The translations under genes were made by a program, and so were the position numbers. Shown here piece after piece: positions 1-64,000 of a stretch of 64,000 bases of DNA. Below the pieces are notes generated by a model that ran no database searches, had not been told where the DNA came from, and worked only from the letters and a program-made list of their open reading frames with translations. The first letter of the stretch is position 1. Each line of letters starts with the position of its first letter. Origin of the DNA: Candidatus Zipacnadia bacterium (GTDB lineage: Bacteria > Armatimonadota > Zipacnadia > Zipacnadales > UBA5352); contig JALGSW010000011.1 of assembly GCA_029821635.1 (NCBI GenBank), positions 1 to 64,000 of the forward strand, written 5' to 3'.

Positions 1-515
1 GCCGAGGACACGGTCATCATCTACACCTCCGACCAGGGCTTCTTCCTCGGCGACCACGGCTGGTATGACAAGCGCTTCATGTATGAGGAGTCGCTGCGCA
101 TGCCCTTCGTGGTGCGCTACCCGCGGGAGATCGCGGCGGGCGGGGTGAACGATGACATCACGCTCAACGTCGACTTCTCATCGCTCTTCCTCGACTATGC
201 AGGTGTGCAAACACCTGCCCAGATGCAGGGCCGCAGCTTCCGCGACAACCTGCGCGGCCAGACGCCCGACGACTGGCGGGAGAGCTTCTACTACCGCTAC
301 TACATGCACGCACCGACCGCTACAAGCTGATCTACTACTACCGCGACGACCCGGGCCCGCAGGAGTGGGAGCTCTTCGACCTGCAGAACGATCCGCTGGA
401 GATGTGCTCGGTCTACGACGCTCCGGACTACGCGGACGTCGTCGCCGAGCTCAAGGACGAGCTGCTGCGCCTCCGCTCAGAGGTGGGCGACCAGGAGGAT
501 CCGTGGCTGGAGTAG
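1..515 (+). pseudogene. Sulfatase C-terminal fragment, 5'-truncated by the window edge and frameshifted near 310-318
   Basis: Frame 1 reads ...[38 protein letters not shown]...[11 protein letters not shown] (sulfatase-like), then stops; frame 3 from 318 continues [29 protein letters not shown]...DPWLE* (typical sulfatase C-terminus). Confidence 0.8.
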
Positions 516-667
516 CGACCAGCCGACAGCTGCCAGCTGCCAGCAACGGCGACGGGCAGGATGCCCGTCCTACAAACGGATGACGGCGAACGACGTACGG
601 CAGACGACAACGGCAACGACCCACGCGGGTCGTTGCCTGTAGTGCTGGGAGCCGCCCGCATTGCGCC

Positions 668-826
668 GTACGGAGGGGCCGCCTGAGGCCCCAGCGTCGT
701 TTGCTGGAGCCGAAGTCGGCCCGGCTGTTTGTTGTCCACGGCGCGGCGATGAGAAGGGTTGTCGTGGCTGCGGGCCGACTTCGTCGCGGGTAAACGACAT
801 CCGCTCCTCAGGCGGCCCCTCCGTAC
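668..826. repeat. Palindromic intergenic repeat, copy 1 (inverted arms 668-723 and 771-826)
   Basis: GTACGGAGGGGCCGCCTGAGG...CGAAGTCGGCCCG then its inverted version CGGGCCGACTTCGTCGCGGGTAAACGACATCCGCTCCTCAGGCGGCCCCTCCGTAC; shared with 2411-2571 and 57498-57564. Confidence 0.85.
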
Positions 827-1045
827 GACTCTCAGCCCGCGGCCCGCGCGGGTCGTTGCCGTTCCCTTTTCACCCTTCGCTTTTCACTACCGGCGAACGG
901 CGGGCCTGAGGCGCTGACGCGCCTCACCGCGCTGCGCGCGGCGGCCCCTCCAACGACCCACGTCGCAACGCTCGGGCCTTTCCCCACGCACCCCCGAAGG
1001 CCCTTGCGCTGTCCGCGTCGAAGTTCCGCGCGACGCCGATGCCGC

Positions 1046-2347
1046 ATGACCGAGGTGGTCCTGATGACGCTGGATGATCTGCTCGCAAGCGAGCTTGAGG
1101 GGCATGGCCGCATGAGCTACGACGACGCGTATGACCGCTACGCCGAACTCGGCGTGGACGCAGATGCGGCCATCGACCGCGCGCTCGCCACGCCGCTTTC
1201 CGTGCACTGCTGGCAGGCCGATGACGTCGTGGGGCTTGAGGCGCGCGATGAGGCCACCGATGGCGGAGGCATCCAGGCAACCGGCAACTACCCCGGCCGC
1301 GCGCGCTCGGGCGATGAGATCCGCGCGGACTTCGAGAAGGCCGCCACGCTCATCCCCGGCACGCTGCGCTTCAACCTGCACGCGTTCTACGCCGAGACCG
1401 GCGGCGAAGTCGTCGATCGCGACGAGTTGCGGCCCGAGCACTTCAGCGCGTGGATCGACTGGTGCGATGAGCAGGGCTGGGGCCTCGACTTCAACCCAAC
1501 CTGCTTCGCGCACCCGATGGTCCGCGACAGCCTGACGCTGTCGTCGGAGGACGCGGAGACGCGGCGCTTCTGGATCGACCACTGCATCGCGAGCCGGCGC
1601 ATCGCCGAGGCGATCGCGCAGCGCCTCGGGCCGGGCACCTGCAACATCTGGATCCCCGACGGTCGCAAGGACGCGACCGCCGATCGCATGGGCCCGCGCG
1701 CGCGGCTGATCGAGGCGCTCGACGAGGTGCTCGCCGAGGACCTGCCGGACGTGATCGACACGGTCGAGAGCAAGCTCTTCGGCATCGGCGTGGAGGACTA
1801 CACGGTGGGCTCGCACGAGTTCTACCTCGGCTACGCGGCCACGCGCGGCTGCGCCCTGTGCATGGACATGGGGCACTACCATCCAACGGAGGGTATCGCG
1901 GACAAGATCTCGGCGGTGCTGCCCTTCGCCAGCCCGATCCTGCTGCACCTGAGCCGCGGCGTGCGCTGGGACAGCGACCACGTGGCGCGCTTCAACGATG
2001 ACCTGCGCGCGGTCTGCGACGAGGCGGTGCGTAGCGGGCACTTCGACGAGATCATCTGGGCCACGGACTTCTTCGACGCGTCGATCAACCGCCTGGCCGC
2101 ATGGACCATCGGCGAGCGCTCGGTGCGCAAGGCGCTGCTGTGGGCGATGCTTGAGCCGCACGCGCTCGCGGTCGAGGCGGAGTACGCGGGCAACGGCCAC
2201 GCGAAGCTGGCGCTGGCGGAGCTGCGAGCGGAGCTGCCCTTCGGGGCGGTCTGGGAGGAGCTGTGCGCCCGCGGCGACGCCCCGACGGGCCTCGCGTGGC
2301 TCGCGGAGATCGAGCGCTACGAGCGCGAGGTGCTGAGCGGGAGATAG
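1046..2347 (+). CDS. rhaA: L-rhamnose isomerase
   Basis: Motifs VHCWQADDV, GGGIQATGNYPGRAR, LDFNPTCFAHP, NIWIPDGRKD, ESKLFGIGVEDYTVGSHEFYLGYA, ATDFFDASINRLAAW characteristic of RhaA. Confidence 0.93.
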   Translation: MTEVVLMTLDDLLASELEGHGRMSYDDAYDRYAELGVDADAAIDRALATPLSVHCWQADDVVGLEARDEATDGGGIQATGNYPGRARSGDEIRADFEKAATLIPGTLRFNLHAFYAETGGEVVDRDELRPEHFSAWIDWCDEQGWGLDFNPTCFAHPMVRDSLTLSSEDAETRRFWIDHCIASRRIAEAIAQRLGPGTCNIWIPDGRKDATADRMGPRARLIEALDEVLAEDLPDVIDTVESKLFGIGVEDYTVGSHEFYLGYAATRGCALCMDMGHYHPTEGIADKISAVLPFASPILLHLSRGVRWDSDHVARFNDDLRAVCDEAVRSGHFDEIIWATDFFDASINRLAAWTIGERSVRKALLWAMLEPHALAVEAEYAGNGHAKLALAELRAELPFGAVWEELCARGDAPTGLAWLAEIERYEREVLSGR

Positions 2348-2410
2348 GCGGCGTCGTGGCTGTGCCGTGTGGCTTACCTTTACCCACAAGTCGCGCGAGA
2401 GTCGTTTGCC

Positions 2411-2571
2411 GTACGGAGGGGCCGCCTGAGGAGCGCATGCCGTTTATGCGCGACGAAGTCGGCCCGCGGGCGACGGCAACCCGCTGGCTCCGCGCGGCCT
2501 CTGAGGGCGAAACGGTCGGGCCGACTTCGCCACCGCACACGACGCGGTGGCTCAGGACGGCCCCTCCGTAC
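2411..2571. repeat. Palindromic intergenic repeat, copy 2
   Basis: Left arm GTACGGAGGGGCCGCCTGAGGAGCGCATGCCGTTTATGCGCGACGAAGTCGGCCCG closely matches the inverted right arm of copy 1; right arm CGGGCCGACTTCG...GGACGGCCCCTCCGTAC. Confidence 0.85.
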
Positions 2572-2701
2572 GACGTGCGGCGGCGAGACGACGTTCGGCA
2601 CGATGTGGGTAAAGGCTAGGCCGTTCTGGAGGGGCCGCCGCGCGGCAGACGCGCCAGCGTCTGACGCGCGGTGAGACCTGTGAGCCTGCGAGCAGGTCGA
2701 A

Positions 2702-2788
2702 GGTGCCACCCCGGCCCGCCGTTCCCGGCTCCCACCGGGAACGTCGACAACGGGCCGGGGTGGAACCTCAGGTCCCTGGCGGGACCTG
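2702..2788. other. Nested inverted repeats upstream of 2841 gene
   Basis: CCACCCCGGCCCG (2706-2718)/CGGGCCGGGGTGG (2751-2763), inner GTTCCCGG/CCGGGAAC (2721-2742), then CAGGTCCC-tggc-GGGACCTG (2769-2788). Confidence 0.75.
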
Positions 2789-2840
2789 ACCCTCCAACGA
2801 CTGGGCGACCGCAACTGCACCCGCAGTCCGGAGGACCATC

Positions 2841-5800
2841 ATGACCCGCACACTCATCCTGACGACCGCGCTGCTCATCCTGGTGATGCCGATGGTGACC
2901 CACGCCCTCGAGCACGAGTTCCTCGTGCTGCCCGATACCATGCACCCGTCTGTCCGCGGCGTGGACGTCGCGGAGTTGCGCGAAGGCTACCGCGCGGGCG
3001 ACGAGGACGCCGTCAAGCTCGTCGAGAGCGTCCTCACTCAGGCCGGGCAATACCGCGAGTGCGACGCCACGTGGTGGCTCGACCGCGTCCTGCCAGTCAC
3101 GCCCATCGGCATGTGGACCACCGCCTGCCCGTTCCACCCCGAGCGCGTGCAGGACTTCAGCGACTCGGGCTGGCGCTGGTCGCTCGACGAGCCCTTCCGC
3201 CTCTACTGCCCGCTGTGCGAGGAGGAGGGCCGCGAGCCCGCGTACTACCCGAACCCCGACTACTCCGACGATGGCACCGGCTGCTACCCCTCCGATGAGC
3301 TGTGGAAGCGCACGCACGGCCCGCAGTGGGGCGCCGAGCACCCCGGCATTCCCTGGGACCGCTGGGATGGCCGCCCGCACGGCTACTCCAACGCCGGCTA
3401 CGCCTACTTCTTCCGCGGCAAGTGGCACCACATAGCCAACCTGAAGATGGCTAAGACGGTCCTGCCGACGCTCGGTGAGGCGTGGCAGATCTGCTCGCAG
3501 GTGCTGCCCGAGGACGATCCGCGCGCGGCGGATGCCGCGACCTACGCGGGTGCAGCGAAGATCGGCCTGCTGACCCTCGCCCGCGCCCACCTCGGTGACG
3601 GCTACCTCGCGGACATCATCGGCGAGGGCTACCCGGCGATGCTGGCCGCCGCCTACGCCGACGACCCGCGCGAGTTCGCGGGCTACGTGCCCTACACGCT
3701 TGAGGATGGCATGACCGGCAACGCCGACCATCCGGCGACGCGCGGTAACGCCGACATCTATTGCGACGGCTCGCAGTTCGGCGACGCCTACGCCGACGGC
3801 TGGCTACGCGGCTTCGCGCTCGTGCGCGACGGCTACTCCGACGCCGAGGAGGCCGCCGGGATGGTGCGCGCGACCGAGTGCCTGCTGGCGGCGCATCCCG
3901 ACGATGCCGAGCGCCTGGCGGCGGCGGGCGGGGAGTTCGCGCTCACGTTCGGCAAGCTCGACTACCACGTGCGCCCCTACGCGATGCTCGGCTATCACAA
4001 CCTCGACGGGCGGCTCATGGTCAGCCAGTTCCGCCTCGGCGGGCTGCTTGGCGATGCGCGCATCGTGCAGGCGGTGCTGGACAACTACGCATACTACCTG
4101 CGGAACTCGATCTACGGTGACGGGCTGAGCTGGGAGGGCTCGCCAGCGTACACGAACGTCACCTGGAGCACGCTCGATCTGCTGCTCGACGCCTCCCGCG
4201 GCGCGCGCGTGGTGGACGAGGGCCACCCGTGGTTCAGCGAGGCGATCGGCGGCCTCGACCTCTCCCGCGCTCAGGAGCTGTGCAACTCGGTCGCGAAGGC
4301 CCCGCTAAGCTGCCTGCCCAACGGCTGTCAGATCGCCTGGGAGGACTCGCACGCGGCCTCCCGGCCGCCGCTCCCGCACCTGCAGCAGTGCCTCCGCGCA
4401 GGTGCGACGATCCCCGAGGACTGCGCGGCGCTCTTCGACGTCACCGGCGAGCCCGGCCGTGAGAGCGTGACGCTGCGCGACCCGGCGGCCTTCCCGTCGT
4501 ATCTGCTGCACAACAATCGCAAGATGGTCTTGCGCATGCCGCGCGGCGAGCGCACCGACGTGATGGCGCTCGACTACACCTGGCCCATCGGGCACTGGCA
4601 CTACCCGCCGATGACGCTGATGTGGTACGCGCAGGGCCAGGAGGTGCTGACCGACCTCGGCTACATGGGCGCGATGAACCGCCTCACGCGTGACTGGATC
4701 AAGCGCTGCCCGGCGCACAACGCCTGCGTGGTGCGCGACGCCGATCTCTCGCACGACGTCACACACCTGCTGCGCGGTGACCCGACCGGCGTGATGCTCG
4801 ACGCGGGCTGGCTGCAGGCCTTCGAGGTCGCCGAGCGCAACCCGGCCAACCTCGCGGAGCTCGGAGAGGGTGGCGTCTACGGCCGCACCGTCGCGCAGGT
4901 CGCCATCGGCGACGGCGCCTCGTATCTGCTGGACATCATGCGCGTGGGTGGCGGCGCGCAGCACGAGTGGTACCTCCACGCGGACGGCGAGGCGCTGTCG
5001 GTGAATGGCTGTGAGCTGCAGGACGCGCCCGGCACGGACCTCGCGGAGCACTGGGGCCTGCCCGCCACGGAGACCGCGTGGCGGCAGATCGATCAGCTTC
5101 GCGAGGGCGCGACGGACGGCGCGTGGCAGGCGACGTGGGCGCCGCTGCGCACCTGCGACAGTGGTGAGAGGCAGGTCTTTGAGGACAGAGCCTATCGCCT
5201 GACGATGCTCGCGGGCGGCCCGACGCAGGTCGTCACGGGCGTCGCCCCCGGTCAGCGCTACACGGACAACCGCGACCTGAACGCGGCACTGCCGGTGCTG
5301 TGCGCGCGGCGGGAGAACGCGCAGGCGGTGGACGAGTTCGTCGCGATTCACGAGGCCTGGGAGGGCCAGCCAGCCATCGCGGGCGTGGAGCGGCTTGATG
5401 CGCCCGAGGGCGTGGTGGCGGTGCGCGTCGATCGCGGTGGGGAGACCGACTACCTGCTCTCGCGCGCGTGGGATGCGGCGGTCGGCGAGGCGCGGATCGC
5501 AGCGCCCGACGGCGAGCTGCGCTTCTCCGCGCGCTTCGCGGCGCTGACGGTCGCTGAAGGCGTGGTCGCGCGCGCCTGCGTGATCGGTGAGGGGCTCGTG
5601 GCGCTGGGCGGGTTCGAGCTGGCGGCGGGTCCCACGCCCGCGGGACGGCTGGTGGCCTTCGACGATGACGCGGACACGCTCACTGTGGATCCACTGACGG
5701 ACTGGCCGGAGGGCGAGGCGCTGGCGGGGCGCTGGGGGATCATCCGCCACGGGCACGGCGCGTCCAGCTTCACGATCCGCGAGGTCACGCGCGAGGCCGA

Positions 5801-6188
5801 TGGGCGGCTGCGGGTCGCGCTCAAGTACACGCCGCATCTGGTGCTCAACCGCGTGCGGGCGACTTCGGCGGTGGAGGGCGAGACGATCTCCGTGCAGCCG
5901 CGCCCGGCTCATCCGTGGCGCACGCGGGCGTCGGAGCCGGATCTGCTGGGCTTCCACGTCTACCGCGCGACGGATGAAGGGCCGGTGCTTGTCGGAGAGA
6001 TGGCCGGGCAGAGCGCCGCGTCCAGTCGAGACAACTGGGGCAAGAAACTCGGGCCGATGCTGCCAACGATCCGCGTGGAGGGCGACCCGGCGGGGGTGCG
6101 GCCCGGCGACGACCTGCTGATCACGCGCCTGCGTCCCGGCGAGGACATCGCCGAGGTGACGCCGTGGGCGTGCTTCGAGGCGGAGTGA
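2841..6188 (+). CDS. Secreted heparinase II/III-like polysaccharide lyase family protein
   Basis: 1115-aa ORF with N-terminal signal peptide; toroid-like N-terminal region followed by beta-rich C-terminal region (YNLDGRLMVSQFRLGGLLGDARIVQAVLDNYAYYL; HNRKMVLRMPRGERTDVMALDYTWPIGHWHYPPMTLMWYAQGQEVLTDLGY). Confidence 0.65.
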   Translation: MTRTLILTTALLILVMPMVTHALEHEFLVLPDTMHPSVRGVDVAELREGYRAGDEDAVKLVESVLTQAGQYRECDATWWLDRVLPVTPIGMWTTACPFHPERVQDFSDSGWRWSLDEPFRLYCPLCEEEGREPAYYPNPDYSDDGTGCYPSDELWKRTHGPQWGAEHPGIPWDRWDGRPHGYSNAGYAYFFRGKWHHIANLKMAKTVLPTLGEAWQICSQVLPEDDPRAADAATYAGAAKIGLLTLARAHLGDGYLADIIGEGYPAMLAAAYADDPREFAGYVPYTLEDGMTGNADHPATRGNADIYCDGSQFGDAYADGWLRGFALVRDGYSDAEEAAGMVRATECLLAAHPDDAERLAAAGGEFALTFGKLDYHVRPYAMLGYHNLDGRLMVSQFRLGGLLGDARIVQAVLDNYAYYLRNSIYGDGLSWEGSPAYTNVTWSTLDLLLDASRGARVVDEGHPWFSEAIGGLDLSRAQELCNSVAKAPLSCLPNGCQIAWEDSHAASRPPLPHLQQCLRAGATIPEDCAALFDVTGEPGRESVTLRDPAAFPSYLLHNNRKMVLRMPRGERTDVMALDYTWPIGHWHYPPMTLMWYAQGQEVLTDLGYMGAMNRLTRDWIKRCPAHNACVVRDADLSHDVTHLLRGDPTGVMLDAGWLQAFEVAERNPANLAELGEGGVYGRTVAQVAIGDGASYLLDIMRVGGGAQHEWYLHADGEALSVNGCELQDAPGTDLAEHWGLPATETAWRQIDQLREGATDGAWQATWAPLRTCDSGERQVFEDRAYRLTMLAGGPTQVVTGVAPGQRYTDNRDLNAALPVLCARRENAQAVDEFVAIHEAWEGQPAIAGVERLDAPEGVVAVRVDRGGETDYLLSRAWDAAVGEARIAAPDGELRFSARFAALTVAEGVVARACVIGEGLVALGGFELAAGPTPAGRLVAFDDDADTLTVDPLTDWPEGEALAGRWGIIRHGHGASSFTIREVTREADGRLRVALKYTPHLVLNRVRATSAVEGETISVQPRPAHPWRTRASEPDLLGFHVYRATDEGPVLVGEMAGQSAASSRDNWGKKLGPMLPTIRVEGDPAGVRPGDDLLITRLRPGEDIAEVTPWACFEAE

Positions 6189-6218
6189 GGGTTGCCGAAC
6201 GCCACCCTCCCGCCGCCG

Positions 6219-7049
6219 CTACCCCTCCTGAAACTCCTCGAACTCCGCGTTGATGATGCGCTCGCGGTGCGGGATGTCGTCGATGGCCGCGATGTCCACG
6301 CCTGAGAGCGCCCAGTCATACACGCCCATGTTCTCCCGCAGGTGCTCCTCGCTGGTCGAGCGCGGGATCACGATGCAGCCCTTCTGCAGCAGCCAGCGCA
6401 GCGACACCTGCGCGGGCGTCACGTCGTGCTTGTCCGCGATCATCCGAATCGTCTCGTCCTCCAGGATGTGCTTGCGCCCCAGCGGCGCGTAGGCCGTCAC
6501 CGCCACACCGTTGTCCTGGCAGAGCCGCGCCAGCTCGTCCTGCCACAGGTAAGGGTGCATCTCGACCTGGTTGCACGCGATCGGCTGCGGCGCGATCTCC
6601 AGCGCCATGCGCATCCGGTGCGGCTGGAAGTTGCTCACACCCATGTCGCGGATCTTCCCCCGATCGATCAGGTGCGCCAGCGCGTCGAAGGTCTGCGGCA
6701 TTGGCACCTGCGGATTCGGCCAGTGGATCAGCAGCAGGTCGAGGTAGTCCGTGTCGAGCTCCAGCAGCGTGGCCTCGCACGTGGCGATCACGTCGTCGTA
6801 GTGCAGGTGCGCCGCATCAACCTTCGATGTGATGAACAGCTCCGCACGCTCGTAGCCGGCAATCGCCCGCCCGACGATCTCTTGATTGTTGTACATCTCC
6901 GCGGTGTCGATGTGCCGGTAGCCCATCGCCAGCGCCGCGGAGATCGCGCGCAGCCCCTCCTCCTCCAACAGCCGCCACGTCCCCAGACCGAGCGTCGGGA
7001 TGCTGAAGCCGGACGGGAGTTCGATCGTTCGCGCAACCACTGCTACCAC
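6219..7049 (-). CDS. Aldo/keto reductase
   Basis: IPTLGLGTWRL, GYRHIDTAEMYNNQEIVGRAI, LLLIHWPNP, GVSNFQPHRM, VIPRSTSEEHLREN. Confidence 0.93.
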   Translation of the reverse strand: MVAVVARTIELPSGFSIPTLGLGTWRLLEEEGLRAISAALAMGYRHIDTAEMYNNQEIVGRAIAGYERAELFITSKVDAAHLHYDDVIATCEATLLELDTDYLDLLLIHWPNPQVPMPQTFDALAHLIDRGKIRDMGVSNFQPHRMRMALEIAPQPIACNQVEMHPYLWQDELARLCQDNGVAVTAYAPLGRKHILEDETIRMIADKHDVTPAQVSLRWLLQKGCIVIPRSTSEEHLRENMGVYDWALSGVDIAAIDDIPHRERIINAEFEEFQEG

Positions 7050-7183
7050 GCCTTCCCGGTGCCGCCTTACGCCGTGTCATCGTCGACATTCGACGCGACC
7101 GCCCGGAATGCCTGCCGGCGCGGGCAGGCTTCAGCCGCTCGACGGCGAAGCTATGCTTGACGGGCGACGGTTCGCGCGGCCGC

Positions 7184-9063
<1,880 letters not shown>

Positions 9064-9064
<1 letters not shown>

Positions 9065-9480
9065 TGAAGGGCACTGAGGGCGTCGATCAGCCGCGCAGGG
9101 ACAAGCCGTCGGGCTCTGAGGATCGGCCCGTCCCGCAGGTTCGCGAGGAGGAGCGCCATCGCGAGGAGTTCGAGCGCGCGGTGGGCAACGCCGAGCGGCG
9201 CAAGGTCCGCGCGCGCCGCCGCCGCGAGGATACGGTCTGGTTCGGGCTCGGCACCTTCGGCCTCGTCGGCTGGTCGGTCGCGCTCCCGACGCTGATCTGC
9301 CTCGCTCTGGGGCTGTGGCTCGACGGGCATTACCCGCAGCGCTTCTCGTGGACGCTTACGTTGATCTTCATAGGCATCATCATTGGCTGCCTGAACGCCT
9401 GGTACTGGCTCTCCCGCGAACGCGAGGAGATCAGCGAAGCCGCCGGCGAGCCCAACGCGGAGGACGAGCATGGAGTTTGA
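9064..9480 (+). CDS. atpQ: N-ATPase AtpQ/AtpI-like membrane protein
   Basis: Two predicted TM segments (FGLVGWSVALPTLICLALGLWLDG; LTLIFIGIIIGCLNAWYWL), third in the operon. Confidence 0.82.
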
Positions 9481-9790
9481 GCCGGTTCCCGTCATCATCT
9501 CGCTGGTCATCGGCACGGTCGTGGGCCTGGGGTACTTCGCCGGCCTGTGGATCACCGTGCAGACGCTCCCGAGGGCGAAGCGCCCGCGGCTGACGTGGGC
9601 GCTCAGCGCGCTGCTGCGCGTCGCCGGGGCGACGCTCGTCTTCATCATCCTCCTGCGCTGGGGTGTCACGCAGGCGGTTGCCGCCCTCGCGGGCTTCACC
9701 ATCGCCCGCTTCGGCTCCACCGCGATATGGGGCCGCACGCGCGAGCCGATGATACCCGGGACCGGCCGCAAGCGGGAGGCCGATCAGTGA
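9470..9790 (+). CDS. atpR: N-ATPase subunit AtpR
   Basis: ~106 aa, three predicted TM segments, R-rich loops; between atpQ and atpB as in N-ATPase operons. Confidence 0.82.
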   Translation: MEFEPVPVIISLVIGTVVGLGYFAGLWITVQTLPRAKRPRLTWALSALLRVAGATLVFIILLRWGVTQAVAALAGFTIARFGSTAIWGRTREPMIPGTGRKREADQ

Positions 9791-10503
9791 ACGCAGCCGT
9801 CCGCCTCACTCCCGACGAACTCATCTTCTTCCACCTCGGCTCACTGCCGATCAGCGCCACGCTGGTCTTCTCATGGGCGCTGATGCTCATCATGGTGCTC
9901 GGCTCGTGGCTCATCACGCGCCGCCTCACCTCGGACGTGGAGATCAGCCGCGGGCAGAACTTCCTTGAGGTCATCGTCGCCGGCATCCGCGATCAGATCG
10001 AGGCGATGGGCGTCTCGCGCCCCGAGCTTTACATGCCCTTCATCGGCACGCTCTTCCTGTTCATCGCGCTCTCGAACATCTTTGCGGCGCTGATCCCGCG
10101 CTTCGAAGCGCCGACCGGCTCGCTCTCAACCACCGTCGCACTGGCGCTGGTGGTCTTCATCGCGGTCCCGATCTACGGCATCTCGCACCGGGGCCTGCTC
10201 GGCTACCTCAAGCAGTACATCGAGCCGACGCCGCTGATGCTGCCGATGAACATCATCGGCGAGATCTCGCGCACGCTTGCGCTGGCGTTCCGGCTCTTCG
10301 GCAACATCATGAGCGGCTCGCTGATCGTGGGGCTGCTGCTCGCCATCGCTCCCTTCGCATTCCCGGTCGTCATGCGCCTGCTGGGCCTGCTCACCGGCGT
10401 GGTGCAGGCGTACATCTTCGCGGTCCTCGCGATGGTCTACATCGCCTCCGCCACGCGCATCGTCAAGGGCGCGGCGCCCGAGCAAGCCGAGGACGCGGCC
10501 TGA
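9787..10503 (+). CDS. atpB: N-type ATPase subunit a
   Basis: Subunit-a motifs LPMNIIGEISRTLALAFRLFGNIMSGSLIVGLLL; GTG start at 9787 overlapping atpR. Confidence 0.94.
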   Translation: MNAAVRLTPDELIFFHLGSLPISATLVFSWALMLIMVLGSWLITRRLTSDVEISRGQNFLEVIVAGIRDQIEAMGVSRPELYMPFIGTLFLFIALSNIFAALIPRFEAPTGSLSTTVALALVVFIAVPIYGISHRGLLGYLKQYIEPTPLMLPMNIIGEISRTLALAFRLFGNIMSGSLIVGLLLAIAPFAFPVVMRLLGLLTGVVQAYIFAVLAMVYIASATRIVKGAAPEQAEDAA

Positions 10504-10538
10504 ACCGGCCGCCTTGTACGCAGAAAGGATGCTCTCAC

Positions 10539-10820
10539 ATGACAGGTCTCGAGCTCGTTGCAGTCGTCTCGATCGCCGTCGGTGGGCTGACGATGATGAT
10601 CGGCTCGATCGGTCCGGCGTTCGCCGAGGGACGGGCGGTCGCCGAAGCACTCGGCGCCATCGCCCAGCAGCCCGACGAATCCGGCACCATCACCCGCACC
10701 CTCTTCGTCGGCCTCGCGATGATCGAGTCAACCGCCATCTACTGCTTCGTCGTCACAATGATCCTGCTCTTCGCCAATCCGTTCTGGAACTACTTCGTCG
10801 CTCAGGCCGCCGGACAGTAG
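10539..10820 (+). CDS. atpE: N-type ATPase subunit c
   Basis: Two-helix hairpin; GPAFAEGRAVAEALGAIAQQP loop and AMIESTAIYCFVVTMILLFANP. Confidence 0.95.
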   Translation: MTGLELVAVVSIAVGGLTMMIGSIGPAFAEGRAVAEALGAIAQQPDESGTITRTLFVGLAMIESTAIYCFVVTMILLFANPFWNYFVAQAAGQ

Positions 10821-10840
10821 GAGGTTGGAGCTGAGCCACC

Positions 10841-11647
10841 ATGCAAATTGACTGGGTCACAGTCGCCGCTCAGATCTTCAACTTCCTCATCCTGCTCTTC
10901 CTGCTCAAGCGCTTCCTCTACGGCCCGATCGTCAAGGCCATGGAGGAGCGCCGCGCGCTTGTCGGCGCGCAGATGCGCGAGGCGCAGGAGCGCGAGACGC
11001 AGGCCGAGCAGGAGGCGCGCAAGCATCGCGATGCGCGCCGCGAGCTCGAGGAGCAGCACGACGAGCTGATGCAGCAGGCGCGCGCCGAGGCCGATGACCG
11101 GCGCAGGCAGCTTATCGACCAGGCACGCGAGGAGGTCGAGGGGATCGAGCGCCGCTGGCATGAGAACCTGCGCGACGAGCGCGACGCGTTCATCCGCCGA
11201 CTGCGCGAGCAGATGGGCCGCGAGGTCTGCGCGGTCTCCCGCCAGGCGCTGGCGGACCTCGCCAACCGCGACCTCCAGGCGCAGGTCGTCACGGTCTTCA
11301 TCGGACGCCTCGGCGGGCTTGACGAGCAGCGCCGAGAGGAGCTGCGCGCGGCTCTCGCCAACGCCGACCGCGGCCCCACCATCACCAGCGCATTCGAGCT
11401 CAGCGCCGGCCAGAAGAAGGACCTGGCGACTGCCGCTCGCGGCGTCCTCGGCGGCGACGACAACGTCCGCTTCCTCCGCGCCGAGGAGCTGCTGTGCGGT
11501 GTTGAGCTGGGCGTGGGCGGCCGCAAGATCGCCTGGAGCCTCGACAGCTACCTCGACGCCCTCGAGGAAGCCCTCATCGCGGCACTCGAGCGCGAGACCG
11601 CAGAGGAAGGCGAGAGCACCGAGGGGCGGGCGGCCGCTCATGAGTGA
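10841..11647 (+). CDS. atpF: N-type ATPase subunit b (extended, 268 aa)
   Basis: N-terminal TM ([36 protein letters not shown]) followed by long coiled coil and a C-terminal extension. Confidence 0.9.
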
Positions 11648-13259
11648 GCGCCCGGCCGCGCGCGAGCTTGCACCCGGCGGGCTGATGTCCACGCTCGACG
11701 ACGTCTCCGCCGCGCTCGATCAGTCTCTCCGCGGCCGCGACGGCCTCGTCCTCGAGGAGGTGGGTGTCACCACGCGCGTCGGCCAGGGCATCGCGCGCGT
11801 CCGCGGACTGCCGAACGTGCGCTCTGAGGAACTGGTGCGCTTCTCCAATGTGCGCGGGAGCGCGCGCGGCAGCGCCCTGATGGGCCTGACCTTCACGCTC
11901 TCCGAGGACGAGGTCGGCGTGATCCTGCTCGGCGAGGGTGAGGGGCTCAGCGCCGGTGCGGAAGTGCGCCGCACCGGTCGCGTGATCGACGTGCCGGTCG
12001 GGGAGCAGCTCCTCGGGCGCGTGGTCAACGCCCTCGGCGAGCCGCTCGACGGCCGCGGGCCGGTTCGCACCTGGACCCGACGGCCGATCGAGCGCGAGGT
12101 GCCGCCGATCACGGACCGCGCGCCGGTCACCGTGCCGCTGCAGACCGGTCTCAAGGCAATCGACGCGCTCATCCCCATCGGCCTTGGGCAGCGCGAGCTG
12201 ATCGTCGGCGACCGGCAGACCGGCAAGACCGCCGTCGCCATCGACACGGTCATCAACCAGCGCCACACGAACGTCGTCTGCGTCTACTGCGCCATCGGCC
12301 GGCGCAGCGACAGCACCGCACGGGTCATCGCCGACCTGCGCAAGCACGGGGCGCTCGACTACACCGTCGTCGTGGTCGCGTCCGGCGAGGACGCGCCGGG
12401 GCTGCAGTACATCGCACCCTACGCCGCCACCACGATGGCTGAGTTCTTCATGGAACGGGGCGGCGACGCGCTCGTGATCTACGACGACCTGAGCCAGCAC
12501 GCGAAAGCCTACCGCGAGGTCTCCCTGCTGCTTCGCCGCCCGCCGGGACGCGAAGCCTACCCGGGCGACATCTTCTTCATCCACTCGCGCCTGCTCGAGC
12601 GCGCCACCCACCTGCTCCCCGCCCTTGGCGGCGGCTCGATGACTTCCCTGCCGATCGTCGAGACAGAGGCGCAGAACATCTCGGCATACATCCCGACGAA
12701 CCTGATCTCCATCACCGACGGACAGGTCTACCTCAATCCCGAGCTCTTCCAGCGCGGCATCCTGCCGCCAATCGACATCGGCGAGTCGGTCTCGCGCGTC
12801 GGCGGCAAGACCCAGTTGCCCGCCTACCGCGCCGTCGCGGGCGACCTGCGGCTGCAGTACACGCAGTTTGAGGAGCTGGAGCAATTCGCGCGCTTCGGCA
12901 CGCGCCTCGACGACGACACGAAGACCAAGCTCACCCGCGGTCGGCGCGTGCGGGAGGCGCTCCAGCAGCCGCAGTACGAGCCGATCCCGGTCGAGGAGCA
13001 GATCGCGGTGCTGCTCGCCGCCAGCCAGGGCGTATTCGATGAGATTGGGCCCGAGGAGGTCGAGCGCGCGGCGGGCCGCGTCCGGCGCGCGATGGTCGAA
13101 CGCCTGCCCGAGCTGTGCGAGCAGATACGCGCGGGCGAGCCGCTCAGCGACGAGGACCTCGAGGAGATCGAGACCACCGCGCGCCAGGCCGTCTTCCTCG
13201 AGCTTGCCGATGACGGCGCCGATGAGGCCGCAGGCGGGGGCAGCGATGGAGACAATTGA
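11640..13259 (+). CDS. atpA: N-type ATPase subunit alpha
   Basis: [63 protein letters not shown] at 11640 overlaps atpF stop. The listed ORF start at 11094 is out-of-frame read-through of atpF. Confidence 0.94.
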
Positions 13260-14148
13260 GGGCCTCCGCGCGCGCATCGGCACCGCCGAGAGCCTTCAGT
13301 CCGTCGTCTCGACGATGAAGACCCTCGCGGCGGTGAGCATCCAGCAGCTCGAGGGCGTCGTGCGCTCGATCGACGAATACAACCGCACCGTCGAGCTCGG
13401 ACTGCACGTCGTGCTGCGCAATCGGCCAGAGGGCGTGGAGCTGACCGATCCGGTCCTGAGCGACGATCTCGGTCTAATCATCTTCGGCTCCGACCAGGGC
13501 ATGTGCGGGCAGTTCAACGAGGACGTCGTCAGCCACGCGGTGGAGGACATGCACCAGGTCGGCGTCGAGGGCTGCGAGCGCGCGATCCTTTCCGTCGGCG
13601 CCCGCACCACCGCGCACATCGAAGCCGAGAGCATGAGCATCGATGACTACCTCGGCGCGCCCGCCTCCGCCGGCGCCATCGCGCCCGTGGTCGAACAGGT
13701 CGCGCTGCAGATCGAGCGCTGGCGCGCCGAGCGTGGCTTCGACCGCATCTTCATCTACTACAACCAGCGCGTCTCGACCGGCCGCTACCGCCCGACCACC
13801 CACCGGCTGCTGCCCATCGACCAGGCGTGGCTGGAGCGCATCGGCGGGCGCCACTGGCCCACGAAGGTCCTCCCGCAGATCCACATGAACTGGCGCGAGC
13901 TGCTCTCTGAGCTGCTCCAGCAGCACATCCTCGTGGTGCTCTACCGCGCCGCCGTACACTCAATGATGAGCGAGCACACCGCGCGGATGCAGTCGATGCA
14001 GGCGGCCGAGCAGAACATCGACGAGCGGTTGGAGGAGCTGCGGTCCAGCTTCCGCCAGACGCGTCAGACCTCGATCACCGCCGAGCTGCTGGACATCGTC
14101 TCAGGCTTCGAGACACTGACGGGCCCCGACCAATCCACCTCCCACTGA
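13246..14148 (+). CDS. atpG: N-type ATPase subunit gamma
   Basis: [36 protein letters not shown]...; last gene of operon, overlapping atpA. Confidence 0.92.
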
Positions 14149-14190
14149 CACCGAATTGTGATATATAGAGGCGCCATTGCGGCAAGGCAA

Positions 14191-14219
14191 TTGCTATTCT
14201 GCGGGGAATTTGCTAAACT
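14191..14219 (+). promoter_or_regulatory. Candidate sigma70-type promoter for the sigma factor gene
   Basis: TTGCTA (14191-14196), 17-nt spacer, TAAACT (14214-14219). Confidence 0.5.
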
Positions 14220-14292
14220 GACACATGCGCACATAATCGACAGCAGCGGAGGAGAGACGCTCTCCTCATCCACGTGCACCCTTGATTGCCCC

Positions 14293-14922
14293 ATGAGCGA
14301 CAAGCGCAGCGATGAAGACCGGCTGGTGGCGCGCGCTGCAAGCTGCGACGATGACGCGTTCTGCGCACTCCGCGACCGCTATCGGCAGCATCTGCGCGTT
14401 TTGATCGCCCGCTACGCTCCCACTCCGGCCGACCTCGAAGACATCTACTCGGAGATCATCGCGAGACTCCTTGCCGACAATAAGCGCGCGCTCCGCAACT
14501 GGGAGCCGACCGCGCCTTTCGCCGCGTACCTCACGACCATCGCGGTCCGCCACTGCCTCAACTGGCTCGACCGAAACTCGCGCCACCCGCGCACGGTCGT
14601 GCTCTCAGCGGGTGGCGGCGATGCGGACGAGCGCGAGATGCTCCAGGAGATGATCGAGGGCGATGAGGACGATCAGCCCGACCGGATCGTCGCCCGGCGC
14701 GCCCGCAGGGATGCCATGCATCGCGCGCTGATGGAGTTGACGGACAGCGACCGCCTCGTGCTGGCGCTGCGCTTCGATCAGGGCATGACCGGCCCGGAGA
14801 CCGGGCGCGCACTGGGGATCGCCTCCGGTGCGGCTCGCCAGCGCATCTTCAGGGCCCTCCGCCGCCTCGCGATCGTGCTCGCGGAGCGTGATGAGGACGA
14901 ATTCCTCCTCACCGGCCGGTAA
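14293..14922 (+). CDS. RNA polymerase sigma factor, ECF-type sigma-70 family
   Basis: Region 2 (DLEDIYSEIIARLLADNKRALRNWEPTAPFAAYLTTIAVRHCLNWL) and region 4 (LVLALRFDQGMTGPETGRALGIASGAARQRIFRALRRL). Confidence 0.88.
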   Translation: MSDKRSDEDRLVARAASCDDDAFCALRDRYRQHLRVLIARYAPTPADLEDIYSEIIARLLADNKRALRNWEPTAPFAAYLTTIAVRHCLNWLDRNSRHPRTVVLSAGGGDADEREMLQEMIEGDEDDQPDRIVARRARRDAMHRALMELTDSDRLVLALRFDQGMTGPETGRALGIASGAARQRIFRALRRLAIVLAERDEDEFLLTGR

Positions 14923-14956
14923 CGGCGTACGACTCCCGCGTGTTAAGTAGACGGGA

Positions 14957-15646
14957 ATGGCCATGCAGGAATGTGATGCCCTCAACAGGTACGTTGCCCA
15001 CCTTGAGGCGTCCGACGGCGCGGAAGAGCCGGAGGAGGACCTGCTCGCACACCTCGAGCACTGCGAGCATTGCCGCGCGGAGCTGGGGCGCGTCCGCCGT
15101 GCGGCCGCCTCCGTGCTCTCCTACCACTTCGACGACCACGCAGATGCGCCACATCTGAGCGACCTCGACCTCGCGATCTTTGTCGCCCACGGCCTCGACG
15201 CGCCCAACGCCGACGACGCGGTGACGCACCTCGCAAGCTGCCGCGAGTGCCGCCGGCAGTTCCGCCAGGTCCGGCGGCTGTTGGAGCAGCATGAGGACCT
15301 GATCTACGGCGACGCGCCCCGCTCCACCATGCCCGACCGCTCGTTCGCGGACCAGGTGCGCCTCGTCTTCAGCGACCCCGCACGTGTCGCACGCGTGGTC
15401 AGCGGCTTCCTCGCATGGATCCTCGAGTGGGCGATGCTCGTCGTGGTGGTCTTCCAGGTCGGCGTGGGCCACCTCGTGAACCCGAACGCCATCGGCATCA
15501 GCCCGGCCACCGAGTTCCTCGGCATCATGCCCCGGGCCCCGCTGCGCTTCTGGCTGATCACCGGAACCTGCATCGTGCTCGCACTCTTCTTCCGCTGGCT
15601 CGGCATCCAGCTCTATCACTCCGCCGTCGAGCAGGAACGGAGGTGA
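14957..15646 (+). CDS. Transmembrane anti-sigma factor with two zinc-binding HxxxCxxC motifs
   Basis: HLEHCEHC and HLASCREC motifs, C-terminal TM segments (EWAMLVVVVFQVGVGHLV; FWLITGTCIVLALFF); downstream of sigma gene. Confidence 0.8.
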   Translation: MAMQECDALNRYVAHLEASDGAEEPEEDLLAHLEHCEHCRAELGRVRRAAASVLSYHFDDHADAPHLSDLDLAIFVAHGLDAPNADDAVTHLASCRECRRQFRQVRRLLEQHEDLIYGDAPRSTMPDRSFADQVRLVFSDPARVARVVSGFLAWILEWAMLVVVVFQVGVGHLVNPNAIGISPATEFLGIMPRAPLRFWLITGTCIVLALFFRWLGIQLYHSAVEQERR

Positions 15647-15711
15647 CAACGGCGAAACGCCATTCTCCGGAGCGTTCGAGCTTCGAGGCAGTGGCGTGAG
15701 GAGATCGAGTG

Positions 15712-17910
15712 ATGGCACGAGGCCTGCTGGCGACCGCGGTGATCCTGATCGGCGTTTGCAGCGTGTTCGCGCAGGACGATCAGCCGTGGTACCGAACGCA
15801 GATCCCTGAAATTACCCCCGAACGCTGGACCGTGCCCGTCCCGCCGATCCCCGAGCCTCGCACCGTCACCCGCGATGACTACCTCGACTACATCACCCGC
15901 ACGTGGGAGACGCAACGCGAGTACTGGGTCGAACGCGCCGGCGACCCGGAGGTGAAGAACCAGTACACCTTCGCGCGCCGCGAAGCGTTCTTCTACCAGG
16001 TCACCGGCGACGACCAGCGCGCGCTCAACGCCATGCAGTTCATCCGCGGCGACCTCGCCTACTGGACCGAGGGCGCGGGCATCGAACGCCCCACCGGCTT
16101 CAACGTGCTCAAGCCCGCGCTCGACACGTGGAAATGGATCCGCGACTGCCCCGCGCTCACGCAGGACGATCACGACACCGCTCTGCAGTGGTTCCTCGCC
16201 ATCGAGGCGAAGGCGGCCAACTTCGAGTACGGTGCGATGAACCGATCCGCCGGCTGGGCGGTCGCGCGCGACATCCTCGCCCGCGAGTACCCCGACCTGC
16301 CCGGCAACGATGAGCGCCGCGAGTACGCCGACACCGTCTGGAGCGAGTGGTGGCCCTTCCGCGACACCGCCGAGAATGCCGAGGGCTACAACGGCCTGTG
16401 GCTCGCCTACGCGGTCGCCTGGGCCGAAGCGCGCGGCGTCGAGATCTGGGATGACCCGCAGTTCGAGACCCTCTGCTACCGCTTCCTCGACCAGGTCACG
16501 CCGATCGGCGTCATGACCGCCTACGGCGACGGCCCCGGCTTCAACTCCCACGTCGGCCACTGGATGCGTGTGCTGGAGGAGCTCGCGAGCGGCTTCGGCG
16601 ACGGGCGCGGGGGCGCACGCTTCCGCTGGGCCGCCAACCGCCTCTTCGACTGGACCGTCGCGCGCGAGGAGGCCATGCTGCAGTGGGGCAACATCAACTT
16701 CAACCTCGCGGATGACCTCATGCACGGCTGGCTGGCCGCCGACGACGCCATCACACCCGTCATGCCCGACACCGGCAGCGTCGTCACGATGCGCGGGCAG
16801 ATGGAGTTCATCCCGCGCGAGGAGCGCGCGGAGACCAGGCGCCACGACCGGCTCCTCGAGGGCGAGGTGCCGAATAAGCTGCTGATGCGCACCGGCTGGG
16901 CGCCCGATGACAGCTTCGCGCAGATCGAGCTGTGCCGGCCGATGGGCCACGGCCACAGCGACGTCGGCGGCATCTCCGCCTACGTGACGCAGGGCAGCGT
17001 CCTGCTCTCCGACACCCCCTACCTCGTCAAGGACCACCGCTGGCACAACTGCTTCACGATCGAACAGTGGCCGCAGCCCGAGGGCCGCTGGCGCTGGCGG
17101 GCCGATGAGTTCGCGGCGATGGCCACGAGCGTCGAGCGCTTCGACACCTCCGCGCTGGGCACGTTCGCGGACCTGCGCATCACCGACTACATGCAGCAGC
17201 CCGCGACCGTGCAGCGGAGCATCTTCATGCTCGGCGACGCGGGGCTGTGGATCGAGGACACGCTGCAGGCGACCGAGGGCTACCACGCGCGCTTCGGCCC
17301 GGCCTTCCAGACGGTCGCGATCTACGGCGAGCGCGGCAGCAACTGGGTCAACACCTGCGAGGTGACGGTGCCGGTCGCGTTCATCTGGGAGCTGCAGTAC
17401 ATGATGCAGTGGCCGAACCGCCCGTGGGACCTGCTCTTGTGGTTCGATCCGGCGAACGCCGCGGAGCTGGCGATCGAGGACGTGACGCAAGATGACACAC
17501 GCGCGGTCCCCGATCGGCCACTGATGAACAACTTCAAGTGGCGGGTCGCCTGGCGCGCTGAGGACGATCTGCTGCCCGACGCCCCGCGGACCTTCACGAG
17601 CGTGCTGGTGCCGCACGCGCCCACGGAGGACGCGTCGCCGATCGCCGACGGGATCGAGGCGATGGCGGGCGAGGGCTGGTCGGCCGTGCGCGTGCCCGAC
17701 GGCGATGGCCTGGTATGGGCGATCCGCAACAGCACCGGGGGGACGGTCGAGGTCGGCACGGTGACGACTGACGCGGAGCTGGCGATGATGCAGGTGCGCG
17801 ACGCCAGGGTCACGGGGTACTGGGTGGTCGAGGCAACGACGCTGACGGTCGGAGGGGAAACGATCTTCAGCGCGGCAGAGGCCACAACTGCCTGCGAGCA
17901 GGTTGAGTGA
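15712..17910 (+). CDS. Secreted heparinase II/III-like protein
   Basis: Signal peptide; MNRSAGWAVARDILAREYPDLPGN...GLWLAYAVAWAEARG...GDGPGFNSHVGHWMRVLEELA; GHGHSDVGGISAYVTQGSVLLSDTPYLVKDHRWHNCF. Confidence 0.6.
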   Translation: MARGLLATAVILIGVCSVFAQDDQPWYRTQIPEITPERWTVPVPPIPEPRTVTRDDYLDYITRTWETQREYWVERAGDPEVKNQYTFARREAFFYQVTGDDQRALNAMQFIRGDLAYWTEGAGIERPTGFNVLKPALDTWKWIRDCPALTQDDHDTALQWFLAIEAKAANFEYGAMNRSAGWAVARDILAREYPDLPGNDERREYADTVWSEWWPFRDTAENAEGYNGLWLAYAVAWAEARGVEIWDDPQFETLCYRFLDQVTPIGVMTAYGDGPGFNSHVGHWMRVLEELASGFGDGRGGARFRWAANRLFDWTVAREEAMLQWGNINFNLADDLMHGWLAADDAITPVMPDTGSVVTMRGQMEFIPREERAETRRHDRLLEGEVPNKLLMRTGWAPDDSFAQIELCRPMGHGHSDVGGISAYVTQGSVLLSDTPYLVKDHRWHNCFTIEQWPQPEGRWRWRADEFAAMATSVERFDTSALGTFADLRITDYMQQPATVQRSIFMLGDAGLWIEDTLQATEGYHARFGPAFQTVAIYGERGSNWVNTCEVTVPVAFIWELQYMMQWPNRPWDLLLWFDPANAAELAIEDVTQDDTRAVPDRPLMNNFKWRVAWRAEDDLLPDAPRTFTSVLVPHAPTEDASPIADGIEAMAGEGWSAVRVPDGDGLVWAIRNSTGGTVEVGTVTTDAELAMMQVRDARVTGYWVVEATTLTVGGETIFSAAEATTACEQVE

Positions 17911-17945
17911 CCAGCCGCCGCCACGCGAGCGCACAACAGGAGGCG

Positions 17946-19787
17946 ATGACGATGAGCCGAGCCGCCCGCGACCGTTCGCTGTTCGCGACGATAGCCGTGC
18001 TGGCGCTGACGGTTGTGCTGGCCGCGGCCCCCGTGGCCAACGCGGCTTTGTGCGCCGGGGTCGTCTATCTGGACGAGAACGCCAACGGACAGCGCGATGA
18101 GGGCGAGGTGGGCATGGAGGGCTGTACGGTCAGCGCGGATTGCCCGGCGGCGCCGCAGCCCGTCTTCGCAGTCTCGGGTGCAGATGGCGGCTACGAGTTG
18201 CAGCTTCCCGATGCCCCGGCGGTCATCTTCGTCGTCAACCCGTCAGAGACGTGGCCGACGGGCGACTGGTGGCACTACACCGCCGACGGTTCGGAGGGCG
18301 CCGACTTCGGCCTGCGCGCCGATGAGCAGCGCACGCCCTTCAACGTGGTGCATGGCACCGACATGCACATCACCCCCGCGACCGTGGACCGCTACGGCCT
18401 CTACCAGAAACACGTCGCGGAGCTGCCCATCGACGTCTCGCTCGTGATCCACACCGGCGACCTGGTCCTGGACACCAACCGCTCCAGCTCCGAGCAAGCC
18501 CGCGCGCTGTTCGAGCTCTACATCGAGTCCACGATGACCGGCGAGCCGCTCGGCGCGCCGGTACGCAACGTGATGGGCAACCACGAGGTCGTCGGACTGC
18601 GGCTGGAGGGCGTCCCGCTTGATGCCCCGGAGCAGGGCAAAGACCTCTACCGCCGCATGCTCGGGCCGACCACCTACGCCTTCGTCTACGCCGGCTATCA
18701 CATCATTGCGCTGGACGCGACGCGTATCGTCGATCGCAACTACAAGAGCGGACTGACAGACGCCTCAGCCGACTGGGCAGTGGCCTACCTGCAGCGCCTC
18801 GAGGAGGGAGCGCACATCGTGCTCGCCCTGCATGAGGGCTTCTGGGGCGAAGGGCCCGAGCAGCGGCTGCTGGCGGCCCTGGCCGACAAACGCCTGGCGA
18901 TCTCCATCTACGGCCACGCCCATGCCCGCCGCAACTACCCGTGGGGCGGTGCTCCCTACGTCATCGGCGGCGCGGTCTCCTACGCCTGGCTCGGGCTGGT
19001 GCCATTCCCGCCGCAGCCCTACGGCTACCACCTGATGCGCTTTGGCGCAGACGGGCTTGAGGATCGCATCTACCTCGACTGGGCTGAGGAACGCTCCTTC
19101 GACATTGTCTCGCCGCCACAGCCTGGAACCTACGGGGTATACGCGGGCGGCTTCCCGGGATACGTCAGTGGCGAGATCGAGGTTCAGGGCGTTATCAGTG
19201 ACCTCGATGATACCGTCGAAGAGATCACTGTCGCCGTGGAGGACGTCCGGGCCACCGCATCCATCACAGAGCGCACGCCGCTGAAGAAGCGGTTCACGGC
19301 GCCACTCGATCTGAGCGGACTGAGCGACGGCATTCGTGAGATCATCTTCACCGCACAGCACGGCGGCGAGGAGTGTGTAGAGGCTCAGCCGATCATGGTG
19401 ATCAACGGGACGCCCGAAGCCTTCGAGGCGACGCAGCCGGCGACGTTGACATTCCGGATCGTGGGCGGGCCGGGGGGCGGTCTGCAGGTGCTCTTCAACG
19501 ACGTCTCGCTGGCGGAGTTCTCCCCGGAGGACATGACGCAGCGGCAGGCTGAGCTTGAGGTGCCCGCCGACATCCTCAAGCGCCTGAACGTCATCACCTT
19601 CAAGGCGATGGGCGCCGCCGACGGCCTCGCGGTCACTCAGGTCTGGATGACCCACGAGGACCGCCGGTGGCGGGACGCGCGCTACTCACCGGCGGTCACG
19701 CAGATACTGCGCCCCGTCGAAGAAGACGGCCCCGCGCAATTCGTCGCGTACATCGACCTGCAGTACGACGGCACGTTCTCGCAGTAG
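17946..19787 (+). CDS. Secreted calcineurin-like phosphoesterase with N-terminal SdrD-B-like segment
   Basis: GTDMHI, VIHTGDLVLD, NVMGNHEVVG, ALHEGFW, YGHAHARRNY metallophosphatase blocks; GVVYLDENANGQRDEGEVGMEGCTVSA at N-terminus. Confidence 0.88.
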   Translation: MTMSRAARDRSLFATIAVLALTVVLAAAPVANAALCAGVVYLDENANGQRDEGEVGMEGCTVSADCPAAPQPVFAVSGADGGYELQLPDAPAVIFVVNPSETWPTGDWWHYTADGSEGADFGLRADEQRTPFNVVHGTDMHITPATVDRYGLYQKHVAELPIDVSLVIHTGDLVLDTNRSSSEQARALFELYIESTMTGEPLGAPVRNVMGNHEVVGLRLEGVPLDAPEQGKDLYRRMLGPTTYAFVYAGYHIIALDATRIVDRNYKSGLTDASADWAVAYLQRLEEGAHIVLALHEGFWGEGPEQRLLAALADKRLAISIYGHAHARRNYPWGGAPYVIGGAVSYAWLGLVPFPPQPYGYHLMRFGADGLEDRIYLDWAEERSFDIVSPPQPGTYGVYAGGFPGYVSGEIEVQGVISDLDDTVEEITVAVEDVRATASITERTPLKKRFTAPLDLSGLSDGIREIIFTAQHGGEECVEAQPIMVINGTPEAFEATQPATLTFRIVGGPGGGLQVLFNDVSLAEFSPEDMTQRQAELEVPADILKRLNVITFKAMGAADGLAVTQVWMTHEDRRWRDARYSPAVTQILRPVEEDGPAQFVAYIDLQYDGTFSQ

Positions 19788-19817
19788 TGAGCGCAGCCGC
19801 CGAAAGGAAGAGATGCC

Positions 19818-21062
19818 ATGCCGATCGACATGGACGCCGCCTTTCCGCGCTACACCGACAACGACCCGGCCGCTCCCATCTGGTGCATCACGCCCGAGGT
19901 CGACGGCTGCTTCCACCGCTTCTTCGACACCTCGCCGATCAGCCCGTCCGGCCGCTGGGTGGCACTGACCAGGCTCCCTGCTGAGGACCGCATGCCCGTG
20001 CCGGGCGAGCCCGCCGAGGTCGTGCTGATCGACCTCGAGACCGGCGGGTGGCAGGTCGCCGCGCAGACCCACGGCTGGGACACGCAGCTTGGCGCGCAGG
20101 TGCAGTGGGGCGCGAGCGACGACGAGCTGTTCTTCATCGACATGGACGTCGAGCACTGGATGCCCTTCGGCGTACGCATGAACCCCGCGACGGGCGAGCG
20201 CAGGGACCTCGACGGCCCGCTCTACATGGTCTCCCCGGACGGCAAGACCGCCGCCGGCCCGTGCCTGCGACGCACCCGCACCACCCAGAAGGGCTACGGC
20301 GTGGTCGTCCCGCCTGAAGCCATTGCGGTGAACAGCGGCGCGGTGGATGACGACGGCCTCTACATGACCGACACGCAGACCGGCGAGTCGCACCTGCTGG
20401 TGAGCTTCGCGCGCATCTTCGACGAGCTGCTCGACGCGGACGAGTACGGGGACGGCGACCTCTACGGCTTCCATGTCAAGTGGAACCTGCAGGGCACACG
20501 GCTGCAGTTCGTGGCGCGCTTCATCCCGAGGGGGCGGACGGACTGGGCATCGCGCCGGAACATGGTCGTGACTATGCGGCCGGATGGGAGTGAGCTGCGC
20601 CTCGCGATGCCCGGCGCTGTCTGGGCCCGCGGCGGCCACCACCCGAACTGGACGCCCGACGGCGAGCACGTGATGATGAACCTGAAGCTCGACGGCGAGA
20701 ACATGCGGCTCGTGCAGGTGCGCTACGATGGCACTGACCTGCGCACGATGCACGATGACCTCGTCGGCAGCGGTCACCCCGCGCTGCACCCGAACGAGCG
20801 CTCGGTCATCACCGACGAGTACGCGCATGGCGCGCTCGCGAACGAGGATGGCACCACGCCTCTGCGGCTACTGGACATCGTGGACGGGACGGAGACGCGC
20901 GTGGCGCTGATCCGCACGCAGCCCGACTACGAGGGCGACGAGAAGGTCCTGCGTGTCGATCCGCACCCGGCATGGAGCCCGGACTGGCGCTACGTGGCCT
21001 TCAACGCCTGCCCGAGCGGCAGGCGCGACGTGTTCGTGGCGGACCTGGGCGGACTGGTGTAG
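19818..21062 (+). CDS. WD40/TolB-like beta-propeller protein (oligogalacturonate lyase-like)
   Basis: Repeated propeller motifs (FDTSPISPSGRWVALTR, YMVSPDGKTAAG, HHPNWTPDGEHVMMNLKLDG, DPHPAWSPDWRYVAFN). Confidence 0.6.
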   Translation: MPIDMDAAFPRYTDNDPAAPIWCITPEVDGCFHRFFDTSPISPSGRWVALTRLPAEDRMPVPGEPAEVVLIDLETGGWQVAAQTHGWDTQLGAQVQWGASDDELFFIDMDVEHWMPFGVRMNPATGERRDLDGPLYMVSPDGKTAAGPCLRRTRTTQKGYGVVVPPEAIAVNSGAVDDDGLYMTDTQTGESHLLVSFARIFDELLDADEYGDGDLYGFHVKWNLQGTRLQFVARFIPRGRTDWASRRNMVVTMRPDGSELRLAMPGAVWARGGHHPNWTPDGEHVMMNLKLDGENMRLVQVRYDGTDLRTMHDDLVGSGHPALHPNERSVITDEYAHGALANEDGTTPLRLLDIVDGTETRVALIRTQPDYEGDEKVLRVDPHPAWSPDWRYVAFNACPSGRRDVFVADLGGLV

Positions 21063-21143
21063 AAGCCCTTAGCCGTTGACGTCGTGGCCCCGGCGCCTCG
21101 CCGGGGAGCCAGAGCAGGAGCGCTTATTGACGAGGTGATTGCA

Positions 21144-22547
21144 GTGCTGAAGATCGCGCTGATGGCGGTAATGGCGGTAATGTTCTTCACGTCGGTGAGC
21201 CGGGCGCAACTGGACGTGAGCGCGCTCGCGAATGCGTACCGGGAGTACGACCTCGGCCGCAACGAAGGCCTCGGCTCCTCGGACAACCCCAACTCCGGCG
21301 CACTGGGCTGGGGTGAGGGCGCGATTGTCGAGGACTACATGGCGCTGTGGGAGGTCACGGGCGACACCTACTGGCTCGGGAAGACGCGCGATCACTTCGC
21401 GCGGATCATGGCCAACGCCACCGATCCCGATGGCGACGGCTTCCTGAGCTGGCAGACCACGGGCTACTCCACCGCGGTCGCGTGGACCGAGCGGCTGCAC
21501 AACGTCTCCGACGCGGCTATCGAGCCGCCCTACCAGCAGAACAAGCGCAAGGGCGAGTTCGACAAGTGCACCGGACACACATACCTCATCGAGTTCCACG
21601 CAAGCTCAGAGGCCTTCCGCATCACGGACTTCACCACGCGCGAAGTCATTGCCGATGACGTGCCCTACGAGAGCGGCGCTGCGGTCGCGCTGATCGAGCC
21701 CTTCAAGGTCACGATCAGCGGGGAGACGCATCAGGGCGACCGCTTCCGTGTGCGAACCGTCGCCCCGGAGCCGGTTGAGTACACGGTGCATCAGGGCATG
21801 TTCGTCTACCCGGTGGCGCTGTTTATCGCAGCGGTGAAGGGCGATCCGGCGCTGCAGGGGGAGTTCGGCGAGGACGCCGAGCGCTTCCTCGCGTTCATCA
21901 ACACGAACCTGCTGGAGAAGAACGAGCGCGACTGGCTGGACATGGGCGAAGCGGGAGGCGCGTGGCGCTTCGAGCCGAAGATCACCGATCGCTACCCGAA
22001 CCGCATCATGCCACACAACCAGTACCTGGCGCTGGCGCGGGCGTGGCTGGTGCTCAAGGACATCGAGGGCGCCCATCCGCTCATGGCGCAGCGCGGGGAG
22101 CAGATGGCGCGGCAGTTCCGCACGTACCTGGAGCTCGATGAGGCGAACGACGCATGGTGCTGGCACTACTGGGACTGGATCGAGTACGGGCAGCCGGATC
22201 ACTCGAACTGGGAGGACACGGGCCACGGGCACATCGACGTGAGCTTCGCGATCGAGGCCGCGCGACGCGGCGTGGTCTTCACCGACGAGGACCTGCAGCG
22301 GATGGCGAACACCTGGCTGGAAGTCATGTGGAACGGGGACGAGGCGAAGCCGCTGTTCGCCGGCCGCGTGGCCGAAGACGAGAAGTTCGCGAAGTCGGCT
22401 CTCACGCGCGACTGGTGCCTGCTTGCGCAGTGGGACCGGCGAGCGTATGAGCTGGCGCTGACTGCCTACACCGCAGCCGGCCAGCCTGCCGCCAGCGCGC
22501 CGACGATGCTCCTGTGCGCCAGGCGGGCGGGGGCGGCTGGCGGATGA
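21144..22547 (+). CDS. Secreted alpha/alpha-toroid-like glycan-related protein
   Basis: Signal-like N-terminus then helical repeats (EDYMALWEVTGDTYWLGKTRDHFARIMANATDPDGDGFLSWQTTGYS). Confidence 0.5.
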   Translation: MLKIALMAVMAVMFFTSVSRAQLDVSALANAYREYDLGRNEGLGSSDNPNSGALGWGEGAIVEDYMALWEVTGDTYWLGKTRDHFARIMANATDPDGDGFLSWQTTGYSTAVAWTERLHNVSDAAIEPPYQQNKRKGEFDKCTGHTYLIEFHASSEAFRITDFTTREVIADDVPYESGAAVALIEPFKVTISGETHQGDRFRVRTVAPEPVEYTVHQGMFVYPVALFIAAVKGDPALQGEFGEDAERFLAFINTNLLEKNERDWLDMGEAGGAWRFEPKITDRYPNRIMPHNQYLALARAWLVLKDIEGAHPLMAQRGEQMARQFRTYLELDEANDAWCWHYWDWIEYGQPDHSNWEDTGHGHIDVSFAIEAARRGVVFTDEDLQRMANTWLEVMWNGDEAKPLFAGRVAEDEKFAKSALTRDWCLLAQWDRRAYELALTAYTAAGQPAASAPTMLLCARRAGAAGG

Positions 22548-22671
22548 TGCCAGACTCCGCGCCGCAGAACGGGTCCCTACCCATAGACACCTTCAGTTCG
22601 ACCATAAGGATTGCAGACATTCCGCCGAGATAGTCTGCGACCGCGCGAAGTATCCGCGTTCCTGGCGTGCT

Positions 22672-22699
22672 TATAATGCAGGAACTTATGTGGTATACT
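22672..22699 (+). promoter_or_regulatory. Candidate -10 elements
   Basis: Perfect TATAAT (22672-22677) and TATACT (22694-22699) in an AT-richer gap; no clear -35. Confidence 0.35.
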
Positions 22700-22749
22700 G
22701 CGAATGGGAGGCAGACAGGATGCCCGGCAAAGATGGGGAGGCCGCCAAC

Positions 22750-23007
22750 ATGAGCGAGAAGCCGCTTCTCCGCGAACTGAAGTACTTCATCCAGCACCAA
22801 GACGAACTCATGGAGCAACATCGCGGCAAAGTCGTCGTGATCCAGGAAGACCGCGTCATCGGGATATACAACTCAGAACTCGAAGCGCTTCGCGACACGT
22901 CGCGCCACCACCCGTGCGGGACATTCATGGTCCAGAGGTGTGAACCTGGGCCGGAATGCTACACGGCCACGTTCTACGGTTCGCGCGCCGTATTTCAGGA
23001 GGCATGA
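22750..23007 (+). CDS. Small soluble protein paired with retropepsin-like gene
   Basis: RBS GGGGAGG (22735-22741) before ATG 22750; MSEKPLLRELKYFIQHQDELMEQHRGKVVVIQEDRVIGIYNSELEALRDTSRHHPCGTFMVQRCEPGPECYTATFYGSRAVF. DUF5678-like by memory. Confidence 0.7.
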   Translation: MSEKPLLRELKYFIQHQDELMEQHRGKVVVIQEDRVIGIYNSELEALRDTSRHHPCGTFMVQRCEPGPECYTATFYGSRAVFQEA

Positions 23008-23014
23008 GCGGGGG

Positions 23015-23560
23015 ATGGAGCTTCTTCCAAGCGGCAAGGTGGCTGCATGCACAGCCAAGCACGAAGGTCGCGTGGCCGTGCTGCGCACGAATGTCAATAT
23101 AGCACCGCCATTTGACTACGAAACTGAAACACCTCCCGAAGTACCGGGTGACTATTGCGTCGCCATCTGGGACACGGGCGCGACCAACACTGTCATAGCA
23201 GCCACGGTCGCAGAAAGGCTCAGTCTCCCCCAGATCGGGCTGATCAAGTGTCAGACCGTCAATGGAGAGCGCGATAGCGCCGTGTATCTCGTCAGTCTGT
23301 TCTTACCGAACAGGCTGTGTCTGCCTGCGGTAAGGGTCTGCGAGGGTGACATCTTCGGTGCCGATGTGCTTATCGGGATGGACGTCATCGGGAGCGGCGA
23401 CTTCGCCGTGACGCACTATGAAGGCAATACCGTCATGTCATTCCGTATACCATCCAAGAAGTGCATCGACTTCGTCGTAGAGGAGTACGCGGGGACGCCC
23501 CGGAATGATCCCTGCCCCTGTGGGAGCGGGAAGAAGTACAAGCAGTGCTGCCTGCAGTAG
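23015..23560 (+). CDS. Retropepsin-like aspartic protease with C-terminal SEC-C zinc motif
   Basis: AIWDTGATNTVIAATVAERL active-site-like motif, ADVLIGMDVIG flap/psi motif, C-terminal NDPCPCGSGKKYKQCC SEC-C motif. Confidence 0.8.
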   Translation: MELLPSGKVAACTAKHEGRVAVLRTNVNIAPPFDYETETPPEVPGDYCVAIWDTGATNTVIAATVAERLSLPQIGLIKCQTVNGERDSAVYLVSLFLPNRLCLPAVRVCEGDIFGADVLIGMDVIGSGDFAVTHYEGNTVMSFRIPSKKCIDFVVEEYAGTPRNDPCPCGSGKKYKQCCLQ

Positions 23561-23629
23561 ACCGTGTCGAGTGACACGCGGCGCGAACGGTTCTCGCCCC
23601 TCCGCACGACGACGGCGTCGCGTCCGCCC

Positions 23630-24760
23630 TCACGTCCCCGCGCCAAGCACCTCCGCGAGCCACGGCACGGCCACGGTCGGCTTGAAGCTGTGCGCCGGTA
23701 CGTCCACGTTCGCCCAGTCCGCGAGATAGTCGGCCATCGACAGCCCCTCGGGGATCGGCTCGCCATCGTGCGGACGGGCCGCCGGGTCGGCATACTTCGG
23801 GTAGTAGGCCACGCCGAAGCGATCCTCGACGCCCTGCGCACGAAAGGCCTCACGCACGCGCTCGATGTGCACCGTGCGCCCGCCCTCGGTGATGAGCAGC
23901 GGCCGGGGCGCGATGGACGCCATCAGGTCCGGGTAGTCGAACCATGTGAGCAAGTCCGGGATGTACTGCCAGATCGCGACCCACTCGAGGTTGATCGCGA
24001 TCGAGCGCTCGCGGAAATCACAGGTGAAGTCGTTCCAGACGACCGCCGCGATCTCCGGCTCGAGAACCGCCAGCAGCAGCGCAGGCTTGGCGCCGAGGGA
24101 GTGGCCGCTGGTGGCGATGCGCGTGCTATCGATGAACGGCCGGCTGCGCGCCCACTGCAGAACCTGCAGCTTCTCGAAGACCGACACTCCCTCGTAGCTG
24201 CGCCCCAGCCACAGGAGTTGCATGGCGACCTCCGCGCGGTTGGCCCCGAACTCGGTCGCGCGTCCTCCCATGCAGGGGTTCTCGGCGGCGATTGCGACCA
24301 TCCCCGCACGCGCATAGTGCAGCGCCATGCGATTGGCATCCCAGTGGCGATCGTCGGAGGCAGGTTCGGGCTCCCCCGCGAGGCCAACGTTCGTCCGTGA
24401 GGAGCCGGGGAAGCACAGAACCGCCGGCGCGGGTGTTGGGATGTCCTCGGGGATCAGCACGAGGAACGGCACCACGCTGCGCGACTCGGGGTAGACTTCC
24501 CAGCGCTGCAGTTCGTAGCCATCACGCGGCTCTGCGGAGATCATGCGCGGCTCAGGCTGCTCCGCCACCTCCGGGAAGCGCACCAGCTCGAGGAGCTTCT
24601 CCCGCACGGCCTCGCGCCACGCGGGCATCTCCTCTACAGGCATCAGCGGATCGTAGCGCAACGCGGGCTGGAGGTCCTTCGTCATCGCGTGGACGAAGCC
24701 GGCGGTCGATGCGAAACGACCGTCGGGGCGGCCGGATCGGTAGACACTGCGCTCGTTCAT
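23630..24760 (-). CDS. Alpha/beta hydrolase (acetyl-xylan-esterase / dienelactone hydrolase-like)
   Basis: PAPAVLCFPGSSRTNVG, ATSGHSLGAKPALLLAVLEPEIAAVVWNDF nucleophile elbow GHSLG, late His region. Confidence 0.75.
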   Translation of the reverse strand: MNERSVYRSGRPDGRFASTAGFVHAMTKDLQPALRYDPLMPVEEMPAWREAVREKLLELVRFPEVAEQPEPRMISAEPRDGYELQRWEVYPESRSVVPFLVLIPEDIPTPAPAVLCFPGSSRTNVGLAGEPEPASDDRHWDANRMALHYARAGMVAIAAENPCMGGRATEFGANRAEVAMQLLWLGRSYEGVSVFEKLQVLQWARSRPFIDSTRIATSGHSLGAKPALLLAVLEPEIAAVVWNDFTCDFRERSIAINLEWVAIWQYIPDLLTWFDYPDLMASIAPRPLLITEGGRTVHIERVREAFRAQGVEDRFGVAYYPKYADPAARPHDGEPIPEGLSMADYLADWANVDVPAHSFKPTVAVPWLAEVLGAGT

Positions 24761-25245
24761 TCAGCCAACTCCTCGAGGTCGCGGGACTCGTCGGTGAGAA
24801 CTTCCGCGGGGATCTGCTTCGCGGCTTTGATGATCTCGGCAATCGCCTTCGTGCGCTTCCACGGGATGCCGAGGGTGAATGCGGCCATGACGCGGTCGTC
24901 CACGGGCCACGCGCCGGTGGCGATCAGCAGGTTCTCGAAGCCCATTGCGTGCTTCCTGCTGGAGACCTCGCGGGCGTCGAGGTCAACGGACTTCACCCGG
25001 GTGTTGAGCAGGACCTCGATGCCGTTGTCCTCGTAGAAGCCGGGATCGTTGATGAAGACCTCGGCCTCCTGCTTCTCCCCGCGCATGAGGCCTTTGGAGA
25101 GCGGCGGGCGCTCGTAAGGCAGGTCCTCGTCCATCGAGACGGTGCAGACCTCGCCGGGCTCGACGCCCTGCTTGACCATCACCCCGGCGGCGTGGCCTGC
25201 GACCATGCCGCCGCCAAGGATGACATGCGTGAAGCGATCCCCCAT
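24757..25245 (-). pseudogene. FAD-dependent ferredoxin/pyridine-nucleotide reductase with large internal deletion
   Basis: N-terminal FAD domain (VILGGGMVAGHAAGVMVKQG...LPYERPPLSKGLMRG...LLIATGAWP) runs directly into a tail DDRVMAAFTLG...LTDESRDLEELAE*; only 162 aa; lacks NAD-binding domain. Confidence 0.65.
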
Positions 25246-25347
25246 CGAAGGGCCCTCCCTTCAGGACTACGGACGCCTTCGGGAGGAGAGATTCGCGGGG
25301 CGGCGCCGAGGGTCCTGCCGCGCGGTCGGTGCGCAGCTCCGGACCTG

Positions 25348-27498
25348 CTACATCTCGTTCGCGTCGGCACTCAGGCGCGCGATCGCATCCTGCAGCGCCC
25401 GGCGCGCGGCGGCCATCTCGTCGATCTGCTCATCCATGCGCCGGAACTCGTTCCCCCGCTCGCTGAGTGCCTCCGCCCGCGCGATGGCCTCCTCCGCCCC
25501 GGCGACCGCCGCCCGATCGTCGCACGCGGCCATCAGCGCGCGGAGGATCGCCACGTACTCGTAGTCCTCGATGCCATCGCGCAGCATCTCCAGCCGGATC
25601 GACGTGACCGGGCGGGCGCTTGCGGAGCCCTCATGCGCCCCCGGGTAGAACGCCGTCGCGCTCCAATTGTCGCGGTGGTGCTCGACCCACGGGTCCTCGC
25701 CGCGATAGGCATTGATGCCCCACGAGTAGGCGCCCGTGAAGTGCCGCCGCACCGATTCGAGGCCGTAGCTCATGCGCACGGAGAGCGGCGACTTGCCCAG
25801 TTGCAGGTCGACATTCCCCCAGCGCCAGAACTCGTCGCCCGCCGCGAGCCGCCGCGCGATGACGCTCGGCGGGGAGTACTCGGCGAGGTAGATGTTCACG
25901 ACGCCCTCGATGCGCTCGTTGACCGGGAGGGCGGCCAGGATCGGGATGCTCTCGGTCTCGCCGCGGATGAGCCCGGCGAGGTATTTCACGTGCTCGAAGA
26001 CCTCCACGTTCCCCCAGTTCTCGTCCCAGATGTAGATGAACGCGCGGTCCTCCCAGCCGTTCTCGCGCACCCACGCGATGTTCTTCGCCACGTGCTCGAC
26101 GTACGCGGTACGGTGCTCCTCGGTGCCGATCTCCGCGTCGCCGTAGCGCGTCGGCTCGGGCCCGTGGCCGCCGACGCCGTTGATCTTGATCGCGTTCTGC
26201 CCGAGTTCCTCGATCCGCCAGGCGCGCTGCTCGGCGTTCGAGTACCACATGTTCGCGTCATACTGCTTGCGCTTCGCCAGCTCCTCGATCAGCGGCTGCG
26301 GGTCGTACTCGCGCGGCCCCCAGAGCTGCTGGTTCGTGCGGAAGGTCGGGCTCTGCGGCAGCGCGAAGCCCAGCACCTCGACCTCCAGCGGCACCGCCAC
26401 GGACGCCTGCACCGCGCCGTCCAGCGCCAGCGTGAACTCCCCCGCGTACACGCCCGGCTCGGCGTCGCGCGGCGCCATGAGTGTCACCCACAGGTGGGCG
26501 CTGCCCGCGCCGGCCACGCTGACTTCGCGATCCCACGACAGCGCGTCCGGCCAGCCCATCTCGACCGGGAAGCCCAGCCTGGTCACGAGCGGGATGAAGC
26601 GCACGGGATGCCAGTACGCGGCGTCCGCGGGCAGCGTCTCCCCACCGGGGCCTGTCAGCGCCGCGGGTGCCAGCGTCACGGTCGTCTCCCCATCGCCCTC
26701 GACCGCCGCGATCAGCTCGAACGACTCCGCCTCCCCGGCGGCAAGGCGCAGGCGCACCGCGTCGCCGGTCGCCTCAGGCGGCGTGCTGTCCTCCAGCGCA
26801 GGGGCGTAGCCGGGCGTCTGCCAGACAGTCAGACCGCCTGACCGATGCAGCGTGAAGCGCTGCTCGCCCGAGTACTCGCGCGGCGCCCCCTCCTGCGCGG
26901 CGAGCGCGCGGGTGGGCTCGGCGTCCCCGCCGGTGGCGATGCGCAGGTCGTCGAGGAAGACCGAGTACTCCGGGGACAGCCCTCCGGCCAGCTCCGCGCC
27001 CACCTCGCAGCGGGCGGCGATGCGAATGCCCGTCAGCGTCCCGCCCTCGGCCTCGGCTCCGAACTGGTCGAGCCGCGCCACGAGGCGGTCCCACTGCCCG
27101 ACGGAGCGCCTGCCGACGGGGCCGGTGCGCGAGTAGACCGGCTTCGCCACGCCGTCGATGACGAGCATCAGGTTCATCTGGCCGACCGGCCCTTCGCCGC
27201 GCCAGGCGGCGGAGAGCCAGACCGGCTGGTCCAGCGCGATCGGCTGGTCGAGGGTCAGCTCGCAGATGTTCCACATGCGCGTGCCGACCATCTGCAGGCA
27301 GCGCCCGCCCGCGAACGGAGCGACCGCGTCCTCCCCGACCACCGCCACGCTGGTCCGATCGGCGCGGTTCGCGGGCACCGCCCACCCGCCGGCCCGTCCG
27401 TCCTCGAAGTCGTGCTGGTAGATGACCTCCGCTCTGACCGCACCGGCGCTCAGGATTGCCGTCAGTAGAGCCGCCACCGTCAACGCACGCACACGCAC
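25348..27498 (-). CDS. Secreted DUF4091-type (glycoside hydrolase-like) protein
   Basis: Signal peptide; jelly-roll N-terminus, APRDAEPGVYAGEFTLALDGA, TIM-like region, C-terminal ARPVTSIRLEMLRDGIEDYEYVAILRAL. Confidence 0.72.
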   Translation of the reverse strand: MRVRALTVAALLTAILSAGAVRAEVIYQHDFEDGRAGGWAVPANRADRTSVAVVGEDAVAPFAGGRCLQMVGTRMWNICELTLDQPIALDQPVWLSAAWRGEGPVGQMNLMLVIDGVAKPVYSRTGPVGRRSVGQWDRLVARLDQFGAEAEGGTLTGIRIAARCEVGAELAGGLSPEYSVFLDDLRIATGGDAEPTRALAAQEGAPREYSGEQRFTLHRSGGLTVWQTPGYAPALEDSTPPEATGDAVRLRLAAGEAESFELIAAVEGDGETTVTLAPAALTGPGGETLPADAAYWHPVRFIPLVTRLGFPVEMGWPDALSWDREVSVAGAGSAHLWVTLMAPRDAEPGVYAGEFTLALDGAVQASVAVPLEVEVLGFALPQSPTFRTNQQLWGPREYDPQPLIEELAKRKQYDANMWYSNAEQRAWRIEELGQNAIKINGVGGHGPEPTRYGDAEIGTEEHRTAYVEHVAKNIAWVRENGWEDRAFIYIWDENWGNVEVFEHVKYLAGLIRGETESIPILAALPVNERIEGVVNIYLAEYSPPSVIARRLAAGDEFWRWGNVDLQLGKSPLSVRMSYGLESVRRHFTGAYSWGINAYRGEDPWVEHHRDNWSATAFYPGAHEGSASARPVTSIRLEMLRDGIEDYEYVAILRALMAACDDRAAVAGAEEAIARAEALSERGNEFRRMDEQIDEMAAARRALQDAIARLSADANEM

Positions 27499-27570
27499 CG
27501 CTCCTCAGTCCTTTGACGCCCGTTCCTCGTTGTCTTCGCCGTACACCTTCCCAGCCGTTGCCGCCGCCGT

Positions 27571-27625
27571 TTCCTGTTCAGGCGCGACAGCGCCTGATCC
27601 TGTCGGGCGAAGCCCGAATCCTGTT
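27571..27625 (-). repeat. Hairpin/ACAGGA element, copy A
   Basis: Plus strand TTTCCTGTT-CAGGCGCgacaGCGCCTG-ATCCTGT-CGGGCgaaGCCCG-AATCCTGTT. Confidence 0.75.
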
Positions 27626-27661
27626 GAACAAGCCGTCGCCGTTGCCGTCGCCGTCGCCCGC

Positions 27662-28630
27662 CTACTCAATCCTCCGGTAGTCGATCAGGAGCTGCTTGAG
27701 CTGCCAGACCATCGCCTGCGGGAGCTGGCCGCCCTGCTCGATGAACGTGATGAGGATGTCCAGCCGATCGTTGACCTGCTTGAGCTCGGCGGTGGAAGCC
27801 TGACCGCCAGCCACGGCGTCGCCGGCGGTGAGCCCGCGGATCACGAAGTCCGAGCTACCGGCCGCGTCGAAGACCAGCCGGTCCACCTGCGCGAGGTCGA
27901 TGTCGCTCAGATAGAAGAGCACCGGCTGCACGCGCCCGCTGACCAGCGCGGTGAAGCGCTTCAGTTCGCGGCCGTTCGCGTCCTTCGCGACCAGGCCGAG
28001 TGCCTCCGCGTTGTCCAGGCCGTAGTCGCCCTGCGCGATCTTCGCCGCGTAGACGATGATTTTGCGCGAGGTGGGCGCGGTGATCTGCGGAGGGTTGCCG
28101 CCGGCGATCCGCTTGACCCTGAGCAGCCCTTCGGCGAGGGTGGCGCCGCTGAGGACGCCGGCGCTCGTCAGGCCGCTCGGCGGCACGTACATCGCCGGGA
28201 GCTCGGCGCCGGCAACCAGCCGCGTGACGACCAGCTCCATGCCATCGGCGGGATGCACCAGCTTCAGGCCCACGACGTGGCGCCACGCGGCGTAACTGGG
28301 CTCGAAGGCCACCTCGTGCTGCTTCATATCGGCGTCCACGCGGGCGCTGACGGTCTCCTGCGCGCCGTCATCGTAGATGAGCGTGAGGTTCGTCAGCACG
28401 CCCTGACGCCGCTGGGCGGTCGTGCGGGCGCTCATGCCCAGCGCGCCAATCTCCATGTTCACGACCGCCTGCACGGCGCTCTCGTTGCGCAGGAGCAGGT
28501 GATCGCCGGCCACGTTGCTGCTTCCGTCCACGACTCGCCAGGCGTTCATGGGGATGTCGGTGATGGTTACGGCGTGGGCACAGCCCGCTACCACCGCGAT
28601 GACGGCAATGCAGAGGGTCACTCTTCGCAT
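27662..28630 (-). CDS. Secreted protein of unknown function
   Basis: 322-aa ORF with signal peptide MRRVTLCIAVIAVVAGCAHAVTI; no recognised domain. Confidence 0.6.
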   Translation of the reverse strand: MRRVTLCIAVIAVVAGCAHAVTITDIPMNAWRVVDGSSNVAGDHLLLRNESAVQAVVNMEIGALGMSARTTAQRRQGVLTNLTLIYDDGAQETVSARVDADMKQHEVAFEPSYAAWRHVVGLKLVHPADGMELVVTRLVAGAELPAMYVPPSGLTSAGVLSGATLAEGLLRVKRIAGGNPPQITAPTSRKIIVYAAKIAQGDYGLDNAEALGLVAKDANGRELKRFTALVSGRVQPVLFYLSDIDLAQVDRLVFDAAGSSDFVIRGLTAGDAVAGGQASTAELKQVNDRLDILITFIEQGGQLPQAMVWQLKQLLIDYRRIE

Positions 28631-28712
28631 GGAAGATCGTCCTTTCGGTATTGGCGGCAGACGGGAATGCCTGCCCCACGAACGGCATGGATGATGGGCT
28701 GGAAAGCCTATG

Positions 28713-30260
28713 CTATGCGTGCGTGATGCGCCTCGGCAGGCGGCTGTCGGTCTCCACGAGCCGCTCCATCAGCCGCACCTGCAGGTCGCGCTTGACCTCT
28801 CGCGCGGCGGGCTCGTCCCACAGGTTCCGCAGCTCGCCGGGGTCCTCCTGCAGGTCAAACAGCTCGCCGAAGGGCTGCCCCGGATACGCGGTGATCTTGT
28901 AGCGCTCCGTCACCAGCGTCCGCAGGCGCAGGCCCATGTGGTCCTCATCGTTCTCGGCGATGACGCTGTCCTGCACGCTCCGCGCCTCGCCGCGCAGGAT
29001 CGGCGTGAGCGAGTTGCCCGGCAGCGCCGGAAGCTGGTTCGAGAGCGCCGGTTCGGGCGGGGTGAACTCGCCCTCAGGCATCGCCACTCCCGCCAGGTCG
29101 AGCATCGTCGGCACGATGTCCAGCCAGCTCGCAAGCCCCTGCGCCTCCATACCGCGCTCAATGCCCGGCCCGGCGAAGATCAGCGGTTGGCGCAGGAGGC
29201 CGTCGAAGTGGAACGGGCCCTTGTTGATGAGCCAGTGGTCGCCCATCATGTCGCCGTGGTCGCACAGGAAGCACACGACCGTATTGTCGCGCAACCCCAG
29301 TCGCTCCAGCGCCGCCATGACGCGCCCGATCTGCGCGTCCACGAAGGAGATCATGCCAAAGGTCATCGCGATGATCTCGCGGAGCTGCTCGTCCTCCATG
29401 AGCGTCGGACTCGTGCGACCCGAACACCAGCGTCCCTGCTCGCAGACCTCGCGGAAGTGCGGCGCGAGGCCATCGAGCTCACCCGCGCGGCGCGTGGGCA
29501 TCGGCACGTCCGCCGGATCGTACATGCTGGCCCACGGCTCGGGCGCGCAGTAGGGATGGTGCGGATCGGGGAACGAGCACCACGCGAAGAACGGCGCGCC
29601 CGCGGGCTGGTCCGCGAGGAACGAGATTGTCCGGTCGGCCACCCACGTGTTGTAGTGCAGCTCGGAGGGGAGCGCCATCGTCCAGGTGCTCTCCGCTCCG
29701 TGCGGCGACGGGCGGCCGGCGTCGGGCCGCATCAGCGCGCGCCCGTGCGGAAGCTGCGCGTCGAGCCAGCGGCCGTAGTCGCCATGCGCGTTGGGCCCGT
29801 GCGAGGTGATCAGTTCGACGCTCTGGAAGCCGTAGTAGGGCGTCGAGACGGCCTTCAGGCGGCCGTCATACCAGAGGGAGCGGGCCTCGGGCCACTCCAG
29901 CGGATCAATGGCTTCGGGCGCGAGCCCCTCTGGCGTGCCGAAGGTGCGCATGTGCAGCTTCCCGACCGAGTGCGTGCGCCAGCCCGCATCGCCGAGGGCC
30001 TCGCCCACGGTCGGGTAGCGCGGATCGAGCGGGATGCCGTTGGTGCGGACCTCGTGCCCGCGAGGCGTCAGGCCAGTGAAGAGCGTGGCGCGGAAGGGCA
30101 TGCACAGCGGGTTGTTGCAGTAGGCGCGATCGAAGCGCACGCCATCGGCCGCCAGCGCGTCGAGGCTCGGGGTCTGCACCACGGGGTTCCCGGCGCAGGC
30201 CATGTGATCGGCGCGCATCTGGTCGACGCAAAAGAAGAGGAAGTTGGGCTGCTCGGACAT
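28713..30260 (-). CDS. Arylsulfatase-family sulfatase
   Basis: NFLFFCVDQMRADHM, CMPFRATLFTGLTP (CxPxR maturation motif), VVCFLCDHGDMMGDHWLINKGPF. Confidence 0.93.
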   Translation of the reverse strand: MSEQPNFLFFCVDQMRADHMACAGNPVVQTPSLDALAADGVRFDRAYCNNPLCMPFRATLFTGLTPRGHEVRTNGIPLDPRYPTVGEALGDAGWRTHSVGKLHMRTFGTPEGLAPEAIDPLEWPEARSLWYDGRLKAVSTPYYGFQSVELITSHGPNAHGDYGRWLDAQLPHGRALMRPDAGRPSPHGAESTWTMALPSELHYNTWVADRTISFLADQPAGAPFFAWCSFPDPHHPYCAPEPWASMYDPADVPMPTRRAGELDGLAPHFREVCEQGRWCSGRTSPTLMEDEQLREIIAMTFGMISFVDAQIGRVMAALERLGLRDNTVVCFLCDHGDMMGDHWLINKGPFHFDGLLRQPLIFAGPGIERGMEAQGLASWLDIVPTMLDLAGVAMPEGEFTPPEPALSNQLPALPGNSLTPILRGEARSVQDSVIAENDEDHMGLRLRTLVTERYKITAYPGQPFGELFDLQEDPGELRNLWDEPAAREVKRDLQVRLMERLVETDSRLPRRITHA

Positions 30261-30289
30261 CGCATGCACTCCCATAACACTCGAACAAA

Positions 30290-30305
30290 TGTTTCACGTG
30301 GAACA
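30290..30305. promoter_or_regulatory. parS-like site 1
   Basis: TGTTTCACGTGGAACA, 15/16 to the parS consensus TGTTTCACGTGAAACA. Confidence 0.7.
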
Positions 30306-30314
30306 TTTCGCGCG

Positions 30315-31859
30315 TCAGTCGATCTCCAGCCCGCTCGCCTGCAAGTCGGCTGCGTCAGCGAACTCCAGTGAGTAGAGTCGGCAGTTCCGGCCGGTGATGC
30401 GCAGACGCACCGTGCGGCCAACCAGCGCTGTGAAGTCGTGCTGGGCGCGATTGCGCAGGTGTGCGAGCCGCCGCACTGAGTTCCCGCACATCGGGCCGCA
30501 GGGACCCGCGCCCGAGAAGCTTGCGATGCCCTCCCCCGCCTCGTCGAGGAACTCGATCTTCACGTGGCCGCCCGCGCTGGTGTCGAAGTTCATCAGCAAG
30601 CGATTTGCGGGCATGGCGAAGGGTCTGGTGACGATCTCCCCGCCGTCCTCGCCGCACTTTTGCGCCACGAACCGGTCAAGCCCTATGCGCGCCACGCCGA
30701 TCGCGCCGAACTGCGGCGGGTAAGGCTTGTGGTGGCCGGAGTGGTCGAGATCGTAGCCCGCGTAGTAGAGCAGCGTCTCATCGCCCATCGGCACCTGCCC
30801 TGCCGCCATGTAGATGCGCTCCGAGTCCCACGCACCGGTCCTGCTGAGGCGAACAAAGGTGCCGGGCAGAAGCGCCCACTCGATGCCGTCGCGACTGGTG
30901 GCGAGCTTCACATCTAACTTGTTCGCGAGGCCGTAGTGATAGAAGGGGCTGGGCATCATGAGGTAGTTGCGCGTCCCGGGCCACTGCAGCACCATCGGGT
31001 TGTAGAGGTCCATCCAGCCCTGGTGCTCGGCCATGTCCCTGCCCGCCGGCGCCGGGTCAAGCACCTTCTGCGGCGCGGGGAAGTCCGTGAAGCTGTCACT
31101 CTCCGAGCGCCCGACGCAGCGGTAGCCGAAGCGCCCGCTGATGCGCCGGTCCTCCACGACGTAGCCCTCGTTGTAGCGCACGTAGGCCACGTATCTGCCC
31201 AGACGGTCGTCCCACATCGCCACATTCTGCGTGTCGGTGTACCACGGCATGATGCTGGCCTGCGGGTAATACTGCCAGTGGATCCCGTCGGGCGAGAACG
31301 CGCCTCGGATTGTCTTGTATGCGGGCACGCCCTCATCGTGCTCCATCAGCGCCCCGTCCGTGATGAGCTTGTAGCGCTCGGCCTCGGGGGCGGTCGGATC
31401 GATGAACACAGTGCCCGCGTAGTGCGAGCCGAGATCCGGCTCGAAGACGATGTTGTTGTCCGTGCTGCCCTCGAACTCCACGACGCCCAGGCTCGGACGC
31501 TCGAAGGTCACGCCATCCGTGGAGGTCGCGAGGCACAGGCGCGGGCGCATGTCCGCCGACTGCGCGCAGTAGTAGAGGCGGATGACGCCGGCATCGTCCA
31601 CGAGCACCGTGTTGTGCCACCACACGGTCCCCTGCTCCCACGGCATCTCGGGTGCCAGCACCGGCTGAGGGTCGCGCACGGCCTCCATGGGCGTGGTCTC
31701 GAAGCCGGACTTCTGCGCAAACAGGTAGTCGTCGTAGAGGAGCCACTTCTGCGTCCCGAGGTCCATCGGCTCGCCTCCATCCTGCGCAGCGCAGGTAACG
31801 ACAAGTAGGAGAAGCGTCGTGACAACGAGTGCATCGAACAAATGTTTCACGTGAAACAT
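30315..31859 (-). CDS. Secreted GH43/GH32-like five-bladed beta-propeller protein
   Basis: KWLLYDDYLFAQKSGFETTPMEAVRDPQPVLAPEMPWEQGTVWWHNTVLVDDAGVIRLYYCAQS..; begins MFHVKHLFD inside the parS-like palindrome. Confidence 0.65.
   Translation of the reverse strand: MFHVKHLFDALVVTTLLLLVVTCAAQDGGEPMDLGTQKWLLYDDYLFAQKSGFETTPMEAVRDPQPVLAPEMPWEQGTVWWHNTVLVDDAGVIRLYYCAQSADMRPRLCLATSTDGVTFERPSLGVVEFEGSTDNNIVFEPDLGSHYAGTVFIDPTAPEAERYKLITDGALMEHDEGVPAYKTIRGAFSPDGIHWQYYPQASIMPWYTDTQNVAMWDDRLGRYVAYVRYNEGYVVEDRRISGRFGYRCVGRSESDSFTDFPAPQKVLDPAPAGRDMAEHQGWMDLYNPMVLQWPGTRNYLMMPSPFYHYGLANKLDVKLATSRDGIEWALLPGTFVRLSRTGAWDSERIYMAAGQVPMGDETLLYYAGYDLDHSGHHKPYPPQFGAIGVARIGLDRFVAQKCGEDGGEIVTRPFAMPANRLLMNFDTSAGGHVKIEFLDEAGEGIASFSGAGPCGPMCGNSVRRLAHLRNRAQHDFTALVGRTVRLRITGRNCRLYSLEFADAADLQASGLEID
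31843..31858. promoter_or_regulatory. parS-like site 2 (perfect 16-bp palindrome)
   Basis: TGTTTCACGTGAAACA exact match to parS consensus. Confidence 0.78.
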
Positions 31860-31866
31860 TCTGCTC

Positions 31867-33933
31867 TCACTCCTCCGCGGACACGTGCAGAAGCTCCCGG
31901 TAGAACGTGTTCGTGGCGCCGTCGGGCGCGGTTACCTCGATCGTGATGAGATTGCGGCCCGGCGCGAGCGTCACATCATGCGAGAAGCGAGAGTAGCCCA
32001 GCCACGGCGGCACTTCGACCGGCTCGCCATTGATCGTTACCGTCGCGCCTGCGCGGCAGGCGCCCCAGATCGTCGCCTGTGCAGGCGAGGTCAGCTCGAC
32101 CTCGCTGCCCGAGACAGGCTTGATCGTGGCCGGCGTGCTCAGCAGCGCGCTCAAAGGCGACGCGCTCACCAGCGCCAGCGGCTCGCGCCCCAGCGCCTCG
32201 ATCTCATTCGCGATAAGCTGCCGGAAGCGATGGATCCACGCCGCGTCCGCACGGTAGCTCTGCAGCCGGAAGCCGGTCGCGAGCGTGCTCGCCCATGACT
32301 CGGCCGCGAACTGCGCCTGCAGGCCCTCCTCAAGCTCCCCGTACGCGCCCAGCTTCTCCACCGCGGCCTCGGCCCGCTCCTCCAGCAGCATCAGCATGTC
32401 GTACTCATCCATGCCCTGCCGGAAGGCCTCCCAGCGCAGCGACGAGCGCCAGACGGGGTCGTGCTCGCGCGGCGGGTAGAGCAGGTGGCCGTTGCCGAAG
32501 TCGTAGTACGTCTTGTCCCGCCTCTCGCTCTTGATCGGCCGGATCTCGGTCCACGGGTCCGGCTCGCCCTCGTACTCGTCGCCATAGCCCCCACCGTAGC
32601 TGCGCAGCGACCACCAGAGCGCTCCCGTGAAGCCGTTCTTCGCCAGAGCCGCCGGGAAGAGGCGCATCGCGCCGGGGTTCCACTCAGCATTGAGCATGTA
32701 CGCCGAGTTGAGGTACGCCCACATCTCCATGCCGTGCGCCCGGCGGATCAGCCACTGCTCGGGCGCCTCGTCCGCGCGCACCGCGAAGAGGTGCCAGCCC
32801 GGACACCAGATGTCCAGATGCTCCGCCAGCTCGTCGCTCATAGAGTTCGTGGTCAGGAGGATGCGCAGTTCGGGCCAGACGGCCTTCGCCCGGCGGCACA
32901 TCTCCGCGGTCAGCGGGAACATCTCCTCGGGAAGCTCGTCGCCGATCTTCCAGATCACCCGGTCGGCCCAGCCGCGCTCGCGCAGGTGGTCGCCCACGCC
33001 GCGCATGTACTGCTCGAAGAGCGGCCAGAACTCGTCCGAACCGACAGCGACCGGCCTGCTCAGGTACCTGTCGCGCGGTCCCCGGCTGGTCAGCGGCATT
33101 GTCGGCGGCACGCCGATGGTCAAGAAGCCAAGCTCGTCGAGGAGCAGTTCCGCCTGCTCGTCATACTCCTCGAAGCCGAGTGTCATGACACCATTGTCGT
33201 CAACGTCGATCTCGATGCCGGCGGCCCCGTACTTGAGCGTATTCACGTCGAGCTCGCGCAGGCGGCGGAAGACCTCTGGATCGCGCTCGACGGTGCTTGA
33301 GTAGTTGATCAGCCGATGCTCCTCCGGCAGGGCGATCTCCCAGACGGTGAGCGCGACCGGCACCGTCGCGGAGAATCCGCCGCCCTCGACGGTGACGCTG
33401 CCCGCATACTCGCCGGCCTCCGCGTCGCGCGGGACCTCGATCGTCAGCAGGAGCGTGGTATTCGTGCCCGCCGGTGCGTCGAAGGGCCCCGGCGGCTCCA
33501 GCGGATCGGGCAGCATCCCGCTCTGGCCGGTGCGCAGGCCGTAGTGGTAGCTTCCGCGCCGCACCTGCGTGTATGCGACACGCTCCCACCTCCACGCTTC
33601 CGCGGGAATCGCTCCCGGCCCATCGAGGGCGCTGAAGCGCAGGTCGAGGCCGGTCAGCGCGGCCGTGGGGCGCAGGACGAGCTGCACCTGCTCGCTCTCA
33701 CCTCGTGCGGCAGCCAGCTCGACGCGTTCGGCGCGCAGGAGGTCTTCGGCTTGCGCGAGGTCCTCGTCAGGGAGGACCTTCTGCGTCGGGCAGCGCACGA
33801 AGATCGCGCAGTCTGCGCCATCGTGCAGCAGCACGGGCCGCATCAGTTGCGGATCAGGCAGGTCGGCGTGCGCGGCGGCAACCGCAAGCGCAAGCCCCAG
33901 GGTCAGCAGCATTGTCCGCTTCATCGCCATCAC
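31867..33933 (-). CDS. Secreted DUF4091-type (glycoside hydrolase-like) protein
   Basis: Signal peptide; VPRDAEAGEYAGSVTVEGGGF; SLRWEAFRQGMDEYDMLMLLEERA C-terminal helix typical of DUF4091 proteins. Confidence 0.72.
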   Translation of the reverse strand: MMAMKRTMLLTLGLALAVAAAHADLPDPQLMRPVLLHDGADCAIFVRCPTQKVLPDEDLAQAEDLLRAERVELAAARGESEQVQLVLRPTAALTGLDLRFSALDGPGAIPAEAWRWERVAYTQVRRGSYHYGLRTGQSGMLPDPLEPPGPFDAPAGTNTTLLLTIEVPRDAEAGEYAGSVTVEGGGFSATVPVALTVWEIALPEEHRLINYSSTVERDPEVFRRLRELDVNTLKYGAAGIEIDVDDNGVMTLGFEEYDEQAELLLDELGFLTIGVPPTMPLTSRGPRDRYLSRPVAVGSDEFWPLFEQYMRGVGDHLRERGWADRVIWKIGDELPEEMFPLTAEMCRRAKAVWPELRILLTTNSMSDELAEHLDIWCPGWHLFAVRADEAPEQWLIRRAHGMEMWAYLNSAYMLNAEWNPGAMRLFPAALAKNGFTGALWWSLRSYGGGYGDEYEGEPDPWTEIRPIKSERRDKTYYDFGNGHLLYPPREHDPVWRSSLRWEAFRQGMDEYDMLMLLEERAEAAVEKLGAYGELEEGLQAQFAAESWASTLATGFRLQSYRADAAWIHRFRQLIANEIEALGREPLALVSASPLSALLSTPATIKPVSGSEVELTSPAQATIWGACRAGATVTINGEPVEVPPWLGYSRFSHDVTLAPGRNLITIEVTAPDGATNTFYRELLHVSAEE

Positions 33934-36900
33934 CCCGCAGGGAGCTCTACCGCGTTATTCGCCTCGTAGAGCTCCGTGATTACGTCTTCCGGGTCAACGA
34001 TCACGGTGAACTGCCGCCCGCGGCGGTCGTTCGGCACCTCGAAGGTCAGCTCCACCACGCGCGCATTGCAGTCGCTCGGCGCCTCCAGCGGCCCCGCCGT
34101 CGCGGTCAGGTCGGGCTTGCCGTCATCGCCGCGGGCGATCACCGTGAACTGCGGCGCCTCTCCCCCACCGATGTTGTGCACGCGCGCGGTAATGGTCGTC
34201 GCGTCGTCGCTGATCACCGTGTCCTGCGGGCAGATCGCCAGGTCCGGGCGCGCGTAGTAGTCCTCGCCCGACGCCTCGATCTGCTCGATCCGCAGCGCGA
34301 CGGTGGTGCGCGGCGGCAGCTCCACGTCGAGCGCCGAGCCCTTCGCGAGGCTCAGCTCGCGCGTGGAGGTGGCCTCGTCGGGCACGCCGTCCTCGTCCGC
34401 GTCCGGGCCGATGGTCACGCGGTAGGAGCCCGGCTCCAGCCGCCAGAGCGTGATCGCGCCCTGCTGCGCCCTCGCCTCGAAGTTGTAGGCCATCAGGCTC
34501 AGGCTCTGCGCGTCGGCCTCGAGCACCCACGCGGCGAAGTCCGGCGACATCCCCTGCCAGGAAATCGCGTGCGTCGGGTAGATGTAGTTGCGGTAGCCGG
34601 GCTGGCCGCCGAGGTACATGCGGTCCACGAGGTCCTTGGAGATCGCCACGCGGTCGGCCGACTGCTCGATCCAGGTGGCGGTAGCCGGGCTGGCCGCCGA
34701 GGTACATGCGGTCCACGAGGTCCTTGGAGATCGCCACGCGGTCGGCCGACTGCTCGATCCAGGTGTGCATCGGAAAGAGCAGCTCAATGCGCTCCCACGA
34801 GGCTTTGAGCGCAGTCAGCAGCGCGTCGCGGTCGCCGAACTGCTTCCACGCCGCGTAGTGCACCTGCGTGCGCGGGTCGTTGCCCATCGAGGGCTTGAGG
34901 TCTCCATAGGAGTAGCCGTCGGCCTGCGCGCGGAGCATCTCGGCGTAGTCGCCCATGACCGAGCGCTCGACCATGTCCGGCATCATGTTCGCGTCGATCA
35001 TGCCCTGGTCGAGCCAGACGCGGTGGGCGAGCAGGTAGCGGTCATCGCCGGTCCACTCGGCCAGCGCAAGGTACATGTTCTCTGAGCCGTAGCCGCCGAA
35101 GGCGTGGGTGGTGCTGACGACCCCGCGGTCCTCGAAGCGCACGGCACTGGGCAGGTAGCTCACGCGGCCCTCGATCGGCCCGTTTTCGGCGATGCTCTTC
35201 TCCACGAGGTCGAGCCAGGCATCGCCATACTCCCGCACGAGGCGCGTGGCGCGGTCATTGCGCGACCACCAACCGACGTAGAGCGGCCCGTGCAGCATTA
35301 GCGTGCTGGAGAGCACGTCCTGATCGTAGGGCGTCTCGGTGACGATCTGCCGCGCACCGTAGAGCTTCGACTTGAAGTGCCGGAAGCCTTGCGTCATGCC
35401 GGTGAGGTGCTCGTCCACGGTGCGCGTGCCATCCATCAGCCGCTCCATGTAGACCGGGTTGCCCGGATACATCTCCGCGGCGCGGCACAGCGCGTTGATG
35501 CCGTCCTCGTAGGCGTGCAGCGGGTCGGTGGTGCGGCGGTTGATGCCGTCCTCGATGAGCACGTCGTAGCAGGTGTCGGCGAGGCGCCGCACCGAGTCGG
35601 CAATGCGCCCGTCCACGTCCGAGATCATGCTCAGCGACACCCAGTCGTTGATGAGGTCGGTATCATCGCCGAGGAAGTGCCCGAACTCCCCGTTGGGCGC
35701 CTGCCGGTGGTCGATCCACCAGTTCACGAAGTCCAGGTCCCTCCGCAGAGCCGCGCGCTGGTAGGCGGCCCACTCAGGCGCGCCCGCTGCGTCCGGGGGC
35801 TGCAGGGCCGTGCGATCGACCGGCTCGCTCGGGTGCGTCCAGATGTGCACCGCGCGGGCGTAGTAGTCATCGGGGAAGCGCGTGTGCAGGTCGTTCAGCG
35901 CGCGATGCAGCTCCATGAACACGCCCGTGCGCTCGGCGAGCCGGTCCATCGCAACCTTCCCCCACGGCCGCGGCTCGGAGACGTCAATGAAGCGATCCTT
36001 GACGTAGGCGAGCTGATCGTGGCGGTACTGCCCGGCCAGCGCCTCCTTCGGCTCGATGAGCAGGTCGAAGCGCGACTGGTGGTCGGCGTCCCAGACCAAC
36101 TCGGCATCATTGCTCGCGAGCAGCCTGATCCAGACCGGGCGGCCGTCGGGGATCACCGTGTCGCGGATGTCGAGCGTAAGGTCGAGGGCCTGCACGCCAT
36201 CCCACGCGCCCTGCGAGGTAACCTCGAAGTCCGCGATCTGCCGCGATGGGACGATCGGGTCGGCGGCGAGCAGCCACAGCGTCGTGCCGGGCTGCAGGTC
36301 GCGGAAGTACAGGCGCGCGCGGATGGCCCCAAGCGCGCGGTCGGCGGAGTCGGCCGGCAGCATCAGGTGGTAGAAGCGCATAGCCTGCATCGGCAGCGCG
36401 CGGGCCTCGGCCGGGGCCTCGCGCGCGCAGCGCAGAGCGGCGCGGTCGTAGGGCTCATACTTGCTGACGATGACGCGCCCGATCTCCGACGACCAGTCGG
36501 TCCACGCGTCGGCGGAGAGGTAGTGCCGCTCGGGCTCACCGGAGAGGTCGCCCGCGTCCTCGCGGAAGGTCTCGAAGAAGCCGATCTCGCGGATGCGCGT
36601 GGGCGGTGGCGGATTCTCTGGCTGCCCCTCCGCATCGGCCTCGGGATCGGGATCGGCGAAGAAGGTCATCGCGGTCTGCGTCTGCGCCCCGTCGAACTCC
36701 CGCGCCAGCAGCGGCTGATCGCTGCGTAGCGGCATCCACGCCTCGCCCTCGGGCTCGAAGATCTGCTCGCCGCGGTACATCTGCCCAAGGCAGTGCCCGC
36801 GGATGCGCAGGTAGTCCCAGCGCTCGCCCTCGTCAAGGCTCAGGATCAGCCCGCCCTCGTCCTGGAAGGAGTAGCCGTGGTAGGTCAGCGGCCAGCGTGT

Positions 36901-37872
36901 GAAGCGGTCGCCATCGCAGACCTTCCACGCCTGCGAGTAGATCGCGCGGGCGTCGTCGATCCCGGCCTGGCGGACGAGCAGCGTCTCATCTTCGCCCGCA
37001 GGCTCGATGCCGAGCAGCGGCTGGCCCTCCCAGCCGAGGTAGTCGGCGCGGTGGGCGGCGAGTTCAGGCGTCCACGCAGCCGCGACCGCGGGCAAGTCCG
37101 GCTGGCCCTCGTAGACCACTCGGACCTCCTCGTCGCTGAGCGGTCGCGAGAACACGCGCAGCTCATCGAGCGCGAAGGGCTGCTGAGTGCCTCCCCAGTA
37201 GTTCCATTCGCCGATGAGCAGCTTGTCCGGCTCGAGGTCCTCGGTCTGCCAGGTGCGCGCTTCCGAGCGGGTGCGCTCGCCGTTCACGTAGAGGCGGAAG
37301 CCCTCGCTTTCATCCCACGCGAAGGCGAGGTGATACCAGGTCTCGCCCTCCCACGGCTCTGACTCGAAGTCGAAGCTGCCGCCCCACGGTCCGTGGACGA
37401 GGATGCGCCCGTAACGCCCGCGCAGGCCGTATGCCATCGCCTCGCGCGAGACGGAGGTGATGCTGAGCAGGCTGTGGTGGACCTGACCGATGGGTCGGTC
37501 GAACTTGACCCAGAACGCAACCGTGCCGCGCCGGAGGTTGACGTTGCCGGAGGCGTCGTAGCGATGCGACTGCCCGCGCTCCATGCGCAGAGCCTTCTCC
37601 ACCACGCCCTCGGTGTCACGCGCGCGGTACAGGCCGATGTCCTTCTGATTGCCGCGATCGTAGGGGTTGAGCACCACGTCGCGGGAGCCGCGGGCGATGT
37701 CCGCCTCCAGGCCCCGCCCGTAGAAGTCGGAGTAGCCGTCGTTGAAGGTCGCGCGCAGCGTCTCCGCCTGGTCGGGCGGGAGATCGACCGCAACGGGCGC
37801 GTACGCCTGCGCGTAGACGAGCGCGCAGGCGATCAGGGCGAGGAGCGCAAACGCCGGGCGGCTGAGCTTCAT
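33930..37872 (-). pseudogene. LamG/toroid/CARDB-type large secreted protein split by an 88-bp tandem duplication
   Basis: ORF 34123-37887 and ORF 33930-34787 each carry IEQSADRVAISKDLVDRMYLGGQPGYR; removing 88 bp restores one frame. N-terminal LamG-like domain, C-terminal CARDB-like domain (RPDLAICPQDTVISDDATTITARVHNIGGGEAPQFTV). Confidence 0.85.
34590..34765. repeat. Exact 2 x 88-bp tandem duplication
   Basis: 34590-34677 = 34678-34765 (GCGGTAGCCGGGCTGGCCGCCGAGGTACATGCGGTCCACGAGG...CTCGATCCAGGTG). Confidence 0.95.
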
Positions 37873-38049
37873 TGAAGTGACCTCCATGGATGGGCCGGCT
37901 TGTCCCGCGGTGGTTCAGGTTCCCGTGTGAGGTCGCCCACACCTGCCGGATCGCTGCAGGGCGCTCGCGCGGCCCCCCCGGCTTGACTCCCGCCCCCCAT
38001 CGTCGTACCCTGCCCGCGCAGGTCAGTGAGACCAACCGGGAGGCCGACC

Positions 38050-38880
38050 ATGCCCTTCGCTTACCGTCGCGAATACCGCGGTCCCGTGCAGCTCGTCGCC
38101 TTCGACTGGGCAGGGACGATCGTTGACTTCGGCTGTCAGGCGCCCGCGCTGGCCTTCGTCGAGCTGTTCCGCGATGCGGGCGTGGAGGTCTCCGTCGAGC
38201 AGGCGCGCGGGCCGATGGGCATCGGCAAGCGCGAGCACATCGCCGCACTGCTCGCCGAGCCCGAGATCGCCCGCGTGTGGAGCGAGGCGCGCGGCGCGCA
38301 GCCGACCTCCGCCGACACCGAGCGGCTCTACGAGGCGTTCCACCCGATCCAGATACGCATGGCGGTCGATCGTGCGGAGATGATCCCCGGCGTGCTGGAG
38401 ACGATCGGCTGGCTGCGCGCGCGCGACACGATGGTCGCCACCAACACCGGCTACTTCCGCGAGGTGCTCGACGCGATCCTGCCGGTGGCCGCCGAGCAGG
38501 GCTTCGAGGCCGACTCGAACGTGTGCGCCACCGACGTGCCCGAGGCGCGGCCCGCCCCGTGGATGCTGGTGGTGAACATGCTGGAGACGGGCGTCTACCC
38601 CGCCGAGGCGGTCGTGAAGGTCGGCGACACGATCCCCGACGTTGAAGAGGGCCTCAACGCCGGCGCCTGGACGGTCGGCGTGATCGAGTCGGGCAACACG
38701 ATCGGGCTGCGCGAGGAGGAGTTGGGCGATCTCCCGCGCGGCGCGCTGGCGGAGATGGCCGAGCGCGCGCGCCTGACGCTGCAGCGCGCGGGCGTGCACT
38801 ACACGATCCCCACCATCGCGGACCTGCCGCCGATCATCGAGGACATCGAGCTGCGGCTGCGGCGGGGCGAGCGCCCGTGA
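38050..38880 (+). CDS. phnX: Phosphonoacetaldehyde hydrolase (phosphonatase)
   Basis: HAD motif VAFDWAGTIVDFG, Schiff-base lysine context GPMGIGKREHIAALL, VKVGDTIPDVEEGLNAGAWTVGV. Confidence 0.92.
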   Translation: MPFAYRREYRGPVQLVAFDWAGTIVDFGCQAPALAFVELFRDAGVEVSVEQARGPMGIGKREHIAALLAEPEIARVWSEARGAQPTSADTERLYEAFHPIQIRMAVDRAEMIPGVLETIGWLRARDTMVATNTGYFREVLDAILPVAAEQGFEADSNVCATDVPEARPAPWMLVVNMLETGVYPAEAVVKVGDTIPDVEEGLNAGAWTVGVIESGNTIGLREEELGDLPRGALAEMAERARLTLQRAGVHYTIPTIADLPPIIEDIELRLRRGERP

Positions 38881-39977
38881 GCCTCCCGGCGCGCTGCCAG
38901 GCCATCGTCTTCGATCCGACCGACCGATCGCTGCGCCTGCGCGAGCTGCCGATGCGGCCGCTGCGCCCCGGCGAGGTGCTGGTGCGCGTGCGCCTGAGCG
39001 CGATCTGTGGCTCGGACCTGCACACGATCCGCGGACGGCGCGATCCCGGCGGGCCGCTGGTGCTCGGCCACGAGATCGTGGGCGAGGTCGCGGCTCTCGG
39101 CGAGGGCGTGGAGGCCGACTGCCTCGGCGAGCCGCTGGCGGTGGGCGACCGCATCACCTGGGCGATCGCGGCAAGCTGCGGGCGCTGCTTCTTCTGCACG
39201 CGAGGCATTCCTCAGAAGTGTGTAACTCTGTTTAAGTACGGGCACCAGAAGCTTGACAGCCTTACACCGCTGAGCGGCGGCTTCGCGGAGTACTGCTACC
39301 TCGTGCCCGGCAGCGCCTACTACCGCCTCCCCGACGAACTGCCGGATGCCATCGCGGTCTTCGCAAACTGCTCGCTCTCGACGATGCAGGCGGCGGCGCG
39401 GCTGGCGGATGTGCGTCCGGGCGAGTCGGTGCTGGTGCAGGGGGCGGGGCTGGTCGGGCTGTGCGCGATGGCGCTGAGCGCCCACCGGAGGGCGCGGTCG
39501 ATCGTGGTGGTCGATCCATGCGAGGCGCGGGTCAGGCAGGCCGCGCACTTCGGAGCATCACACACCATCGGCGTGGACCTGCCCGGAGACGAACTCGTCG
39601 CGGAGCTGAGCGAGGCCACCGAGTGCGGGCGAGGCTTTGACGTGGCGATCGAGGCCTGCGGTGTGCCATCGGTGGTGCGCGACGGGATCGCGGCGCTGCG
39701 CATCGGTGGGCGCTACGTGCTGGCGGGCTGCGTCTTCCCCGACGCGACCGCGCAGCTCGACCTGCACACGTTGACGACGAAGCTCCTCACGCTGCAGGGC
39801 CTGCACAACTACACGCCGCTGGACCTGCAGGAGGCGCTGCGCTTTCTGACCGACGGCCCCCAGCGCTTCGCGTTCGGCAGCGTGGTGCGCGAGGTCTTCC
39901 CGCTGGAGGAGATCGACGCGGCGCTGGCGCTGATGGAGAGCGATCCGTCCGTCCTGCGCGTGGCGCTGAGGCCCTGA
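38877..39977 (+). CDS. Zn-dependent alcohol dehydrogenase, phosphonate-catabolism-associated type
   Basis: MDR motifs ICGSDLHTIRGRRDPGGPLVLGHEIVGEV, CGRCFFCTRGIPQKC, VLVQGAGLVGLCAMALSA; overlaps phnX by 4 nt. Confidence 0.85.
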   Translation: MSLPARCQAIVFDPTDRSLRLRELPMRPLRPGEVLVRVRLSAICGSDLHTIRGRRDPGGPLVLGHEIVGEVAALGEGVEADCLGEPLAVGDRITWAIAASCGRCFFCTRGIPQKCVTLFKYGHQKLDSLTPLSGGFAEYCYLVPGSAYYRLPDELPDAIAVFANCSLSTMQAAARLADVRPGESVLVQGAGLVGLCAMALSAHRRARSIVVVDPCEARVRQAAHFGASHTIGVDLPGDELVAELSEATECGRGFDVAIEACGVPSVVRDGIAALRIGGRYVLAGCVFPDATAQLDLHTLTTKLLTLQGLHNYTPLDLQEALRFLTDGPQRFAFGSVVREVFPLEEIDAALALMESDPSVLRVALRP

Positions 39978-40055
39978 CGGCCCCGGCGCGCCTGTCCCGA
40001 GGCCGCCGTCGCCGTTGCCGTACACCCTCTCAGCCATTTGCCGTCATCGCTGCAG

Positions 40056-40108
40056 TTTCCTGTTGGCGCGCAGCGCCATCCTGTCGGCGCGAAGCGCCGA
40101 TTCCTGTT
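40056..40108 (-). repeat. Hairpin/ACAGGA element, copy B
   Basis: Plus strand TTTCCTGTT-GGCGCgcaGCGCC-ATCCTGT-CGGCGCgaaGCGCCG-ATTCCTGTT. Confidence 0.75.
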
Positions 40109-40137
40109 ACGAAGCCGTTCCGTCCGGCGTCCCTCGC

Positions 40138-40926
40138 CTACCCCTTCGCGCCCTCGCACGCGCCTATCAGCTCGTCCGAGGTCAGCGTGAAGCCCAGCAG
40201 CATCTCGACCTCGAGGATCGCCGCCTCGGTCAGCGCCATCGCGTCGTAGGTGGAGCCGGCCTCGATCGCGCTGGTGCAGTCGCGCAGCAGCACGAGGTTG
40301 TACCCCCGGCGCCCGAAGGCGCGCATGCCGTAGTCGCGTCCGGGCACGCACATGTTCGCCGCGAAGCCGCAGTAGAAGAGGTGCACGATCCCCTCGTGGC
40401 GGCAGAGGCGATGGAGCTGCTCGCCCGTCGCGACCACGAAGTCATCCGGCTGCGGCTCGAGGCAGCCGACGATGCACCGGCCCTCAAGCTCGGCCTCGAG
40501 CCACGCATTCAGCGCCAGCTCGGGGAGCCTGCTGAACTGCGCGCACGCCCCCTCCTTGCCCCGGAACTCCGCGGGCGGCCACGCGGGCGGCTCGCCCGCC
40601 GCGTCGAAGATGTCCGCGTCGCACGCGAACTTCGTCCACTGCGGGTACATGCGCGCCTGCGCGGGTGAGGGCGCGTGGATCACCGCCATGCCCGCGTCTC
40701 GGCAGGCCTGCGCGACCGGCGCGATGCGCTCGCTGCAGATCACCTCGGCGCGCTGCTGATGAGTGACGATCGGGTGGCGGTCCCAGCAGTCCACCATCAC
40801 GAGGCCCGCCTCGGCCGGATCCATCTCCCACTCGACGAACGCTCGCTGGAAGTTCGCCTCGACGTAGTCCACGCCCTCATCGACCGCGTGCCGCTGGTAG
40901 CGCGGCTTGAGCTTGAGCATGCCCAT
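40138..40926 (-). CDS. Isochorismatase-family cysteine hydrolase
   Basis: AGLVMVDCWDRHP, IAPVAQACRDAGMAVIHAPSP, LFYCGFAANMCVPGRDYGMRAFGRRGYNLVLLRDCTSA. Confidence 0.88.
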   Translation of the reverse strand: MGMLKLKPRYQRHAVDEGVDYVEANFQRAFVEWEMDPAEAGLVMVDCWDRHPIVTHQQRAEVICSERIAPVAQACRDAGMAVIHAPSPAQARMYPQWTKFACDADIFDAAGEPPAWPPAEFRGKEGACAQFSRLPELALNAWLEAELEGRCIVGCLEPQPDDFVVATGEQLHRLCRHEGIVHLFYCGFAANMCVPGRDYGMRAFGRRGYNLVLLRDCTSAIEAGSTYDAMALTEAAILEVEMLLGFTLTSDELIGACEGAKG

Positions 40927-40946
40927 CGCTGATGCCTCCCGAGGTG

Positions 40947-42143
40947 TCACTGCTGCTGCGCCCAACCGACGAACGTGTGCACGCCGGTGAAGATCTCCCT
41001 GAACTCGCCCTCGTGCCCGCCCACGAACAGCGCCGCGTCCTCGTCCCCCTCCGACCACGCGGCGATCGCTTCGCCGTCGGGCCGCCATGCGCAGCGGGCC
41101 CACTGCAGCGGCAGGGCCCGCTCGGGCAGGCTGCGGCGCTCGCCCGTCGCGTCCTCGATGACGCTGATGGTGACGGGGGCCTCATCGCCGATCACGAAGG
41201 CCAGGTCGCCCGCGGCGCTGGCATCGAAGCCCAATGCGGTCACCTCGACCACCGGCATCGGGTCGGCGTCGCGCGCGCAGAAGAAGATGCCGCCGGTCTC
41301 GACCTCATTGGCCGCCGCGTCATAGAGTACGCCGGAGCTATCCCCCAGCCAGTGCAGCGTGCCGAACGCGGGCCCGAGGTCGAGGCGCTCGGCCTCCCCC
41401 ACCGCGCTGGCGAAGCACAGCATCCCGCCCTCCCACGCGCGGCTGAAGGCGATGGTCTGACCGTCGGGCGAGTACGCCGGGAAGGACGCTGCGTAGATGT
41501 CGTTGCTGGCAGGCGCCACCTGCACCACGTCTCCGCCGCTGCGGTGCACGATCCACAGCCCCTGCCCGCGCTCTTGCTCATCGCGCAGACAAACGGCCAG
41601 GTACTGGCTGTCCGGTGACCACGCGAAGTGGCCGCCCTGGCCGAGCTGCGTGATCTGGGCGACCGTGCCCTCGAGGTCGCGGAGCCGTAGATCGCCGTCC
41701 TCAATCCAAGCGAGCCACTGGCTGTCGGGTGAGAACTGAGGCGCCGCGCGCCGAACCGCCCCGCCCTCAAGCGCGCCCGCTATCTCCTCGGCGACGCCGT
41801 CCCCGATGCTCACGACATGCAGCGACTGGTCGGCGTCGAGCAGTGCCACGCGCGAGCCGTCAGGCGAGACGCTCGCCTGGCGGTAGTACGGCTCCTCGGC
41901 GTACGTGAAGAGTGTGCGTGGGTCGCCGCCTGCGGCAGGAATCGCCAGCAGGTGCATGCCGTCGCCAACAACGCATGACCAGCCATCGGTCGAGGCGGCC
42001 ACATCCGCCGTGGCGTCCGGCGTCGCATGGGCGGGTGGTTGCGGATCGGGCGGCGGCGCCTCCGTGTTGGCGGCGGGCCTGCAGCCCCCGATCAGGACGG
42101 TCAGGCACAGCGCAAGCGGGATCATCAGCGCGCGTCGTGTCAT
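40947..42143 (-). CDS. TolB-like WD40 beta-propeller lipoprotein
   Basis: Lipobox LTVLIGGC; propeller repeats (ASVSPDGSRVALLD, PQFSPDSQWLAWIEDG, FAWSPDSQYLAVCLRD, PAYSPDGQTIAFSR). Confidence 0.82.
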   Translation of the reverse strand: MTRRALMIPLALCLTVLIGGCRPAANTEAPPPDPQPPAHATPDATADVAASTDGWSCVVGDGMHLLAIPAAGGDPRTLFTYAEEPYYRQASVSPDGSRVALLDADQSLHVVSIGDGVAEEIAGALEGGAVRRAAPQFSPDSQWLAWIEDGDLRLRDLEGTVAQITQLGQGGHFAWSPDSQYLAVCLRDEQERGQGLWIVHRSGGDVVQVAPASNDIYAASFPAYSPDGQTIAFSRAWEGGMLCFASAVGEAERLDLGPAFGTLHWLGDSSGVLYDAAANEVETGGIFFCARDADPMPVVEVTALGFDASAAGDLAFVIGDEAPVTISVIEDATGERRSLPERALPLQWARCAWRPDGEAIAAWSEGDEDAALFVGGHEGEFREIFTGVHTFVGWAQQQ

Positions 42144-42246
42144 GGTCGCGACCTCCCCGGCACATGTGAGGTCCACAGACTTCAGTCGCAGAGGGTGTTC
42201 GCGACGGTGGCCCGCGCACCTGCCGCGGCGCTTGCGCAGACACGCG

Positions 42247-42287
42247 AACGGGGACGCCGGTGAGCGCTTGCTCCCGGCGTCCCCGTT
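42247..42287 (-). terminator. Strong hairpin downstream of 42315 gene (no T-tract)
   Basis: AACGGGGACGCCGG / CCGGCGTCCCCGTT, 14-bp stem, 13-nt loop. Confidence 0.5.
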
Positions 42288-42314
42288 GCGGTTCGTGACT
42301 GCGCGATGCGGGCG

Positions 42315-44453
42315 CTACTGCATGCGCTGGATCGTCTGCTGGTTGAGCACCGCGTTGTTCTGCAGGTTCAGGAGCTGCAGCCGCAGGCCGGAGGTCTGCA
42401 GCGCGCCCCAGTTGAGCGGGCTGAGGTTCGCCTTCGCGCCCGCCTGCAGCGCGATGTTGCCGAAGGTGGCCTGCTGCATGCCCCGCCCGGCCGGCCCGAG
42501 CACGTCCATGTTGAACTGCAGAGCCGCGGGCCCTCTGACCTCGATCGCGGTGCCCTGAGCGTTGGGGATCAGCTCAAGCTGCTGCGCGCCGAGGTTGCGG
42601 AGGTTGTTCAGCTCGAAGGCCCGGTCGCCCTGAGGCGTCGAGCGTATGAACCGCATCGACGTCGGGCCGACCGCCTGGGCGTTGAGGATTTGCAGCGAGG
42701 GCAGTTGGAGGAGGTTGCTGAACCGGATCTCGCCGATTCCGTTGGAGTTGATGTCGAAGATGCGGCCTTGTGAGAAGAGCTGCATCTGCTTGGCGCCCTG
42801 GCCGGCGACGTTGAAGGTCAGGGTCTTCCCACTCGCCTGGCCGAACACGAAGACCAGCGGGGCATTGGCGGGTGGCTGGGGCTCAGCGAGCTGGAGCGGC
42901 TGCACCTGGCCGGCCACCGGGCGCCGGATGACCCGCGGCATGTCCTGCACCAGCGGCGGCACGAAGCTCGAGTTCGGGATGCGGCTCGCGGGATTCTGGT
43001 TGATCGAGCCGTCGGGGTTGAAGAACTTGCGCCCGGCCGCATCGGTGATCTGCTGCACGTTCGCGTTGGGGCTGAGGACCGCGACGACCGTGCTCGCGCC
43101 CGGGCCGCCGTATTCCGCGCCGGGCAGGTGCGGATTGCCGGGCGTGCACTCCTCGTAGGAGAACAGCTCGGCCTTCGTCGCGGTGCCACGGGAGAAGGTG
43201 TTGGCGGACCAGTTCACGGTCGCCACGTCGGGATCGACGGAGCCGCCCTCGTTCTCGCGGTAGGGGTTGTTGTTGTCGTAGACGATCATGCGCCGCGTGT
43301 TGCCGTCGACCTCGGTGTCGTAGGGGCAGACGACGTGGCCCCAGTTGGCGCCCCAGTAGACGAGCACGGGGCGGTTGACGACGTTGGTCAGCAGGGACTC
43401 GCAGCGCGTGAACACGTCGCGCGAGCTTTGGTTGTTCCAGAAGTTGTTGTGCAGGTCGAGCACTTCCTGCGTGTACCATGCGCCCTGCTGCTGCTGGACG
43501 GTCTCACGCGTGGTGGCGATCCAGTCGTACCACCAGACCCAGGGCTGTGCGGTCGCGGCGTTCTGGAAGTAGTTGGCGTGGAACATGTGGTCGAACTCGT
43601 GGTTCCTGATGCGCAGGCTGGAGACGCTCATGCCGTAGCAGTTGCCGCCGGCGCCCGCGCTGGTGTAGGCGTTGTCATACCACGTCTGCGCGGCGGGACG
43701 GTGGGTGCCGTCGGCGTACTCCACGTTCAGGCGGCCGAAGTAGTCGGCGTAGAGCTTCCAGTCGATGCTGGCGCGGGAGAAGTTGGAGAACTTCCAGCCG
43801 TGGTAGCCGCGGTAGCCGCGCGGGGCGACGATCTCGTACTTCGCGGTCGCAGTGTTGGCGCTGCTGTTCATGTTCCGAACGTACACGTCGTGCTCCTGGG
43901 CTCGTGAAGCGCCGACCGGCACCTTGAAGGCCATCGAGTTGGGGAAGAACTCGAACGACTCGCCGAGGTAATACGAGTCCACCTCGACGCCATCGAAGAA
44001 GACCTTGCAGTCGGAGTTGAAGCCGCGTCCGAAGGCGTATGCCCATAGGCCGGGCGCGCCCTGCTCGGGCCAGAAGCTGCTAATCAGGAAGAGCGTGACG
44101 CGGACGCGTTCGAAGAGGCTCGGGTCTATGTGTGAGATCGCGAGTGCCTCGCGGTCGAACTTCTTCGCGAGGTTCTCATTCAGGACCAGGAGCAGGTTGC
44201 TCTGCAGATCGACCGGGAGCAGGCGGAACTGCTCAGAAGCCTTGTCGGCCTTCTGACCGGTGATGCCCTTCTGCTTAAGGATGAGTTGGAACTGCTGGGA
44301 GATCTGCAGCGGGGAGAACAGGAGGTCACGTGCGGTCAGTGGATCCTCGAAGGCGACGGGCCGGAGGATCGTCGGCTGGGGAGCGGCGAACGCCCCGACA
44401 GCGACTGTGACGAGCAACACGGCAGCCAAGGTGTACGTCAGAACTGCGCGCAT
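42315..44453 (-). CDS. Secreted protein with papain/transglutaminase-like Cys-His-Asn/Asp motif order
   Basis: Signal peptide; GAGGNCYGMSVSSLRI, YWGANWGHVVCPYDTE, RRMIVYDNNNPYRE. Confidence 0.6.
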   Translation of the reverse strand: MRAVLTYTLAAVLLVTVAVGAFAAPQPTILRPVAFEDPLTARDLLFSPLQISQQFQLILKQKGITGQKADKASEQFRLLPVDLQSNLLLVLNENLAKKFDREALAISHIDPSLFERVRVTLFLISSFWPEQGAPGLWAYAFGRGFNSDCKVFFDGVEVDSYYLGESFEFFPNSMAFKVPVGASRAQEHDVYVRNMNSSANTATAKYEIVAPRGYRGYHGWKFSNFSRASIDWKLYADYFGRLNVEYADGTHRPAAQTWYDNAYTSAGAGGNCYGMSVSSLRIRNHEFDHMFHANYFQNAATAQPWVWWYDWIATTRETVQQQQGAWYTQEVLDLHNNFWNNQSSRDVFTRCESLLTNVVNRPVLVYWGANWGHVVCPYDTEVDGNTRRMIVYDNNNPYRENEGGSVDPDVATVNWSANTFSRGTATKAELFSYEECTPGNPHLPGAEYGGPGASTVVAVLSPNANVQQITDAAGRKFFNPDGSINQNPASRIPNSSFVPPLVQDMPRVIRRPVAGQVQPLQLAEPQPPANAPLVFVFGQASGKTLTFNVAGQGAKQMQLFSQGRIFDINSNGIGEIRFSNLLQLPSLQILNAQAVGPTSMRFIRSTPQGDRAFELNNLRNLGAQQLELIPNAQGTAIEVRGPAALQFNMDVLGPAGRGMQQATFGNIALQAGAKANLSPLNWGALQTSGLRLQLLNLQNNAVLNQQTIQRMQ

Positions 44454-44640
44454 CGGAAACCATCCCCTTCCGGCGGCGGCGCTGCGTCCGGTCTTGAGGG
44501 TGGAGCGGACCGGAGGGCGGCGCCGATTGTGGGCGTCCTCTGCAAGTCATTTTACACCACTGCAGCCCGTAGTTACAGGGAATCGCAGAATGCCCCCTGC
44601 GGAAGGAGTCTCGAGGCGGCCGCGGGGGGGGCGTGAACGC

Positions 44641-45230
44641 GAGAGGCCCGCGGCAAGAGCCGCGGGCCTCGAAACGCTGATGCCGGCACCGCCACAGCCA
44701 GCATCCGATGCTGCTACTCGGTGGTCCTCAGCAGGACCGCCAGAACACCACCACTCCACCTGCTTCGCGCTCCCCAGCCGAGTCGCCCGGGAGGCGCTTC
44801 GAGAGCCCCTATGAGGGCCTCCACCTCGCCACCACTCACACGACCACACAACCGCTTCCTGAAGCGCCGCCCGGCATCCGTTGTCCAGGACAGAATGTCT
44901 TCCGCTCCACCACGCCGCACACCGCACCACCACTCCGGTCGGCCCGACCCGCCGGCGACGCCGCGCCAGCCCAATGCCTCCACCACACGCGCCTCCTCAA
45001 GACCCTTGCCAGACCTTCCATCGACCATCCTGCCCGGACATCACCCACGACCTCCGCGGCCGAAGATGAGAGAGAGCAGCCGGACCCCGCCTCATCAGCA
45101 CCTCCACACCACACCAGTTCTCCGCCAGCACGCCACCACTCACTCGGGGTCCAGCACTCTCGATGCTCCAATGGCCGCCGACTCCGCGCCGTCGGCCCTA
45201 GGCTGCTTCCTAGTTGAGAATGTTCAAGTG
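44641..45230 (-). ncRNA. Candidate large structured non-coding RNA
   Basis: No credible protein; at least eight local inverted repeats; GAGTGGTGG motif four times on minus; bounded by promoter-like TTGCCC-N17-TAAACT and a 12-bp hairpin. Confidence 0.35.
44643..44670 (-). terminator. Perfect 12-bp hairpin (terminator-like, no T-tract)
   Basis: GAGGCCCGCGGC-aaga-GCCGCGGGCCTC. Confidence 0.45.
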
Positions 45231-45232
45231 TA

Positions 45233-45261
45233 AGTTTATCGTGCGCCGCCGGTTCGGGCAA
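45233..45261 (-). promoter_or_regulatory. Candidate minus-strand promoter
   Basis: Minus strand TTGCCC (45261-45256), 17-nt spacer, TAAACT (45238-45233); same -10 as 14214-14219. Confidence 0.35.
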
Positions 45262-45297
45262 TCGGGTGATTCCCCCAAATCACGCTTCCGATTGCCC
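45256..45297. other. Bulged two-segment hairpin
   Basis: GGGCAATCGG + GTGATT-ccccca-AATCAC + gctt + CCGATTGCCC (10-bp and 6-bp stems). Confidence 0.7.
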
Positions 45298-45489
45298 TGA
45301 GGTCGGCGTGGTCCTTAACCCCACCATTACGGTGCGGAAAGCGCTGCGCAAACCGGCGCCGTTTGACTTCCAGCCTCATATCAGGGATCACGTGCTCTAC
45401 GTCCTCGAAGTCGCCCGCGACCAGGATCGCGATGCACTTCCCGGCGGTATTCGGGTCGGCTTTCTCCCTGCACATGGGACGGACGCGCC

Positions 45490-46080
45490 TTACGCCTGCT
45501 CGAAGCGGTGTAGCGCGAACTCCCAGTTGATCACGTCGAAGAAGGCCTCGGTGTAGCGCTTGCGCTCGTTCTGATAGTCGAGGTAGTAGGCGTGCTCCCA
45601 GACATCCAGCACCACGACCGGCACCGCGCCCCACTGCGCGAGGTTCTGATGCTTCTCGGCCTGCAGCACCACGAGGCTCTGGCCGAGCGGCTGCCACGCC
45701 AGTACGCCCCAGCCGGAGCCCTGCACGGCATTGGTCGCGGCCGTGAACTGCGTGCGGAAGGTCGCGAGGTCGTCGAAGTCGTTGACGATCTGCTCAGCGA
45801 GTGCGCCCGATGGCTCGCCCCCGCCGCCGGGGCTCATGCACTGCCAGTAGATGCTATGGAAGAGGTGTCCGGAGTAGTTGAAGGCCAGGGCGTCGCAGAT
45901 CGCGCGGACGCTGGAGAAGTCGCCGGCCTCGCGCGCCGTCTCGATCCTCTCCTCGGCCTGGTTCAGGCCGTCCACGTAGCCCCGGTGATGCCTGTCGTGG
46001 TGAATGCACAGCGTCTGTTCGCTCAGGAACGGCTCCAGCGCGTCGTATGAGTACGGCAGCTCGGGCAGCTTGTGCGCCAT
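45490..46080 (-). CDS. Superoxide dismutase (Fe/Mn family)
   Basis: HKLPELPYSYDALEPFLS, HHDRHHRGYVDGLNQA, DVWEHAYYLDYQNERKRYTEAFFDVINW. Confidence 0.94.
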   Translation of the reverse strand: MAHKLPELPYSYDALEPFLSEQTLCIHHDRHHRGYVDGLNQAEERIETAREAGDFSSVRAICDALAFNYSGHLFHSIYWQCMSPGGGGEPSGALAEQIVNDFDDLATFRTQFTAATNAVQGSGWGVLAWQPLGQSLVVLQAEKHQNLAQWGAVPVVVLDVWEHAYYLDYQNERKRYTEAFFDVINWEFALHRFEQA

Positions 46081-46141
46081 GCGTCTTCGCCTCCAGTGTC
46101 CCCACTGTCACGCGTGTGTCGCCGGTGACTCCTCGCTGCGG

Positions 46142-46540
46142 TCAGGCGACCGTCACCGTCAGATGCGCGCCTGCCGCTACTGTGCCGCGGACCTTCGAGG
46201 CCTTCTGCGCCTCCTCGACGGTCGCGCGCTGCTCGTCCGTCAGCTTCTCAGGCATCATGATCGTGACCGCGAAATTGTCGAGCTTCGCCTTCTCATCATC
46301 GGGCTCGGCCTCGACCGCAACGGTCATGCCCGCGAACGCAATGCCCTCCTCTCGGCAGGTGATCGCGACCACCATGCCGATGCAGTTGGCCAGTGCCGCG
46401 CAGAGCGTCTCGGGGGGCAGTGCGGCGGTGTCGGTCCCGCCCATCTCCACAGGCAGGTCGGTGAAGCAGCTATGGCCCCGGACCTTCGCGCACATGATCG
46501 TGGGGCCGACGTTGGTTGCCTTCGCGGCCATCTTCGCCAT
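46142..46540 (-). CDS. OsmC-family protein
   Basis: GGTDTAALPPETLCAALANCIGMVVAITCREEGI typical OsmC Cys context. Confidence 0.83.
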   Translation of the reverse strand: MAKMAAKATNVGPTIMCAKVRGHSCFTDLPVEMGGTDTAALPPETLCAALANCIGMVVAITCREEGIAFAGMTVAVEAEPDDEKAKLDNFAVTIMMPEKLTDEQRATVEEAQKASKVRGTVAAGAHLTVTVA

Positions 46541-46704
46541 CGTGAATCCTCCTCCAGCACCGTGCGTCGATACGCAATGGAGAAGGGTAGGGCATCAGCG
46601 GTGGGTTCACAACAGGGGAAACCCTGAGAGAGGGGTTCGACTTCTCTGAATTGCGTGGGACCGTCGTTGCGGGACAGAAGGGTTGACAGGCTGGAACGCC
46701 AGAG

Positions 46705-47361
46705 CTACGCGTCCAGCGACGTCAGGCCCTCGCGGATCGCGTACTTCGTCAGCTCCGCGATCGAGCGTATCTCCAGCTTGTCCATGATGTTCTGTCGATG
46801 GCTCTCGATCGTCTTCACCGAGACGTGCAGCCTGTCCGCGATCTGCTTGGTGGTGTGGCCCTCGGCCACGAGCTGCAGCACCTCGCGTTCGCGGTCGGTG
46901 AGCACCGAGAACGCCGACGGGCCGCCCTCACCGGACAGCCGCTCAACGTAGTCGCGCAACACCACGCCCTCGATCTCGGGGCTCAGGTAGCTACCGCCGG
47001 TCGCGACGCGCCGGATCGCGTCCGCCAGCTCTTCGAACGCGCAGTCCTTGAGCACGTAGCCCGCCGCGCCTGCACCGAGCATACCGGCCGCGTAGTGCTT
47101 GTCCGCGTGCATGGACAGCGCCAGCACCTTCGTGGTCGGGCACTCGGCCATGATCTGACGCGTGGCCTCGATGCCGTTGAGATCGGGCATCGCCACGTCC
47201 ATGACCACCACCTGGGGCTTCATCTCCCCGCACAATCTGATGGCTTCGCGGCCGTTGGCGGCCTCGGCGACGACCTCCATGTCGGACTGTTCCTCGATGA
47301 GGGTGCGCAGCCCCTCCCGGATGACCTGATGATCGTCGGCGAGGACGACGCGGAGCTTCAT
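46705..47361 (-). CDS. NarL/FixJ-family response regulator
   Basis: Receiver (VVLADDHQVIREGL, VVMDVAMPDLNG, ALSMHAD, GYVLKD) and LuxR HTH (LTDREREVLQLVAEGHTTKQIADRLHVSVKTIESHRQNIMDKL). Confidence 0.95.
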   Translation of the reverse strand: MKLRVVLADDHQVIREGLRTLIEEQSDMEVVAEAANGREAIRLCGEMKPQVVVMDVAMPDLNGIEATRQIMAECPTTKVLALSMHADKHYAAGMLGAGAAGYVLKDCAFEELADAIRRVATGGSYLSPEIEGVVLRDYVERLSGEGGPSAFSVLTDREREVLQLVAEGHTTKQIADRLHVSVKTIESHRQNIMDKLEIRSIAELTKYAIREGLTSLDA

Positions 47362-47465
47362 GAGGGGGCGGTCTCCTTCGCTGCTACCGGACAGATGATC
47401 GTGATGGTCGTGCCCGATCCCGGCTCGGACGCAATCTCAACGTCACCGCCAAGGTACGTGATCAG
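47358..47465 (-). pseudogene. Histidine-kinase C-terminal tail remnant
   Basis: Minus-strand frame YLGGDVEIASEPGSGTTITIICPVAAKETAPS*, overlapping the response-regulator ATG by ATGA; abuts the dhaL stop. Confidence 0.65.
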
Positions 47466-48097
47466 CCCGCGACGAAGCGCGCGAAACAGTCCATCATCAG
47501 ACAGATGGCGGTGGAGCCGGGGTCCTGAATGCCGATGCTCTTCTCTTTGAACCAGCCGCCGCGCCCGTGCTTCGCCTCCATCGACTTCGTGGCCTCAAGG
47601 GCCTCCCCGCAGGCACGATGGGTCGCGGCGGCGCCGTCGGCGAGCGCGGCGCCGCCGGCGACCTGCGCCTGCAGTTCGGCGGCCATCGGCAGCAGCACGT
47701 CGAGGATGGTCTTCTCGCCGGGCTTCGCACCGCCGCGCGCGCTCACGCCCGACGCCGCAGCCTCGATCATGCCGGGGAGGTCGCCCAGGGCGATCTCGGG
47801 CTTCCCGCGCACCTGCTTGCCCGCACTCATCAACGCGGTGGCGAAGATCGCGCCGAAGGTCGAGGCCGCCTCGCGGTTGAAGGCCATCCCGGCCTTCGCA
47901 AGGATCACGCCGGGCTCCTCTGCCTCAAGCTCGGGCAGGGCGTCGCGAATGGCCTTCATGCCGATCGCGATGGTGATGCCGAGATCGCCGTCTCCGAACT
48001 GCGCATCGAGCTCGCGCAGGCGGTCACTGTGCCCGGGCATCTCCTCGGTGAGCATCGTGAGGAACGCGATCAGGTCGGCGCTGCTGAGCGTGTCCAT
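47462..48097 (-). CDS. dhaL: Dihydroxyacetone kinase subunit DhaL
   Basis: LDAQFGDGDLGITIAIGMKAI, FNREAASTFGAIFATALMSAGKQVRG, KTILDVLLPMAAELQ. Confidence 0.88.
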   Translation of the reverse strand: MDTLSSADLIAFLTMLTEEMPGHSDRLRELDAQFGDGDLGITIAIGMKAIRDALPELEAEEPGVILAKAGMAFNREAASTFGAIFATALMSAGKQVRGKPEIALGDLPGMIEAAASGVSARGGAKPGEKTILDVLLPMAAELQAQVAGGAALADGAAATHRACGEALEATKSMEAKHGRGGWFKEKSIGIQDPGSTAICLMMDCFARFVAG

Positions 48098-48176
48098 CGG
48101 ATCGTCTCCCTTACGGACGACTTCCTCGGCGCGCACGCCCCCGTGCGCATACCAGCAATGTGCGGGCGGATCGCGT

Positions 48177-49184
48177 CTACGCCCCGAGCCTGGGCAGGAA
48201 CGGTGAATACGCCTGCGCGTCCAGCAGGCGCTTGAGGTCCGCGTCGAGCCGCAGCAGGCTCACCGACGCGCCCGCCATCTCCAGCGAGGTCGCGTATTCG
48301 CCGATGAACGAGCGGTGGATGGCGATCCCGGCCTCGCCGAGGACCGCGGTCACGCGGCGGTACATGATGTAGACCTCCTCGGGCGGAGTTGCGCCAAGGG
48401 AGTTCACCAGCACGGCGACCTCGTCGCCCGCCTTGAAGGGCATGTCCGCGAGCACGTGCCCGAGCAGCTCATCGACCACGTCGTCCACGGGCACTATCTC
48501 CCCGCGGCGCACGCCGGCCTCGCCGTGGATGCCCATCCCGATCTCCATCTCGCCCTCGCCAATCTCGAAGGTCGGCGCACCTGCGGCCGGGATCGTGCAG
48601 GGCGTGAGCGCGACGCCCATCGAGCGCGTGGCGAACGCCGCCTGCTCGGCGGCCTCGACGACCTCGGCGAGGCCCGCGCCCTCCTCGGCCCGCGCGCCGG
48701 CGATCTTGTACGCAAAGAACAGGCCCGCGACGGCGCGCCGCCGGTCGATCTCCTCAACCGGCGCGGAGGAGACGTCGTCCGTGGCGAGCACGGTGGCGAC
48801 CTCGATGTCATCCATCTCGGCCATCTCGGCGGCCATGCCGAAGTTCATCTTATCGCCGGAGTAGTTGCCGTAGAGGTGCAGGACGCCCGCGCCGCCGTGC
48901 GCGGCCTTCGTGGCGGCGAGCATGTCGTCGGGGGATGGTGAGGAGAAGACGTTGCCGATCGAGACCGCGTCACACAGGCCGGGCCCGACGTAGCCGAGGA
49001 AGACGGGGATGTGCCCCGAGCCGCCTCCGGTGACGATCGCGACCTTGCCCTCGACGGGCCCGTCTGCGCGCATGAGCGCGCGCTTGCTGCCCCCGCAGCG
49101 CTTGAGGTGCTCCGGATGGGCGAGCAGCACGCCCTCGATAGTCTCGTCCACGAACTCGAACGGGTCGTTGATGAGCTTCTTCAC
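48177..49184 (-). CDS. dhaK: Dihydroxyacetone kinase subunit DhaK
   Basis: VAIVTGGGSGHIPVFLGYVG, HLYGNYSGDKMNFGMAAE, EIGMGIHGEAGV substrate-binding His. Confidence 0.93.
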   Translation of the reverse strand: MKKLINDPFEFVDETIEGVLLAHPEHLKRCGGSKRALMRADGPVEGKVAIVTGGGSGHIPVFLGYVGPGLCDAVSIGNVFSSPSPDDMLAATKAAHGGAGVLHLYGNYSGDKMNFGMAAEMAEMDDIEVATVLATDDVSSAPVEEIDRRRAVAGLFFAYKIAGARAEEGAGLAEVVEAAEQAAFATRSMGVALTPCTIPAAGAPTFEIGEGEMEIGMGIHGEAGVRRGEIVPVDDVVDELLGHVLADMPFKAGDEVAVLVNSLGATPPEEVYIMYRRVTAVLGEAGIAIHRSFIGEYATSLEMAGASVSLLRLDADLKRLLDAQAYSPFLPRLGA

Positions 49185-49332
49185 GGGCCACGCCTCCCCG
49201 CGCAGGATGTTAGGATGCCCGCATAGGCTTCGCTACGGCGCAGGATGCACCTCCCGCGCGGCGAGCAGGAGGACACTCGCCCGCGGGGAACGAATCCATC
49301 AGTAGCTCGAAGCCGCACTTTGGAGGTGCCAG

Positions 49333-50406
49333 ATGATGCGCACGGTCATGGTGGTCTGCCTGCTGACACTTGCCGCAGTGGCATCCGCCCAGTTGAGCAT
49401 CGACGAGCGCCTGGAGATGCTCTGGGAGCGCGCCACGCGGCAGACCGACTTCGCGCTGTATGACGACGCGGTCGCCTCGGGGAAGCTCGCCACACAGATC
49501 GACCCTCAGAGCGCCTCGGCGTGGGCGCTGCTGGCCTACACCCAGTGGATGAGCCCCGCCGGGCTCGAGCCGGAGGCCAATGCCTCCGCCGAGTATGCGC
49601 TGGCGCTCGACCCGGACTCCGCGCTGGCGCACTACGCGCACGGGCTGTGCATCCCCTACGTGACGGACCCGCCGGACTACGGCGCGGCCATCGCGGAACT
49701 GCAGGAGGCCGCGCGCCTCGATCCGGACCTTGCGCGCGCGTGGTCGTACCTGGGGATGACGCTGGTGGACAGTGGCGATGCTCCGGGGGCCATCGAGCCG
49801 CTGCGCCGCGCGGTCGAGATCAATCCCGACTACTGGGAGTGGCACCTGAATCTCGGCTACGGGCTCGACGTGGACTGGCAGTTGGAGGAGGCCGTGGCGG
49901 CCAGCCGGCGCGCTGTGGAGCTGGCCTACTCGCCCTTCAGCGAGGAGCTTGCGCGTAACAACGTCGCCTGGGAGACTTGCCTGCTCATGCCTGAGGATGC
50001 GGACCTGCGCGAGCAGGCCCTTGCGAGCGCACGCCGCGCGGTGGAGCTTCTGCCAAACGACTGGCAGAACCTCGACACGTTGGGGGGCACGGAACTGCTC
50101 TTCGGCACGCCTGAGGCGGCAGAGGTGGCGCTGCGCGCCGCCATCGCGAACGGGAACAACAGCTTCCCGGCGCTGGCGTATGCGCTGCTGCTGCAGGGGC
50201 AGGATGCCGAGGCGCGCGAGGTGCTGCACGGGGCCGCGGACGTCCTCACGCCCGCCAACGCCGAGATCCAGCACGCCTACTTCGGGGCGCTGGCGTGGGA
50301 GACGCTGGGCGAGCCGGAGATCGCGCGGCGCATCGCCCGGCACATGGTCAACACATGGCCCGATGCGCCGTGGACGAAGCAGGTGGCAGCAGACCTTGCG
50401 GAATGA
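49333..50406 (+). CDS. Secreted tetratricopeptide-repeat protein
   Basis: Signal peptide; TPR-like repeats (AIAELQEAARLDPDLARAWSYLGMTLVDSGDAPGAIEPLRRAVEINPDYWEWHLNLGYGLD). Confidence 0.82.
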   Translation: MMRTVMVVCLLTLAAVASAQLSIDERLEMLWERATRQTDFALYDDAVASGKLATQIDPQSASAWALLAYTQWMSPAGLEPEANASAEYALALDPDSALAHYAHGLCIPYVTDPPDYGAAIAELQEAARLDPDLARAWSYLGMTLVDSGDAPGAIEPLRRAVEINPDYWEWHLNLGYGLDVDWQLEEAVAASRRAVELAYSPFSEELARNNVAWETCLLMPEDADLREQALASARRAVELLPNDWQNLDTLGGTELLFGTPEAAEVALRAAIANGNNSFPALAYALLLQGQDAEAREVLHGAADVLTPANAEIQHAYFGALAWETLGEPEIARRIARHMVNTWPDAPWTKQVAADLAE

Positions 50407-50480
50407 CGGAGCCGGACGCGGGAGCGGCGGCGGCGCGCTGGCCGTTCCGCTCCCGTTGCACTTCTCACCGTCGGTCTTCC

Positions 50481-51515
50481 CTACGCAACGCCCAACACGC
50501 GGATCAGCACCAGGCTGCAGACCGCGAGGATGATCGCGCCGATCACGCCGACGACCAGTGGCTTGCCGCCGATGCCCTTGAAGGCGCTGAAGCGCGTGTT
50601 CAGGCCGATCCCCGCCATCCCGACGAGGATCAGGAACTTACCCCACGAGGTGAACGCCGCGATCCCCGCCTCAGTGAAGAAGCCGTAGCTGCGCAGCGCG
50701 ACCATCACGAAGTAGCCGAACAGGAACCACGGGAAGCCCTTCATCCAGTTGATGCGCTGGGGCTCCTCGCCGACCTCGCACGCCTCCTCACGGCCGCGCA
50801 CGCATGAGCCATACCAGACCGCGATGACCAGCGCGAGCGGCGCCATGAAGGTGTTGCGCACGAGCTTGACCGCGGTCGCGATGTCGCCCGCCGTCTCCGA
50901 GAAGATGAAGCCCGCGCCCACCGCCTGGGGCGTTGACTGCACCGCCACGCCCGCGAACAGTCCGAAGATCGCGTCCGCGCCCGGCGCGATGATGCGGAAC
51001 AGCGCCGGATAGGCGATCATCGCCACCACGCCCCACAGCGCGATAGTGCCGATGGCGTAAGACGTCTCCTCTTCCTTCGCCTCGATCAGCGGGGCGGTGA
51101 CCGCGATGGCTGAGCCGCCACAGATCGTGGTCCCGACCGAAAGCAGCAGCGAGAGCCGCTGACTGAGGCCGAAGGCTTTGCCGAGCAGGTAGATCGACCA
51201 GAAGCCCACGACCATCGTGCCGACGATGACCGCGAGCATCGCCCAGCCCTGGCCAAGGACGTCGCCGACGTTCAGGCCCGCGCCGATGAGCACGATGCCG
51301 AGCACGAGCGGGGTCTCGAAGGACTTGATGCCAGAGCGCGTGGCCTCGGGGAGCAGGCGGACGTTGGCGAGGAGAATCCCGAGGATGACCGCGACGACGG
51401 CGGGCTCAACGGGGTTGCTGCCGCCCACGACGATCGCCGCGGAGACCAGCACTGAGATGATGGCGATGGCCAGCATGACGAGCCAGCCGGGCAGGAATTC
51501 GGCCTTGACCTTCAT
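50481..51515 (-). CDS. YeiH/UPF0324-family putative sulfate exporter
   Basis: ILGILLANVRLLPEATRSGIKSFETPLVLGIVLIGAGLN, LSVGTTICGGSAIAVTAPLIEAKEEETSYAIGTI; ATG at 51515. Confidence 0.88.
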   Translation of the reverse strand: MKVKAEFLPGWLVMLAIAIISVLVSAAIVVGGSNPVEPAVVAVILGILLANVRLLPEATRSGIKSFETPLVLGIVLIGAGLNVGDVLGQGWAMLAVIVGTMVVGFWSIYLLGKAFGLSQRLSLLLSVGTTICGGSAIAVTAPLIEAKEEETSYAIGTIALWGVVAMIAYPALFRIIAPGADAIFGLFAGVAVQSTPQAVGAGFIFSETAGDIATAVKLVRNTFMAPLALVIAVWYGSCVRGREEACEVGEEPQRINWMKGFPWFLFGYFVMVALRSYGFFTEAGIAAFTSWGKFLILVGMAGIGLNTRFSAFKGIGGKPLVVGVIGAIILAVCSLVLIRVLGVA

Positions 51516-51731
51516 GGACAGACACCTGGATCGTTCGACGGTGATTGGCGTACCGAACGGCATGGTAGCACTGTGCGCGGCCCGACGCAACCGGAGGGGG
51601 AAGAGTGAATGGTGAAGAGGGAAAGGGGGACGGCAACGGCGCGCGCCCCGTGGTGCGGACGCCCCCGTCCGCTTGGCTCTTGTCGAAGGAACGCCCGCCC
51701 ACACCGGCGAATGGCCATCGAGGCGCCACCA

Positions 51732-51788
51732 CGCCGAGAATGCCCTCATCTTCATCGAGAGCGAGGTCGCCGCGCATGGCATCAAGTG
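51732..51788 (+). pseudogene. Remnant of a YcxB-like C-terminus
   Basis: HAENALIFIESEVAAHGIK* closely parallels EDALLFIEAEVAAHGGE* at the end of the next gene. Confidence 0.6.
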
Positions 51789-52324
51789 ACAGCCCTCAGA
51801 CCCAACCGGACCTGCAGCCCACATCGCGGCGCTACGAGTTCACCGTCCGCGTGGCGCCGGATGTGCTGCGGCGGGCCGCCACGTTCTTCATGTGGCGGCG
51901 GCTGAGGCTGCGTTACGTCCTCGGCTGGGTCGGCGCGGGCCTCGGCACAGCCGTCTACCGAGCGACGCACGTCGGCCTGCTCACCGACGCTATCGGGCTT
52001 CTGACGGCGCTGCTCGTGCTCGTACTGGTGCTGCTGCCGATCGCGATCTGGCTCGCGATCGGGCGCACGGTCAAAGGCTACGCGAAGCTCACCGGGGGAG
52101 CGCCCGTCCACTACGAGGTGGATGGCGAGTGGCTCAAGAGCCGGTATCAGAACGGTGCGGGGGAGCTGCGCTGGAACGCATTCGAGAAGGTATTGAGGAC
52201 CAACGAGGTCGCGCTGCTGTCGATGGCCGCGGAACAGCGTTTCATTCCCTTGCCGATCGGGCAGGTCCCAGAGGATGCGCTGCTGTTCATCGAGGCGGAG
52301 GTGGCGGCGCACGGTGGCGAGTGA
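51776..52324 (+). CDS. YcxB-like membrane protein
   Basis: Two TM segments then YEVDGEWLKSRYQNGAGELRWNAFEKVLRTNEVALLSMAAEQRFIPLPIGQVPE. Confidence 0.7.
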   Translation: MASSDSPQTQPDLQPTSRRYEFTVRVAPDVLRRAATFFMWRRLRLRYVLGWVGAGLGTAVYRATHVGLLTDAIGLLTALLVLVLVLLPIAIWLAIGRTVKGYAKLTGGAPVHYEVDGEWLKSRYQNGAGELRWNAFEKVLRTNEVALLSMAAEQRFIPLPIGQVPEDALLFIEAEVAAHGGE

Positions 52325-52327
52325 GCT

Positions 52328-53590
52328 TCACGGGCGGGCCGTCTCGACAGGCACGGTGAGCGTCACGCGGGTGCCGGTGAGCTCGTTTGACTCGATCAGC
52401 ATCGCTCCGCCGACGTAGTCCAGCCGCTCGCTGATGTTGAACAGGCCGTAGCTGCTGTGCCCCTCGAGCGCATTCGCCGGGCTGAAGCCCTGCCCGTCAT
52501 CGGAGACGCGCACGAGGACGTGGCCGTCCGCCCGGCTGACCGACACGGTCGCGTGATGGGCGTGGGCGTGCCTGACCACGTTCGTCAGAAGCTCGTTGAC
52601 CGCCCGGAAGAGTGTGACGCTCACATCCTCCGCGAGCGGCTTGTCGCGGCCGTCGTCGGTGAACTCCAGGTTCAGGTCGTGGCGCTCCCCGAACTGCTCA
52701 GTGAGCCATCCGATGGCCTCTGTGAGGCCCAGTTCGTGCAGCAGCGGCGGGCTCAGCTCGAAGGCCAACGCTCGCGAGCCTGCGATGGCGGCGTCGAGCA
52801 GGTCGTTGATCTCGCTGATGTTGTCTCGGCAGGATTCGCCGTCCGGGCAGGTCGTGAGCGATCCGACTCGGAGCTTCGCGTAGGCGAGGTTCTGACTGAT
52901 ATCGTCGTGGATGCGGGTGGCGATGGCGCGCCGCTGGCGCTCCTCGGACAGCGCGACTTCCGAACCCAGCGACCTGAGGGACTGCTGGTAGCGGGCGAGC
53001 CGTCGCTCGGTCTCACGCCGCCTCGAGACGTCGGTCCCGATAGCGATGACGCCGAGTACTTCGCCGTCGGAGTCCAGAACCGGCCGCCTGGTCACGGAGA
53101 AGCATGCCTCACGGCCATCGGCGCGCAGCACGTCGATCTCATCGGTGCGCTGAGCGAATGGGGCGGCGAGGAACTGCTCGATGATGGCGTCGTGCTCAGG
53201 CCCCGGCGCCAACACCCGCGCGAGCAGCTCGCGCGCCGGAAGGCCCTCAAGCTCACTCGGGTCCGTGCCCATGAAGTCTGCCAGGTAGCGGTTGGCGTGG
53301 TGGACGATCAGGTCGGCATCGACGAAGAGGACGGACGCGTCGAGCTTGTCGATGAGGTAGTGGTAGGGGCACGAGTCGGGCTCCCCATCGGGGTCGCCGT
53401 GGGCGTACCATGGCGTGTGTTCCTGCGCGTGCCGGACTCGGGCCAACTCGGCCTCCGAGCGTTCGGCACGCGCCTGCAGACGCTCCATTTCGGCGATCAT
53501 ATCCTCATTGGTCACATCAGACGGACCCAGTCCCCGCGGGCGCCTCTCCACAAACGCCCGCATCGATTCGGCCTGCGTGCCTCGTGCCAT
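52328..53590 (-). CDS. PAS-domain sensor histidine kinase (HisKA_3/HATPase)
   Basis: LSEERQRRAIATRIHDDISQNLAYAKL (HisKA_3), LFRAVNELLTNVVRHAHAHHATVSV, VRVSDDGQGFSP; N-terminal PAS. Confidence 0.92.
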   Translation of the reverse strand: MARGTQAESMRAFVERRPRGLGPSDVTNEDMIAEMERLQARAERSEAELARVRHAQEHTPWYAHGDPDGEPDSCPYHYLIDKLDASVLFVDADLIVHHANRYLADFMGTDPSELEGLPARELLARVLAPGPEHDAIIEQFLAAPFAQRTDEIDVLRADGREACFSVTRRPVLDSDGEVLGVIAIGTDVSRRRETERRLARYQQSLRSLGSEVALSEERQRRAIATRIHDDISQNLAYAKLRVGSLTTCPDGESCRDNISEINDLLDAAIAGSRALAFELSPPLLHELGLTEAIGWLTEQFGERHDLNLEFTDDGRDKPLAEDVSVTLFRAVNELLTNVVRHAHAHHATVSVSRADGHVLVRVSDDGQGFSPANALEGHSSYGLFNISERLDYVGGAMLIESNELTGTRVTLTVPVETARP

Positions 53591-53772
53591 CTATGCAGCC
53601 ACCCCTAAGCCAGTGCTGGGCGCGCGCCTCCCCGGAACCTGTGCCGCGGGACGGCTGCTTGCCCACGTCACTCAGTCACTGCAAATCACCACCATAGTAT
53701 ACGTTCCAGCACGGATGAACTGTATCGGGGTAATCCTCCATTTTCGTCTCAGGACGACCACCGGGTCTCGGG

Positions 53773-55107
53773 CTACTCGGACCAGTCGATCGCGCCCTCC
53801 GCCGGATCGTCGATCGCCCGCTGCCATGCTGTGAGGGCGCTCCTGAGCCGATTCACCTGCTCGTCCATCCCCGGCGCGGAGGCGAGGTTGGCGGTCTCCC
53901 ACGGATCGGCCGCGAGGTCGAAGAGCTGTGTCACGCGCTCGGCAGGGCCAAAGTACTCCACGAGCTTCCAGCGCTCGTCGCGCACCGCGCGCTGGCGGTC
54001 CATGTAGGCGAAGAACAGGTCATCGTATCCACCCGCGCCCGCTTCACCGCGGATGGTCGGCGCGAGCGACCGCCCCTCCACCGTCTGCGGCGCAGGCAGG
54101 TCCGCGAGGTCGCACAGCGTCGGGAAGAGGTCCAGCAGGTAGCACAGCGCATCTGAACGCTCGCCCTGGGGGAGCCCCGGTCCGCCGATGACCAGCGGCA
54201 CGCGCACCGAGTGCTCATACATGTTCTGCTTGCCCATCAGCCCGTGCTGGCCGACCGCGAGGCCGTTGTCACCGGCGAAGACGACGATCGTGTCATCCGC
54301 GTGGCCGCTCTCCTCCAGCGCGTCGAGCACGCGCCCGATCTGCGCGTCGAGGTGTGTGATCATCGCGTAGTACGCCGCGATGTGCTCCTGCACGATCTCC
54401 GGCGTGCGCGGGAAAGGCGCGAGCATCTCATCGCGAATGACCATCTCCCCGTTGTCGAAGGGGTGCACCGGCTGGAAGTTCGGCGGGACCTCGATCCGGC
54501 TCGGGTCGTAGAGGTCCGCGAACTCCCTCGGCGCCATGCGCGGGTCGTGTGGCGCGGTGTACGAGACGTAGGCGAAGAACGGCGCGTCGCCATCGCAGGC
54601 GCTCAGGAAGTCGATCGCTGCGTCGGAGAACAGCTCGGAGGAGAACTCCTTGCCGATGGAGCGATCCTCCTCGGGGTAGCTCCCGTCCGGATGGAAATCG
54701 TAGACCGGGACCTCCAGATGGTTGGACATGCCCCCGTAGAAGATGCTGGCGCCGTCGCTGAAGCTGCGCGCGTAGCTGGGCGGGAGGTTGTGCCACTTCC
54801 CGGTGCCGAAGGTCGAGTAGCCATGTTCGCGCAGATGCTGGGGCAGCGTGGTGAACTCCCCGCAATCGCGCGGGGCGTGGTAGAGGCTCCGGCCGGTCAT
54901 GAGCATGGCGCGCGAAGGCTGGCAGACCGCCGGGCAGACCGAGCCCTGGATTGCGGCGTGCGTGAAGGCCGTCCCGCGCTCAACGAGCCGGTCCATGTTC
55001 GGCGTGATGACCTGGCGCGGGAGCGCAGGATTGCCCAGCGCGCCGACGGCATCGAAGCGCTGGTCGTCGGTGAAGAGGAAGAGGATGTTCGGGCGGCGTG
55101 CGCTCAT
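53773..55107 (-). CDS. Sulfatase
   Basis: NILFLFTDDQRFDAVGALG, CPAVCQPSRAMLMTGRSLY (CxPSR), VVFAGDNGLAVGQHGLMGKQNMYEHSVRVPLVIGGP. Confidence 0.94.
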   Translation of the reverse strand: MSARRPNILFLFTDDQRFDAVGALGNPALPRQVITPNMDRLVERGTAFTHAAIQGSVCPAVCQPSRAMLMTGRSLYHAPRDCGEFTTLPQHLREHGYSTFGTGKWHNLPPSYARSFSDGASIFYGGMSNHLEVPVYDFHPDGSYPEEDRSIGKEFSSELFSDAAIDFLSACDGDAPFFAYVSYTAPHDPRMAPREFADLYDPSRIEVPPNFQPVHPFDNGEMVIRDEMLAPFPRTPEIVQEHIAAYYAMITHLDAQIGRVLDALEESGHADDTIVVFAGDNGLAVGQHGLMGKQNMYEHSVRVPLVIGGPGLPQGERSDALCYLLDLFPTLCDLADLPAPQTVEGRSLAPTIRGEAGAGGYDDLFFAYMDRQRAVRDERWKLVEYFGPAERVTQLFDLAADPWETANLASAPGMDEQVNRLRSALTAWQRAIDDPAEGAIDWSE

Positions 55108-56087
55108 CTGCGTGTCTCCTCACGGTGCGACGCTCTTGGGGCGTGGTTGCGGCCGAAGCGGGCCAGCAGAAAGGGCCGCCCGAGGTGCGTCAGGCAGTAG
55201 CCCACCCGCCCGGCCTCGTGGCGCAGGCGCGGGCGCAGGCCGGGACGGAAGAGGCTCGGCGGCGCGAGCAGCAGCGTGGCGAGGCCCGCCCGTGCCAGCC
55301 ACCACAGGTAGTTGCCACGCGCCGCCCACGGCCCGTGCGCCTGCGTGAGGTAGCGGAAGTAGCCGTCATGGCGGCGCATCATGGTCAGCCACGAGGACAC
55401 CTGCTCCGAGGAGCAGCTCCCGTGGTGGACGACTTGCAGTGACGCAACCTGCGCGAGCCGCCGGCCCGCCCGCCACGCGCGCAGCCCCCAGTCGATGTCC
55501 TCTGAGTAGAGGAAGAAGCCCTCGTCGAAGCCATCGGTGGCCGCCAGCGCCTCGCGGCGGATGAGCCCGCAGGCGCCCATGAACCAGTGTATTGCGGCAG
55601 CGTCGGGGCAGCCTTCCAGCGCCATCGACTCCCCGTGCATGGGCAGTTCGTCGCCCAGCAGCTTGAGCGTCAGGGGCGGGAAGGGGCGCGCGCTCTGTGT
55701 GTCCTCACCGCGGTCATCGACCAGCACCGGCGCGACCGCGCCCAACTCGGGGTTCGCCGCGAGGCAGCCGTGCAGAACTGTAAGCGCGTCGGGCGGCAGG
55801 ACCGTGTCGGGGTTCATCTGCAGCACGAAGGGGCGCTCGGAGGCCCGCCAGCCCTGGTTGAAGGCGGTGGCGAAGCCACGGTTGTCGGGGTTGGCGATCA
55901 CGTGCACCTGCGGGAAACGCTCGCGCACCATCTCTACGGTGCCATCCGACGAGGCGTTGTCCACGACGACCACCTGCGGCCCGCCACCGCCCGGTCCAAG
56001 CAGCGTCTCCAGTGACGCGGCCAGCTCATCCCGCGTGTTCCAGCTTACGTAGACCGCCACGATCTGTGTCAGCGCATCACGATCCAT
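55104..56087 (-). CDS. Family 2 glycosyltransferase
   Basis: VAVYVSWNTRDELAASLETLL, VVVVDNASSDGTVEMVRERFP, NRGFATAFNQGWR, LQMNPDTVLPPDAL. Confidence 0.92.
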   Translation of the reverse strand: MDRDALTQIVAVYVSWNTRDELAASLETLLGPGGGGPQVVVVDNASSDGTVEMVRERFPQVHVIANPDNRGFATAFNQGWRASERPFVLQMNPDTVLPPDALTVLHGCLAANPELGAVAPVLVDDRGEDTQSARPFPPLTLKLLGDELPMHGESMALEGCPDAAAIHWFMGACGLIRREALAATDGFDEGFFLYSEDIDWGLRAWRAGRRLAQVASLQVVHHGSCSSEQVSSWLTMMRRHDGYFRYLTQAHGPWAARGNYLWWLARAGLATLLLAPPSLFRPGLRPRLRHEAGRVGYCLTHLGRPFLLARFGRNHAPRASHREETRR

Positions 56088-56440
56088 CGCGTGTCCCTCG
56101 GTGCTCCGATGAGTGCCGCGCGCGGGGCTTGCCGGATAGGGGTTTCATTGCCCCGCGCGCGACACCTCCGCCCTCGGCGGGATTGCGGTAGGAGAATCGC
56201 GGCGATCCTCGACGAGCCGACTGTGACCGGCTCGAACCCGCGGTAACGGCGAATAACGGCAGCGAAAGGCGGCGAACGGCCAGCACGAGGTCGTTCGCCG
56301 TCGTCGTGTGTCGTTCGGAGCGACGCATCTGTCGTGTCGATGCGTCGGCCTTTGCTGTTCGGCGCTACGGAAGGTCCCTCCGCCGCCCGCGACGTATTAC
56401 TCCGCAAGCTCACACTCGCTCGCCTGAGAGGTCTCCCGCC

Positions 56441-57472
56441 ATGAAGGGCGTCGTCTTCACCGGCAACCGCACGCTTGAGGTCCGCGACTTCCCGGAGCCC
56501 ACCGCGGGGCGCGGCGAGGTCGTCATCCGCATCGAAGCCACCGGCATCTGCGGCTCCGACCTGCACGTGTATCGCGGCGCACACGATATGAACCAGATCG
56601 GCGGTCATGAGCCCTGCGGCACCGTCGTCGAGGTCGGCGAGGACATCGTGCGGCTCAAGGTCGGCGATCGCGTCACGGTGCATCACCACCACGGCTGCGG
56701 GGTCTGCGAGCAGTGCGCGCGCGGCGAGACCGTCCGCTGCCTCTACGACCACCAGGTCTACGGCGTCGGTCGACCGGGTTCGTTCGCGGAGTACATGGCG
56801 GCGGGTGAGGCCAACTGCATCCCGCTCCCCGAGCCACTCACGCCCGCCGACGGCGCCTGCATGGCGTGCGTCGGCACCACCGCATACGCGGCCCTGCGGC
56901 GCATCGAGGCGAAGCCCCACGAGACGCTGGCGGTCTTCGGCCTCGGGCCGGTGGGGCTGAGCGCGGTGCTGGTCGGGAAGGCGCTCGGGATGCGCGTGGC
57001 GGGTGTGGACGTGATCGAGGAGCGCCTGCGGCTCGCGGGCGCGTGCGGGGCCGATGAGGTCATCGACGGCCGCGAGGAGGGCGTCGTCGAGCGCCTGCAC
57101 GAGTTCTCCCGCACACCGGGCATCGGCTGGATCGACGGCGTGGACTGCCTCGTCGAGACCTCCGGCGCGACCGCCGCGCGGGAGTGGATGATCGACGCGC
57201 TGCGCCGCAAGGGCCGCATCGCGATCGTGGGCGTGGGCGGGCAGGAGAAGGTCATCAACCCGTCGCAGATCCACGGCAAGGCCTGCACGATCGTCGGCTC
57301 GGTGGTATTCCCACTGGGCTGGAGTTGGGACTTCGCACATTTCCTGCTCGCGAGCGGGATGAGCTTCGAGCCGATGGTGACGCACCGCTACCCACTGGCG
57401 TCCGCCGCCGATGCGATGGCGATGGCGGACTCTGGGAAGTGCGGGAAGGTACTGATGGAACCGGGCGGGTAG
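56441..57472 (+). CDS. Zn-dependent alcohol dehydrogenase (MDR family)
   Basis: ATGICGSDLHVYRGAHDMNQIGGHEPCGTVVEVG, GCGVCEQCARGETVRC, VFGLGPVGLSAVLVGKALGMRVAGVD. Confidence 0.92.
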   Translation: MKGVVFTGNRTLEVRDFPEPTAGRGEVVIRIEATGICGSDLHVYRGAHDMNQIGGHEPCGTVVEVGEDIVRLKVGDRVTVHHHHGCGVCEQCARGETVRCLYDHQVYGVGRPGSFAEYMAAGEANCIPLPEPLTPADGACMACVGTTAYAALRRIEAKPHETLAVFGLGPVGLSAVLVGKALGMRVAGVDVIEERLRLAGACGADEVIDGREEGVVERLHEFSRTPGIGWIDGVDCLVETSGATAAREWMIDALRRKGRIAIVGVGGQEKVINPSQIHGKACTIVGSVVFPLGWSWDFAHFLLASGMSFEPMVTHRYPLASAADAMAMADSGKCGKVLMEPGG

Positions 57473-57497
57473 CCGCAAACGGAGCTGTGCCGTTGCC

Positions 57498-57564
57498 GTA
57501 CGGAGGGGCCGCCTGAGCGTGCTCGGTCGACCGCCAGCGAGAGCGAGCACGCGAAGTCGGCCCG
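57498..57564 (+). repeat. Half copy of the palindromic intergenic repeat (copy 3)
   Basis: GTACGGAGGGGCCGCCTGAGC...GCGAAGTCGGCCCG; same terminal motifs as copies 1 and 2. Confidence 0.75.
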
Positions 57565-57606
57565 CGGCGCGCGATGACGATCGTTAGATCACGAGGAGGT
57601 GCCGAG

Positions 57607-58944
57607 ATGCGACACCGCGAGGCGAGTGTGTGCATGATCGTAGCGATGGCGTTGCTGGTATCCGCGGGCTGCGCAGGAGGCGGTGAGGACGGCGGCGGGC
57701 TCGAGCGCTCGACGCTCATCGGCCCGAACGGCGGCACGATCCGCTCGGCGGACGCCAACGCCACCGTGCAGGTCCCCGACGCCGCCATCAGCGTGGCGCA
57801 GCGCTTCACCTCAGAGGAAGTCACGAACCCGCAGGCCGATCCGGGGCTCGTCGCCAACACCGCGTACCGCTTCGGCCCCGAGGGCTGGGTGTTCGAGGCG
57901 CCGGTCACGATCACGATCGGCTACGCCGAGGCCGACATCCCCGCCGGGGTCCTCGAGCCCACGCTGAAGATCGCGCGCCTGCAGCCCGGGGGCTGGGTGC
58001 CGGTCGGCACCTCGGCAGTGAACCAGGCGGCCAACACCGTCAACGCGCAGGTCGTGGGCTTCAGCATCTTCGCGATCATCGGGCAGGCGGCGGCGCAGGC
58101 GGCGTACGCCTACGACTCGCAGTGGGGCGCGCAGGGCGCGAGCGACGGCGAGTTTGGCGCCATGGGAGGGATCGCCTACCGTGGCGGGCTGGTCTACGTG
58201 AGCGACATGATCCCGTTTATCACCGAGCGCATCCAGCGCTTCGACGCCAACGGCGTCTACCTGGGCCGCTGCCTCGACTTCGACACCGAGGACGGCGCCA
58301 CCGGAGGCATCGACGTGGACGCCACCGGCGACATGTACACGAGCGTGGTGGATGTCTTCGCGAAGGTCGCCGCCGGCTGCGGCCTCGTCTTCGACCGCGA
58401 CGCGACCGACCTCGGCCTCGCCCAGTTCCGACCGACCGACGTGGCGCTCGATGGCGCCGGTAACATCTTCATCGCCGAGATGAACCAACACCGCATCACG
58501 CGGCTCAACGCGGCCGGGAACATCGTCGCGCAGATCGGCTCGCAGGGCGCGGGCGACGGGCAGTTCAACTTCGTCGGCGGCGTCGCGGTCGGGCCTGACG
58601 GCAGCATCTACGCCAGCGACCACCTCGGCGACCGCGTGCTCAAGTTCAGCAACGCGGGCGCGTTCGTGGGCGCGTTCGGGGAGACCGGCGACGGGAACGG
58701 GCAGTTCCACAGCCCGCGCGGCATCGATGTGGATGACGACGGCGACGTCTACGTGGCCGACTCGGTGGGCAACCGAGTGCAGAAGTTCGACGAGGACGGG
58801 GCGTTCATCGCCGCGTTCGGCTCGGCGGGCGATGGTGCTGGCGAGTTCAACTTCCCGACGGACGTGGCGGTGACGCCGGACGGGAGCGCGGTGTATGTGA
58901 TGGACGCGCTCAACTACCGCGTCCAGAAGTTCGTGGAGCAGTAG
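57607..58944 (+). CDS. ZU5-like + NHL-repeat beta-propeller lipoprotein
   Basis: Lipobox LLVSAGC; GPNGGTIRSADANATVQVPDAAI; NHL repeats (GVAVGPDGSIYASDHLGDRVLKFSNAGAFVGAFG). Confidence 0.85.
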   Translation: MRHREASVCMIVAMALLVSAGCAGGGEDGGGLERSTLIGPNGGTIRSADANATVQVPDAAISVAQRFTSEEVTNPQADPGLVANTAYRFGPEGWVFEAPVTITIGYAEADIPAGVLEPTLKIARLQPGGWVPVGTSAVNQAANTVNAQVVGFSIFAIIGQAAAQAAYAYDSQWGAQGASDGEFGAMGGIAYRGGLVYVSDMIPFITERIQRFDANGVYLGRCLDFDTEDGATGGIDVDATGDMYTSVVDVFAKVAAGCGLVFDRDATDLGLAQFRPTDVALDGAGNIFIAEMNQHRITRLNAAGNIVAQIGSQGAGDGQFNFVGGVAVGPDGSIYASDHLGDRVLKFSNAGAFVGAFGETGDGNGQFHSPRGIDVDDDGDVYVADSVGNRVQKFDEDGAFIAAFGSAGDGAGEFNFPTDVAVTPDGSAVYVMDALNYRVQKFVEQ

Positions 58945-59118
58945 AGGGATCGGCGGCCAAACGCGGCCGACGCCAGCTAACAAGGGGCGGACGCCGGATG
59001 ACGGCAGCAGGCTCGAAGCCTACCAACTTGCTCGGGTCACGAGTCACGACACCGCTGCTCCCGGCGGATGACACTCGGGCCAAAGACGCGATGGGCACAT
59101 CAAACGGAGGTGACGGAG

Positions 59119-60447
59119 ATGCGAGTCCACTGGACGGGTGTGTACACGGTCACCGCGATGGCGCTTCTTCTGATCGCTGGCTGCGGAGGCGGGGGCGACG
59201 GGGGCGGGAACGACAACTCGACGCTCATCGGACCCAACGGAGGCACGATCCGCTCTGGCGATGGCAATGCCAACGTGCAGGTCCCTGACGCCGCCATTGC
59301 TGTGACGCAGCGTTTTACCTGCGACCGAATCACCAATCCCCAAGCCGACCCAGGCCTGGTGACCAACACCGCCTACCGCTTCGGTCCCGATGGCTGGGCG
59401 TTCGACACACCGGTTACCATCACGATCGGGTACGCTGAGGCCGACATCCCCGCCGGCATGTCCCAGGCCACGCTGCAGATCGCGCGCCTGCAGCCCGCCG
59501 GCTGGGTCGCAGTCGGCGCCTCGGCGGTGAACCAAGTGACCAACACCGTCAGCGCTGAGATCACCGGCTTCAGCGGCTTCGCGATCCTCGGACTGGCGCC
59601 GGCTCAGTACGTCTACGACTCGCAGTGGGGCTCTTTGGGCAACGATGACGGCGAGTTCATGTCTATGGATGGAATTGCCTATCGGGACGGCCAAGTCTAC
59701 GTGAGCGACCTCATCCCGCTGAACTTGGAGCGCATCCAGCTCTTTGACGCCAGCGGCACGTTCCTCAGCAGCTGCCGCGACTTCGATTGGGTGGCCGATA
59801 GCGTCAGTGGCATCGATGTGAAGGCAGACGGGACAATCTGCGCGACCGTCGAAGAGGCCTTCGCGGAAGTCGCGGACGACTGCGGCCTCGTCTTCCGCCG
59901 CGACGCAGCCGACCTCGGACTGGCGGTGTTCTGGCCCACGGACGTCGCCCTCGACGGCGCCGGCAACGTGTTCATCGCCGAGGGGAACCTGCATCGCATC
60001 ACTCAACTGAGTTCCGTCGGTTTGCTCGTCCGACAGTTCGGCCAACCGGGCACCGGTGACGGTGAGTTCAATCAGATAGGCGGCGTGGCCGTCGGCCCCG
60101 ACGGGAGCGTCTACGCAAGCGACCGCTTCGGCGACCGCGTGCTCAAGTTCAGCAACACGGGCGCATTCGTCGACGCGTGGGGCGAGACCGGCGACGGCAA
60201 CAGCCAGTTCGACACCCCGGAAGGGATCGACGTGGATAATGACGGCGATGTCTACGTCGCGGACGCGGTCAACAACCGGGTGCAGAAGTTCGATAAGAAC
60301 GGCGCCTTCATCACCGCGTTCGGAGAGGCGGGCGCCGGCGACGGGCAGTTCGCCTACCCGAATGACGTCGCGGTCACACCCGACGGCAGCGCCGTCTACG
60401 TGGTAGACGGGCTCAACCGCCGCGTGCAGAAGTTCGTCGAGCAGTAG
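59119..60447 (+). CDS. ZU5-like + NHL-repeat beta-propeller lipoprotein (tandem paralog)
   Basis: Near-colinear with 57607-58944; lipobox LLLIAGC; same ZU5-like and NHL motifs. Confidence 0.85.
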   Translation: MRVHWTGVYTVTAMALLLIAGCGGGGDGGGNDNSTLIGPNGGTIRSGDGNANVQVPDAAIAVTQRFTCDRITNPQADPGLVTNTAYRFGPDGWAFDTPVTITIGYAEADIPAGMSQATLQIARLQPAGWVAVGASAVNQVTNTVSAEITGFSGFAILGLAPAQYVYDSQWGSLGNDDGEFMSMDGIAYRDGQVYVSDLIPLNLERIQLFDASGTFLSSCRDFDWVADSVSGIDVKADGTICATVEEAFAEVADDCGLVFRRDAADLGLAVFWPTDVALDGAGNVFIAEGNLHRITQLSSVGLLVRQFGQPGTGDGEFNQIGGVAVGPDGSVYASDRFGDRVLKFSNTGAFVDAWGETGDGNSQFDTPEGIDVDNDGDVYVADAVNNRVQKFDKNGAFITAFGEAGAGDGQFAYPNDVAVTPDGSAVYVVDGLNRRVQKFVEQ

Positions 60448-60655
60448 CGGCGCGGTAGCCGGCGGCCGTGCTTGACGGGAGCCCCGCCCCCCCCCGGCGG
60501 GCGGGGGCGCACGACCGCTCCCGCAGGAATCACGAACTCCAGGCAGGAACTCGCGCGCCGATGTCAAAAAGGGAGTCGCTTATCCTCACCACAGCGGTGA
60601 GGTCAGTCCGACAGATGCGTTTGCGCACGGAGAGTCGAAGGAGGAGGAACTGGAG

Positions 60656-61438
60656 ATGGGACGGAGGCGGTTGTTCGTGCCGGGCGCGATCCTGGCGATG
60701 ACCTTCTGTCTGTGCTTCGCGGCAGACGAGGCGACGGCGGCCAGTCGAGAGATCGGCGGCTACGTCGCTCAAGCCGAGGACCGGTTCCAGCGGAATGTCT
60801 GGAACTTCATCAAGAACTTCCAGTCGTGGCAGTCGATCGGCGGACACCAGTGGAAGTACGATCAGTACTACTGGATGGAACCGTGGGTCTTCGAGGGCTC
60901 ACATACCTCGTACGTGGACAATCAGGACTTCGCCTACGTGGCCTGCCACGGCGGCCCGTGGGTGATGGCCTGCCACGATGGCATCGGCGACGTGGACCTG
61001 CGCAACGCGCCGGCCTACGGCGACCTGCCTAACAGCGGCGACATGGAGTTCCTGGTGGTCGAGAGCTGTGACACCATCACGGCATACCCGGAGGGCACGT
61101 TCGACTGGAACGGCTGGCGCAACAACGGTCCCGGTGGGATCATGGGCGGCCTTCACCAGGCGATGGGCTTCTGGACGCTGAGCATCTCGGACAACAACAT
61201 CCCCGAGTACTTCGCCGGCCAGCTCAAGGGTAACAACGTCGTGTGGCAGGCGTGGTTCACGGCCGTTCAGCTCGAGCGCGTCTTCCCCGTCTGGCGCCCG
61301 GATGACGTGCAGGCCGGCGTGGCCTACCCGGGTTGGGCGAGCGCGATCATGCCCAAGAAGTGCAAGTACGACCGCCTGGGATCCTACACTTCGGACCCGG
61401 TGGCGAGCGACCTGCTCTACAGCGTGTGGGAGGACTAA
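60656..61438 (+). CDS. Secreted caspase-fold-like (DUF6345-like) protein
   Basis: Signal peptide; FAYVACHGGPW ... MEFLVVESCDTI His-Gly / Ser-Cys blocks; GGLHQAMGFW. Confidence 0.55.
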   Translation: MGRRRLFVPGAILAMTFCLCFAADEATAASREIGGYVAQAEDRFQRNVWNFIKNFQSWQSIGGHQWKYDQYYWMEPWVFEGSHTSYVDNQDFAYVACHGGPWVMACHDGIGDVDLRNAPAYGDLPNSGDMEFLVVESCDTITAYPEGTFDWNGWRNNGPGGIMGGLHQAMGFWTLSISDNNIPEYFAGQLKGNNVVWQAWFTAVQLERVFPVWRPDDVQAGVAYPGWASAIMPKKCKYDRLGSYTSDPVASDLLYSVWED

Positions 61439-61489
61439 ACGCTCCGACGCATCCCACACACCATGAGCGAGCACAGGAGGAGGAGAACG

Positions 61490-62557
61490 ATGACTGAGAA
61501 GAGAGCGACGATGCTCGTCGCGTTGATGATAGCGGTCGCGTTCGTGCTGGTCGCCCTGCCGGTACACGCACAGGGGAACGGCCGGCCGACGCTGCGGACA
61601 GGCCCGACAATCCAGGTGGACCCGAGGATCCTGCAGAGGCCTCAATTGCAGCTCCGCGGGCCAAACATCCAGTTCCGCGCGAAGTTCGACGATCGACTGC
61701 TCGAGCGCGCGAGTGGCATGAACCTCTACCGCCTGCAGGACCCGGCGGTGAATGCGGAGACGATGCGCAGCCTGAGCGAGCAGCTCGGGATGAGCGGGGA
61801 GACGACGCAGTTCGGCGGCATGATGGGCATGATGAGCGGCGACGCCGGCTTCATGATGCTCGACCCGAAATTGGGCCGGCTCGTCTTCAACGTGAACCTC
61901 GCCGAACTGGTGGATGACGAGGCAGGCAAGCTCCCGTCCGACCGTGAGGCCGGGCCGATCGCGATGAAGTTCCTGCGCGACAATGAGCTGATGCCCGACA
62001 TGGAGCAGGCGGTGGTGACGCACGTGGGCCACATCAACTCCGCCTCGTTCGACCCCAACACCAACCGTGACAGCGGCGCGATGGTGCAGGCGGTGGTCGT
62101 GCACTTCGCCCGCCAGGTCGATGGCTTCCGCGTGGTCGGCGACGGCTCGAAGGCCGTCGTGCAGATCGGTGACGGCGGCAATATCGCCGGCGGCGGCGTG
62201 GAGTGGCGCGCGCTGGGCAAGGCGCAGAAGCTCAGCGCGGAGCAGTTCCTGGGCTCCGAGGCCGTCATGAGAAGCATCCAGAGCAAGCTGCGCGGCGATT
62301 TCGGGATGGCCACGAGCATCCTCGTGGATCGCATGGGTGTCTTCTACTACGACAGGGGCGGCTTCCTGCAGCCCTGTGTGGGCTTCCAGGCGCAGGTGAC
62401 CTCAGGCGAGTTCACCTACAGCTACTTCGGCCAAGTCGCACTGATGCAGCAGCCGCCGGTGATGGTGGGTCTCGGACAGATGCCGCCGGAGGCGCGCGAG
62501 ATGCTGAAGATGGGCGGCCGGGACCTCAAGCCCGAAACGGACACTGAGGGCGACTGA
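61490..62557 (+). CDS. Secreted protein with peptidase-propeptide (FTP/PepSY)-like segment
   Basis: Signal peptide; AMKFLRDNELMPD...AVVVHFARQVDGFRVVGDGSKAVVQIGDGGNIAGGGVEWRAL. Confidence 0.5.
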   Translation: MTEKRATMLVALMIAVAFVLVALPVHAQGNGRPTLRTGPTIQVDPRILQRPQLQLRGPNIQFRAKFDDRLLERASGMNLYRLQDPAVNAETMRSLSEQLGMSGETTQFGGMMGMMSGDAGFMMLDPKLGRLVFNVNLAELVDDEAGKLPSDREAGPIAMKFLRDNELMPDMEQAVVTHVGHINSASFDPNTNRDSGAMVQAVVVHFARQVDGFRVVGDGSKAVVQIGDGGNIAGGGVEWRALGKAQKLSAEQFLGSEAVMRSIQSKLRGDFGMATSILVDRMGVFYYDRGGFLQPCVGFQAQVTSGEFTYSYFGQVALMQQPPVMVGLGQMPPEAREMLKMGGRDLKPETDTEGD

Positions 62558-62584
62558 GGCTGCTCCGACGCGCACGCAGTTCCC

Positions 62585-62620
62585 AGACGGCGCGACCACA
62601 TGGTCGCGCCGTCTTTATTA
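62585..62620 (+). terminator. Rho-independent terminator
   Basis: AGACGGCGCGACCA-ca-TGGTCGCGCCGTCT followed by TTATTAT. Confidence 0.85.
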
Positions 62621-62786
62621 TCTGGGTGCGTCGACCGCAGGCAGTTTCCGTGTCGTTGCAGTTCTCCCCCTCTCCCGCCAGCGACATGTCGTCTATGTCG
62701 CCAGGGGGAGGGGGCCGGGGGGAGGGGCGCCGTCGGGGGAACCCCCACGCCCCTTCCGGGCGTCTAACGCACAGGAGGTGGCACCG

Positions 62787-63620
62787 ATGAGTTGGCGCAT
62801 TGCCGCGATAGTGGTGGGGCTGGGGCTGCTCGCGCTTGGGCCGGGCTCGTGCCAGGAAGAGGCGCCCCCGAGCACGCTGACCTGCCCCGGCGATGGCGCC
62901 GAGATGGCGCTGATCCCCGCCGGCAGCTTCATGATGGGCAGCGACGACCGCCCGGCCGAGCAGCCGGTGCATGAGGTCACGCTCGACGCGTTCTACCTGG
63001 ATGTGCACGAGGTCACGAATGCGCAGTTCAAGACCTTCGTGGACGCCAATCCGCAGTGGAGCAAGCCGAACGTGGACCCGACCATGGTGACCGACGACTA
63101 CCTCAAGGACTGGACGGGCGACGACTTTCCCGCAGGTGAAGACCAGCGGCCGGTGACCCTCGTGAGCTGGTACGCAGCGACCGCCTACGCGCAGTGGGCG
63201 AGCAAGCGCCTGCCGACCGAAGCTGAGTGGGAGAAGGCCGCGAGGGGGCCGGAGGGGAACCGATTCGCCTGGGGAGACGACTGGGACGCGACGCAGGCCA
63301 ACGTCTGCCGACAGGTCGGTCACGCGACCGACGTGTGCGGCTACGAGCCGAACGCGTACGGGCTCCGCGACATGACCGGGAACGTCATGGAGTGGTGCGC
63401 CGATCGCTACGATGAGACTTACTACGCGCGCAGCCCCGAGCTCAACCCGCGGGGGCCGGACGAGGGCGAGTCGCGAGTGCTGCGCGGCGGCGCATGGAAC
63501 TACTGCGCGGACCGCGGCAGCAACGCCTATCGCTTCTTCCTGGTGCAGCCGATCCTGAACCGCGCCTGCACGGACTTCATCGGCTTCCGGTGTGCGATGG
63601 CTGTGCCCGCGGAGGGGTAG
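62787..63620 (+). CDS. Secreted formylglycine-generating-enzyme-like (SUMF1/FGE-sulfatase) protein
   Basis: MALIPAGSFMMGSDD, VTLVSWYAATAYAQWASKRLPTEAEWEKAARG, NAYGLRDMTGNVMEWCADRYD, SRVLRGGAWN, IGFRCAM. Confidence 0.9.
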   Translation: MSWRIAAIVVGLGLLALGPGSCQEEAPPSTLTCPGDGAEMALIPAGSFMMGSDDRPAEQPVHEVTLDAFYLDVHEVTNAQFKTFVDANPQWSKPNVDPTMVTDDYLKDWTGDDFPAGEDQRPVTLVSWYAATAYAQWASKRLPTEAEWEKAARGPEGNRFAWGDDWDATQANVCRQVGHATDVCGYEPNAYGLRDMTGNVMEWCADRYDETYYARSPELNPRGPDEGESRVLRGGAWNYCADRGSNAYRFFLVQPILNRACTDFIGFRCAMAVPAEG

Positions 63621-63747
63621 GGCCGTTTGCAGTTGCCCGGTCGTGTGGAGGGGAGGGGAGGGGCTTTAGCCGCTCCCGCCTCCTGGCCGAACCTATCGGC
63701 GCCGCTAAAGCGCCGCCGCTCCAGAACGACAACGACGAGGTGGCTCA

Positions 63748-64000
63748 ATGAATCGCGCGATCCTGGCGCTGATGATGCTCGCACTCCTCACCACCGCCGC
63801 GTCCGCCCAGCAAGCGCTCCCGCGCCCCGACAGCGACGGCGACACCATCCCCGACGCCATCGAGCAGCAGCTCGCAACGGACCCGAACTTCGCCGAGCCG
63901 CTGGAGCTGCTCTTCGAGGACGGGACCGGCGAGGCCGATACATCCCTCGGCACGGAGTGCCTGCCCTACGGCGACTTCGCGCGCATCTGGTTCGCGCCGG
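63748..64000 (+). CDS. Secreted protein with Ca-binding DxDxDxxxD-type repeat (3' truncated by window)
   Basis: Signal peptide MNRAILALMMLALLTTAASAQ then RPDSDGDTIPDAIEQQLATDPNFAEPLE; open to window end, so absent from the ORF track. Confidence 0.7.
   Translation, partial: MNRAILALMMLALLTTAASAQQALPRPDSDGDTIPDAIEQQLATDPNFAEPLELLFEDGTGEADTSLGTECLPYGDFARIWFAP

Follow-up and report, generated by a model that had tools for sequence, protein, structure and literature searches.

Dispersed parS sites with an overlapping LexA-type box in Armatimonadota and Eggerthellaceae: a possible DNA-damage-gated centromere

Why should a single gene of an Armatimonadota bacterium lie between two centromere-like sites, and to what system do these belong? 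The stretch of DNA that we analysed (the window) is 64 kb long and corresponds to C230:1-64000 of a 5.01-Mb MAG in 247 contigs, which is 87.6% complete. The initial annotation had reported a perfect 16-bp parS, TGTTTCACGTGAAACA, and a second site with 15 of 16 positions matching, TGTTTCACGTGGAACA, and both are present where they had been placed (Table 1). They are the only parS matches in the window, even if up to three mismatches are allowed, and shuffles of the window yielded 0.03, in agreement with the view that the pair is unlikely to be a product of chance. The reading frame between them does start with MFHVKH within the perfect site, as had been described. A feature that had not been mentioned is that CGAACAAA precedes both sites (30282-30289 and 31835-31842), so that a 24-bp unit, CGAACAAATGTTTCACGTGRAACA, is repeated without a change of orientation. 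The composite at 30282-30305 fits entirely into the 39 bp that separate two genes. Scans of the window for Rfam families and tRNAs gave no matches. Further along, at 34590-34765 inside the gene 34123-37887, a stretch of 88 bp is duplicated in tandem, with 100% identity between the two copies. The duplication appears to shift the reading frame, with a continuation in the frame 33930-34787, and is either an assembly artefact or a recent mutation.

Table 1. Features at and around the two parS sites, numbered from the first letter of the window.
Feature	Position	Strand	Basis or remark
parS, perfect 16-bp match, palindromic	31843..31858	.	window scan and genome-wide search
LexA-type box CGAACAAATGTTTC, shares GTTTC with left half of perfect parS	31835..31848	+	PWM
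parS variant TGTTTCACGTGGAACA, one mismatch	30290..30305	+	window scan and genome-wide search
LexA-type box CGAACAAATGTTTC, overlaps second parS	30282..30295	+	PWM
514-aa protein, signal-peptide-like start, no Pfam match	30315..31859	-	start codon at parS
Sulfatase (PF00884)	28713..30275	-	downstream of second site; bystander
GH123-like glycoside hydrolase	31867..33933	-	upstream of perfect site; bystander

When up to one mismatch is allowed, parS occurs 13 times in the genome (10 perfect sites, 3 with one mismatch). Five of them are gathered within 0.9 kb, at C72:9278-10177, immediately upstream of an rsmG-like gene and of parA and parB, with PDB matches to ParB and Spo0J, and dnaA follows about 17 kb further along the same contig. 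This cluster beside parAB, and a single clear chromosomal parB, uphold the identification of the window sites as parS. The proposal that the window is near oriC finds no support, since the canonical parAB, parS cluster and dnaA are all on another contig; C230 and C72 are separate pieces of a fragmented MAG. The remaining eight sites are spread over seven contigs (C8, C36, C94, C147, C187, C239, and C230 with the two window sites). A flank, CGAACRA(A/G), abuts parS on one side in all eight dispersed sites but in none of the five clustered ones (Fisher p 0.0008), so that flank and location agree in 13 of 13 cases, and the chance of CGAAC at this position is about 0.002 per site. The sequence CGAACRNRYGTTTC occurs nine times in 5 Mb, and eight of the nine are the dispersed parS sites.

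The flank together with the adjoining parS half, GTTTC, reads CGAAC-N4-GTTTC, and this fits the dyad of the published Gram-positive LexA consensus, CGAACRNRYGTTYC (PMC2248561). The operator of the genome's own lexA, TCGAACGGACGTTTGC, lies roughly 150 bp ahead of the coding sequence, the lexA promoters of ten relatives carry TCGAAC-N4-GTTTG(C/A), and those of Eggerthellaceae carry CGAACAAATGTTT(T/G), CGAACAAAGGTTCT and similar sequences. The composite box resembles the own operator except in the last base, GTTTC versus GTTTG. A PWM built from Armatimonadota lexA operators alone was scanned over 103 parS sites of this genome and its relatives. Scores of 12-20 were obtained for 24 of them, all at one exact register, while the majority remained below 5, and intermediate values (6-9) were confined to four tandem parS sites of one relative (G016). 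The box at the perfect window site scores 19.6, against 0.94 for the 99.9th percentile of the local background, and, like the lexA boxes of Armatimonadota, has a T in front of it. This T stands before CGAAC in 16 of 22 Armatimonadota composites, compared with about 10% in the Eggerthellaceae-dominated set of matches listed (p 2e-9). In another relative a lexA-type box overlaps parS in a shifted register (G012:C63, PWM 17.3). An architecture in which parS and a LexA box are combined is well supported, and, judged by sequence, we regard LexA as the best candidate for the protein that would read the flank. In an alignment read by eye, the own LexA retains the cleavage segment (VAAGSP) as well as the motifs of the serine (GESM) and the lysine (VKY). 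The composite boxes end in GTTTC and score lower than genuine lexA operators (about 13 compared with 19-26 in Gordonibacter), so that the affinity of LexA for them may be modest.

The composite recurs in Armatimonadota relatives, and a scan of GTDB representatives gave, among the matches listed, mostly Eggerthellaceae (Actinomycetota) with several copies per genome. Single matches listed from Pseudonocardia, Desulfovibrio, Chloroflexi, Alloscardovia and others may be due to chance. Two Gordonibacter chromosomes (G041 and G042) have 86 and 34 parS-like sites by forward-strand count, and 71 and 35 distinct sites, among the matches listed, were used to analyse the distance to parB. With a flank called at four or more of the five CGAAC letters, which is expected for either side at about 3% of sites, it was found in 0 of 25 sites within 10 kb of parB and in 42 of 46 sites more than 250 kb away (among the matches listed). 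A PWM made from Eggerthellaceae lexA operators gave 43 of 45 far sites a higher score than every core site, again among the matches listed, and the scores of these far sites are roughly half those of the lexA operators themselves. Plain sites also occur 10-220 kb from parB in these chromosomes. A hand count in G042 among the matches listed gave no bias of box orientation relative to the replichore (9 origin-side, 8 terminus-side). A flank variant, CGTAC, is frequent at distal sites in both chromosomes, mostly followed by AAATG, and was absent from the lexA promoters examined. Several of their origin-proximal parS form part of perfect palindromes that extend far beyond the site itself, and behind some of these comes a run of T, as in an intrinsic terminator. 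A terminator reading of the flank was rejected: some Gordonibacter core palindromes precede T, but the flank GTTCG is no T run. The flank is not universal among dispersed sites. Four of the five dispersed sites of G012 and several sites of G004 are boxless, and in G016 the dispersed parS come as pairs, tandem or partial, at a spacing of 18 bp (L282-L285), for example TGTTTCACGTGAAACA-AT-TGTTTCACGTGAAACA, with no CGAAC flank. The dispersed sites, here as in the relatives, are a class of their own, marked by the LexA-box flank and distinct from the cluster near the origin.

The own ParB keeps the equivalents of R173 and G201 when aligned to Caulobacter ParB (6t1f), the two positions that determine specificity (PMC7383237), and should therefore bind both plain and composite parS. 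Since the box and parS share GTTTC, simultaneous binding of LexA and ParB is unlikely. Caulobacter cells tolerate parS only within about 500 kb surrounding the native cluster and are impaired by a parS placed mid-arm (PMC5815017), which gives a reason to mask distal sites. We infer that the window sites belong to the chromosomal ParABS system as origin-distal parS, each with its own LexA operator built in, at which LexA would exclude ParB in a damage-dependent manner. In unstressed cells a LexA dimer on CGAAC-N4-GTTTC would cover one parS half and bar nucleation, so that ParB, and the SMC that it loads, would stay at the plain origin sites. Under such a mask, distal sites could be present without effect. 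Upon DNA damage, self-cleavage of LexA would unmask them and ParB would load along the arms, whereby SMC could be recruited there, ParB drawn off the origin cluster, or both. Titration of ParB, SMC loading on the arms and buffering of LexA are alternative outcomes. The earlier idea of a ParB nucleation zone is compatible with this, but such a zone would probably be conditional. LexA-masked origin-distal parS, with ParB loading only after SOS induction, is in our opinion the best explanation, and on the sequence evidence a probable one, if only by a little.

Among the other explanations, the 24-bp element could be read by some other protein, such as a second ParB or Noc-like paralogue or an architectural factor, the likeness to LexA boxes being a coincidence. 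Both parS halves are indeed conserved together with the flank, and some Eggerthellaceae have extra ParB-like proteins. Noc and its NBS sites are also similar in being a ParB-family protein with dispersed sites away from the origin core; the core is, however, parS here and not NBS. A second ParB-family protein with Noc's Q173/R201 was not found in the 87.6% complete genome, where the one TIGR00180 match has R and G, and Raoultibacter likewise has one ParB match. In each lineage the flank, its spacing and the preceding base also agree with those of the lexA operators, and one relative has the box in a different register, and we find another reader unlikely. The logic could instead be the inverse of masking, with the sites acting as LexA reservoirs, or with bound ParB competing LexA off and tying the state of segregation to SOS readiness. 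This draws on the same sequence evidence as the masking model, and the 42 flanked sites beyond 250 kb in the two Gordonibacter chromosomes (among the matches listed) would be enough to titrate a repressor, but a LexA reservoir needs no intact right parS half and yet that half is conserved, and we consider this option improbable.

We hold it very unlikely that the sites are ordinary dispersed parS with constitutive ParB loading and a flank without function. In favour of this, the 16-bp core is intact and often perfect, and ParB has the parS-type residues; against it, all eight dispersed sites and no core site share an 8-bp flank, and Gordonibacter and the relatives show the same split. Equally poor is the prospect that they are transcriptional operators through which LexA, perhaps with ParB, controls adjacent genes, in the window those for the sulfatase and the 514-aa protein. 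Both window sites are located at a start codon or a short way upstream of one, and three of the eight composites of this genome adjoin a sulfatase gene (that in the window, L028:2508-4088 and L029:5056-6678), an adjacency that may only reflect a sulfatase-rich genome. The neighbours are catabolic or assorted genes, however, none of them SOS genes, one own-genome site is between converging genes, and the composites do not lie in the promoters of damage-inducible genes. Of the composites listed, 69% are intergenic or at a locus edge compared with 13% of random positions, and tandem, divergent and convergent settings are found as 51:13:13, as at random and with convergent gaps used at chance rate; since the reading frames were called by a simple GC3 method, these figures are estimates. 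Being intergenic without a promoter bias, the composites are not ordinary LexA operators. The 514-aa protein belongs to a large paralogous family in the relatives, and a role as operator of the window genes was rejected because its best orthologues (79% and 71% identity) have neither a parS nor a LexA site, which also means that the position of the composite is not conserved among those checked. All this fits a role at the level of the chromosome better than gene regulation. That the 24-bp repeat was spread by mobility, as a REP-like or other mobile element or as a recombination cassette with the window gene between direct repeats, would account for the two direct copies around one gene and for the turnover of site positions between species, but is hardly credible, as conservation around the composite ends at about 27 bp, the core is the host parS in two distant phyla and the flank is the host LexA box.

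The LexA-masked parS proposed here would combine two known systems. The core is identical to that of chromosomal parS of ParABS (ParB/Spo0J), with parAB, the rsmG-like gene and the parS cluster on the dnaA contig, but textbook parS cluster near oriC without a flank, whereas the dispersed sites carry a one-sided, overlapping LexA box. This box, in turn, fits the Gram-positive SOS/Cheo consensus and resembles the operators of its lineage, but is not tied to promoters or SOS genes and borrows one half from parS. Streptomyces and Pseudomonas also have several parS beyond the core cluster, as here, but we know of no report of a LexA flank on them. A literature search, with most subscription journals and all bioRxiv preprints outside its coverage, found no paper linking LexA boxes to parS.

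The findings suggest that bacteria may switch extra centromere sites on and off with DNA damage. In its general form, for both Armatimonadota and Eggerthellaceae, the proposal is a centromere where LexA masks tens of origin-distal parS until SOS induction frees them, so that ParB and SMC would be spread anew over the chromosome, either to check segregation or to aid repair; this we put forward tentatively, as it falls just short of what we would call probable. Culturable gut Eggerthellaceae (Gordonibacter, Eggerthella) make the model directly testable. If true, it would explain how dozens of parS far from the origin, harmful in Caulobacter when ectopic, can be tolerated, and the SOS response would be tied directly, through the DNA sequence itself, to chromosome segregation by ParABS and SMC.

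Follow-up and report, generated by a model that had tools for sequence, protein, structure and literature searches.

An exact 88-bp tandem duplication splits a minus-strand gene in a draft MAG, and in all likelihood it is an assembly artefact in which two contigs that overlap by 88 bp were concatenated without being merged. The evidence for this explanation includes a series of equivalent duplications in the same MAG, which interrupt other, unrelated conserved genes. All of these duplications are shorter than the 114-bp overlap of the assembly, with no more than 1 bp of microhomology at their junctions. Judged by the alignments with related genomes, the gene in the organism itself is very probably single-copy and continuous, encoding a secreted protein with LamG and CARDB domains like those of its relatives.

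The split gene and its intact counterparts

The window, i.e. the whole 64,000-nt stretch of DNA that was analyzed, is part of a 78,724-bp contig (C230) of the draft MAG G000, which comprises 247 contigs and 5.01 Mb and is 87.55% complete. Comparison of the sequence within the window identified two identical, abutting 88-bp units at positions 34590-34677 and 34678-34765. When each position was compared with the one located 88 nt further on, the run of matches was exactly 88 long, with mismatches on both flanks and no extra homology at the junction. Both the identity of the units and their mismatched flanks had been claimed by the sequence-only reading, and both were reproduced here. Chance cannot account for an exact match of this length, and a scan of all 64,000 nt revealed no other tandem repeat like this pair in the window.

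The two minus-strand open reading frames described by the same reading were recovered as claimed, and the duplicated stretch of 29 residues is present in both of them. The N-terminal part of the split gene (34123-37887, minus strand) encodes 1254 aa with a Laminin_G_3 domain at residues 117-255 (Pfam), and beyond the first copy to be read its codons are nonsense in the wrong frame. The C-terminal part (33930-34787, minus strand) encodes 285 aa from a called TTG start and contains a CARDB domain (Pfam), while the residues preceding the duplication are out of frame. No family was assigned to the split protein in a search of NCBIfam. The hits of a sequence search against PDB were all weak, with E values of about 1e-4. 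They lie within the LamG-like stretch and match clostridial neurotoxin binding domains in their lectin-fold part. These matches reflect a generic ConA-like fold and are no sign of a toxin function. The downstream neighbor is a GH123-like glycoside hydrolase gene (31867-33933, minus strand), the start of which overlaps the end of the split gene. Because this gene adjoins it, the product of the split gene is probably a secreted carbohydrate-binding or carbohydrate-processing protein.

Among 101 related genomes, long uninterrupted counterparts of the gene were found in five members of the same family (G007, G006, G001, G009 and G008, at 57-77% identity) and in one more distant genome of the same class (G041, 33% identity). 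Matches equal in length to those of G001 and G008 were obtained from two further records, one named as a WS1 MAG and the other as a Candidatus Zipacnadia MAG, which may represent the same genomes. In translated alignments, the proteins of the relatives follow the window in frame -2 to position 34675 and then in frame -3 from position 34676 to about 33933, which bears out the frameshift that had been proposed for the gene. The frame jump, located at the boundary between the copies, repeats only residues of the duplicated stretch. It was identical in the alignment of locus L007, for which a reverse-frame open reading frame served as the query. Nucleotide comparison showed one copy of the unit in all five relatives of the same family that have a counterpart (G001 and G006-G009), and the two-copy state was found in none of them. 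Since the relatives are single-copy and uninterrupted, the one-copy, one-frame state is, as far as these genomes tell, the norm, and the one-copy gene corresponds to the intact form that had been predicted for it. The 34677/34678 boundary between the two units is the likely position of the false join.

Recurrent duplications in the MAG

In a scan of 1.74 Mb of the MAG (about 35%), exact tandem duplications were sought at periods from 20 to 600 bp. Seven exact two-copy duplications of 29-95 bp were detected in coding sequence, including the 88-bp duplication of the window, which splits the LamG/CARDB gene. The lengths of six of the seven are not multiples of three, and all six are located at a frame change or a loss of homology in conserved genes. 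For instance, a 40-bp duplication breaks the frame of argJ (L120:14882-16187; G000:C33, about 34882-36187), the only argJ detected in the MAG, whose two open reading frames match positions 3-175 and 160-374 of the ArgJ profile. Matches to the whole profile in one frame were obtained in six of eight relatives, with no match in G006 and only a short one in G007. A 95-bp duplication (L138:12247-12436, C94) splits a gene whose counterpart in G008 is an open frame of 779 codons, and a 50-bp duplication (L072:18429-18528, C228) splits an amidohydrolase-type gene. Homology between the first half of this latter gene and the relatives ends near residue 269, which coincides with the copy boundary, and the relatives have an uninterrupted frame of 538-586 codons. 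At a 31-bp duplication (L082:11746-11807, C239), homology to the T2SSE ATPases of relatives ends at the copy boundary, although a natural C-terminus close by is also possible at this site. In an AtuA-family gene, a 29-bp duplication (L062:11946-12003, C37) shifts the frame close to the start. The remaining 51-bp duplication (L063:294-395, C38) adds 17 residues in frame, so that the reading frame gives no verdict on it. The same lesion thus recurs in unrelated genes of one assembly, at seven sites in 1.74 Mb, and with argJ and the amidohydrolase, T2SSE ATPase and AtuA-family genes among those hit it is not confined to contingency-type loci. In the control genome G007, no such duplications were found in 0.32 Mb; at the rate of the MAG, a stretch of this size should contain about 1.3.

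Duplications that arise by slippage usually show microhomology at their junctions. Extra homology at the junction amounted to 0 bp in six of the duplications and to 1 bp in one, compared with a mean of 0.8 bp expected by chance at this base composition (P = 0.07 for at least six zeros out of seven), and there is no sign of slippage-type microhomology at the seven junctions.

Several other repeats were left out of the seven. Those in C4, C18 and C28 are low-complexity or short-unit arrays and are likely real or ambiguous, and a 60-bp repeat in C107 with 3 bp of extra homology is ambiguous. The 33-bp repeats of C3 and C80, also likely real or ambiguous, belong to an interspersed palindromic element. 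In the 1.74 Mb of the MAG there are 37 occurrences of the core of this element, CAGGCTTTCCAGCCTG or its reverse complement, at loci including L028:5526 and L124:13469, compared with none in 0.32 Mb of the relative G007. At two places the element is arranged in tandem with a 33-bp period. The element looks like a REP-type repeat.

The assembly overlap and a possible joining step

When 173 ends of the contigs that were read were compared, five pairs shared an overlap of exactly 114 bp, and these were the only perfect end overlaps of at least 15 bp. Overlaps of this exact and uniform length are the signature of a de Bruijn assembly with a largest k of 115. All seven duplications are shorter than this overlap (29-95 vs 114 bp), although the scan extended to periods of 600 bp. 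Runs of N were absent from the 1.15 Mb checked, with the exception of one wholly masked contig. This contig (G000:C220, locus L064; 2,733 bp) consists entirely of N, having been either withheld or masked.

These features suggest how the artefact could have arisen. Two contigs would truly overlap by 88 bp, which is less than the 114 bp (k-1) needed for merging, and the graph would leave contigs with an overlap below 114 bp unmerged. Pairing information would then join such contigs end to end with the overlap untrimmed. The 88-bp stretch would thereby be present twice and the reading frame shifted by one base. We infer both this joining step and the assembler, presumably IDBA-UD. The paper naming Zipacnadia describes MAGs assembled with IDBA-UD (PMC10290634), and IDBA-UD with --mink 65 and --maxk 115 was used for the metagenomes of a study covering Guaymas Basin (PMC9258230). 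IDBA-UD assemblies can leave overlaps uncollapsed, which results in duplicate sequence at joins (Chen et al. 2020, PMC7111523).

The duplication itself is ordinary and of little biological weight; it is useful as a quality warning on the MAG. About seven genes per 1.7 Mb, including the only detected argJ, are interrupted by exact duplications shorter than the overlap, and such genes would be mistaken for pseudogenes, missing functions or phase-variable loci.

Alternative explanations and known systems

Three causes had been offered for the duplication by the sequence-only reading, namely an assembly error, a recent mutation and a reversible switch. The equivalent duplications in unrelated genes of the MAG support the assembly error and disfavor the other two, and the switch found no backing. 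A genuine tandem duplication of very recent origin, inactivating the gene in all or part of the sampled population, would fit the exact identity of the units, and the split gene is not obviously essential. Such a mutation is made unlikely, however, by the five more frame-breaking duplications that about a third of the MAG contains, including that in its only detected argJ, by junctions that lack the microhomology usual for slippage and by lengths that without exception fall under the 114-bp assembly overlap.

A reversible phase switch, in which production of the full-length secreted protein would be turned on or off as the 88-bp unit is lost or gained, appears highly improbable. Secreted proteins are typical phase-variable targets, and a perfect 88-bp direct repeat could be removed by RecA-independent deletion, but two copies are present in no relative with a counterpart, and similar duplications in unrelated biosynthetic and secretion-ATPase genes are unlike a dedicated switch. 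Just as little credence is given to an unusual process that would make short, microhomology-free tandem duplications genome-wide and produce reversible frameshifts in many genes. Concatenation of unmerged contigs is thus the preferred explanation.

Among known systems, the duplication resembles phase variation by gain or loss of a tandem unit of a length not divisible by three, in having an exact direct repeat and a frameshift in a gene for a secreted protein. It differs in that only two copies are present, no variation is seen among the relatives and many unrelated genes of the MAG are hit. The local assembly errors reported for IDBA-UD and CLC (Chen et al. 2020, PMC7111523) likewise show duplicate sequence flanking a scaffold join, are repeated within one assembly and break genes; in contrast to the published copies, which are separated by Ns, those of the MAG abut without Ns.
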